The notes under the pieces were generated by a model that searched no databases, was not told the origin of the DNA, and saw only the letters and a program-made list of their open reading frames with translations. The position numbers and the translations under genes are program-made. This document shows positions 1 to 34,663 of a stretch of 34,663 bases of DNA, piece after piece. Source of the stretch: Deltaproteobacteria bacterium (lineage in GTDB: Bacteria; Desulfobacterota; DSM-4660; Desulfatiglandales; Desulfatiglandaceae); NCBI GenBank assembly GCA_019308785.1, contig JAFDHL010000005.1, positions 1 to 34,663 on the forward strand, in the 5' to 3' direction. Numbering within the stretch: the stretch's first letter is position 1; the number at the start of each line of letters is the position of its first letter.

Positions 1-31
1 ATGAGCTGATTTCTTTTGTTCCATAGCTAAG

Positions 32-66
32 TACCATATTCGGTATATTTTGTATCTTATATGGTA
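32..66. other. AT-rich inverted repeat at left edge
   Basis: TACCATAT (32-39) and ATATGGTA (59-66) are a perfect 8-bp inverted repeat around an AT-rich loop. It lies downstream of the minus-strand toxin gene and could be a weak terminator or a cruciform; there is no good T-run on the minus side. I see no gene in 1-167. Confidence 0.3.
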
Positions 67-167
67 TTTTATGGACAGGCACTTAAATGTCAAGGAAAAT
101 AATGGGACATGACGGAATGGAATTGTCTAATGCTATCTGGATATGGATATTTTTCTGTCAACCCTCA

Positions 168-857
168 TCATGGACTTAATCGCTCATATATCCACATAGT
201 GAGATGCTCACAAAAGGCAAGAAAGTCATCGTAATCAAAAGCGGTCCGCAATGGAGGAATCATTTCCGGCGTCTCCTTGATAAACGCGATCCCTTCTTCT
301 AATTGAAATGCTGCTGTAGGAGGGTCATCAAATATTGCGTCTTTTTTCTTCGCCATTGCATAAACTGTCTCGAACTTGATTTCAGGCATTTTTTTGAATA
401 TGGCATAGAGGTCTACATAGTCCTTTGGCTCAGTTCGACTAACACAGGCGCATAATTTGTTTGAAACAATATTCCGGATCGTATCGACTCGAACCTTGTG
501 TCCATTCTCAAAAGTTACAGATGGGCGTTGCTCATCTACTGAAAGAGGGTCAATAACCAAGTCAAGCTTTGTTTCACGGATAAGACAGGAAAAAAAATGG
601 GGACTTTCCTTAAGGGTAACGATCTCTCCTGGCCACATGCCTTTTATCCAGAATCCAAGCTCAGAAAGGTTGACTTGCTGTGAAGAGAATAAGTCGAGGT
701 CATTTGACATTCGGTGATGAAGATAGAATACCGAAAGTGCGGTGCCTCCAGTTAAAAAAAATTGCTCCTCAATTGTAGGTTCAGTGACAAGTTGCAGAAG
801 CACTTCCCTCTGGCCTTCTGACACGTAACAGGACTTACTTTCCCTGGGACTGAGCAT
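168..857 (-). CDS. AbiEii/AbiGii-type nucleotidyltransferase toxin
   Basis: This 229-residue protein looks like the nucleotidyltransferase toxin of an AbiE-like type IV toxin-antitoxin or abortive-infection module, a cytosolic enzyme class that transfers nucleotides to an RNA or protein target. Seen: the nucleotidyltransferase signature GGTAL at residues 37-41, followed by RMSNDLDLF at 49-57 with two acidic residues (D53, D55) in metal-ligand positions. Downstream, SNKL (K134) and KDYVDLYAI (145-153) match the conserved lysine and K-D-x-x-D-L segment of this family. The gene overlaps the upstream small gene by 23 bp, so the two are probably co-transcribed and translationally coupled. No classical winged-helix AbiEi antitoxin is visible beside it, so the antitoxin assignment is open. 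Family call fairly sure; toxicity and target not shown. Confidence 0.8.
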   Translation of the reverse strand: MLSPRESKSCYVSEGQREVLLQLVTEPTIEEQFFLTGGTALSVFYLHHRMSNDLDLFSSQQVNLSELGFWIKGMWPGEIVTLKESPHFFSCLIRETKLDLVIDPLSVDEQRPSVTFENGHKVRVDTIRNIVSNKLCACVSRTEPKDYVDLYAIFKKMPEIKFETVYAMAKKKDAIFDDPPTAAFQLEEGIAFIKETPEMIPPLRTAFDYDDFLAFCEHLTMWIYERLSP

Positions 858-1104
858 AGACTTCCGTAATCCTTTTCCACTTCCTGTATGTGTAAGGCCT
901 CAGGTTTAATTGTGCTAATTCCTGAGAAATAATATCAAGGCGAAAAAACTGGAGTGTGTCCACAACTCTGCCATGCTCCAAAAATCGTTTCAAGAGCCAG
1001 CGACGCACCCTCTGATTCCCCAGTTTCAACAAGTGCCGGCGTATTGTGTTCGGATCGGTAAACTCAGGATAGTCCCAGAAAATTGCATTAAGGTAGTTCA
1101 TCAA
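835..1104 (-). CDS. Small partner of AbiEii-like toxin (hypothetical)
   Basis: An 89-residue basic protein without a family I can name. It is rich in Arg and Leu and contains RRHLLKLGNQRVRRWLLKR around residues 22-40, which suggests short helices. There is no signal peptide or membrane segment. The ATG at 1104 has a GAGG ribosome binding site just upstream. It is the first gene of a two-gene unit whose second member is the nucleotidyltransferase toxin, overlapping it by 23 bp. From this position it may be the antitoxin or an accessory subunit, but it does not show the helix-turn-helix pattern of AbiEi. Function is inferred from context only. Confidence 0.6.
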   Translation of the reverse strand: MMNYLNAIFWDYPEFTDPNTIRRHLLKLGNQRVRRWLLKRFLEHGRVVDTLQFFRLDIISQELAQLNLRPYTYRKWKRITEVYAQSQGK

Positions 1105-1242
1105 AACCTCACTATACCGATTAATCCCTCATTCCTCCTGGATGTAAAGTAATGAGGATTAACATATCATAGTTCTTTTGGGTACAAGCATACGGAAATT
1201 GGCCATATGTGTCAAGGATACAGGGAAGTCTCATTTTTGTCC

Positions 1243-1271
1243 TTGACATCTGTTTTTCGGATGAGTAATTT
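1243..1271 (+). promoter_or_regulatory. Sigma70-type promoter of tetR1-RND unit
   Basis: TTGACA (1243-1248) and TAATTT (1266-1271) are separated by 17 bp. The -35 box is part of a 9-bp inverted repeat, TGTCAAGGA (1210-1218) and TCCTTGACA (1240-1248). The same arrangement precedes the second tetR gene. Confidence 0.7.
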
Positions 1272-1297
1272 AGACAATAAAACGATATTAGTCTAAA
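1269..1297. promoter_or_regulatory. Likely TetR operator (29-bp inverted repeat)
   Basis: Perfect 7-bp arms TTTAGAC (1269-1275) and GTCTAAA (1291-1297) surround a 15-bp centre. The site overlaps the 3' end of the -10 box and the start region, 17 bp before the tetR ATG, which is where an autorepressor would act. A related site lies at 6388-6417, in front of the paralogous regulator. Confidence 0.6.
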
Positions 1298-1313
1298 AGT
1301 AGAGGGGATTGAA

Positions 1314-1904
1314 ATGAAACAGGAGAAATTAGAGTCCATCCTGGATACGGCAAAAAAGATGTTTGCGCGATATGGCCTCCAGAAAACAACACTAGATGAG
1401 GTTGCCCGCATGGCCAGGGTGGCCAAGGCAACTATTTACAATTATTTCGGCAGTAAAGACCAGGTTTACTTAGAGGTCCTACGCCGGGAGATGGATGAGA
1501 TAGTGGAAAAGATATCATCTTCGGTGTCACAGGAGGTCTTGCCGGGAAATAAGCTAATTACCTTTGTCAGGGCAAAGTTTCGGTATATGCGCAAGGCCAT
1601 AAATATATTGAATCTGGATCGGGAGGGGATAGAAAAACTTCTCCCAAATGCAGAGAGCATTCGGAACGAGCTCTTCGAGCGGGAGGTGGATATCATTCAT
1701 TCTATTCTGAAAAAAGGGGTCGAACAGGGTGTCTTCTACATTAATAATCTCCCTTTGACATCCAGGGCCATTGCACATGCCTTGAAGGGATTTGAGTTAA
1801 ACTGGCTGGTCCAGGAAAGTGAAGAAAAAATTGAGCAATATCTCGATGAATTGATGAGCATCCTTTTTTACGGCCTGATGTCTGAAAAGAGAGGGGGAAA
1901 ATAG
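1314..1904 (+). CDS. TetR/AcrR-family regulator 1
   Basis: A 196-residue TetR-family repressor. The N-terminal helix-turn-helix is clear: ILDTAKKMFARYG at about 9-21, then TTLDEVARMARVAKATIYNYF to about residue 45 and KDQVYLEVLRRE after it. The remaining ~140 residues form the all-helical ligand and dimer domain typical of the family; the ligand is unknown. The TAG stop overlaps the GTG start of the RND adaptor by one base (TAGTG), so the regulator is first in a tetR-adaptor-pump operon and probably autoregulates through the inverted repeat at 1269-1297. It is strikingly similar to the regulator at 6437, nearly identical in the DNA-binding domain and diverging in the C-terminal domain, which indicates duplication. 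Confidence 0.93.
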   Translation: MKQEKLESILDTAKKMFARYGLQKTTLDEVARMARVAKATIYNYFGSKDQVYLEVLRREMDEIVEKISSSVSQEVLPGNKLITFVRAKFRYMRKAINILNLDREGIEKLLPNAESIRNELFEREVDIIHSILKKGVEQGVFYINNLPLTSRAIAHALKGFELNWLVQESEEKIEQYLDELMSILFYGLMSEKRGGK

Positions 1905-3169
1905 TGAAACAGAATTACCTGAATTGGGCGATCATCTGCCCGACCCTTTTGATTTGCCTCGTGTTTTTTGCAGGATGTAGGGAAAATACTTCTGCTGAAA
2001 GCAAGCCACCGGAGCCCAAGAGACAGGTGACCGTCGTTCCGGTACAAAAAGGAGACCTTGCAGAAACACTCTTACTAACCGGAACCCTCAACGCCGCACA
2101 GGAAGTAAAGATAACCTCAAAGATTCCAGGAAGGGTAGAGAAGGTTCCTGTCGAGGAAGGCACACTTGTTAAGACAGGAGATATGTTGATTCAACTGGAA
2201 CAAAAGGAACTCTCGCTTGCAGTCGCCCAAGCAGAGGCGGCGGTGGCCACTGCGCAGGCTGGCCTCACCAAAGTTCTTGCCGGGACCCGGAAGGAAAAGA
2301 TCGAACAGGCCCGGGCCGCTCTGGCCCAGGCCAAGGCTAACGCGGACCTATCCAAGATCACGTTCGAGCGTATGGCTAAGCTCTTGAAGGACAAATCGAT
2401 CTCCAGGACAAAGTACGACGAGGCAAAAGCGCACTATGACGCGGCCATTGCCCAATACAATTCCGCTCAGGCCCACCTTGAAATGGAAAAGACGGGAGCA
2501 ACCAGAGAGGACATTGATATTGCCAGGGCCCAGGTTGGGCTTGCCACAGCAGCCTTGGCTACAGCCAGAAGGCAATTTCAAAATGCCACAATTAATTCCC
2601 CTATCGACGGAGTTGTAGCCCATAAGAATGTAGAGCCGGGAGAGGTTGTTTCTCCACCAATGATACCCGGCAAGGCTCTCCTCGATATCGTGGATATTAA
2701 ATCCCTCAAGACGATGGTAAACATCTCGGAAAACCGGATCAAGGACGTCAAACTCGGCCAGGAGGCCATTATCACTCTGGACGGCTTTATAGGTGAGACG
2801 TTTACGAGGAAGGTTTCCATGATCAGTCCTGTGGTCGACGTAAAAAGCCGCACATTCAAAGCCGAGGTGCTGATTTCAAACCCCGGCAACAGGTTGAAAC
2901 CCGGTATGTTTGCCAGGGTACAGCTTATCCTGACAAAGCAAACGGACATTGTAAGGGTGCCCATCAAGGCGATTACTGAGGGTGAGAAAGGAAAGGTTGT
3001 ATTCTTAGCAGTGAACGGCATGGCCGAAGTGCGGCCAGTGAAGCTCGGCATTTCAGATGGTGTTGATGTAGAAATTATCTCCGGCATAAAGCCAGGCGAA
3101 AAGGTTATCGTTGAAGGAAATCTCGGCCTTGATCATGGTGATAAGATCGTTTTAAAGGCTTCCCCATAA
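1904..3169 (+). CDS. RND efflux periplasmic adaptor (membrane fusion protein)
   Basis: A 421-residue HlyD/AcrA-type adaptor linking an inner-membrane RND pump to an outer-membrane channel. The GTG start at 1904 has a purine-rich GAGAGGGGG site upstream and overlaps the tetR stop by one base. The N-terminus has a hydrophobic segment ending FFAGC with Cys25, a lipobox-like sequence, so it is probably a lipoprotein. Order of parts: beta-barrel/lipoyl N-half from about 40-95 (GTLVKTGDMLIQLE), a long Ala/Gln-rich helical hairpin from about 95-230, the returning lipoyl strand (INSPIDGVVAHKNVEPGEVV), a beta-barrel and a membrane-proximal domain. Coupled to the pump gene downstream (32-nt gap). No TolC-like channel gene is present in the window. 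Substrate unknown. Confidence 0.92.
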   Translation: MKQNYLNWAIICPTLLICLVFFAGCRENTSAESKPPEPKRQVTVVPVQKGDLAETLLLTGTLNAAQEVKITSKIPGRVEKVPVEEGTLVKTGDMLIQLEQKELSLAVAQAEAAVATAQAGLTKVLAGTRKEKIEQARAALAQAKANADLSKITFERMAKLLKDKSISRTKYDEAKAHYDAAIAQYNSAQAHLEMEKTGATREDIDIARAQVGLATAALATARRQFQNATINSPIDGVVAHKNVEPGEVVSPPMIPGKALLDIVDIKSLKTMVNISENRIKDVKLGQEAIITLDGFIGETFTRKVSMISPVVDVKSRTFKAEVLISNPGNRLKPGMFARVQLILTKQTDIVRVPIKAITEGEKGKVVFLAVNGMAEVRPVKLGISDGVDVEIISGIKPGEKVIVEGNLGLDHGDKIVLKASP

Positions 3170-3201
3170 AGTAAATCAAATAACAGAGGACTAAGATAGA
3201 G

Positions 3202-6200
3202 ATGCGAATACCCGAATTTTCCGTGCATCGTCCTGTGACGGTGCTGATGTTTATATTAATAATTGTGGTCCTGGGTGCGATTTCCCTTTTCCGTCTCCCT
3301 ATCGAGATTATGCCCGATCTCACCTATCCCGTGGCCGCGGTGATCACCAGCTATGAAAGCGCTGCCTCGGAGGATGTGGAAAACCGCGTTACCAAGGTCA
3401 TTGAAACAGCAGTCAGCCAGGTCAAGAATGTAAAGACCGTCAACTCCACCTCCATGGAAGGTATTTCCCTTGTTCTGGTAGAATTTGAGTGGGGTACGAA
3501 TATTGATTTTGGGGCCCAGGACATGCGTGACGGTATAGGAATGCTGAAAAAATTCCTGCCATCAGAGATTGATGATCCTATAGTCGTCAAGTTCGACCCA
3601 TCGATGATACCGGTCATTGTCTATGGTATCACGGGGAAGAGAGACTTGCGCGACCTTCGCACTCTTATAAAAGATGACATAAAAGACCGCATTGAGATGG
3701 TTGACGGCGTGGCAAACGCGTTCATTATGGGCGGACGGGAAAGAGAGATACAGGTTCTCATTGATCGTGCCAGGCTGGAATCCCTTGGGATTCCTATTCA
3801 GCAAGTAGTTGCCAGGTTGCGCTACGAAAACCTTAATCTCTCCGGGGGGCATATAACGCGAGGCCACACGGAATACCTGCTTCGCACGATCGGCGAGTTT
3901 AAAAATCTTGATCAGATCCGGGATACCATTGTATCAGTTCAAAACGGGGCACCGATATATATAAAAGACATAGCTACCGTAAAAGATACCCATAAAGAGA
4001 TCCGCTGCGACAGCCATGTTAACCGGGCGAACGGGGTAATGCTTCTTATCATAAAGGAATCCGGCGCCAATACTGCACAGGTTGTTTCCGCCGTAAAGAA
4101 ACAGGTCAGGGCACTGAAGAAGGAACTCCCGCCGGACATCGAGTTCTACATCACCCTCGATCAGGGTGATCTCACTGAAAAGATCGTTGCCGCCACCGCA
4201 CAGGATGCGGTGTGGGGAGGCCTTATAGCCATGATCTTGATTTTGCTGGTGCTGCGCAACTGGCGTCCGACTATCACCATAGGGCTTTCCATTCCACTGT
4301 CAATCCTTGCAACGTTCGTTATTATCTATGCCTTTGACTTTACCTTCAATGCGATGACAATGAGTGGGATCGCGCTCGGGGTTGGGATGCTTGTGAGCAA
4401 CGCCATTATCGTAATCGAAAATATCTACAGGCATATGGAAGAGAAAAAAGACAGATTCAGGGCTGCTATTGACGGTACAGGTGAGGTGGGGATGGCCATT
4501 GCTGCTTCAACATTTACAACAATAGCGGTCTTTCTCCCCATGTTTTTTGCAACGGGTATTGCCGGCAAGCTCTCCCGCGGTCTGGCACTTACTGTGGCTG
4601 TCTCCCTGTTAGCTTCACTTTTTGTCGCCCTCACCCTTGTTCCTATGATGGCCTCTAAGATATTTCGTTTGAAAGACAAGGCAAAAAAAGAAGGCATTGG
4701 GAAAAAAAGTGAAGGTGTTATTCGCAAAATTTACGGAAGCTTACTTAGTTGGGCGCTTCGAAATCGCTGGAAAGTGACGCTAACGTCATTTGCAGTATTT
4801 GGAGCGAGCCTTGTACTCATCCCTTATGTCGGTAAAGAGTTTATGCCTCCAATTGATACCGGCCTGGTAATCATCAAGGTGGAAATGCCTGTCGGCACGG
4901 AACTTGATGAAACATGCCACCTGGTTGACCAGATCGAGAACATTATGTCGTCTGAAAAGGAACTTGATGTCATTGGCTCTATTACCGGCGTGGCAGCCGA
5001 ATCAGAATTAGGAGCGGCATTTGGCATGACCAACATCGGTATAAACGAAGCTCAGATCTTTGCTCATGCTGTGGACAAGAACAAACGAAAGCGCACAACC
5101 ATGCAGATACAGGAAAGTATCAGGAAAAAACTTCCCGGCATAAAGGGAACCAAAATAGAATTTATGGACCTTGCGCGGATGATCACAAGCGCCGGTACCG
5201 GGCAGGTCCCCATTGAGGTAAAGATCTTCGGGAAAGAGACAGACAAGCTGGGGCAGATGACGGATGCCCTTGCTCTTAACTGCAAAGAAATAAAAGGTCT
5301 ATACGACGTGGACACCACTCTCAGGCGCGGCAAGCCGGAGATTCATTTCAAGATAGATCGTGAAAAAGCCGCAAAGATAGGGCTTTCAGTGGCCCAGGTT
5401 GCCTCCACAATTCGCGCCTCTTTTGCGGGAGAGGTGGCAACACTATACCGCACCGGCGGTGATGAGTTTGACCTCAGGGTGAAATATCGCGAGGCCGACA
5501 GGATGACCTTTGAAAACGTCGAGGACATCCTTATGGCGGCTCCCCTCGGCTCACAGCACCGGCTCTCAGACATCGCAAAAATCTCGAAAGGCAAAGGCCC
5601 CTCTCGCCTTTTCCGTGAAAATCAGAAGCGGAAGGCCTCGGTTACCGCCAACTTCAGTGGACGTGATCTGGGCAGCATCCTTGCTGACATCAAGACGAAT
5701 GTGGCAAAGGTGGACTTTCCACAGGGTTATTTCGTGGAATACGGCGGTGAGATAAAGAGAATGCGGGAGACCTTCTTCTCCTTGGGAGCGGCATTTGTCC
5801 TCGCTATCCTCCTGGTCTATATGGTAATGGCAGCCCAGTTTGAGTCCCTGCTGCACCCGTTTACGGTCATGTTCACTGCGCCTTTAGGTCTCATTGGTGT
5901 GATCGCAATTTTACTCCTTACCGGTAATACGCTCTCCATGCCGTCTCTGTTGGGCATCATTATCCTGGCCGGGGTTGTGGTCAACAACGGCATCGTGCTT
6001 GTTGACTACGTTAATCAGCTCCGCAAACGCGGCATGCCAAAGGATGAGGCAATCATAGAAGGTAGTATAACCAAGCTCCGCGCTATGCTTCTTACGGCTA
6101 TAGTCGCTATGATAGGAATGCTTCCTATGGCCATCACCAGAGGTATGGGGGCCGAAATGCGTGCCCCGATTGCCCTGTCGGTAATAGGCGGTATGGTGGT

Positions 6201-6312
6201 CTCTACCTTTCTGATGCTGGTGATAATCCCAACGCTCTACAGCATTTTTGACGACCTTGGTAAACACACAAAACAGAAGACCAACCAGATGCTCCACGGA
6301 AAGGAGGGCTAA
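3202..6312 (+). CDS. RND efflux permease, HAE1-type, with altered TM4 residues
   Basis: A 1036-residue RND transporter of normal length with the usual duplicated layout: TM1 (about 12-30), a large periplasmic loop, TM2-6 (about 335-485), TM7 (about 525-541), a second periplasmic loop, and TM8-12 (about 860-1015). Family motifs are clear, for example FRLPIEIMPDL near the start, AMTMSGIALGVGMLV in TM4 and LAGVVVNNGIVLVDY in TM10. In TM4 the position that carries Asp-Asp (AcrB D407/D408) or Asp-Asn in related pumps reads Ser399-Asn400 here (AGC AAC at 4396-4401). TM10 has Asn928-Asn929 where AcrB has a lysine. The frame is otherwise intact. It forms an operon with tetR1 and the adaptor. It may use a different proton path, a different energy source, or be impaired; the sequence cannot decide. 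Confidence 0.93.
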   Translation: MRIPEFSVHRPVTVLMFILIIVVLGAISLFRLPIEIMPDLTYPVAAVITSYESAASEDVENRVTKVIETAVSQVKNVKTVNSTSMEGISLVLVEFEWGTNIDFGAQDMRDGIGMLKKFLPSEIDDPIVVKFDPSMIPVIVYGITGKRDLRDLRTLIKDDIKDRIEMVDGVANAFIMGGREREIQVLIDRARLESLGIPIQQVVARLRYENLNLSGGHITRGHTEYLLRTIGEFKNLDQIRDTIVSVQNGAPIYIKDIATVKDTHKEIRCDSHVNRANGVMLLIIKESGANTAQVVSAVKKQVRALKKELPPDIEFYITLDQGDLTEKIVAATAQDAVWGGLIAMILILLVLRNWRPTITIGLSIPLSILATFVIIYAFDFTFNAMTMSGIALGVGMLVSNAIIVIENIYRHMEEKKDRFRAAIDGTGEVGMAIAASTFTTIAVFLPMFFATGIAGKLSRGLALTVAVSLLASLFVALTLVPMMASKIFRLKDKAKKEGIGKKSEGVIRKIYGSLLSWALRNRWKVTLTSFAVFGASLVLIPYVGKEFMPPIDTGLVIIKVEMPVGTELDETCHLVDQIENIMSSEKELDVIGSITGVAAESELGAAFGMTNIGINEAQIFAHAVDKNKRKRTTMQIQESIRKKLPGIKGTKIEFMDLARMITSAGTGQVPIEVKIFGKETDKLGQMTDALALNCKEIKGLYDVDTTLRRGKPEIHFKIDREKAAKIGLSVAQVASTIRASFAGEVATLYRTGGDEFDLRVKYREADRMTFENVEDILMAAPLGSQHRLSDIAKISKGKGPSRLFRENQKRKASVTANFSGRDLGSILADIKTNVAKVDFPQGYFVEYGGEIKRMRETFFSLGAAFVLAILLVYMVMAAQFESLLHPFTVMFTAPLGLIGVIAILLLTGNTLSMPSLLGIIILAGVVVNNGIVLVDYVNQLRKRGMPKDEAIIEGSITKLRAMLLTAIVAMIGMLPMAITRGMGAEMRAPIALSVIGGMVVSTFLMLVIIPTLYSIFDDLGKHTKQKTNQMLHGKEG

Positions 6313-6362
6313 GTTATAAATGTATAGAAATTCGAGGTACTTGCGTTAGCCAACTTTTGTTC

Positions 6363-6390
6363 TTGACATATATTTTTTTGTGGTTAATTT
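6363..6390 (+). promoter_or_regulatory. Promoter of second tetR unit
   Basis: TTGACA (6363-6368) and TAATTT (6385-6390), 16-bp spacer. The surrounding bases (TTTTGTTCTTGACAT, then a T-rich spacer) resemble the promoter at 1243-1271, so the control region appears to have been duplicated with the gene. Confidence 0.65.
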
Positions 6391-6417
6391 GTACTTGAAA
6401 ACGATTTTAGCCCAAAA
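6388..6417. promoter_or_regulatory. Candidate operator shared with tetR1
   Basis: Aligned without gaps to 1269-1298, it keeps TTT at the left end and AAAACGAT, TTAG and AAAA in the right part. The left arm is degenerate, so the inverted repeat is weaker than in the first copy. Cross-binding by the two near-identical helix-turn-helix domains is likely. Confidence 0.5.
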
Positions 6418-6436
6418 TAATAACAAGAGGATAACC

Positions 6437-7024
6437 ATGAAACAAGAAAAATTAGAGTCCATCCTGGATACCGCAAAAAAGATGTTTGCACGATATGGCC
6501 TCCAGAAAACGAGTCTGGAAGAGGTAGCCCGCATGGCCAGGGTGGCCAAGGCGACCCTTTATAATTATTTCGAGAACAAAGATCAGGTCTATCTTGAGGT
6601 GCTTCGCCGGGAAATTGATGATGTAATCAAACAAGTGTCATTATCTGTTGAGCAGGAGGTATCCCCCGTGGACAAATTACGCGCCTTTGTCCAGGCAAAG
6701 TTTCGTTACATGAAGGATGCAATCAACATCCTGAATCTGGGCAGGGAAGGAATTGATAAATTGCTTCCGAAAACCGCCGAAATACACGACAGCCTTTTTA
6801 AAAGGGAGGTGGAGATCATTCGCTGTATTCTTGATCGTGGTGTAAATGAAGGGGTTTTTAGAATTAAAGATGTTTTTCTGACAGCCCAGGCTATTGGTTA
6901 CGCCCTGAAGGGATTCGAATTAAATTGGCTGGTACAGGAGAGCGATAAACAGATCGAAGATTATTTGTATCCACTCACCGATGTCGTCTTCAAGGGGATA
7001 TTGGCTGAAAGACCGGGAGAATAA
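6437..7024 (+). CDS. TetR/AcrR-family regulator 2 (paralogue)
   Basis: A 195-residue TetR regulator, paralogue of the gene at 1314. The ATG at 6437 was chosen over one at 6380 because AAGAGGAT lies at the right distance and the protein then aligns from residue 1 (MKQEKLESILDTAKKMFARY) with regulator 1. The first ~60 residues differ at only a few positions; the ligand-binding part has diverged, so the two probably read related DNA sites but sense different or modified ligands. The gene ends 2 nt before the ATG of the three-domain radical SAM protein, so these two form an operon. It is likely autoregulated through the promoter-proximal site at 6388-6417. Confidence 0.92.
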   Translation: MKQEKLESILDTAKKMFARYGLQKTSLEEVARMARVAKATLYNYFENKDQVYLEVLRREIDDVIKQVSLSVEQEVSPVDKLRAFVQAKFRYMKDAINILNLGREGIDKLLPKTAEIHDSLFKREVEIIRCILDRGVNEGVFRIKDVFLTAQAIGYALKGFELNWLVQESDKQIEDYLYPLTDVVFKGILAERPGE

Positions 7025-7026
7025 CC

Positions 7027-9426
7027 ATGCTTGACAATCCAACAATTATATTTTTCTTCTTTTTCTTATTCTCGATCTCAGGGTGGATTATTGAAGTAGC
7101 CTATCGCTCAGCCAAAAACAGGCATTTGGTCAATCCTGGATTTCTGAAAGGGCCATATCTTCCTATATATGGTTTCGGAGGGCTGTTGATTCTTACGGGT
7201 CACACACTGTTAATGTCTTACAGCCTACCAATTCGAGCGATATTCTATTTTGTTATGCTGACCGGTCTCGAATTTGTTACAGGAGTCACCGTTGAAAAGA
7301 TATTTCGCGTCCGCCTTTGGGATTACAGCGATCAGCGTTTCAACTTGAAAGGGCATGTCTGTTTTCGTTTTGCGATGTATTGGACTATTCTCGCGATAGG
7401 GCTTGATTTGTCGCTCGATTTTATTGTTCCCCGCGCGATGGTGCTTCACGAATGGTTTTATCCGGTCTCCGGAATAGTTCTCGGAGTTATAGCCCTTTTA
7501 ATGACTATTGAGTTTTTTGTGAGCCTAATAGAAAGGCTGAAAAGGCATCGGCATAACGCTCATAATGATGAAATACTCAAACATGAGTTTGTATCATTCG
7601 TCGCACCACTAATCACACATCCTGATGTAATAAGACTTAAAGATTACAATCACCATTTCGGTAAAACACGCCTGCATCATGTCCTGGATGTTTCGTGGAT
7701 GGCCTTTAGAATAGCGAAACGCTTATCTCTTGACAAGGAAGCAACTGTGAGGGGAGCGCTTTTACATGATCTATTCTATTACGATTGGCTTCGGGAAGGC
7801 CCAAATTGGCATGGCATTAGACATCCACGCATCGCATTACAAAATGCACAGAAGGTCACATCTCTTTCAGACAAAGAACAAGACATTATAAAAAAGCACA
7901 TGTGGCCTCTCACCGTAATTCCACCGCGATATGCCGAGTCGTGGGTTGTGGCCTTTTGCGATATTTGCTGCACGTGGCGAGACTATTTGGTGCCGATAGC
8001 GTTGTCTTTAATAGGCAAACCTAAATTGTGGATCAGCATGGCAAATTCCCGTTTTCCTTCATATGCTGTTTTAAAAGAGTGTTATATGAAAAACAATAAA
8101 GCTATTGTCTATCTTCCTGGAACTAATCGTGCAGGCAATTCTCTCAACATATTGCTCATAGACGCACAACCTCGCTCCTTACCGTATACTACCTTCAGGA
8201 CACTCACCCTTCCACGGGTAGCCGGCGCCACCCCCGATAAGCACCGTGTGCAGATTATTGACGGCCGTGTGGAAAACATCGAGATCCCGGTTCACGAAGT
8301 CGATCTGGTAGGAATTACTTTTTCATGCAATAACGCGCCATTAGCATACGACATCGCCAGGAAGGCAAACGATCATGGAATAATGACTATCGCTGGAGGC
8401 ACCCACACAACGGCTGTTCCGGATGAGGTTCTTGAAAACTTTGATAGTGTTATTATAGGCGAAGCTGAAGGCGGTGCATGGGAGAATGTTTTGAGAGATG
8501 CCGAAAAGGGATCGCTCGAAAAACGATATACCAACGCTACACCGCCAGACCTGAGCAGTTTAAGTCCACCACGCCTTGACTTATTACGTTCAAAGCAATA
8601 CCTGCCGGCTTATCCTGTCGAAGCGACCCGTGGGTGCCCAAATCGGTGCTCCTTTTGTTTCAACAGGTATATTCACCCAACATATCGTAAGCGTCCTGTT
8701 AGCCATGTTGTCGACGATATTGAGCTATCCGACTGCAATAATATTTTCTTTATGGACGACAATCTCACCGCTGATAAAAAACATGCAAAAGAACTGTTTG
8801 CTGCACTTCATCCATTAAAAAAACGATTGTATTTTCAGATGGAATTGAACGCAGCAGAAGACGAGGAACTTGTCTATCTTGCCTCCTTAGCAGGTTGTAA
8901 GGGTATATTTGCCGGCCTCGAAAGTATAAATACCGCAAGTCTTGATTCCGTCTCCAAATCATTCAATCGGACAGAAAGATATAAGGAGCAAATAGCAGTT
9001 CTTGACCAGCACGGCATATTTGTAGTGGGTGGTCTTATATTTGGACTTGATGGGGACAATCGCGAAGTTTTTAGTCAAACGATGGAGTTTCTTAATAATA
9101 GTGGGATATGCAGCGCTGTAGTCAACCTTGTAATTCCTTACCCGGGCACGGACTTTCATGCACAGATGCAGAATGAAGGCCGTTTATTGAACTTGGATTA
9201 TAAAAGCTATACGGGGTATAGGCTTGTCGTTTCCCCAAAGGGTATGTCGTCTGAAGAGTTAGAAGAAGGATACGAAAAATTTGTAGATGAATTCTACTCG
9301 GCAAAAAGTGTAATGAATCGTTTTCAAAATCAACATCGTCCGCTTCGGCAATTGCCTATGTATGCTACGGTCAACCTTGCATACCGGCTACCCAGACAGA
9401 GGAAATCCCGAGTTCTTTGGGGTTAA
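7027..9426 (+). CDS. Three-domain fusion: CmpB-like membrane domain + HD hydrolase + B12-binding-type radical SAM
   Basis: A 799-residue single-frame fusion. Residues 1-170 are a polytopic membrane domain (hydrophobic spans near 5-20, 45-65, 70-88, 115-135, 145-168) with NPGFLKGPYLPIYGFGG at 36-52, typical of the PF06541 'putative ABC transporter permease' family. Residues 205-330 are an HD phosphohydrolase with a complete metal set: H218 (HHVLDVSW), H247-D248 (LLHDLF), H291 and D312. Residues 374-500 resemble the Rossmann-like cobalamin-binding domain found before many radical SAM enzymes, though without a DxHxxG base-off motif. Residues 530-760 are a radical SAM domain with C537-x3-C541-x2-C544. 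The operon partner is TetR 2. A membrane-bound, possibly lipid- or nucleotide-related role is inference. I know no characterised enzyme with this exact order. Confidence 0.85.
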   Translation: MLDNPTIIFFFFFLFSISGWIIEVAYRSAKNRHLVNPGFLKGPYLPIYGFGGLLILTGHTLLMSYSLPIRAIFYFVMLTGLEFVTGVTVEKIFRVRLWDYSDQRFNLKGHVCFRFAMYWTILAIGLDLSLDFIVPRAMVLHEWFYPVSGIVLGVIALLMTIEFFVSLIERLKRHRHNAHNDEILKHEFVSFVAPLITHPDVIRLKDYNHHFGKTRLHHVLDVSWMAFRIAKRLSLDKEATVRGALLHDLFYYDWLREGPNWHGIRHPRIALQNAQKVTSLSDKEQDIIKKHMWPLTVIPPRYAESWVVAFCDICCTWRDYLVPIALSLIGKPKLWISMANSRFPSYAVLKECYMKNNKAIVYLPGTNRAGNSLNILLIDAQPRSLPYTTFRTLTLPRVAGATPDKHRVQIIDGRVENIEIPVHEVDLVGITFSCNNAPLAYDIARKANDHGIMTIAGGTHTTAVPDEVLENFDSVIIGEAEGGAWENVLRDAEKGSLEKRYTNATPPDLSSLSPPRLDLLRSKQYLPAYPVEATRGCPNRCSFCFNRYIHPTYRKRPVSHVVDDIELSDCNNIFFMDDNLTADKKHAKELFAALHPLKKRLYFQMELNAAEDEELVYLASLAGCKGIFAGLESINTASLDSVSKSFNRTERYKEQIAVLDQHGIFVVGGLIFGLDGDNREVFSQTMEFLNNSGICSAVVNLVIPYPGTDFHAQMQNEGRLLNLDYKSYTGYRLVVSPKGMSSEELEEGYEKFVDEFYSAKSVMNRFQNQHRPLRQLPMYATVNLAYRLPRQRKSRVLWG

Positions 9427-9566
9427 AAGAAAAGGGTGAGAGTCATGTCCGGCAATGAATTAGTCGAAAATATAACAGAAAAGAGAAAGGTTATTGTCAG
9501 TCATACTGGAGAGGCAATTATCAACCAGGTGATTAAAAAATTAAATCAGCTTTTTTGTAATGTTAC

Positions 9567-9622
9567 GTTGAGTTGTTTTTTCACAACTCAACAACTAAAC
9601 GATTTGACAACTCAACTAACAA
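9567..9622. repeat. Octad tandem repeat with hairpin (ACAACTCA vocabulary)
   Basis: GTTGAGTTG (9567-9575) and CAACTCAAC (9584-9592) form a perfect 9-bp stem with an 8-nt loop. From 9583 the sequence runs in 8-nt steps, ACAACTCA, ACAACTAA, ACGATTTG, ACAACTCA, then a fifth degenerate unit, ending just before the AAAGGAGGG ribosome binding site of the next gene. The rest of the 9427-9637 gap holds a short open frame from 9444 that I do not believe is a gene. Confidence 0.7.
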
Positions 9623-9637
9623 AAGGAGGGACAAATC

Positions 9638-10780
9638 ATGTTAAAAAATCAAATGAAAGATCGTATTGCAGAGGAGTTGAAGAAGGCCAAGGAGGCCGGG
9701 CAGATCACCACTGAAAAGACGCGTGATATTTTGCGGGATGCGGTATCCGCTGCCGTAGTCGAAACTAAGGGTGGCGTTGAGGAGCTTCGTCCCCTTGTCA
9801 AAGATGCTGTAGCTGCTGCCATGGAAGGTTTAAAGGATGTCGGTGTGGATGCAAGAGAAACCGTGGATGGAGTTGTAGAAGGCGCGATTGCCGGTGCACG
9901 GAGCCGCGGGGACAAAGCCGTGGAGGTCGCTATGCAGGAACTCCAAAAACTCGAAATGCGCCTCAAAGATGAGAAGGCCATGTTGGCACAGGAACTCAGG
10001 GAAGGCATTGAAGGCTCAAAAGAGGCTGGAGCTATATTGCCGGAAAAATTTAAGGGACAGGTGCTATCTGCCGTCACAGACATTAAGCTGAAAAGCACGG
10101 AACTATTGGGTTTGACCAAACAAACTGTCAAAGAAGCCGTCAAACAAGCTATTGAATCCGGCAAAGATGTGAAGGATACCGTGGCACAGATTGCCAGCGA
10201 TGCCACTGAAAGGGCACTTAAAGAAGGCCGGTTCAGCGCAGACAGGGTGAAAGGAATTGCAGGCAAGGTCATGTCCGGTGCAGTGGAAGCTGCTGAGGAG
10301 GCAGGCAAAGAGGTCAAGGATGTTGCGGCCGGCGCCTTTGAAGGAGCACAGAACGGGATCGCTTCAGCAGTTGAGTCCGTTGGCGATAAGACAAAGACAT
10401 TTCTCCGTGAGGACCTTGCCAAAACCAAGAAGGACCTTAAGTCAATTGATGACCTCTTCATAGAGACAACACGTAAAGTAGCAAGGGGTTCTCGGGGAGA
10501 GGCTAAAGATGTGTTAAACGACCTTGCTGATCAGGCCAAAAGAACGACTTCTGTTTTGGGAAAAAGGGTTATCAAAGCAACGGAATCAGCTACTCAAAGA
10601 GTGAAGCAAGCTGGAATGGATGCTGCCAAAACGACGGCAGAAGCAACGACTAAGGCCGCTGATGTCATGGCCGCAGAGGCTAAGGAACTTGGGAAAAGAA
10701 CTCTTTCTGTAGCCAGAGGAGCTGTCTCCGGAATGTTGAAAGGTGCAAAAGAGGCCCTTAAAAAAGAAAAGGAGGATTAA
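9638..10780 (+). CDS. Ala/Lys/Glu-rich LEA-like or apolipoprotein-like helical protein
   Basis: A 380-residue, highly charged protein with no signal peptide, made of amphipathic helices rich in Ala, Lys, Glu and Val. I cannot place it in a named family with certainty; the composition resembles LEA group 3 proteins, apolipoproteins and phasins, which coat lipid surfaces or protect proteins during stress. An N-terminal stretch (about 11-80, KEAGQITTEKTRDILRDAV...) is echoed at about 160-240 (KEGRFSADRVKGIAGKVMS...), suggesting an internal duplication. The C-terminal third is lysine-rich (ending LKKEKED). A strong AAAGGAGGG site precedes the ATG at 9638. Its stop abuts the ATG of the next gene with no spacer, so the two are translationally coupled. 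Function is open. Confidence 0.75.
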   Translation: MLKNQMKDRIAEELKKAKEAGQITTEKTRDILRDAVSAAVVETKGGVEELRPLVKDAVAAAMEGLKDVGVDARETVDGVVEGAIAGARSRGDKAVEVAMQELQKLEMRLKDEKAMLAQELREGIEGSKEAGAILPEKFKGQVLSAVTDIKLKSTELLGLTKQTVKEAVKQAIESGKDVKDTVAQIASDATERALKEGRFSADRVKGIAGKVMSGAVEAAEEAGKEVKDVAAGAFEGAQNGIASAVESVGDKTKTFLREDLAKTKKDLKSIDDLFIETTRKVARGSRGEAKDVLNDLADQAKRTTSVLGKRVIKATESATQRVKQAGMDAAKTTAEATTKAADVMAAEAKELGKRTLSVARGAVSGMLKGAKEALKKEKED

Positions 10781-11224
10781 ATGCTTAAATCAGGATCCTT
10801 TTCACATTTAGAAAAAACGCTTGAAAAAGCTCAAGGACTTATGGAAAAGATCGTTGAGCAAAATGAACAATGGCAGGGAGGAGGCGCCTTTGAAGAAGAC
10901 ATCCTTAGGGCCGGTAATCTTCTAAAGGAAGCCCAAACGGGATTGGTTGAGATTGGAGACACTTTTATCCGGAGCTTGAGTCAAACGATGGATGTTGATG
11001 TGAAGGCAGCGAATGACGTACTCGACCAGGCCTATTACATGCTGAACCCTATGTATCACGATACAAAAGAGATCCGAATTTCTTTAAAAAGGGGTGAAAG
11101 CCAAACAAAGGCCATAAAAGACCTCGAAATACATTTGAAACAATTTGTAAAGCATTGTGAGGAAACACGGAGCTATCTATTTAATGCAGTAAACAACAAA
11201 AAAAAGAGGATAAATACGGGATGA
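10781..11224 (+). CDS. Hypothetical helical protein
   Basis: A 147-residue protein without recognised motifs. It is predominantly helical (KTLEKAQGLMEKIVEQNEQW at the start, then long charged helices), with no signal peptide or membrane segment and only one Cys (HCEETRSY, near residue 127). AAGGAGG lies 5 nt before the ATG, inside the end of the upstream gene, which it follows with no gap. Coupling to the LEA-like protein suggests a joint role, for example a helper or regulator. This is the last gene before a 186-nt gap that contains only AT-rich sequence and the ribosome binding site of the phasin-like gene. Confidence 0.65.
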   Translation: MLKSGSFSHLEKTLEKAQGLMEKIVEQNEQWQGGGAFEEDILRAGNLLKEAQTGLVEIGDTFIRSLSQTMDVDVKAANDVLDQAYYMLNPMYHDTKEIRISLKRGESQTKAIKDLEIHLKQFVKHCEETRSYLFNAVNNKKKRINTG

Positions 11225-11410
11225 AAAAGATGATTTAACAAATAAGTATCTTTTCGACATAAAAAGAATGTATACAAAAATATTGAGTAATGATGCCTTG
11301 CATCTAATTAACAGCGCAACATAAATTATATGTTCATTATTAGGAGTATTAGATAAGACCCTTGAAATCATAGAACAAAATGTCAAACGAACAGTAAAAG
11401 GAGGAAAATC

Positions 11411-11713
11411 ATGTTTGAACTTATCAAAAAGACAATGCTGACAGGAGTAGGGTTGGCTGCCATGACCAGGGACAAGGTCGAGGAACTGGCCAAGGAATTA
11501 ACGGAAAAGGGCGAGATGTCTGAGAAGGAAGGGAAAGAGCTGGTCGATGAGTTGGTGAAAAAATCCGAGAAGGCAAGAAAAGACTTAGAGAAAAGGGTTG
11601 AAGACACGGTCCATAAGGTACTGGAAAAAATGGATGTGGCCACCAAGAAAGATATTGCCAAGCTGAAAAAAGAGATAAAAAGTCTCAAACAAAAAGAGGC
11701 AGCGGACAAATAA
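11411..11713 (+). CDS. Phasin-like coiled-coil protein
   Basis: A 100-residue protein of the short phasin-like type (polyhydroxyalkanoate granule regulator/phasin-related). The N-terminus MFELIKKTMLTGVGLAAMTRDKVEELAKEL is characteristic: an amphipathic, membrane- or granule-seeking helix followed by a long charged coiled coil with heptads to about residue 95 (LKKEIKSLKQK). AAAGGAGGAAAATC precedes the ATG. It ends 14 nt before the start of the ABC1/UbiB-type kinase; phasin-like genes are, to my knowledge, often found next to such kinases. No PHA synthase is present in the window, so a role in PHA metabolism is not implied; lipid-surface binding is the safer reading. Confidence 0.75.
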   Translation: MFELIKKTMLTGVGLAAMTRDKVEELAKELTEKGEMSEKEGKELVDELVKKSEKARKDLEKRVEDTVHKVLEKMDVATKKDIAKLKKEIKSLKQKEAADK

Positions 11714-11727
11714 ATAAGGAGGATGCT

Positions 11728-13422
11728 TTGGTAATCCGCAAGATTGGCATTATTGGGCGTACTTATCGGCATATCCAGCGCTACCGCCAGATTCTCACGG
11801 TACTTTTTAAGTATGGTTTTGGAGATCTGGTGGACACCCTGAAGATAGAACAATACTTAGAGATCGGCCTCCAGATGGTCTCCCGCAAACGCAGGGAGAA
11901 GATAGAGACGCTCTCCCGAGCGGAGAGGGTGAGGATGGCATTGGAGGAACTCGGACCCACCTTTGTAAAGATGGGCCAGATCCTCTCCACGCGTCCGGAC
12001 CTCCTGCCTGTACAGTTCATCACGGAGTTAGGGAAACTGCAGGATCATGTGCCGCCATTTGCCTATGATCAGGTAAAGGAAATCATTGAAACGGAACTTG
12101 GCGCCCCTATTGAAGAGATCTTCAAAGATTTTGAGGAAACCCCTTTAGCTTCCGCCTCACTCGGGCAGGTCCATCGGGCCCGATTTGCCGACGGGGAGGA
12201 TGTGGTTGTCAAGGTTCAGAGGCCGGACATCCGGAAGACTATTGAAGTGGACATGGAGATCATGCTGCATATAGCCACACTCACAGAGAGACATCTGGAA
12301 GGTTGGGATATCCAGCGTCCCACTAAAATCGTGGAGGAATTTTCCCGCACACTTGAAAAAGAACTGGACTACAGACTCGAAGCAGCCCACGTGGAGCGTT
12401 TTGGCATGCAGTTCACAAGTGATTCTACCGTTTACGTCCCTAAAATATATCGCGAGGCCACAACTACGCGGGTTCTTACCATGGAATATATTAAGGGCGT
12501 TAAGGGCTCCGATATAGAGAAGCTGGAAGAAGAAGGTCTTGACCGATGCAAGCTCGCCCAAACAGGCTTTGATCTGATTATGAAGCAGGTCTTTGTTCAT
12601 GGTTTCTTTCACGCCGACCCCCATCCGGGCAATATTTTCATCCTCCCCAATAACGTCATCTGCTATCTGGATTTCGGCATGATGGGCCGAATTGGGCGCG
12701 ATAGCAGGGAGCACTTTGCCGACCTGATCATAAGTATTGTTCGCCGGGATGAATCAAAAGCCACAGAGGCCCTGATCAGGCTTACTATTTCGGATGAGGA
12801 ACCTGACCGTAAAACCTTGGAGAGGGACGTTGCCGAGTTTATAGACCGGCATTTTTATCGATCGTTAAAGGAACTGGAACTCGGGAAACTGCTGCACCAG
12901 CTCCTTGATATGGTGGCAAGACATCGCCTCCGCATTCCACCCGATTTATTTCTTATGATCAAGGCACTCAGTACTGTTGAAGGACTTGGCAGGATGCTTG
13001 ATCCCGATTTTGACGCCGCGGAGCAGGCAGCCCCATTCGTTAAGCGCATTCAGTTGGAAAGGCTTCATCCCAGGAGAATCGCAGGAGATATGGCGGAATT
13101 CGGAGCCGAATTTATTAACTTACTGAGAGAAATCCCTGGAGAGGTCCGCGAAATTCTCAGGCAGGCCAGGCACGGCAGGGTCAAAATGGAGTTCGAGCAT
13201 CGCGGCCTTGAACCCATGCTTTCCTCCCATGACCGGATAAGCAACCGGATCGCCTTTGCCATTGTCCTGGCATCTCTGGTAATCGGCTCCTCTCTTATCT
13301 TCCTTTCCGGCATTCCGCCCAAATGGTACGGGATACCGGTTATCGGTCTGGCCGGTTTTTTAATTGCCGGCGTAATGGGATTCTGGCTGCTGGTAACTAT
13401 CTTGAGGCGCGGGAGGATGTAA
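11728..13422 (+). CDS. ABC1/AarF/UbiB-family atypical kinase/ATPase
   Basis: A 564-residue member of the ABC1 (AarF/UbiB/ADCK) family of protein-kinase-like ATPases that act at membranes in quinone and isoprenoid-lipid metabolism. Seen: the KxGQ motif K81-M-G-Q84, the Ala-rich loop ASASLGQVHRA (141-151), the candidate ATP-site lysine in VKVQRP (K162), the catalytic-loop-like HADPHPGN (295-302), and DFG at 315-317. Two hydrophobic segments near the C-terminus (about 500-520 and 530-555) should anchor it in the inner membrane. The start is TTG at 11728, with AAGGAGG 5 nt upstream; an ATG at 11723 is out of frame. It follows the phasin-like gene by 14 nt. Whether it serves ubiquinone, menaquinone or another lipid cannot be told. 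Confidence 0.92.
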   Translation: MVIRKIGIIGRTYRHIQRYRQILTVLFKYGFGDLVDTLKIEQYLEIGLQMVSRKRREKIETLSRAERVRMALEELGPTFVKMGQILSTRPDLLPVQFITELGKLQDHVPPFAYDQVKEIIETELGAPIEEIFKDFEETPLASASLGQVHRARFADGEDVVVKVQRPDIRKTIEVDMEIMLHIATLTERHLEGWDIQRPTKIVEEFSRTLEKELDYRLEAAHVERFGMQFTSDSTVYVPKIYREATTTRVLTMEYIKGVKGSDIEKLEEEGLDRCKLAQTGFDLIMKQVFVHGFFHADPHPGNIFILPNNVICYLDFGMMGRIGRDSREHFADLIISIVRRDESKATEALIRLTISDEEPDRKTLERDVAEFIDRHFYRSLKELELGKLLHQLLDMVARHRLRIPPDLFLMIKALSTVEGLGRMLDPDFDAAEQAAPFVKRIQLERLHPRRIAGDMAEFGAEFINLLREIPGEVREILRQARHGRVKMEFEHRGLEPMLSSHDRISNRIAFAIVLASLVIGSSLIFLSGIPPKWYGIPVIGLAGFLIAGVMGFWLLVTILRRGRM

Positions 13423-13572
13423 GGGTTTATACGCCACTTTCCGAAATCGCATTGAGTTGACATCCATACACTTCATTCTTAAGTTTGACGAAATAGTAAA
13501 AAGCTATGTGATGCCACGCTGCGGCACTGTAACCGAAACTATCTTGCTAAGTTAGTTGAAAGTCCTAAAGTA

Positions 13573-13643
13573 CGTCACTCCGGCGAAAGCCGGAGACCAG
13601 AACCTATTGGAAAAACTGGATTCCGGCTTTCGCCGGAATGACG
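13573..13643. repeat. Dispersed palindromic element (CCGGCGAAAGCCGG type)
   Basis: Two 22-nt arms, 13573-13594 and 13622-13643, match in inverse orientation at 21 of 22 positions, and each arm holds the small palindrome TCCGGCGAAAGCCGGA. Outside the arms are AAAGTC at 13560 and GACTTTTTACG near 13660, which also occur at the ends of the element at 28084-28269. The 13423-13702 gap otherwise shows nothing I can name. Confidence 0.75.
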
Positions 13644-13702
13644 GAAAAGAGAACTTCCCGACTTTTTACGAGTTCATCAAAAATGTTTAGAAAGAAATTA
13701 TA

Positions 13703-14578
13703 ATGTCAGCATGGTCATGGAAATACACGGCAGAATCCGCGATACATGTGGTCTGGAACCTGGGCCTTATGTCTCTGGGCAGCGCGCTTTGCGCCGTGGC
13801 CATTAACGGGATCCTGATCCCCCAGCAATTTTATGGCGCGGGATTTTCGGGAGTATCCCTCGTCATTCATTACCTTGTTCCCACCCTGCCCGTAGCGGCG
13901 CTTTATTTCGTTCTCAATGTGCCGATTTTTGCCCTGGGCTGGATGTATGTGGGGCGCCGCTTTTTCCTTTATAGCATCGCCGGGATGTTGATTTTTACCA
14001 GCGCTCTGGCATGGGTCCACGTTTCATTGCCCATCCATGACAAAATTCTGAGCGCCCTTATGGCCGGTATTATCATAGGTGTGGGCTCGGGGGTCATCTT
14101 GAGGTCCCTGGGATCGTCAGGAGGATTGGATATTCTATCAGTCATTCTTCTCAAGCGCTTCTCCATCCGCCTGGGCACCACCATCCTGGCCTTTAACAGT
14201 CTTATACTTGGGGCGGGGGCTATTCTTTTCTCGCTGGATCGAGCCCTTTACACTTTAATCTTTATTTTTGTCAGCTCCTATGTTGTTAATCTTGTGGTTA
14301 CTGGTCTGAGTCAAAGGAAGGCAGTCTTTATCATCTCGCCTCAATGGGAGGAGATTTCCCACGAGATTATGGATAAGATCCAGCGGGGGGTTACGATTAT
14401 CGGAGGTCGGGGAGGATACACAGGCCGTGATGAGCGGATCCTGTACACTGTCATCACGTTCCGGGAGCTATCACAACTCAAGCAATTGATCCGTGGTATT
14501 GACTCCGATGCATTTGTGGTTGTTACTGACACTCTGGAAGTTATAGGCCATCGCATTGGAAACCAGCCCCACTGGTAA
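13703..14578 (+). CDS. YitT-family membrane protein (DUF161/DUF2179)
   Basis: A 291-residue inner-membrane protein of the YitT family, whose biochemical role is not established. Seen: about five to six hydrophobic segments from residue 15 to 205, the family motif SGGLDILSVIL (about 145-155) in the membrane part, and a C-terminal soluble DUF2179 domain with GYTGRDERILYTVI (about 240-253) and AFVVVTDTLEVIG near the end. Length is normal. The ATG at 13703 has only a weak AGAAAG site. It lies between the ABC1 kinase and the patatin-like lipase in the same direction, but gaps of ~280 and ~255 nt make a single operon doubtful. Confidence 0.9.
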   Translation: MSAWSWKYTAESAIHVVWNLGLMSLGSALCAVAINGILIPQQFYGAGFSGVSLVIHYLVPTLPVAALYFVLNVPIFALGWMYVGRRFFLYSIAGMLIFTSALAWVHVSLPIHDKILSALMAGIIIGVGSGVILRSLGSSGGLDILSVILLKRFSIRLGTTILAFNSLILGAGAILFSLDRALYTLIFIFVSSYVVNLVVTGLSQRKAVFIISPQWEEISHEIMDKIQRGVTIIGGRGGYTGRDERILYTVITFRELSQLKQLIRGIDSDAFVVVTDTLEVIGHRIGNQPHW

Positions 14579-14581
14579 AAA

Positions 14582-14596
14582 CAGGTGGTCCACCTG
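14582..14596 (+). other. Perfect 15-bp palindrome after yitT-like gene
   Basis: CAGGTGG and CCACCTG flank a central T, 3 nt after the stop codon. With no T-run it is a poor terminator; it could be a protein binding site or a hairpin that protects the mRNA end. Confidence 0.35.
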
Positions 14597-14729
14597 ACAT
14601 TGACAAAACCTGCAATATTTATAGCGAAGCTATGCCTCAAACCGACAAGTTTGTGTGAATTTACTAAATCTTCTGCTTGAAGCGTAGAGATGCTGGTTGC
14701 TGGATAAACAAAAAGCCTTTCCTTATTCC

Positions 14730-14757
14730 ATCCAGTATCCAGAGACCAGTATCCAGT
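14730..14757. repeat. Heptad tandem repeat (ATCCAGT vocabulary)
   Basis: Four exact 7-nt steps: ATCCAGT, ATCCAGA, GACCAGT, ATCCAGT. About 25 nt upstream, GATGCTG and GTTGCTG repeat in 7-nt steps with partly complementary bases, so an imperfect stem is possible. The rest of the 255-nt gap holds a TTGACA at 14793 that may belong to the promoter of the lipase gene. Confidence 0.7.
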
Positions 14758-14833
14758 ATCTTTTCATTATTTGCACCACAATATATTGAAACTTGACATA
14801 AATTTTAAGATCTTGAGCTATATAGACGGATAG

Positions 14834-15811
14834 ATGGCCATGAAACTCTTTAAGAAGAAACGAAAGCGTCCCAAAAAGATTGGGCTGGCCTTAGGCAGCG
14901 GTTCCGCGCGTGGATGGGCCCATATCGGGGTGATTGAGGCCTTGAACGAAGCTGGTATACAAATTGATTATGTCGCCGGCACAAGTGTCGGAGCAGTGGT
15001 AGGGGCAGTTTATGCCTCTGGTAAAATACACTCCTTTGAAAACAGTATCCTCCAGTTCGACTGGAAAAAGGTTGTTTCTTTCCTTGATGTGGTATTCCCT
15101 AAGTCCGGGCTGATAGATGGTAACAAAATCGCTGATTTCGTACGTACTCATGTTGAAGAAAAAAACATAGAGAATCTTTCCCTACCCTTCCGCGCCATAT
15201 CAACCGATCTTGTAACCGGAAACGAGGTGGTCTTTCAAGAAGGAGACATAATTGAGGCGGTAAGGGCCAGTATATCTATCCCCGGAATATTCACACCGCT
15301 TAGAAAGGATGAAATGACCCTGGTAGATGGCGGTCTTGTGAACCCTGTCCCTGTAAGTGTGGTAATGGAAATGGGTGCAGATTATGTCATAGCGGTTGAT
15401 CTTAACCATGATATCATTGGATCGAAAGGGATTAATAAAACTTCCGTTCCTGATTCTGCCACATTGGCTCAGGACAAAGAAAAGGAACAAGTTCTCACGA
15501 AAAGGGATAGAATGCTGGATGCCTTGGGCAAAAGGTTCGAGACGCTCAATCTCCCCGCTTTAACGCAGATAAGGCAGTGGATGTCAAGAGATCCACTGCC
15601 TAACATTTTTGAAATAATAATGAGTTCGATCAATATCATGGAAACCCAGATTACCACCACGAAACTGAAAACCGATCCGCCTGATCTACTGATTCAGCCT
15701 AAGTTGGGGCACCTGAAGTTTCTGGATTTTCACAGGGCCAAAGAAGCTATTTTTGAGGGATACAGGGAAACGAAATTGTGTATTGACTTTTTTTCAAAAA
15801 ATAGATCGTAA
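14834..15811 (+). CDS. Patatin-like phospholipase, RssA/NTE type
   Basis: A 325-residue patatin-like serine esterase, a family that hydrolyses (lyso)phospholipids with a Ser-Asp dyad. Seen: the glycine-rich oxyanion loop GSGSARG (21-27), the nucleophile elbow GTSVG with Ser51, and the catalytic Asp in DGG (D165). It begins with a lysine-rich stretch (FKKKRKRPKK) and has no signal peptide, so it is probably cytosolic or peripheral at the inner membrane. The ~60 residues after 215 are more variable. Two ATGs lie 6 nt apart (14834 and 14840), and neither has a strong ribosome binding site. A TTGACA at 14793-14798 may be its -35 box. Substrate is not evident. Confidence 0.92.
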   Translation: MAMKLFKKKRKRPKKIGLALGSGSARGWAHIGVIEALNEAGIQIDYVAGTSVGAVVGAVYASGKIHSFENSILQFDWKKVVSFLDVVFPKSGLIDGNKIADFVRTHVEEKNIENLSLPFRAISTDLVTGNEVVFQEGDIIEAVRASISIPGIFTPLRKDEMTLVDGGLVNPVPVSVVMEMGADYVIAVDLNHDIIGSKGINKTSVPDSATLAQDKEKEQVLTKRDRMLDALGKRFETLNLPALTQIRQWMSRDPLPNIFEIIMSSINIMETQITTTKLKTDPPDLLIQPKLGHLKFLDFHRAKEAIFEGYRETKLCIDFFSKNRS

Positions 15812-15856
15812 CTCAGGTATATTTTAGACAGGATAACAGGATTTTCGTTCAGGCAA

Positions 15857-16084
15857 CTAACCCTACAACAACACTTACCGTTGACACCAAATTCTGGATT
15901 CTGTCATGCCGGACTTGATTCCCGCTGATCACGGGATCTGCGACCGGCATCCAGAAGTCGACCTATGACCATGAACTAAAATAGCCATCATCCCGATCGT
16001 TCTGACTGGATTCCGGCCCCGCCTGCCGTCCGGCGGGCAGGTTTCGCCGGAATGACGGAGTGGTAAACGTCGTTGTAGGGCTAA
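15857..16084. mobile_element. MITE-like element with 22-nt imperfect terminal inverted repeats
   Basis: 15857-15878 and 16063-16084 are inverse copies with a few mismatches (core CCCTACAAC on the left, GTTGTAGGG on the right). Inside are nested palindromes, including GTTCTGACTGGATTCCGGCC-type sequence and a CCGCCTGCCG...CGGCGGGCAGG hairpin, with no open frame. The right end touches the stop codon of the binding-protein gene exactly (stop at 16085-16087). Confidence 0.65.
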
Positions 16085-17329
16085 CTACCATCCGAGCCAT
16101 TCTTTTGCCCATTTTTCCGGCCAACGCTTTTTAAGATCAACCCGGTCCATTTCCCTGAACTTGCCATTCTTCCACTCCTGCACGAGAGAGCCTGAAGTGG
16201 GTCGATGATCGGTTGAAGTAAAAGTAATGGGTGATGCACCGAGACCGATATTAAAATTACGGAGGGTCTCAAAGCCCTTTTTCATGATCCCTTCACCGGT
16301 CAGATCGCCGGCCTTGTCAGCCCGCTTCATAGCTTCCCAGAGAAGCAGGGCAGCGCCCCAGGCCTGAACCGTCCGGATCAGTCTTTTCTCCGCGGGGACA
16401 GCAGGGTTATATTTCCTGGCTGCTGCAACAACTTTGTCCATGTTTTTGTAATTCTGTCCAAAAAAGGCACATGGCGTGGCCCCCATCACACCTTCGGCCG
16501 CCTTTCCGGCCAGGCGGGGCAGGTTTTCATCAAAACCCCAGTTGTTGACGATATGATCTGCCCCGAGAGCCATTTTATAGGCCTCCTGGATAGTGGCCGA
16601 GACAGACATGGTGGTGTTGCCGTGCCAGACCAGATCCGGCTTGAATTTCTTAAGCGCCGAGATCTGGCTCCTGGTATTTAGGGCAAACAATGCGACACTC
16701 ACGTCTTCACCGATTTCAAAGCCCAGAAGTTTGGCCTGATCCTTTATGGCCCTTATGGGCGCACTGCAATAGGGATGAGCAAAGTGATAGCAGCATGCAA
16801 AACGAGGCTTTCTCTTGCCGTAATCGCGATGTCTGGGCCATTTCTTGTCAAACCAGGCCGTGATGCAGACCCTCGCATTGGTGGAATAATCCGATGAAAA
16901 GAAGAGGTTGTAAGGCGTCTTTGTGGGATCGGTCAAGTGTGCTGAATAGGAACCAGATACATAGGGTATCCTGTGTTTGTTTGCAGATGGTGAGAGTGCC
17001 TCGGTATCGCCGGTACCCCATCCCATGATGGCAATACATTTAAGCCTCCTAAGCATCTTGAATTTTATGATTGCCTCGGGAATCCGGTACCCATAATCAA
17101 ACCAGTTGTACTTGATCTTCTTGCCGTTAACGCCACCATGATCATTGATGTACTTGAAGGCTTCTGCCATGCCAAGAGCATAATCCTTGCCCACATCCGA
17201 GGTGGCGCCGGTTGTATCCATGATACCCCCGATCATGATCTGCTCGGCCACCGCTATTGTAGAGAATCCCATCAGGAAAAACACTGTTAGAAATGGCACC
17301 AAAAGCCTTAAAAGAATGCCCTTTTTCAT
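16085..17329 (-). CDS. Liv-type ABC transporter substrate-binding protein 1
   Basis: A 414-residue periplasmic binding protein of the branched-chain amino-acid/amide type (Peripla_BP_6 fold). The start was set at 17329 rather than an in-frame ATG at 17416, because it has an AAAGGGGG site and yields a classic signal peptide: MKKG, a hydrophobic core, cleavage after AVA near residue 25. The mature part begins MIGGIMDTTGATSDVGKDYALG, typical of the family. It is clearly paralogous to the binding protein at 20796, with a shared SYSAHL, FFSSDYSTNAR, WHGNTTMSVSATI and NNWG(F/Y)DENLPRLAG. It lies beyond a strong terminator and has its own promoter at 17419-17447, so it can be expressed apart from the transporter. 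Ligand unknown. Confidence 0.93.
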   Translation of the reverse strand: MKKGILLRLLVPFLTVFFLMGFSTIAVAEQIMIGGIMDTTGATSDVGKDYALGMAEAFKYINDHGGVNGKKIKYNWFDYGYRIPEAIIKFKMLRRLKCIAIMGWGTGDTEALSPSANKHRIPYVSGSYSAHLTDPTKTPYNLFFSSDYSTNARVCITAWFDKKWPRHRDYGKRKPRFACCYHFAHPYCSAPIRAIKDQAKLLGFEIGEDVSVALFALNTRSQISALKKFKPDLVWHGNTTMSVSATIQEAYKMALGADHIVNNWGFDENLPRLAGKAAEGVMGATPCAFFGQNYKNMDKVVAAARKYNPAVPAEKRLIRTVQAWGAALLLWEAMKRADKAGDLTGEGIMKKGFETLRNFNIGLGASPITFTSTDHRPTSGSLVQEWKNGKFREMDRVDLKKRWPEKWAKEWLGW

Positions 17330-17418
17330 AAGTTTCCCCCTTTGCTCTTGTAGCAAACCGGTATTAATTCCTGATTGCTGATGATAACAAATAGATACGA
17401 AAAAGCTTTTTGTCAATC

Positions 17419-17447
17419 ATTCTAATAAGAAAACGGCCAAAGGTCAA
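17419..17447 (-). promoter_or_regulatory. Promoter of binding protein 1
   Basis: On the minus strand TTGACC (17447-17442), a 17-bp spacer and TAGAAT (17424-17419) give a near-consensus sigma70 promoter about 90 nt before the start codon. The -35 box begins in the T-run of the upstream terminator, so termination and re-initiation are packed together. Confidence 0.65.
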
Positions 17448-17479
17448 AAAAAAAGCCCTGCTTTTATAGCAGGGCTTTT
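17446..17479 (-). terminator. Strong rho-independent terminator after ligase gene
   Basis: AAAAGCCCTGC (17451-17461) and GCAGGGCTTTT (17469-17479) make an 11-bp perfect stem with a 7-nt loop. On the minus strand it is followed by nine T residues. It lies 24 nt after the stop of the acyl-CoA ligase and ends the main liv transcript. Confidence 0.92.
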
Positions 17480-17502
17480 GTCTTAATTCTAATCCTATAA
17501 AT

Positions 17503-19029
17503 CTATTTCTGCTCTCCTCCGTACAATTCCTTGATCTTGGTCCTGTCTGGCGAGCCATCCTCAAGGAGTGGTAGATCTGTGATGAATTCCACGTATTGGG
17601 GCTTTTTGAACCGGGCGATGCGTTCCCCCACAAAATCGATTAACGCCTGCGCCTCAAGGGTCTGGCCCTCTTTCAACTGGGAGACCGCCTTGATCCCCTC
17701 TTTCCACTTGGGATCCGGTACTCCGAATACAACGGTTCTTTCTATAGCAGGATGTTCAAGTATGACTTTCTCCACCTCGGCCGGATAGACATTTTCACCG
17801 CCCGGCTTGATCAGCTCTTTATCCGGCTTGCGTCCGGCATACCACATAAAGCCGTCCTCATCAAAGCGGCCCATATCTCCGGTATGATGCCATCCATCCC
17901 TGAAAGTGTATTCGTTATCTTCGGGCAGATTCCAGTAACCCTTAAACACCATAGGTCCTTTCATGGTAATCTCACCAACATCGCCCTCAGGTACCGGATG
18001 GTCATAATCATCCACAAGTCTCACTTCAGCTAAGGGCAGCATCCTCCCTGCTGAACCGGGCTTCTCATCATAACGGCTAAAGGTCGCCAAGCAGGAGGTC
18101 TCTGTTTGACCATACATACTCCAGAAGGTCCCACCGGTGACCTTTTGATATTTTTCTATGGTCTCCGGTGCTTCAAGACCGGTAACCGCCCTTAACGAGC
18201 TTATATCTTTTCCGGTTTTCTCATGTTGTTCAAGAATAGAGGAGAGTATTGGTGAAAAATCCATCATAAAAGAGACCTTTTTCTCCTCGATAAGCTCTAC
18301 GGCCTTAACCGCGTCAAAGGCGCTCATGTTGACGTTCAAGGCCCCTGCATGGAAACTCGCAGTGGCCATGAACAGACCGCCTACATGAAAAAGGGGAAGA
18401 AAATTCAGATGAACGTCTTGGTCTGTGAGGTTGAAGAAATAATCAAAATGCATATCAGCATATAGGATATTGCCGTGGCTCAGCAGAGCGCCCCTGGGCC
18501 TTCCTGCCACAGCAGCCGTGTGGATGATGACGAAACCATCATCAGTTGCGACCTGTTCCGGCTCAAAATCATTCCCCTGGACCATCAAGGAATCAAAGTC
18601 CAAAAACTTCCCTCCTTTGGGGCCCAGATTAAAATATCTTTCTACAGACGGAAGCTTTTCTTTTACTCCTTCAACGGTTTCCTGAAATTCCTGGTCAACA
18701 AATACGAGTTTGGCTTCACAATCATTCAGATTGTATGCCACCTCATCGGCCGAAAGCCTCCAGTTGATAGGCAACACTATGGCTCCTAAGCCCGCTGCAG
18801 CCCCATAAAGAAGGAAAAATTCAAGGCTGTTCTTTCCTAAAACGCCAATGCGGTCTCCCTTCTTGATCCCGGAATCCCGGAGACCGCGCGCCAGACGATC
18901 AACCTTTCCCTTATACTGGATAAAAGTCAGGTTCCGGCTATCATCCACCTCGAACCATGCCTCTTTCTCTTTAAAGCACACGGCGTTTCGATTTATGAGA
19001 TCGTAAAAGGTAAAATCATAAAGTCCCAT
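17503..19029 (-). CDS. AMP-forming acyl-CoA ligase (short type)
   Basis: A 508-residue ANL-superfamily ligase that should activate a carboxylic acid to an acyl-AMP and then an acyl-CoA. The start at 19029 was preferred over 19041 because GAGGTG lies at the proper distance only for the former. Motifs: the phosphate loop reads HTAAVAGRPRGALLSHGN (170-187) instead of the usual TSGTTGxPKG, a variant I recall from other ligases of this sort; MYGQTE at 305-310; TGD at 383-385; YAGRKPDKELIKPGGENVYP (397-416). The C-terminus has DRTKIKEL (495-502), supplying the adenylation lysine. It is the last gene of the main liv transcript. Substrate not predictable; aromatic, branched or short acids are all possible. 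Confidence 0.93.
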   Translation of the reverse strand: MGLYDFTFYDLINRNAVCFKEKEAWFEVDDSRNLTFIQYKGKVDRLARGLRDSGIKKGDRIGVLGKNSLEFFLLYGAAAGLGAIVLPINWRLSADEVAYNLNDCEAKLVFVDQEFQETVEGVKEKLPSVERYFNLGPKGGKFLDFDSLMVQGNDFEPEQVATDDGFVIIHTAAVAGRPRGALLSHGNILYADMHFDYFFNLTDQDVHLNFLPLFHVGGLFMATASFHAGALNVNMSAFDAVKAVELIEEKKVSFMMDFSPILSSILEQHEKTGKDISSLRAVTGLEAPETIEKYQKVTGGTFWSMYGQTETSCLATFSRYDEKPGSAGRMLPLAEVRLVDDYDHPVPEGDVGEITMKGPMVFKGYWNLPEDNEYTFRDGWHHTGDMGRFDEDGFMWYAGRKPDKELIKPGGENVYPAEVEKVILEHPAIERTVVFGVPDPKWKEGIKAVSQLKEGQTLEAQALIDFVGERIARFKKPQYVEFITDLPLLEDGSPDRTKIKELYGGEQK

Positions 19030-19047
19030 AATACACCTCATTAATGA

Positions 19048-19142
19048 AGTGAACTAAAGTAAATTAAAGTGCCTAAAGTGAGCTAAAGTTAATTGCTGTT
19101 TCCCAATAATTTTAGGCACTTTAGTTCACTTTAGGCACTTAA
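19048..19142. repeat. Decad tandem repeat folding into ~24-bp stem (AGTGAACTAA vocabulary)
   Basis: 19048-19094 runs in ~10-nt steps: AGTGAACTAA, AGTAAATTAA, AGTGCCTAA, AGTGAGCTAA, AGTTAATT. The region 19119-19142 is the inverse of 19064-19088 with one indel and one substitution, so the RNA can form a ~24-bp stem with a 30-nt loop. It resembles the flanks of the four-helix-bundle genes at 23449 and 24842 but holds no gene. Confidence 0.8.
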
Positions 19143-19168
19143 CTAAATTGTTTGTAACTGGTTATTTA

Positions 19169-19190
19169 GGCTGACTACGTGAGTAGTCAC
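19169..19190 (-). repeat. Dispersed hairpin repeat (GACTAC-GTAGTC), inverse copy
   Basis: On the minus strand this reads GTGACTACTCACGTAGTCAG, the same 16-bp core hairpin (GACTAC, 4-nt loop, GTAGTC) as at 31723, 31815 and, in altered form, 32859. The remainder of the 19143-19268 gap is AT-rich without other recognisable features. Confidence 0.75.
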
Positions 19191-19268
19191 AATTGTTTTT
19201 ATAGTAGGGGGCATTAAGGCTCCACATTTATGGAAGCCAAAATACACCCCTACCAAATTAGAGACTAA

Positions 19269-19865
19269 TTATTTAAACGTGGTCTCAAAAGGCAGCACCT
19301 TTACCAGGCCGTCTGCCTTAAACACAAAAGCGCCCTCATGCACGGTAACCGGAAGCGTGTAATCGGGAACACCGGTCCACCATCTCTCAAGGGCCTTCCA
19401 TGGGCTCCAGCCTCTGGCCTTGAGTTTATATCCGCCGGTAACCAGTAAGGACAGCAGGCCGGAACGGACCGTAATAAGGGTGGAAGCCCTTACCTGATTG
19501 GTCTTGCCTGCCGGGATCCAGCTGGCATCCTGGTTGCTGACGGTCACAAGATCAAATTCCTTATCAAAGGCCACGGTAAACTTCATCCCCTCCAGCAAAA
19601 CAGGATAGGGATTGGGGTTTTCAATACTAAAGACGAAGTTCATGGGAAGGGGCGCACCATGATTACCCGCCTTACCCTTTGTCGGTTTTGTCTTGCTACC
19701 ATAATACCAGTACCCATCATATTGCGGGATCTCAAAAGATTCAAGCGTGATCACCGGGGCCTTAAAATTGGCCGCAGAGGGTTTTACCGGTATTGTTACA
19801 CAGGATGTCAGAACAACACCCAGACCGAAAAGCAGCACGGTCATTAAAACCAGTTTTTTCTTCAT
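19269..19865 (-). CDS. LEA2/WHy-domain lipoprotein
   Basis: A 198-residue lipoprotein. The start at 19865 follows AAGGGAGG and gives a type II signal peptide: MKKKLVLMTVLLFGLG, then lipobox LTSC with the acylated cysteine at about residue 21. The mature part matches the LEA14/WHy beta-sandwich: FSIENPNPYPVLLEGMKFTVAF (about 78-99), and later polar-to-hydrophobic strands. Such proteins are structural or protective; the bacterial lipoprotein forms have no established reaction. It lies in the liv cluster between livF and the short acyl-CoA ligase, 38 nt after livF. Its link to transport (for example delivery through the envelope or to an outer-membrane partner) is inference. Confidence 0.85.
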   Translation of the reverse strand: MKKKLVLMTVLLFGLGVVLTSCVTIPVKPSAANFKAPVITLESFEIPQYDGYWYYGSKTKPTKGKAGNHGAPLPMNFVFSIENPNPYPVLLEGMKFTVAFDKEFDLVTVSNQDASWIPAGKTNQVRASTLITVRSGLLSLLVTGGYKLKARGWSPWKALERWWTGVPDYTLPVTVHEGAFVFKADGLVKVLPFETTFK

Positions 19866-19903
19866 AGTATAACCTCCCTTTATAAAATCGTGTTTCGATT
19901 TTA

Positions 19904-20713
19904 TTAAGTTAACCACCTCTTCCTTCGCTTATAGTGTTTTACCTCTGCAAAACTCTTTGTCTTCCCTTTTTCAGAGAGCCCGAGGTAAAAGTCCTTGATA
20001 TCTTCATTTTCCTTTAGCTTCTCGGACGTATCATCCATGACAATGCGCCCTGTCTCCATTACATATGCGTATGGGGCCACGTTCAGGGCCAGCTTTACAT
20101 TCTGCTCCACTAAAAGGATAGATATCCTCTCTTCCCTGTTGAGCTTCATTAAGATATTAAATATCTCGTGAATTAACATTGGGGCAAGGCCCATGGACGG
20201 TTCATCTAAGAGCACTAATTTGGGTTCGGTCATTAAGGCCCTGCCGACTACGGCCATCTGCTGCTCCCCCCCGCTGACAAACCCTGCCACTTCACTCCTC
20301 TTTTCCAATAGCCGGGGAAAATAATGGTAGACCAGGTCTAATCCATCCCTGACCGACCCTGTTTTTCTTAAATGTGCCCCAACCTTGAGGTTTTCCTCAA
20401 CCGTGAGATGCTCAAAGACCCTGCGGCCTTCGATGACCTGTATTATACCCATCTTGGCAATCTCGACAGCGGTCTTTTTGTGTATCCTTACACCCTCAAA
20501 CTCAATGGCCCCATCGGTGACCTCTCCGACCTCAACCTTGAGGAGACCGGAGATCGACTTCAGGGTCGTGCTCTTGCCTGCACCGTTGGCGCCAAGGAGT
20601 GCCACGATTCCACCCCTGGGCACCTCAATGGATACACCCTTGAGGACTAAGATGACCTCATGGTATTTGACCTCAATGTTATTGATACTCAAGATATTTT
20701 CTGCTGCTTCCAA
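19904..20713 (-). CDS. livF: Liv-type ABC transporter ATP-binding protein LivF
   Basis: The second ATPase of a branched-chain-amino-acid-type (HAAT) ABC importer, about 269 residues. I chose the TTG at 20713, which has GGAGG 8 nt upstream, over a TTG at 20728 that overlaps that site. Motifs: Walker A GANGAGKST, the Q-loop region IIQVIEGRRVF typical of LivF, signature VSGGEQQM, Walker B LVLLDEPSMGLAP and the H-loop replaced by VEQNVKLAL as usual in LivF. A basic tail (KHYKRRKRWLT) extends past the normal end by ~20 residues. It lies between binding protein 2 and the lipoprotein gene. The partner ATPase is at 27198. Confidence 0.95.
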   Translation of the reverse strand: MEAAENILSINNIEVKYHEVILVLKGVSIEVPRGGIVALLGANGAGKSTTLKSISGLLKVEVGEVTDGAIEFEGVRIHKKTAVEIAKMGIIQVIEGRRVFEHLTVEENLKVGAHLRKTGSVRDGLDLVYHYFPRLLEKRSEVAGFVSGGEQQMAVVGRALMTEPKLVLLDEPSMGLAPMLIHEIFNILMKLNREERISILLVEQNVKLALNVAPYAYVMETGRIVMDDTSEKLKENEDIKDFYLGLSEKGKTKSFAEVKHYKRRKRWLT

Positions 20714-20762
20714 AAGCCGAACCTCCAAAGGTGATATTTGGGTTAATTGACAGCTCTTTTCC

Positions 20763-20790
20763 TTTGAGCCTTGAGCTTTAAGCTTTCAGC
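20763..20790. repeat. Heptad tandem repeat (TTTGAGC vocabulary)
   Basis: Four exact 7-nt steps: TTTGAGC, CTTGAGC, TTTAAGC, TTTCAGC, ending 5 nt before the stop codon of binding protein 2. It fills most of the gap between that gene and livF. Confidence 0.7.
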
Positions 20791-20795
20791 TCATC

Positions 20796-22079
20796 TTACC
20801 ATCCATGCCATTCGGATGCCCACTGCTTCGGCCACCTTGCCTTCAAGTCTACAAATTCCACTTCCTGGAACTTGCCGTTCTTATATTCCTGGACCAGACA
20901 ACCCGTCGTGGCCCTGTGATCCGTTGGCGTATAGGTCAAATCACCGGCGCCCAGGCCGATATGGAAGTTCCGCATGGTCTCAAAACCCTTTTTCATGATC
21001 CCCGGACCAGTCAGATCGCCTGCCTTGTCGGCCCTTTTCATAGCCTCCCAGACAGCCAGTGCATCGCCCCATGCCTGCGGGGTTCTATTCAAACGCTTGC
21101 TCGCGGGTATACCAGGGTTGTATTTCTTGGCATATTCTACAACATTATCCATGTTATCAGAGGGCTGACCAAAAAACTTGATCGGCGTTGCACCCATAAC
21201 TAACAGTGCGTCCGCTGCATTCATGGCGGCTCCGGCAAGGCGCGGGAGGTTTTCATCATAACCCCAGTTGTTCACTATATGATCCGCCCTTAATCCTAAT
21301 GCATAACAATCCCTGATGGTAGCAGACACCGACATGGTCGTATTGCCGTGCCATATTACATCTGGTTTAAACTTTTGAAGCGCCATGATCTGGCTCTTGG
21401 TATCAAGGGCAAAGAGACTCACATCCTGATCAGGACCTACATCAAAACCTAACAGCTTGGCATGATCTTTTATAGCTGCAATCGGAGCGCTTGCATATGG
21501 AGAAGGAAACATATAAGAACATGCCAGACGTGGCTTCCTCTTGCCGTAATCCGGATGCTTCGGCCATTTCTTGTCAAACCATGCCGTCAAACAGGACCTG
21601 GCATTGGTCGAATAATCCGAGGAAAAAAACAGGTTATAGCCTGTTCCGCCATGCTTCTTTCCGTCCCTGCCTACCCAGTCAACCGGCCGTGTCAGATGGG
21701 CAGAGTAGGAGGCTGATACATAGGGCATTTTATCCTTATTTACCGTGGGCGACAGTGCCTCGGTATCGCCGGTCCCCCATCCCATAATGGCAAGGACCCC
21801 CATCCTCTTGAGGAGTTTGTATTTGGTCAGGGCTTCCGGTATTCTGTAACCATAATCAAACCAGATGTATTTTATCTTCTTTCCATTTATGCCACCCATA
21901 TCATTAATGTAATGAAATGCCTCTGCCATTCCAATGGCATAATCCTTGCCAACATCCGAGGTGGCGCCGGTTGTATCCATAATACCGCCGACCTTAATCG
22001 TCTTGGCCAGGGCCATTGAGGATAGGCCAAACAGAAATACAAAGGCAAGCACAGGTATCAAAATCTTTTTCACGTTCAT
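20796..22079 (-). CDS. Liv-type ABC transporter substrate-binding protein 2
   Basis: A 427-residue periplasmic binding protein, paralogue of the one at 16085. The ATG at 22079 has GGGGGG upstream; the signal peptide is MNVKKILIPVLAFVFLFGLSSMALA with cleavage near residue 25. The mature protein starts KTIKVGGIMDTTGATSDVGK and carries the ligand-binding fold of the LivJ/LivK/AmiC group. Compared with the paralogue it has insertions around VGRDGKKHGGT (about residue 148) and in MNAADALLV (about 295). It sits inside the operon between livM and livF and is the likely main receptor for the importer. Ligand unknown. Confidence 0.94.
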   Translation of the reverse strand: MNVKKILIPVLAFVFLFGLSSMALAKTIKVGGIMDTTGATSDVGKDYAIGMAEAFHYINDMGGINGKKIKYIWFDYGYRIPEALTKYKLLKRMGVLAIMGWGTGDTEALSPTVNKDKMPYVSASYSAHLTRPVDWVGRDGKKHGGTGYNLFFSSDYSTNARSCLTAWFDKKWPKHPDYGKRKPRLACSYMFPSPYASAPIAAIKDHAKLLGFDVGPDQDVSLFALDTKSQIMALQKFKPDVIWHGNTTMSVSATIRDCYALGLRADHIVNNWGYDENLPRLAGAAMNAADALLVMGATPIKFFGQPSDNMDNVVEYAKKYNPGIPASKRLNRTPQAWGDALAVWEAMKRADKAGDLTGPGIMKKGFETMRNFHIGLGAGDLTYTPTDHRATTGCLVQEYKNGKFQEVEFVDLKARWPKQWASEWHGW

Positions 22080-22130
22080 AATGTTCCCCCCTTTTTAAAA
22101 AACAAACCTGTTTGAAATACATAACACTTC

Positions 22131-22283
22131 TAATCAGTTAATCAATTAACTATTAACTATGCCCAATAGTCACCTCCTTTCTTCTTTTAGTTAAGTTGTT
22201 TAGTCGTTGAGTGGTTGATTGGTTTACAAATTGACCCGTCACACTTGCTCGCCGGATAACCGGATAACGGGCAAACCGGCCAA
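22131..22283. repeat. Three tandem-repeat blocks with different vocabularies
   Basis: Block 1 (22131-22172): six 7-nt steps, with ATTAACT twice in a row. Block 2 (22191-22222): four 8-nt steps, TTAAGTTG, TTTAGTCG, TTGAGTGG, TTGATTGG, inversely related to the repeat at 9583-9622. Block 3 (22252-22283): four 8-nt steps, CCGGATAA twice, CGGGCAAA, CCGGCCAA, ending 5 nt before the livM stop. Together they fill the 209-nt gap between binding protein 2 and livM; I see no gene there. Confidence 0.75.
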
Positions 22284-22288
22284 CCAAA

Positions 22289-23386
22289 TTAGTACGAAAA
22301 TGGCCACAGGTTAAAATAGTTTTTGACCTGCCACCACCGGTAAGACAAACCGCGCGGCTCATAGATCAGAAATGCGCATATTGCAAGGCCAAAGGCCATT
22401 TCTTTGACAAAGGCAAAACTAAACATAATCTTAGGCCAATATTCGGAAAGTGGTATGGCCACCATCTGCAATAATTCCATGACCACGACCATAAATATGG
22501 ATCCGAATATGGCCCCCTCTATGCCGGCGCCACCAATGAGGATTACACCCACTAACCAGAGCGACAGGAACCAGGAAAAGTGTTCCGGGCTCAGGGCCGC
22601 ACAATTACTCACCCAGAATGCGCCTGCAATGCCTCCAATAAATCCGGCCACAAAGAAATTTAGAAGCTTGTACCATATAATATTGATACCAAGGGTCTCT
22701 GCGGCAATATCATTGTCCCTGATTGCGATCCACGCCCTCCCGACCCTGGACCTGAGGAGATTGGCCATAATCATAACCGTAAGGGCCAACAGGGTAATCA
22801 TCACAAAATATACCTTCAGATCCGTATCTATAACCCAGGGACCTATCTTGATGGTGCCGGGTGGGAGAGAAAACGCCTGTCCCCGGCCTCCGATCTTGCT
22901 CACATACTGGGTCAGGATAAAGTCCACAGTGATAAACTGAGCCGCCATGGTGGTCAGGATAAGGTAAAACCCTTTGACCCTGGCTGAAGGGAGACCAAAG
23001 AGAACGCTCCACAGGCCGGCAACAATCGCTGCGACTAAAATGCTTATGGGAAAGGCAAGCCCCCAATCGAGAATAAGCTGGGGCCACGGAAATTTCAGGA
23101 TCAACAGGGTGCTGGTATAGGCACCCACGGCGATAAAGGCGGCATGACCAAGGGTTATAAGACCCGCATAACCAATGAGGAGCTGAACGCCTAAAGCCCC
23201 AAGAATAGTATAGCCGACCATATTGGCCACACCGATCCAGTATTCGTCTAAGACCAGGGGAAATACGACAAAAACTATCAAAAGGAGCAAGATCATCTTC
23301 CCCTTTATAACATTGGTCTGCCACCAACCCTGATCCTCGGCATAGCGTTGATGGTAATCGCCGCAAGGAAGCCAAACTCTGGACAT
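22289..23386 (-). CDS. livM: Liv-type ABC transporter permease LivM
   Basis: A 365-residue permease of a branched-chain-amino-acid-type importer. The ATG at 23386 has AAGGAG at good spacing. The first 30 residues form a soluble extension (RVWLPCGDYHQRYAEDQGWWQT), which I recall from other LivM proteins of this subgroup, followed by about eight membrane segments. The family motif GYAGLITLGHAAFIAVGAY is at about 70-88. A conserved cytoplasmic loop for ATPase contact (VGRAWIAIRDNDIAAETLGI) lies at about 215-235. It pairs with LivH at 23890, from which it is separated by a four-helix-bundle gene and repeats. Confidence 0.95.
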   Translation of the reverse strand: MSRVWLPCGDYHQRYAEDQGWWQTNVIKGKMILLLLIVFVVFPLVLDEYWIGVANMVGYTILGALGVQLLIGYAGLITLGHAAFIAVGAYTSTLLILKFPWPQLILDWGLAFPISILVAAIVAGLWSVLFGLPSARVKGFYLILTTMAAQFITVDFILTQYVSKIGGRGQAFSLPPGTIKIGPWVIDTDLKVYFVMITLLALTVMIMANLLRSRVGRAWIAIRDNDIAAETLGINIIWYKLLNFFVAGFIGGIAGAFWVSNCAALSPEHFSWFLSLWLVGVILIGGAGIEGAIFGSIFMVVVMELLQMVAIPLSEYWPKIMFSFAFVKEMAFGLAICAFLIYEPRGLSYRWWQVKNYFNLWPFSY

Positions 23387-23406
23387 AAACTGATCTCCTT
23401 AATGCA

Positions 23407-23448
23407 ATTTAAAATGTAAAATTAACAATTAGCAATTAACATTTAATA
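23407..23448. repeat. Heptad tandem repeat (ATTAACA vocabulary), 3' flank of four-helix gene 1
   Basis: Six exact 7-nt steps: ATTTAAA, ATGTAAA, ATTAACA, ATTAGCA, ATTAACA, TTTAATA, ending at the base before the stop codon of the gene at 23449. GCAATTTAAAAT (23404-23415) and AATTAGCAATT (23427-23437) recur in inverse orientation in the 5' flank, at 23860-23871 and 23866-23876. Confidence 0.8.
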
Positions 23449-23826
23449 CTACTTTTTTGATTTAGCCGTAATGATACTTTTTGCAATTATTGCAGATAAT
23501 TCCTCACATTCTGCAATCAACGATTCAATCTGTTCGGGTTTCATAATCTTGCTCTGGGAAATGACTTTCAACCAGAAACGTGATTCTTTAATCTCCTTTA
23601 ACGCTATACCTAATTTGTGAACAAAATCAGCCCTTGATTCGGCCCCACGAGACTCTTCATAATTAGATCCACAAGATGTTCCTGATCGGACAAGCTGGCC
23701 TGCTATATGTCTTCCCACAACGGTTTTTGGTAACGCATTGACAAGTTTTATAACCCGTACGGCAAAATCAAGTAAACGTTGTGATATATCATCTCCAGCC
23801 CTCTTCTTACCTTCACCTGAATGCAT
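23449..23826 (-). CDS. Four-helix-bundle protein 1 (23S rRNA intervening-sequence-protein family)
   Basis: A 125-residue protein of the S23/IVP four-helix-bundle family (TIGR02436 type), first known from open frames inside intervening sequences of 23S rRNA and related to the Avd proteins of diversity-generating retroelements. Seen: QLVRSGTSCGSNYEESRGAESRADFVHKLGIALKE (about 44-78), with the family's S-x-S-x-x-x-N-x-x-E pattern, then KESRFWLKVI and a final charged helix. There is no rRNA here: the gene sits between livH and livM, on their strand, bracketed by complementary tandem-repeat words. The ribosome binding site is poor. It belongs to a different subgroup from the gene at 24842, so the pair is not a local duplication. 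Role unknown. Confidence 0.88.
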   Translation of the reverse strand: MHSGEGKKRAGDDISQRLLDFAVRVIKLVNALPKTVVGRHIAGQLVRSGTSCGSNYEESRGAESRADFVHKLGIALKEIKESRFWLKVISQSKIMKPEQIESLIAECEELSAIIAKSIITAKSKK

Positions 23827-23842
23827 AAAAAATAGGTTGTTT

Positions 23843-23876
23843 AAGTTGCTAAGTTGCTAATTTTAAATTGCTAATT
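23843..23876. repeat. Octad tandem repeat (AAGTTGCT vocabulary), 5' flank of four-helix gene 1
   Basis: AAGTTGCT occurs twice in a row (23843-23858), followed by two degenerate 8-nt steps ending in ATTGCTAA. It is complementary to parts of the 3' flank (see 23404-23437), so the gene would lie in the loop of an AT-rich stem. Confidence 0.7.
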
Positions 23877-23889
23877 TTCACTTTACCAG

Positions 23890-24774
23890 CTACATTCTTT
23901 CAATCTTTATCCAGCCCCATAACCCGTAAGGCTTAAAGAGCAGAAAGACGGCCATAAACGCAAAGGGAAAGATCTCCTTTACCCCTCCTGGAAAAAATGC
24001 ATCCAAGTAAGTGCCTGCAAAATTCTGCAAAACCCCTATGGTTATCCCCCCGACAATGGCCCCGGGGACGGAGTTAAGGCCACCCAACACCACGGCGGGC
24101 AGCACAAGAAGACCTAAATAGCCGATAGATATATTGACCCCGTTGATATTCCCTAAAAGCGCACCTCCAACACCGGCAGCCATAAATGCGATGGCCCAGG
24201 ACGCGGCATATACAAAACGGGCGCTCACCCCAAGGGACAGGGCCGCGGTTTCATCATCGGCCGTGGCCTGCATGGAAAGGCCCCAGCGTGTATATTTAAA
24301 AAAGGCAACAAAAACGAGAAACAGGACGATTGCCAGTACAAATGACCAGAAGTAGACGATTGAAATCTTCAAGAAACCGATGGTAAACGGCTTAAGAGAA
24401 AAGATGGCCGGCTCAAAGACCCTGGTATCTGTACCCCATATAAATCCAACCAATCCCTTAAGGAAAAAAGACAGTCCCACGGTGACCATGATTACGGCTA
24501 AGATCGGCTCTCCGATAAGTCTGTCTAAAAAGATCCTTTCCACCAGGATCCCAAGGACAATACCGATGACCAAAGTACATAAGATGCTCAGGACGAAAGG
24601 GATGCCCATTGCATAAAATGAGAGCGTTACATAGGCTCCGATAAGGGTCAATTCCCCCATGGCCAGGTTTAGGACGCCGGAACACTTATAGATCAAAACC
24701 CAACCCAGGGCAACTAAGGCATAGATTCCACCCACCATGATACCTGTGGTCAAGGTCATTAAAAATAACTCCAT
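23890..24774 (-). CDS. livH: Liv-type ABC transporter permease LivH
   Basis: A 294-residue inner-membrane permease of the LivH family with about eight hydrophobic segments. The N-terminus MELFLMTLTTGIMVGGIYALVALGWVLIYKCSGVLNLAMGELTLIGAY is the family hallmark. The ATPase-facing loop is RWGLSMQATADDETAALSLGV (about 168-188), and the end has GGLNSVPGAIVGGITIGVLQNF. GGGGGG lies upstream of the ATG. It forms the transmembrane pair with LivM. In the usual order livH and livM are adjacent; here a four-helix-bundle gene with repeats is inserted on each side of livH. Confidence 0.95.
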   Translation of the reverse strand: MELFLMTLTTGIMVGGIYALVALGWVLIYKCSGVLNLAMGELTLIGAYVTLSFYAMGIPFVLSILCTLVIGIVLGILVERIFLDRLIGEPILAVIMVTVGLSFFLKGLVGFIWGTDTRVFEPAIFSLKPFTIGFLKISIVYFWSFVLAIVLFLVFVAFFKYTRWGLSMQATADDETAALSLGVSARFVYAASWAIAFMAAGVGGALLGNINGVNISIGYLGLLVLPAVVLGGLNSVPGAIVGGITIGVLQNFAGTYLDAFFPGGVKEIFPFAFMAVFLLFKPYGLWGWIKIERM

Positions 24775-24798
24775 CGATTACCCCCCTTTTTTCAGTAT

Positions 24799-24826
24799 GC
24801 AGTAAGCACTAAGCAGTAGGCAGTAA
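24799..24826. repeat. Heptad tandem repeat (GCAGTAA vocabulary), 3' flank of four-helix gene 2
   Basis: Four exact 7-nt steps: GCAGTAA, GCACTAA, GCAGTAG, GCAGTAA. The 17 bases 24810-24826 are repeated perfectly in inverse orientation at 25240-25256, bracketing the gene at 24842-25234. The same words recur at 32006-32019 before pyrH. Confidence 0.85.
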
Positions 24827-24841
24827 AATAGCCAAGTTCAA

Positions 24842-25234
24842 TTATCGGCAGAACTTGTCGGATTTGTCGATCATGCCATACAACATCCGGTTTACTTCAT
24901 CATACCTTTTCATAAGATCTTGATATTGTTCGTTAGTGAGGTATTTAAAATCTTTCGAGAAATCTAGCCACACTTCAGTTTCACCAGCTTCGCCAGCACA
25001 GTCGATGAGTTTACTGACAAAAGCTTTTTCGTAGCGTCTTTTTTTCCATGCTTCAGCTATATTCGCAGGCACGCTTCTCGATGAACGCCGAATCTGATCT
25101 GTTAAAGAATATTTTTCTTCTTTGGGATATCCTTTCGTTATTTCATGTATATCTAAAGCAAGCTGATATGACAACGTATAGACTTTCAAATCTCTATATC
25201 CCCTATATCCGTTCTTTCTCATAGAAATATCCAT
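24842..25234 (-). CDS. Four-helix-bundle protein 2 (23S rRNA intervening-sequence-protein family)
   Basis: A 130-residue member of the other main subgroup of the IVP four-helix-bundle family. Seen: GYRDLKVYTLSYQLALDIHEITKGYPKEEKYSLTDQIRRSSRSVPANIAEAWKKR (about 11-65), a near-textbook family N-terminus with the QIRRSS...NIAE motif, followed by AGEAGETEVWLD (about 79-90) and a last helix. The ATG at 25234 was used; another in frame lies 12 nt downstream. The gene is enclosed by a 17-bp perfect inverted repeat made of 7-nt words, 15 nt beyond its stop and 5 nt before its start. It lies between the long-chain-type acyl-CoA ligase and livH, on their strand, like an intervening sequence in an mRNA rather than in rRNA. 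Confidence 0.92.
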   Translation of the reverse strand: MDISMRKNGYRGYRDLKVYTLSYQLALDIHEITKGYPKEEKYSLTDQIRRSSRSVPANIAEAWKKRRYEKAFVSKLIDCAGEAGETEVWLDFSKDFKYLTNEQYQDLMKRYDEVNRMLYGMIDKSDKFCR

Positions 25235-25289
25235 TCTGCTTACTGCCTACTGCTTACTTTTTACTCCTTACTTACTGCTGCCTACTTCT
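25234..25289. repeat. Heptad tandem repeat (TACTGCC/TACTNNN vocabulary), overlapping ligase 3' end
   Basis: Eight consecutive 7-nt steps, most of them beginning TACT (TTCTGCT, TACTGCC, TACTGCT, TACTTTT, TACTCCT, TACTTAC, TGCTGCC, TACTTCT). The last ~22 bases are the coding end of the acyl-CoA ligase, so its final residues (VGSSK) are written in repeat sequence. It is the inverse partner of 24799-24826. Confidence 0.85.
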
Positions 25290-27196
25290 TGAATACGTAG
25301 ATCCGTCTTGATACGCTGTGTTCTTCCGTCCTCATAGGTAATTGTCATGTCTAAGTGGGCCTTTTCTTCATCCTTGTAAAGGGTCTCAATAATTTCCTTG
25401 TATCTCTCACCCATAAAACCCCTCCTCAGCTTGCTGGTCCTTGTCAATTCATCATCATCTGCATCAAATGCCTTGAAGAGGTTTACAAATTTCTTTATCC
25501 TGGCAGGCTCCGGAAGGTCTTTATTTGCCTCTGCTATCTGTTTCTGGATAAGATCGTAGACTTTTTGATTCTGGGAGAGCTCCGGATAGCTCGTGTAGTT
25601 GATCTTATTCTCATCCGCCCACTTGCCGACAACCGAATAATCTATACACATGACAGCGGTTACATAAGGAAGTTTGTCCCCGATAACCCAGGCATCCTGC
25701 ACATAGGGGCTGAATTTAAGCCTGCTCTCCAAATACTGGGGGGCAAATGGCCTGTCATCATTGAGGATCATAACGTCCTTAGACCTGTCAAAAACAACCA
25801 GATGTCCGTCTTCGTCAATAAAACCGGTGTCGCCTGAGAAAAGCCACCCGTCCTGCAATGTCTTTTCGGTTGCCTCATCGTTTTTATAGTACCCTATAAA
25901 GACAGAAGGGCTTTTAGACAAAATCTCTCCGTCTTCCGTGATCTTTACCTCTGTTTCAGGGATGGGGGTGCCGACAGTATCAAATTTTATGTCCCCGTCC
26001 CTGTGAACAACGGATATACCTGCGATCTCTGTCTGTCCATATATCTGTTTCAGGTTCACACCAAGGGCATGGAAAAAACGAAAGTGGTCCGGGCCCATTG
26101 CCGCACCGCCGGTGTAACAGTGCCGGAGCCGCGACATCCCAAGGTGGTCCTTGAGCTTCTTCTGCATAATTGTGTGAGCAAAATATTTCAATGCCTTCCA
26201 GTACCACGGAATGGGCTTCTTTTCGAAGTTCAGCTCAGCCACATAATAGCCTATCTTTGTGGCCACTTCATATGTCTTCCTCTTTATCCATGTAGAATCC
26301 AGATATTTTACCTGAACCTGACGGGTCAGGCCCTCATAAAGCCTTGGGGCGGCAAACATGACATGTGGCCCTACCTCTCGAATATTATGCTGGGCCGTTT
26401 CAGGTTCCTCCGGGAAGTTCAAGGTATATCCCACCTGAAGGCCGCAGGATACGGACATCATCTGCTCACCGATCCATGCAAAGGGGAGATAGGATACAAA
26501 GTCATCGGTATCATAACAGGGGTCAACAGACATGAGACTCCTGCCCATACTCAACATGTTCCAATGTGTGAGCAGCGCGCCTTTGGGAAGGGCCGTTGTC
26601 CCGGATGTGTAAAACAGGAGGCAGACATCTTCACCTTTTCCTTCATTTATCATTTTTTCAAAAAGGTCCGGCTCCTTTTCGTCAAGCTCTCTGCCAATCT
26701 CCTGGGTCTTCTTTATGCTATGCAGGAATTCCTGATGATATCTCCTCATCCCCTTTGGGTCATCCCATATGACATGTTCCAATTTCGGGCAATCAGGCAT
26801 AATGCCTAATGCCTTGTCAACCTCCTCCTGGGTCTCTCCCACAAAGAACCTGCTGTCAGAATGGTCTATGATATATTTGACCTCCTCCATCATACAATCC
26901 TGAAAAAGCCATACCGGTATGGCCCCTGCGCACATGGAAGCCATCTCCGCCCAGATCCCCTCCGGCCTGTTATCGCCGATCATGGCCACCTTGTCCCCCT
27001 TCTTCAGACCGAGGCTGACCATTCCCAGGCAAAGGTATTTTACGTTATCAAGGTAGTCCTGCCAGGTGTAAGGCAGCCATATTCCAAACTCCTTCTCTCT
27101 CATGGCAACCTTTCCGCTACCATATCTCTTGCATTGATGTAAAAATAACTGGGGAATCGTCAGTTCTTCTGTTATCTGTATCTTTTCCTCACTCAT
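25268..27196 (-). CDS. AMP-forming long-chain-type acyl-CoA ligase
   Basis: A 642-residue ANL-superfamily ligase of the long FACS-like type, which activates fatty or other organic acids to CoA thioesters in the cytosol. Motifs: the phosphate loop YTSGTTALPKG (196-206), YGQTE near residue 390, SGDTG and FDRSKDVMIL further on, and a C-terminal domain with TRTSKLRRGF carrying the adenylation lysine. AGGAG precedes the ATG, 1 nt from the livG stop, so the two are translationally coupled. The final residues are encoded by the heptad repeat at 25234-25289, implying that repeat growth or insertion reset the stop codon. Pairing of a long ligase with an ABC importer suggests trapping of the imported acid as a CoA ester; substrate unknown. 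Confidence 0.95.
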   Translation of the reverse strand: MSEEKIQITEELTIPQLFLHQCKRYGSGKVAMREKEFGIWLPYTWQDYLDNVKYLCLGMVSLGLKKGDKVAMIGDNRPEGIWAEMASMCAGAIPVWLFQDCMMEEVKYIIDHSDSRFFVGETQEEVDKALGIMPDCPKLEHVIWDDPKGMRRYHQEFLHSIKKTQEIGRELDEKEPDLFEKMINEGKGEDVCLLFYTSGTTALPKGALLTHWNMLSMGRSLMSVDPCYDTDDFVSYLPFAWIGEQMMSVSCGLQVGYTLNFPEEPETAQHNIREVGPHVMFAAPRLYEGLTRQVQVKYLDSTWIKRKTYEVATKIGYYVAELNFEKKPIPWYWKALKYFAHTIMQKKLKDHLGMSRLRHCYTGGAAMGPDHFRFFHALGVNLKQIYGQTEIAGISVVHRDGDIKFDTVGTPIPETEVKITEDGEILSKSPSVFIGYYKNDEATEKTLQDGWLFSGDTGFIDEDGHLVVFDRSKDVMILNDDRPFAPQYLESRLKFSPYVQDAWVIGDKLPYVTAVMCIDYSVVGKWADENKINYTSYPELSQNQKVYDLIQKQIAEANKDLPEPARIKKFVNLFKAFDADDDELTRTSKLRRGFMGERYKEIIETLYKDEEKAHLDMTITYEDGRTQRIKTDLRIQEVGSSK

Positions 27197-27197
27197 C

Positions 27198-28019
27198 TCA
27201 TCTCCTCGATATATAAAGATCTTCTTCTCCCAGATATGCCTTCACGACCTCGGGGTTCTTCCCAACCTCTTCCGGGGGGCCATCAGTAATGACATTGCCG
27301 AAATTAAGGACAAGAACGCTGTGTGAGATGTCCATGACCACTCCCATATCGTGCTCGACCAACACACACGTTGTCCTCCAGCGTTCCTCTTCATTTATGT
27401 CGAGGATAAACCTGGCCATGTCTTCTACTTCTTCCAGGTTCAATCCTGCCATGGGTTCATCCAAAAGGATCACTTCCGGCCTGAGCGCCAGGGCCCTTCC
27501 AAGCTCAACCCTTTTCTGTAAACCATAGGGAAGCATATGCGCAACCTGATCCCGGATACTCTCTATCTCCAGGAGATCGATAATCTCCTCCTCAATAAAC
27601 TCCCTTTCTTTTATCTCCTCTTTTTTTGTCTTACCTACATAGACAGACCCACTCAGGACTCCGGTCTTGAGATGTATATGGGAACCCATCCTGATATTAT
27701 CAAGCACGGTCATACCCCCATACAGCTCAAGTTTCTGAAAGGTCCTGCCAATTCCAAGTTCAGCCCTTTTGTGTGGAGAAAGACGATCGATCATCTCTCC
27801 TTTATAATAAATATTTCCCTTCTGGGGATGATAAAGGCCATTGATACAGTTCATCATCACTGTTTTTCCGGCACCGTTTGGACCGATAATCGAGTGAATC
27901 TCCCCCTTTTTCACCTCCAGGCTCACGCCGGCCAAGGCAGCCACCTTACCGAAATACATGTAGATATCTTCGATCTTCAAGATAGTATCGCCTTCTTTAA
28001 TCTCCCCACCCTGAACCAT
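27198..28019 (-). CDS. livG: Liv-type ABC transporter ATP-binding protein LivG
   Basis: The first ATPase of the HAAT-type importer, about 273 residues. I set the start at the ATG at 28019, which has GGAGG 8 nt upstream; an earlier ATG at 28034 contains that site. Motifs: Walker A GPNGAGKT, GIGRTFQKLELYGGMTVLDNI (Q-loop, LivG hallmark), LPYGLQKRVELGRALA (a variant signature with YGLQ, seen in LivG), Walker B EVILLDEPMAGL and the switch VLVEHDMGVVMD. It opens the liv transcript and is followed after 1 nt by the long acyl-CoA ligase. Confidence 0.95.
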   Translation of the reverse strand: MVQGGEIKEGDTILKIEDIYMYFGKVAALAGVSLEVKKGEIHSIIGPNGAGKTVMMNCINGLYHPQKGNIYYKGEMIDRLSPHKRAELGIGRTFQKLELYGGMTVLDNIRMGSHIHLKTGVLSGSVYVGKTKKEEIKEREFIEEEIIDLLEIESIRDQVAHMLPYGLQKRVELGRALALRPEVILLDEPMAGLNLEEVEDMARFILDINEEERWRTTCVLVEHDMGVVMDISHSVLVLNFGNVITDGPPEEVGKNPEVVKAYLGEEDLYISRR

Positions 28020-28083
28020 ATTGATGGCCTCCATTTTGATTATTCTGTGCTTGTTTTTTTATTAGCTTAATGCTTGACAGCTT

Positions 28084-28269
28084 CGTAAAAAGTCGAAAAG
28101 TACGTCATTGCGAGCCTCCGCCCCTTAAGGCGGGGATAAACTCCGCGAAGTCCCGCTCTTAGCGGGATCTGTAACAGACTTGTCGGCGAGCTCAAGTCGT
28201 GCCGTTTGAAATCAGTAGATTGCTTCGTCGCTTCGCTCCTCGCAATGACAGGTGAAATGACTTTTTACG
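28084..28269. mobile_element. MITE-like dispersed element (CGTCATTGCGAG type)
   Basis: Outer 11-bp inverted repeats CGTAAAAAGTC (28084-28094) and GACTTTTTACG (28259-28269); inner 11-bp pair GTCATTGCGAG (28104-28114) and CTCGCAATGAC (28239-28249). Between them are small GC hairpins and AGATTGCTTCGTCGCTTCGC. I recognise this as a dispersed repeat found in many unrelated bacterial genomes. There is no open frame. The outer ends recall those around 13560-13670. Confidence 0.8.
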
Positions 28270-28348
28270 GAACTATTAATGCTTCTTAGACGAGAAAAAA
28301 CCCAGTTGGCTAAGAATGCTTTTGCTAACATCCCTAAATAAGGCCTTA

Positions 28349-28390
28349 CCCTTACAGACTCGTTTGGTTTTTGTCAACCAGTTTTGTCAA
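28349..28390 (-). promoter_or_regulatory. Candidate control region of liv operon
   Basis: On the minus strand two TTGACAAAA copies lie 15 nt apart (28390-28385 and 28377-28372). The second lies in a palindrome, TGGTT and AACCA arms at 28365-28380, which could be an operator over a -35 box. The matching -10 (TAAGGG) is weak. It sits just after the terminator of the upstream unit and ~330 nt before livG, with the MITE-like element in between. Confidence 0.4.
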
Positions 28391-28401
28391 TAAATGTTTA
28401 T

Positions 28402-28428
28402 AAAAAAAGCCTGTAATTACAACAAGCT
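28402..28428 (-). terminator. Rho-independent terminator after dGTPase-like pseudogene
   Basis: On the minus strand AGCTTGT and ACAGGCT pair (7 bp, one G-U) around a 7-nt loop and are followed by seven T residues (28408-28402). It lies 32 nt after the stop. Confidence 0.8.
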
Positions 28429-28459
28429 ACTTTATAGCTACTATAACGCTATTTTTTAG

Positions 28460-29555
28460 CTAAAAGAAACTGGATTTTGTATGAGGGACAAGATACTTGT
28501 GGCATTGATTCAAAAAATATTCGTCCGTCATGCCGGCAATAAAATCGCGCACGATTCCTGCGGCTGGGGTCCTTCCCCTGTATTCCGATTTCATCCCATC
28601 CAAAAACTCCATGAAAATATCAGAATCCTGGTTTCCCGTTTTAAGGTCGCTGAAATACTTCTCAAACAGCAATTCAAACATTAGCTTGATTTGATAAGTC
28701 TGTTCCTTGACCTTCTTATTCTTGTAAATGCGCTCTTCATTGAATATTTTAAGGTCTCTCAGGGCCTCTCCTACATCACTGCTGAAACATACAGAGGGTT
28801 TATCCAGGCTGTTGGCAACAAGGTCCTCTACAAGTGTATAAACTATGGTTCCGTTGGTGTCCCCCAAGACCCGCTTGCATCCTTCCGGCCATTCTGACCA
28901 CACATCCCTCAAGCGTCATGGGCCAATTATCCAACGATAGATCTTTCCCCTTCCGAATCATCTCTTCATCTAACGTTTCAAAACTCTTGTCTCTTTGTGG
29001 TTCCAGGGCCTGATTATGCAATTCTCCATTGTGACAGAAAATCCCATCCAGTACCTGCAAACTCAGATTCCAACCCCGACCCTTCCTCTCTATGTCCTGC
29101 AGGAACCTGACGCTTTGTATATTATGTAGAAACCGCCCGACATGATGGGATTCACAGAGGGCGGAGAGAAGCTTTTCGCCATCATGTCCGAAGGGCGTAT
29201 GTCCTATGTCATGCCCAAGTGCTATTGCCTCGATTAGATCTTCATTAAGCCTGATAAGGCGGCCGATGGTTCTTGCAATCTTGGAAACGAGTTGCACATG
29301 CAAGACCCGGTGTGTAATATGATCGTTTTTTATAAGGTAAAAGACCTGAGTTTTGTCTATGTATCGGGAATAAGCCAGGGAATGCAGTATACGGTCTGCA
29401 TCCACAGAAAAACTTTGCCTGTGACCCTGATTTATTTCGTCCTCTTCTTTTCTCCTTACTGCATGACGGCTCAGGCAGGCGAACGGTGAAAGCCTGTCTT
29501 CCTCCACCACATCGAGATCACTTCTAATCCCAAATAACAACTCGTTTTGGTTCAC
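28460..29555 (-). pseudogene. dgt: dGTPase-like HD triphosphohydrolase, broken by internal deletion and frameshift
   Basis: The gene is in two frames. The first (29555 down to about 28890) encodes the N-terminal two thirds of a dGTPase-like protein: SRHAVRR, SVDADRILHSLAYSRYIDKTQV (50-71), HITHRVLHVQLVSKIARTIGR (79-99), GHDIGHTPFGH (114-124) and ILDGI-like LQVLDGIFCHNGE. The second frame (to 28460) encodes the C-terminal part, EWPEGCKRVLGDTNGTIVYTLVEDLVANS onward. In intact relatives about 20 residues lie between the two parts, including the Asp of R-x-A-D that is the last metal ligand of the HD site. Here they are absent, and GAATGGCC (28887-28894) serves both frames. It is therefore a pseudogene or, less likely, an assembly error. 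It overlaps the upstream small gene by 4 bp. Confidence 0.88.
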
Positions 29556-29806
29556 CTGCTCGAGCCTCCTTTTTTTTTGTTGCCTTTAACATAGACTGCT
29601 TTTAATTCGTTCCATACGTTTTTGCCCCTTTTTGCAATGACCTGATGCATCCGGCCGGCGATTTCCCGGGCTTCATTTTCGAGTTGATGATCTACAGGGA
29701 CTTGATTGCCCCCCTTTTTGTATTTCCACCGCAGGATGGAGCGTGTCAAACTGACCTCGCTATGCTCAACCGCCTTTTTGAGGCTTTTCTTGATCTGTTC
29801 ATCCAT
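29552..29806 (-). CDS. Small basic hypothetical protein
   Basis: An 84-residue, lysine-rich protein (MDEQIKKSLKKAVEHSEVSL...), ending KGNKKKGGSSR. I do not recognise the family. It is probably all-helical, without membrane or signal segments. The ATG at 29806 was preferred to a GTG at 29815, because AAGGG lies directly against the latter. Its stop overlaps the ATG of the dGTPase-like gene by 4 bp (ATGA), so it was translationally coupled to it. It is preceded by a promoter and an attenuator-like leader (29907-30035). Confidence 0.6.
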   Translation of the reverse strand: MDEQIKKSLKKAVEHSEVSLTRSILRWKYKKGGNQVPVDHQLENEAREIAGRMHQVIAKRGKNVWNELKAVYVKGNKKKGGSSR

Positions 29807-29863
29807 CTTCTGCACGCCCTTTAGTATTATAACCCTTCATGGGTCTCTAATTTCAATTTTTGC

Positions 29864-29892
29864 TTGCAAAATAAAATTGCTGTTGTTATATA
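29864..29892 (+). promoter_or_regulatory. Candidate promoter for rpsB-tsf
   Basis: TTGCAA (29864-29869), a 17-bp spacer and TATATA (29887-29892) point towards rpsB with a leader of about 270 nt. The match is moderate. Confidence 0.45.
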
Positions 29893-29906
29893 TTTTCGGT
29901 TATGAA

Positions 29907-29941
29907 TTTTGCCGATAATTCTTTCTCGGTTATTGGCAAAA
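29907..29941. other. 12-bp stem-loop in leader region
   Basis: TTTTGCCGATAA (29907-29918) and TTATTGGCAAAA (29930-29941) pair with one G-U, with an 11-nt loop. It can fold in transcripts of either direction. Confidence 0.55.
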
Positions 29942-29995
29942 AACAGGCACATGGCTTACAGCCAACCGTGCCTACTTTTAAGTTAGCTGTAAGTC
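29938..29995 (-). promoter_or_regulatory. Attenuator-like leader: terminator and overlapping antiterminator
   Basis: Read on the minus strand, a terminator is formed by AGGCAC (29973-29968) and GTGCCT (29950-29945), with an inner TGGC/GCCA stem, followed by GTTTTTTG. The same bases take part in a longer competing stem, 29982-29995 with 29953-29966 (13 of 14 positions pair, one G-U). The two folds exclude each other, as in attenuators and riboswitches. A promoter lies directly upstream at 30007-30035. Confidence 0.55.
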
Positions 29996-30006
29996 ACAGA
30001 TTATTA

Positions 30007-30035
30007 AATATATCAGAGTAGACCAATAACCTCAA
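30007..30035 (-). promoter_or_regulatory. Promoter of small gene/dGTPase-like unit
   Basis: TTGAGG (30035-30030), a 17-bp spacer and TATATT (30012-30007) on the minus strand. Transcription would start near 30000 and enter the antiterminator stem at once. Confidence 0.55.
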
Positions 30036-30060
30036 GGCCATACTCTACGTAATTCGCACG

Positions 30061-30113
30061 TTCAGAATATTGCCCCGGTGCCCTGTATGCCTCAGGGTGC
30101 GAGTCATTCTGAA
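30061..30113 (+). promoter_or_regulatory. Structured rpsB leader
   Basis: TTCAGAAT (30061-30068) and ATTCTGAA (30106-30113) close a domain that contains a smaller hairpin, CCCTG (30081-30085) with CAGGG (30093-30097). It lies 56 nt before the rpsB start. S2 leaders in other bacteria bind S2 for autoregulation; whether this one does is inference. Confidence 0.5.
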
Positions 30114-30169
30114 CCGAGGAAAAACCGTGGCACGGAGATCTCAAAAGGTCTCGCAAAAAGGAGAATCGA

Positions 30170-31030
30170 ATGGCAGTCATTAACATGAAAGAGCTTTTGG
30201 AATCAGGCGTCCATTTTGGACACCAGACAAGGCGTTGGAACCCCAAGATGAAACCCTACATATTTGGAGCGCGCAAAGGGATTCATATCATTGACCTGCA
30301 AAAAACGGTCAGACTTTTTAAAATCACATACGATTTCATTGTCAGTACAGTGTCTGAAGGATATTCGGTGCTTTTCGTTGGGACAAAAAAGCAGGCTCGC
30401 GACTCTGTTATCGAAGAAAGTGAACGTTGTGGAATGTTCTGTGTAGTGAACCGCTGGCTTGGAGGTACATTAACCAATTTCCAGACCATTAGAAAAAGCA
30501 TCACCCGTCTCAAAGAGCTGGAAGCCATGAAGGCCGACGGTTCTATAAATCGGTACACGAAAAAAGAAATTCTGAAGATGGAAAAGGAGTTATTCAACCT
30601 GGAAAAGAACTTGGGCGGCATCAAGGATATGGACGAACTGCCCGGAGCCCTTTTCGTGGTTGATCCAAAAAGAGAAAAAATAGCTGTCAGGGAGGCCAGA
30701 AAACTCGGAATTCCGGTGGTCGCTATCGCTGATTCGAACTGCGATCCCGATGAAATAGACTTCATTATTCCCGGCAATGATGATGCCATTCGAGCCATAA
30801 GACTGATATGCTCTAAAATCGCTGATGCATCCATCGAAGGCCACAATCTTGCCGAGGAACGATTAAAGGCAGAGGATGAATTGCGTAAAGAACAGGAAGC
30901 GGCTGAAGCAGAAGTATCCGTATCCGAAGAGGATGAAAGTGGTGGGCCTGAAGTCATAATTCTTCCAAAAAAGGAAGCGCCGGAAACAACTAATGATATA
31001 GATTCCAAGGAAACAGCCATTGAAGAATGA
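30170..31030 (+). CDS. rpsB: 30S ribosomal protein S2
   Basis: S2 binds the 30S body near S1 and is essential for initiation. Seen: [28 protein letters not shown] (6-33), [12 protein letters not shown] (about 64-75), [15 protein letters not shown] (about 88-102) and [31 protein letters not shown] (about 180-210), all family hallmarks. The protein is 286 residues, some 45 longer than E. coli S2. The extra part is an acidic C-terminal tail ([13 protein letters not shown] and beyond). AAAAAGGAG precedes the ATG. It is the first gene of rpsB-tsf-pyrH-frr-uppS and has a structured leader. Confidence 0.98.
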
Positions 31031-31093
31031 CGATTGATTAATTGAACACTGAAAATCTTCAACCGATTAGCAGAGGATGGAGGAAAACCCAAA

Positions 31094-31693
31094 TTGGCAA
31101 TTTCTACTTCGATAATAAAAGAGTTGAGAGAAAAGACCGGCGTCGGCATCATGGACTGTAAAACAGCCCTTAATGAGTGTAATGGAGATATCGGCAAGGC
31201 CATTGACCATTTGAGAAAGAAAGGAATCGCCACGGCCAAAAAGCGTGGCGGCCGTGTTACTTCTCAAGGCCAAGTGCAGTCTTATATACATGCCGGCGGT
31301 AAGATCGGGGTCCTTGTGGAGATAAATTGTGAAACCGACTTTACCGGCAAGGTCGAAGATTTTACAAATATGGTAAAAGACATAGCAATGCAGATCGCTG
31401 CAACCAGTCCCGTGGCCATTGACCGGCCAAGAGTACCTGAAGATATCGTGGAAAAAGAGAAGGATATTTATGCTACCCAGGTAAGAGACTCCGGGAAACC
31501 TGAAAATATAATTGAAAAAATTGTTGAAGGAAAGCTCAAGAAGTTTTTTTCTGAGGCCTGTCTTCTGGAACAGCCATTTGTGAAGAACCCGGACATCACG
31601 GTGCAAGATCTGTTAAACGAGATGATGGCCAAGACAGGAGAAAATATCGTAATCAGACGATTTGTCCGGTTTCAACTCGGGGAATCCGATTAG
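31094..31693 (+). CDS. tsf: Elongation factor Ts
   Basis: The nucleotide-exchange factor for EF-Tu, in a 199-residue short form like that of Thermus and many Desulfobacterota, lacking part of the second core subdomain of the E. coli protein. Seen: IIKELREKTGVGIMDCKTALNECNGDIGKAIDHLRKKG (about 7-44), the TDFV-like NCETDFTGKVEDF (about 78-90) that contacts EF-Tu, and GKLKKFFSEACLLEQPFVKN (about 145-164). The start is TTG at 31094 (MAISTSIIKELR), with GGAGG 8 nt upstream; no ATG or GTG fits. 63 nt from rpsB. Confidence 0.97.
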   Translation: MAISTSIIKELREKTGVGIMDCKTALNECNGDIGKAIDHLRKKGIATAKKRGGRVTSQGQVQSYIHAGGKIGVLVEINCETDFTGKVEDFTNMVKDIAMQIAATSPVAIDRPRVPEDIVEKEKDIYATQVRDSGKPENIIEKIVEGKLKKFFSEACLLEQPFVKNPDITVQDLLNEMMAKTGENIVIRRFVRFQLGESD

Positions 31694-31722
31694 CCCCACT
31701 TTGCTCCACAAAAGTAAGTAGG

Positions 31723-31810
31723 GTGACTACTCACGTAGTAAGGCTGAAGGTATTTAGCCTGAAGACTGAAGGGGAAAGAGAACCGAAAGAGTTCTTTTCA
31801 GGGATAAAGC
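31723..31810 (+). repeat. Dispersed ~88-nt repeat, copy 1 (GACTAC-GTAGT hairpin unit)
   Basis: It starts with the hairpin GTGACTACTCACGTAGT, then AAGGCTGAAGG and further 7-nt-like steps (CTGAAGA, CTGAAGG), and ends GGGATAAAGCAG. It is immediately followed by copy 2 at 31815; other copies lie at 32859 and (inverse, hairpin only) 19169. Confidence 0.8.
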
Positions 31811-31814
31811 AGTT

Positions 31815-32005
31815 GTGACTACTCACGTAGTCAGGCTGAAGGTGTTTAGACTGAAGGCTGAAGGGAAAAGAGAACTGAAATTTTTTTAGGGATAAAGCAG
31901 TTACAAGCAGTTATAGTAAAATATGAGCCCCATGTGTAACACGTTCAGCCCTTTACTAATCCCGCGTTCCGCGGGACCTTCGGCCTAAATAACCTGAGTA
32001 ATTAC
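31815..32005 (+). repeat. ~190-nt intergenic direct repeat, copy A (before pyrH)
   Basis: It begins with the GTGACTACTCACGTAGTC hairpin unit and ends CCTGAGTAATTAC. It includes the strong hairpin CCCGCG, 3-nt loop, CGCGGG, then ACCTTCGGCC, at about 31961-31985. It is repeated with few changes at 32859-33084 before frr, so pyrH is bracketed. After it, GCAGCAG and GCAGTAA (32006-32019) repeat the heptad words seen at 24799. This fills the 358-nt gap between tsf and pyrH; no gene seen. Confidence 0.88.
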
Positions 32006-32051
32006 GCAGCAGGCAGTAAACATCCGATGACTATCAACCTGGAGTCTGTGG

Positions 32052-32774
32052 ATGACCGAGAATAAACCGCATTTCAAGCGAATCCTGCTCAAATTGAGCG
32101 GGGAGGCCCTCATGGGGGATCAGGGTTTTGGGATCGATCCCGCTATGCTTGACAATGTGGCCTCCGAAATTTCTTCCGTCCATAAGCTTGGTGTGCAAGT
32201 GGCGATTGTGATCGGGGGCGGGAATATTTTCAGGGGCCTTCAGTCTGCTGCTTACGGGGTAGGACGTGTCTCAGCTGACCATATGGGCATGCTGGCAACA
32301 ATTATTAACGCCCTTGCGTTAGGTGAAGTCTTACAGCGTATCGGGTCCGAAACAAGAATCATGACCGCGATCGATATGATCAAGATTGCCGAACCCTATA
32401 TTAGAGAGCGAGCCACCAGCCATCTTTCCAAAAATCGTATTGTCCTTTTTGGCGCAGGAACCGGTAATCCGTATTTCACTACTGATACTGCCGCGGCTCT
32501 CAGGGCTATAGAAATCGAGGCGGATGTCCTTTTAAAAGCGACAAGGGTGGATGGGGTTTATAATGCTGATCCTGAATTAGACCCTTCCGCAAAACGATTT
32601 TCTGAGCTGACATACCGTGAGGTGCTCAAAAGGAATTTAAAGGTCATGGACCTTACGAGTGTGTCCTTGGCAATGGGCCAAAAATTGCCTATTATTGTCT
32701 TCAATCAAAAGAAAAAAGGCAATATCATGAAAGTCATATCCGGACAAAAGATAGGGACGTTAATTACGGGGTAG
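32052..32774 (+). CDS. pyrH: UMP kinase
   Basis: A hexameric bacterial UMP kinase of the amino-acid-kinase fold that phosphorylates UMP to UDP for pyrimidine nucleotide synthesis. It is 240 residues, normal length. Seen: [14 protein letters not shown] (9-22), [13 protein letters not shown] (about 50-62), [16 protein letters not shown] (about 75-90), [17 protein letters not shown] (about 135-151) and [21 protein letters not shown] (about 163-183). CTGGAG precedes the ATG. The gene lies between two copies of a long direct repeat, each with a GC hairpin 40-60 nt before the following start codon, which may affect expression within the operon. Confidence 0.98.
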
Positions 32775-32813
32775 GCATTCAGCATCCAGAAATTAGACGT
32801 CAGCCTCGGGCTG

Positions 32814-32841
32814 GCTGAACGCTGACAGCTGATAGCTGAAG
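32814..32841. repeat. Heptad tandem repeat (GCTGAAC vocabulary)
   Basis: Four exact 7-nt steps: GCTGAAC, GCTGACA, GCTGATA, GCTGAAG. It lies between pyrH and repeat copy B. Confidence 0.75.
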
Positions 32842-32858
32842 GCTTTCATCATTAGGAA

Positions 32859-33084
32859 GTGACTGCTCACGTAATCAGACTAAAGGTGTTTAGACTGAAG
32901 ACTGTCCACCCTCCGTAGCAAAGCTACTGCGGAGGACGGGAAGGGAAAAGAGAACTAAATATTTTTTCCAGGGATAAAGCAGTTACAATAATACAATAAC
33001 CAGGAGCCCCATGTGTGCCACGTTCAGCCATTTGCTAATCCCGCGTTCCGCGGGACCTTCGGCCTAAATAACCTGAGTAATTAC
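32859..33084 (+). repeat. ~190-nt intergenic direct repeat, copy B (before frr), with 36-nt insert
   Basis: It matches copy A from the GTGACTGCTCACGTAATC hairpin to CCTGAGTAATTAC. It carries an extra ~36 nt near 32906-32942, itself a palindrome (CCTCCGTAGC and GCTACTGCGGAGG arms), as if a small hairpin element had been inserted into the older repeat. Its right end is 15 nt before the frr start. No gene in 32775-33099. Confidence 0.88.
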
Positions 33085-33099
33085 ATTAGGAGAAAAATC

Positions 33100-33657
33100 A
33101 TGAAGGATGAAATCCTTTCCGAACTACGTGAGAATATGATCAAGACCGGTGAGGCCCTCAAAAAGGAATTTATGAGGATTAGGACCGGTCGAGCTTCCAC
33201 GGCATTACTGGAGGGCATCAAGGTCGATTGTTATGATACTCAAATGCCACTCGAACAGGTCGCCTCAATCTCTGTGCCCGAAAGCCGCCTCATCACCATT
33301 CAGCCATGGGATCAATCCATAATAGGCAACATAGAAAAGTGCATCCTGAAATCCGAACTGGGTTTGACTCCCATGAATGATGGCAAGATCATCAGGATAT
33401 CTATTCCTCCACTGACCGAAGAAAGGCGGAAAGAGCTGGCCAAATTGGCAAAAAAAATGGCTGAGGACAGCAAAATTGCCATCCGTAACCATAGACGGGA
33501 AGCAAATGAAATGTTCAAGGAGTTGAAAACCGAAAAAGAGATCTCAGAAGATGAGTTTCATATGTGTCATGACGATGTGCAAAAAATAACAGATGAATTC
33601 ATTAAAAAAATAGAGGAAATCACTGCCCAAAAGGAAAAAGAGATCATTGAATTCTAA
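33100..33657 (+). CDS. frr: Ribosome recycling factor
   Basis: Splits post-termination ribosomes together with EF-G. It is 185 residues, normal length. The ATG at 33100 follows TTAGGAGAAAAATC; an in-frame ATG at 33013 lies inside the upstream repeat and was rejected. Seen: EFMRIRTGRASTALLEGIKVDCYDTQMPLEQVASISVPESRLITIQPWD (about 24-72), GKIIRISIPPLTEERRKELAKLAKKMAEDSKIAIRNHRREANE (about 92-134) and a C-terminal helix with DDVQKITDEFIKKIEE. Fourth gene of the rpsB operon. Confidence 0.98.
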   Translation: MKDEILSELRENMIKTGEALKKEFMRIRTGRASTALLEGIKVDCYDTQMPLEQVASISVPESRLITIQPWDQSIIGNIEKCILKSELGLTPMNDGKIIRISIPPLTEERRKELAKLAKKMAEDSKIAIRNHRREANEMFKELKTEKEISEDEFHMCHDDVQKITDEFIKKIEEITAQKEKEIIEF

Positions 33658-33706
33658 AATCGCTCAGCCAACCATCTCAACAGGCCAACCTAACATATCT
33701 TAAACA

Positions 33707-34444
33707 ATGTCCAATATTGATCCTAAAAAATTACCGAAACATGTGGCCATAATTATGGATGGCAATGGCAGATGGGCCAAAGAGAGGGGTATGACACGTG
33801 TTATGGGACATCAACAGGGAGCAGAAGCGGTAAGGACAATTGTCAGAACCAGCCGCGAAATCGGAATTCAATGGCTAACGCTTTATGCATTCTCAGAAGA
33901 AAACTGGAAAAGACCAAAAAATGAAATTTTGGCCCTGATGAAGCTCCTGAAGCACTTTCTCAAAAGCGAGCTGAAGGAGATGCAGGAAAATGGAATACAG
34001 CTCCGAACCATCGGAAGAACTGACAAACTCCCCAAAGACACAAGGAAAGTCCTCCTTGACACAATAGGGAAAACCGCTTCTAACCAGAATATGGTTCTGA
34101 CACTGGCCCTTAGTTACGGCGGCAGACAGGAGTTGCTGGATACAATCCAAAAAATAACCAGAAAGGTTGAAAACGGAATCATAACTTCTATTGACATCTC
34201 AGAGAAACTGGTTTCAGACTTCCTTTACACGTCAGATATGCCTGACCCTGACTTGCTCATCAGAACAAGCGGCGAATATCGGATCAGTAATTTTCTTCTG
34301 TGGCAGATCGCATATAGTGAAATCTATGTCACGAACACCCTGTGGCCTGATTTTGACAAAAACGAATACCTTGCGGCCATCCTGGATTTTCAAAGAAGGG
34401 AAAGAAGATTCGGAGCCGCCAACAGTAAAGGAGTAGGGAGTTAG
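33707..34444 (+). CDS. uppS: Isoprenyl transferase (undecaprenyl diphosphate synthase)
   Basis: A cis-prenyltransferase that makes the undecaprenyl diphosphate carrier for peptidoglycan and other envelope polymers. It is 245 residues. Seen: HVAIIMDGNGRWAKERGM (12-29) with the catalytic/metal Asp18, YAFSEENWKRP (about 64-74), LTLALSYGGRQEL (about 131-143), and DLLIRTSGEYRISNFLLWQIAYSEIYVTNTLWPDF (about 182-216), which holds the substrate-binding RTSGExR-x-S motif. The start ATG has no good ribosome binding site; 49 nt separate it from frr. The usual next genes (cdsA, dxr) are not visible on this strand before the window ends. Confidence 0.97.
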   Translation: MSNIDPKKLPKHVAIIMDGNGRWAKERGMTRVMGHQQGAEAVRTIVRTSREIGIQWLTLYAFSEENWKRPKNEILALMKLLKHFLKSELKEMQENGIQLRTIGRTDKLPKDTRKVLLDTIGKTASNQNMVLTLALSYGGRQELLDTIQKITRKVENGIITSIDISEKLVSDFLYTSDMPDPDLLIRTSGEYRISNFLLWQIAYSEIYVTNTLWPDFDKNEYLAAILDFQRRERRFGAANSKGVGS

Positions 34445-34514
34445 GATTAGGAAAACTATTCGCATGAGATATGAATCCATCCAATTCCCATATATGGATT
34501 CTTAAGTCTGGCGC

Positions 34515-34663
34515 CTAAAAACCCGGACCGATCTTGCCAAACCGAAGGTCATGGGACTCTTTTTTCAGAATCGACTCGGCCAGAGCGCTGGACTTGGCAA
34601 TCCTGCAAACCAAGGCGGGCGGCGGGCTGCCCGGGTTTAGGCCATATCCTGTGTCCTGGGCGT
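34515..34663 (-). CDS. Partial open frame at right edge, unrecognised
   Basis: An open frame of 48 codons runs from the window edge to a TAG at 34517-34515, ending IAKSSALAESILKKESHDLRFGKIGPGF. The composition looks protein-like, but I cannot name a family, and the start lies outside the window. It would converge on uppS. Low confidence. Confidence 0.3.
   Translation of the reverse strand, partial: AQDTGYGLNPGSPPPALVCRIAKSSALAESILKKESHDLRFGKIGPGF

What the first reader, a model, noticed from the sequence alone, without database searches (positions are those of the whole stretch)
23404..23876. Second four-helix-bundle gene, different subgroup, also bracketed by complementary repeat words
The gene at 23449-23826 has a six-unit heptad on its 3' side and an octad repeat on its 5' side. 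GCAATTTAAAAT and AATTAGCAATT in one flank recur inverted in the other. Its protein is not a close copy of the one at 24842, so two independent insertions on either side of livH show the same layout. Coincidence is less likely than a common mechanism linking this protein family to period-7/8 repeats.
Basis: partly seen in the sequence, partly recalled or inferred. Interest (0 to 1): 0.68.

Follow-up and report, generated by a model that had tools for sequence, protein, structure and literature searches.

The report
Four-helix gene inside matched inverted heptad arrays
A small helical protein gene sits between two mirror-image arrays of about 7-letter repeats; the same layout recurs across many bacterial phyla, with a repeat word that tracks the protein subfamily, which points to an uncharacterised selfish DNA cassette.

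Summary
The gene at 23449-23826 and its neighbour at 24842-25234 are S23/23S-IVP proteins (PF05635/TIGR02436), 21% identical to each other. Each sits between degenerate period-7/8 arrays that are inverted relative to each other (p about 0.0005-0.001 against dinucleotide shuffles).

Among 160 IVP loci, 123 have complementary arms at p<0.05, against 21 of 339 ordinary small genes. The repeat word differs from copy to copy but tracks the protein subfamily. Relatives of the 24842 protein at 61% identity or more mostly keep AGTADGS heptads across about seven phyla, although synonymous sites are saturated in the distant pairs tested. Hairpins and arrays without the gene share the words, and are about 14-fold denser in IVP-rich genomes. 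In relatives the two sites beside livH are variously filled, empty or remnant.

Whole-element RNA folding is only marginal for this gene (11/100 shuffles as good), and the arms show no G-U excess, so an RNA-stem reading is not favoured.

Best reading: a mobile or selfish cassette, REPIN-like in layout, whose basic Avd-like protein recognises its cognate repeat. Binding and movement are inferred, not shown. I found no published description of this association; the nearest is the 23S rRNA IVS with heptamers in Coxiella.

The parts
23449..23826 (-). IVP-A: S23/23S rRNA-intervening-sequence-type four-helix-bundle protein, 125 aa, pI 9.6
   Evidence: PF05635 72.1 bits (cut-off 33.8), TIGR02436 93.9 bits (cut-off 24); AlphaFold2 pLDDT 91.9, four helices; Foldseek to 2rld, 2gsc and Avd 4dwl; pI
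23405..23448 (.). 3' (D) arm of the IVP-A element: degenerate heptads AATTAAC/AATTAGC
23842..23883 (.). 5' (U) arm of the IVP-A element: TAAGTTGC octads and AAATTGCTAATTT repeats, complementary to the D arm
24842..25234 (-). IVP-B: second S23/IVP protein, 130 aa, at the acs|livH junction; also matches the bAvd Pfam model
   Evidence: PF05635 119.3 bits, PF22296 44.3 bits (cut-off 40); dN 0.048 / dS 1.0 against the G013 orthologue
24793..24828 (.). 3' (D) arm of the IVP-B element: AGTADGS heptads
25236..25288 (.). 5' (U) arm of the IVP-B element, overlapping the 3' end of the acs gene; AGTADGS heptads read on the - strand
14689..14760 (.). IVP-less hairpin of inverted arrays (GATGCTGGTTGCTGGATA / TATCCAGAGACCAGTATC, 29 nt between arms)
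22186..22290 (.). two arrays without IVP between livM-like and substrate-binding-protein genes; the CCGGATAA part matches the word of the IVP on contig C225 (L003)
20756..20792 (.). solo array (CTTTGAGC / GAGCTTT) between substrate-binding-protein and livF-like genes

Best explanation
The gene and its two flanking arrays form one cassette, roughly 450-500 bp: U arm, S23/IVP gene, then D arm as an inverted copy of the U word. SHOWN: the inverted arms, their periodicity, a word shared by members of one protein subfamily and different between subfamilies, a history of the unit that differs from that of its neighbours, and array-only and hairpin-only derivatives in other intergenic sites. INFERRED: the basic four-helix-bundle protein, whose fold is that of Avd and which is expected by homology to act as a pentamer, binds its own repeat word when that strand is exposed as a hairpin; binding would promote copying or spread of cassettes and of gene-less hairpins carrying the same word. 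The layout resembles the RAYT/REPIN system, with an S23-type protein in place of a transposase. The enzyme that cuts and joins DNA is unknown; a host replication or repair activity, or another element, would have to supply it. The liv operon of this genome carries two cassettes and several gene-less arrays, probably because gaps beside stop codons tolerate them.
For: (1) Own-arm complementarity beats swapped arms and shuffles in 160 loci, and 339 other small genes do not show it. (2) Word tracks protein: matches between the arms of different loci exceed score 14 in 3-7% of pairs below 50% protein identity, 28% at 50-60%, 68% at 60-75% and 81% above 75%. IVP-B relatives in about seven phyla share AGTADGS heptads although synonymous sites are saturated in distant pairs (NG86 dS undefined for CSMAG, M55 and Brocadiales pairs), so the word is conserved beyond neutral expectation. 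(3) Within a subfamily, own arms match better than cross arms, 74:25, p=2e-8: the two arms change together. (4) Array-only forms: AGTADGNAGTADGNAGTADG occurs in 13 of 41 genomes versus 2 control matches in all; neighbouring arrays are convergent 10, divergent 0, several with only 20-41 nt between arms. (5) Array density outside IVPs, in regions picked without regard to IVPs: 2.8% of intergenic DNA in IVP-rich genomes versus 0.19% in IVP-poor ones, p=0.003; 37 of 117 solo arrays match an IVP word of their own genome at p<=0.05, about 6 expected. (6) Filled, remnant and empty versions of both sites in relatives. IVP-B of G000 and G013 has dS 1.0 while adjacent livH has dS 3.1. (7) dN/dS near 0.05: the protein is under purifying selection.
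Against: No DNA cleavage or joining domain in the cassette: only PF05635 (IVP-A), or PF05635 and bAvd (IVP-B), match. No target-site duplication could be recognised. G020 (38 AGTADG matches), G038 (24), G034 and G008 have solo arrays but no close IVP-B, so a cognate protein is not needed for arrays to persist. About a quarter of IVP loci lack significant inverted arms and some have arms in direct orientation. Most solo arrays (80 of 117) do not match a known IVP word of their own genome, although IVP sampling per genome was incomplete. IVP copy number also correlates with Y1 transposase number (rho 0.52), which could be general mobile-element load. Relatives are mostly draft genomes, and phylogenetic non-independence is not removed.
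Confidence: 0.55

Rival explanations
1. RNA-level element: like the intervening sequence of 23S rRNA, the arms pair in the operon transcript, RNase III cuts the stem, and the protein binds the excised RNA. The unit is tolerated inside operons because it is processed out.
For: Same protein family as the 23S IVS ORF, where inverted ends form an RNase III-cut stem (PMC4990558). Upstream gene co-directional in 119/126 versus 209/255 for control genes, p=8e-4. Arm RNA duplexes beat shuffles: 100/160 at p<=0.05. Proteins basic, median pI 9.0; fold matches Avd of the DGR ribonucleoprotein.
Against: Mismatches in the arms show no excess of G-U over A-C pairs on the sense strand (276 versus 255, p=0.39), as selection on an RNA stem should give. 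Whole-element fold of IVP-A is not significant. RNase III needs no conserved word, so word-protein tracking is unexplained. Gene-less hairpins are dispersed.
Confidence: 0.22
2. The arrays are primary: slippage-prone or otherwise expanding heptad arrays are insertion-tolerant target sites, and IVP genes merely land in arrays of matching word.
For: Solo arrays are widespread and can be abundant without a cognate IVP (G020). Solo arrays lie at orthologous sites where others have an IVP.
Against: Insertion into a direct array would leave both flanks in the same orientation, but own-arm matches are mainly inverted (113/160 above the 95th swapped percentile versus 39/160 direct). Genomes with few IVPs have almost no arrays (1 of 15). 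Words follow the protein across phyla.
Confidence: 0.12
3. Another mobile system in the genome (reverse transcriptase or RAYT-type Y1 transposase) is the mobilising enzyme and the IVP cassette is a passenger.
For: Y1_Tnp genes are numerous (10 in G000) and correlate with IVP number, rho 0.52. IVP is Avd-like and Avd works with a reverse transcriptase (established knowledge of DGRs).
Against: RVT_1 is absent from IVP-rich genomes G013, G019, G023, G034. Y1_Tnp is absent from G038 and G032, which carry IVPs, and array number does not correlate with Y1 (rho 0.05). Y1 genes that have inverted flanks carry different, non-heptad repeats.
Confidence: 0.08
4. Coincidence in AT-rich, repeat-rich intergenic DNA.
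For: The IVP-A flanks are AT-rich and the whole-element fold is unremarkable.
Against: Own arms against shuffled and swapped controls, generic-gene control, phylum-wide recurrence with GC-rich words too.
Confidence: 0.02

Closest known systems
Intervening sequence (IVS) of 23S rRNA with S23p ORF (Coxiella, Leptospira and others)
   Same: Same protein family; complementary ends; Coxiella IVS has 2-3 GACAGAT heptamers upstream of the ORF (PMC4990558)
   Different: Here the units lie between protein genes, not in rRNA; many copies per genome with different words; arrays on both sides; gene-less hairpins with the same words
RAYT/REPIN (REP elements with TnpA-REP transposase; PMC3116915, PMC2817692, PMC8266576)
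   Same: Protein gene associated with inverted repeats; gene-less hairpins dispersed between genes; repeat type tracks protein type (the RAYT side from established knowledge)
   Different: Protein is a four-helix bundle without a Y1 domain; repeats are degenerate heptad/octad arrays, not a single palindrome
Avd of diversity-generating retroelements (4dwl, 8ub7)
   Same: Same fold; IVP-B passes the bAvd Pfam cut-off
   Different: No reverse transcriptase or template/variable repeat in the cassette; NCBIfam DivGenRetAVD score 40.8, below its cut-off of 80
Intergenic heptanucleotide direct repeats (TAACTGA in Beggiatoaceae, PMC4679880)
   Same: Heptad arrays between genes
   Different: Described as direct repeats upstream of genes; the paper's text does not mention S23 or four-helix proteins

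Membership tests
S23 / 23S rRNA IVP protein family (PF05635, TIGR02436) | profile score above curated cut-off | tested here: met
   72.1 bits vs 33.8 and 93.9 vs 24 for IVP-A; 119.3 and 116 for IVP-B
S23 / 23S rRNA IVP protein family (PF05635, TIGR02436) | four-helix bundle fold | tested here: met
   AlphaFold2 pLDDT 91.9; 2rld and 2gsc are best Foldseek matches
23S rRNA IVS element | complementary ends around the ORF | tested here: met
23S rRNA IVS element | location inside a 23S rRNA gene | tested here: not met
   lies between livM and livH; no Rfam match in 22000-26000
23S rRNA IVS element | RNase III excision | not testable with these tools
   needs RNA work
RAYT/REPIN | Y1 (PF01797) transposase in the protein gene | tested here: not met
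   only PF05635 matches IVP-A; PF05635 and bAvd match IVP-B
RAYT/REPIN | dispersed gene-less hairpins carrying the cognate repeat | tested here: met
   but several array-bearing genomes lack a close cognate protein
Diversity-generating retroelement | adjacent DGR reverse transcriptase with Avd | tested here: not met
   the four RVT_1 genes of G000 lie on other contigs (C315, C82, C2, C216); RVT_1 absent from several IVP-rich genomes
Insertion sequence / MITE | terminal inverted repeats plus target-site duplication | tested here: inconclusive
   inverted ends yes; no duplication recognisable by eye in filled/empty sites because they have diverged

The most novel reading that the evidence does not exclude
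S23/IVP proteins outside rRNA are repeat-specific drivers of a large, unnamed class of bacterial selfish elements: each subfamily reads its own heptad/octad word and spreads both gene-bearing cassettes and gene-less hairpins, so that much of the degenerate heptad-array DNA between genes of environmental bacteria is their product. It would be a REPIN-like system without a transposase domain.
Probability: 0.35. Interest if true: 0.88.

Novelty: new variant of a known kind. Interest (0 to 1): 0.72.

Why it matters
The four-helix-bundle (S23) genes are common and, as far as I know, without an assigned function outside rRNA; intergenic heptad arrays have been reported before without a cause. A word-to-protein correspondence links the two and makes a testable prediction: a named protein, a named repeat, and specific binding. 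If right, it explains a sizeable class of bacterial intergenic DNA and bears on the origin of rRNA intervening sequences and perhaps of Avd.

Tried and rejected
Whole-element RNA folding as the main test: insensitive, because the stem is a small part of about 500 nt. RNA-stem selection through wobble pairs: no excess. Reverse transcriptase as the mobiliser: absent from many IVP-rich genomes. Y1/RAYT as the mobiliser: own, different repeats and no correlation with arrays. The first array-density comparison was biased because rich genomes were sampled near IVPs; it was repeated on regions chosen without regard to IVPs, where the effect shrank but remained. A search of genome contigs with a diverse IVP alignment failed and was replaced by a single-protein search. 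Laying the whole genome in the Python box was not available. Rfam: nothing. Literature: nine searches found the Coxiella IVS heptamers and REPIN/RAYT papers but none linking S23/four-helix genes to heptad arrays; most subscription papers are not in that library.

Full report
WHAT WAS CLAIMED. It suspected a mechanism linking the protein family to such repeats.

IS IT THERE. Yes. The two genes are S23/23S-IVP proteins (PF05635, TIGR02436), 21% identical to each other. The flanks are as described. Inverted arms of 30 nt (73% complementary) and 33 nt (85%) bracket them. Aligning the upstream flank (U) with the reverse complement of the downstream flank (D) gives scores 21 and 23 against shuffle means of 10.5 and 10.4 (p=0.0005 and 0.001). 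The predicted structure of IVP-A is a confident four-helix bundle (pLDDT 91.9) matching 2rld, 2gsc and the Avd protein of diversity-generating retroelements.

IS IT GENERAL. The genome (G000, 399 contigs) has 17 PF05635 matches, some of them fragments. Their flanks carry different words: AGTAAGC, AATTAGC, GCCGGTTA, CGGTGAAT, GAACGTCC, AAGGATTC and others. In 160 IVP loci from the phylum and from named MAGs, the own-arm score has median 22 versus 10 for swapped arms; 113 exceed the 95th percentile of swapped pairs where 8 are expected. 123 of 160 beat dinucleotide shuffles at p<0.05, while 21 of 339 ordinary genes of 300-600 nt from the fetched contigs do. 195 of 320 arms are periodic versus 5 of 320 shuffled, with lags 7, 8 and 9 (and 14), and when both arms are periodic they usually share the lag. 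The upstream arm is purine-rich on the sense strand in 94 of 106 cases.

THE WORD FOLLOWS THE PROTEIN. Cross-matches between arms of different loci are at background below 50% protein identity (3-7% of pairs above score 14) and rise to 28%, 68% and 81% at 50-60%, 60-75% and above 75%. The relatives of the 24842 protein with 61% identity or more come from Desulfobacterota, Brocadiales, Deferribacteres, Bacteroidetes, WOR-3, Auribacterota and Thermodesulfovibrionia and mostly carry AGTADGS-type heptads (L208, from Auribacterota, has only a looser version); more distant ones carry GAGACRG, GGTGAAGG, GACGCGGA or GGGGGAG. 24 of 25 of these named loci have significant inverted arms. Synonymous sites among the more distant IVP-B genes are saturated, so a neutral flank would not be expected to keep its word. 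Relatives of IVP-A at 57-63% identity include L250-L252, which share AATTAGCAATT/AAAATTAGC words, and L247-L248, which have TCAATGATC words instead. Within subfamilies the two arms of one locus still match each other better than arms of relatives (74:25, p=2e-8).

SITES IN RELATIVES. Orthologous acs-livH-livM junctions show IVP-B at acs|livH in G000, G036, G023, G013 and G012, remnant or solo heptad arrays in G001, G008 and G027, and nothing in many others. At livH|livM only G000 has IVP-A; G008, G004 and G023 have solo AGTADG-type arrays, and G013, G020 and G019 have inverted arrays without a gene. Elsewhere in the phylum, IVP-A relatives appear, by reading the flanking coding sequence, at acs|livH (L250, L251, L252) and at livH|livM (L249). 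IVP-B of G000 and G013 is closer (dS 1.0) than their livH genes (dS 3.1), while for G000 and G036 it is the reverse (1.6 versus 1.2): the gene has not simply descended with the operon. dN 0.048 against dS 1.0 shows purifying selection on the protein.

GENE-LESS ARRAYS. The pattern AGTADGNAGTADGNAGTADG is found in 13 of 41 genomes, with 2 control matches in all genomes together. Adjacent arrays within 700 nt (from the rows listed) are convergent in 10 cases and never divergent, and several have only 20-41 nt between arms. In regions picked without regard to IVPs, arrays fill 2.8% of intergenic DNA in genomes with at least 5 IVPs and 0.19% in those with at most 2 (p=0.003). 37 of 117 solo arrays match an IVP word of their own genome at p<=0.05 (two of the 117 contain masked bases and do not count as evidence). 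The window itself has further arrays at 14689-14760, 20756-20792 and 22186-22290.

HOW IT MIGHT WORK. The data fit a cassette that spreads together with its arms and sheds gene-less hairpins. What keeps word and protein together is most simply recognition of the word by the protein, which is basic (IVP-A pI 9.6, IVP-B pI 9.1) and has the fold of Avd, a nucleic-acid partner protein (established knowledge of DGRs). No step of binding or movement has been shown. There is no catalytic domain in the cassette. Reverse transcriptases and Y1 transposases are each missing from some IVP-bearing genomes.

RNA OR DNA. Transcripts through the element could form the arm duplex, and cassettes lie co-directionally behind an upstream gene more often than control genes (119/126 versus 209/255, p=8e-4). 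But G-U mismatches are not enriched over A-C on the sense strand (276 versus 255), and the whole-element fold of IVP-A is unremarkable. I therefore favour recognition or copying at the DNA level, weakly.

WEAK POINTS. G020, G038, G034 and G008 have many AGTADG arrays without a close IVP-B. Some IVPs have no arms, or direct arms. Gene calls in controls were simple ORF picks. Genomes are mostly drafts and are not phylogenetically independent. The 150-nt flank and the alignment scoring were my choices and were not tuned.

KNOWN OR NEW. The protein family and the rRNA intervening sequences are known, and the Coxiella IVS has heptamers upstream of its ORF (PMC4990558). REPIN/RAYT is the nearest analogue in layout (PMC3116915). 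I found no description of S23 genes bracketed by word-specific inverted heptad arrays in the papers searched, so I file it as a new variant of a known kind.

Noticed in passing
window 31723-31902: A 92-bp direct duplication carrying GACTGAAG heptads, the word seen upstream of the truncated IVPs L004 and L013, between tsf and pyrH-like genes.
   Followed up: partly
window 14689-14760: Inverted TGGATGC/ATCCAGT-type arrays 29 nt apart with no gene between, a hairpin-only form.
   Followed up: partly
G020 (contigs C4, C15, C23, C27, C32, C89 and others): 38 AGTADG array matches in a genome without a close IVP-B: arrays persist or spread without the cognate protein.
   Followed up: partly
L101, L105, L106: Y1 transposase genes of this genome with inverted flanks that are not heptad arrays; several carry GGGACG-type ends.
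   Followed up: partly
L296 (G000 C228:7465-7906): A further IVP lies between livM-like and livF-like genes of a second liv operon, again with GGAGTAAT repeats.
   Followed up: partly
G011: 34 RVT_1 matches, many of them identical in score: an apparent burst of a reverse-transcriptase element, perhaps a group II intron.
   Followed up: no
window 25268-25288: The IVP-B upstream array overlaps the last codons of the acyl-CoA synthetase gene, so the array appears to have altered its C-terminus in this genome.
   Followed up: partly
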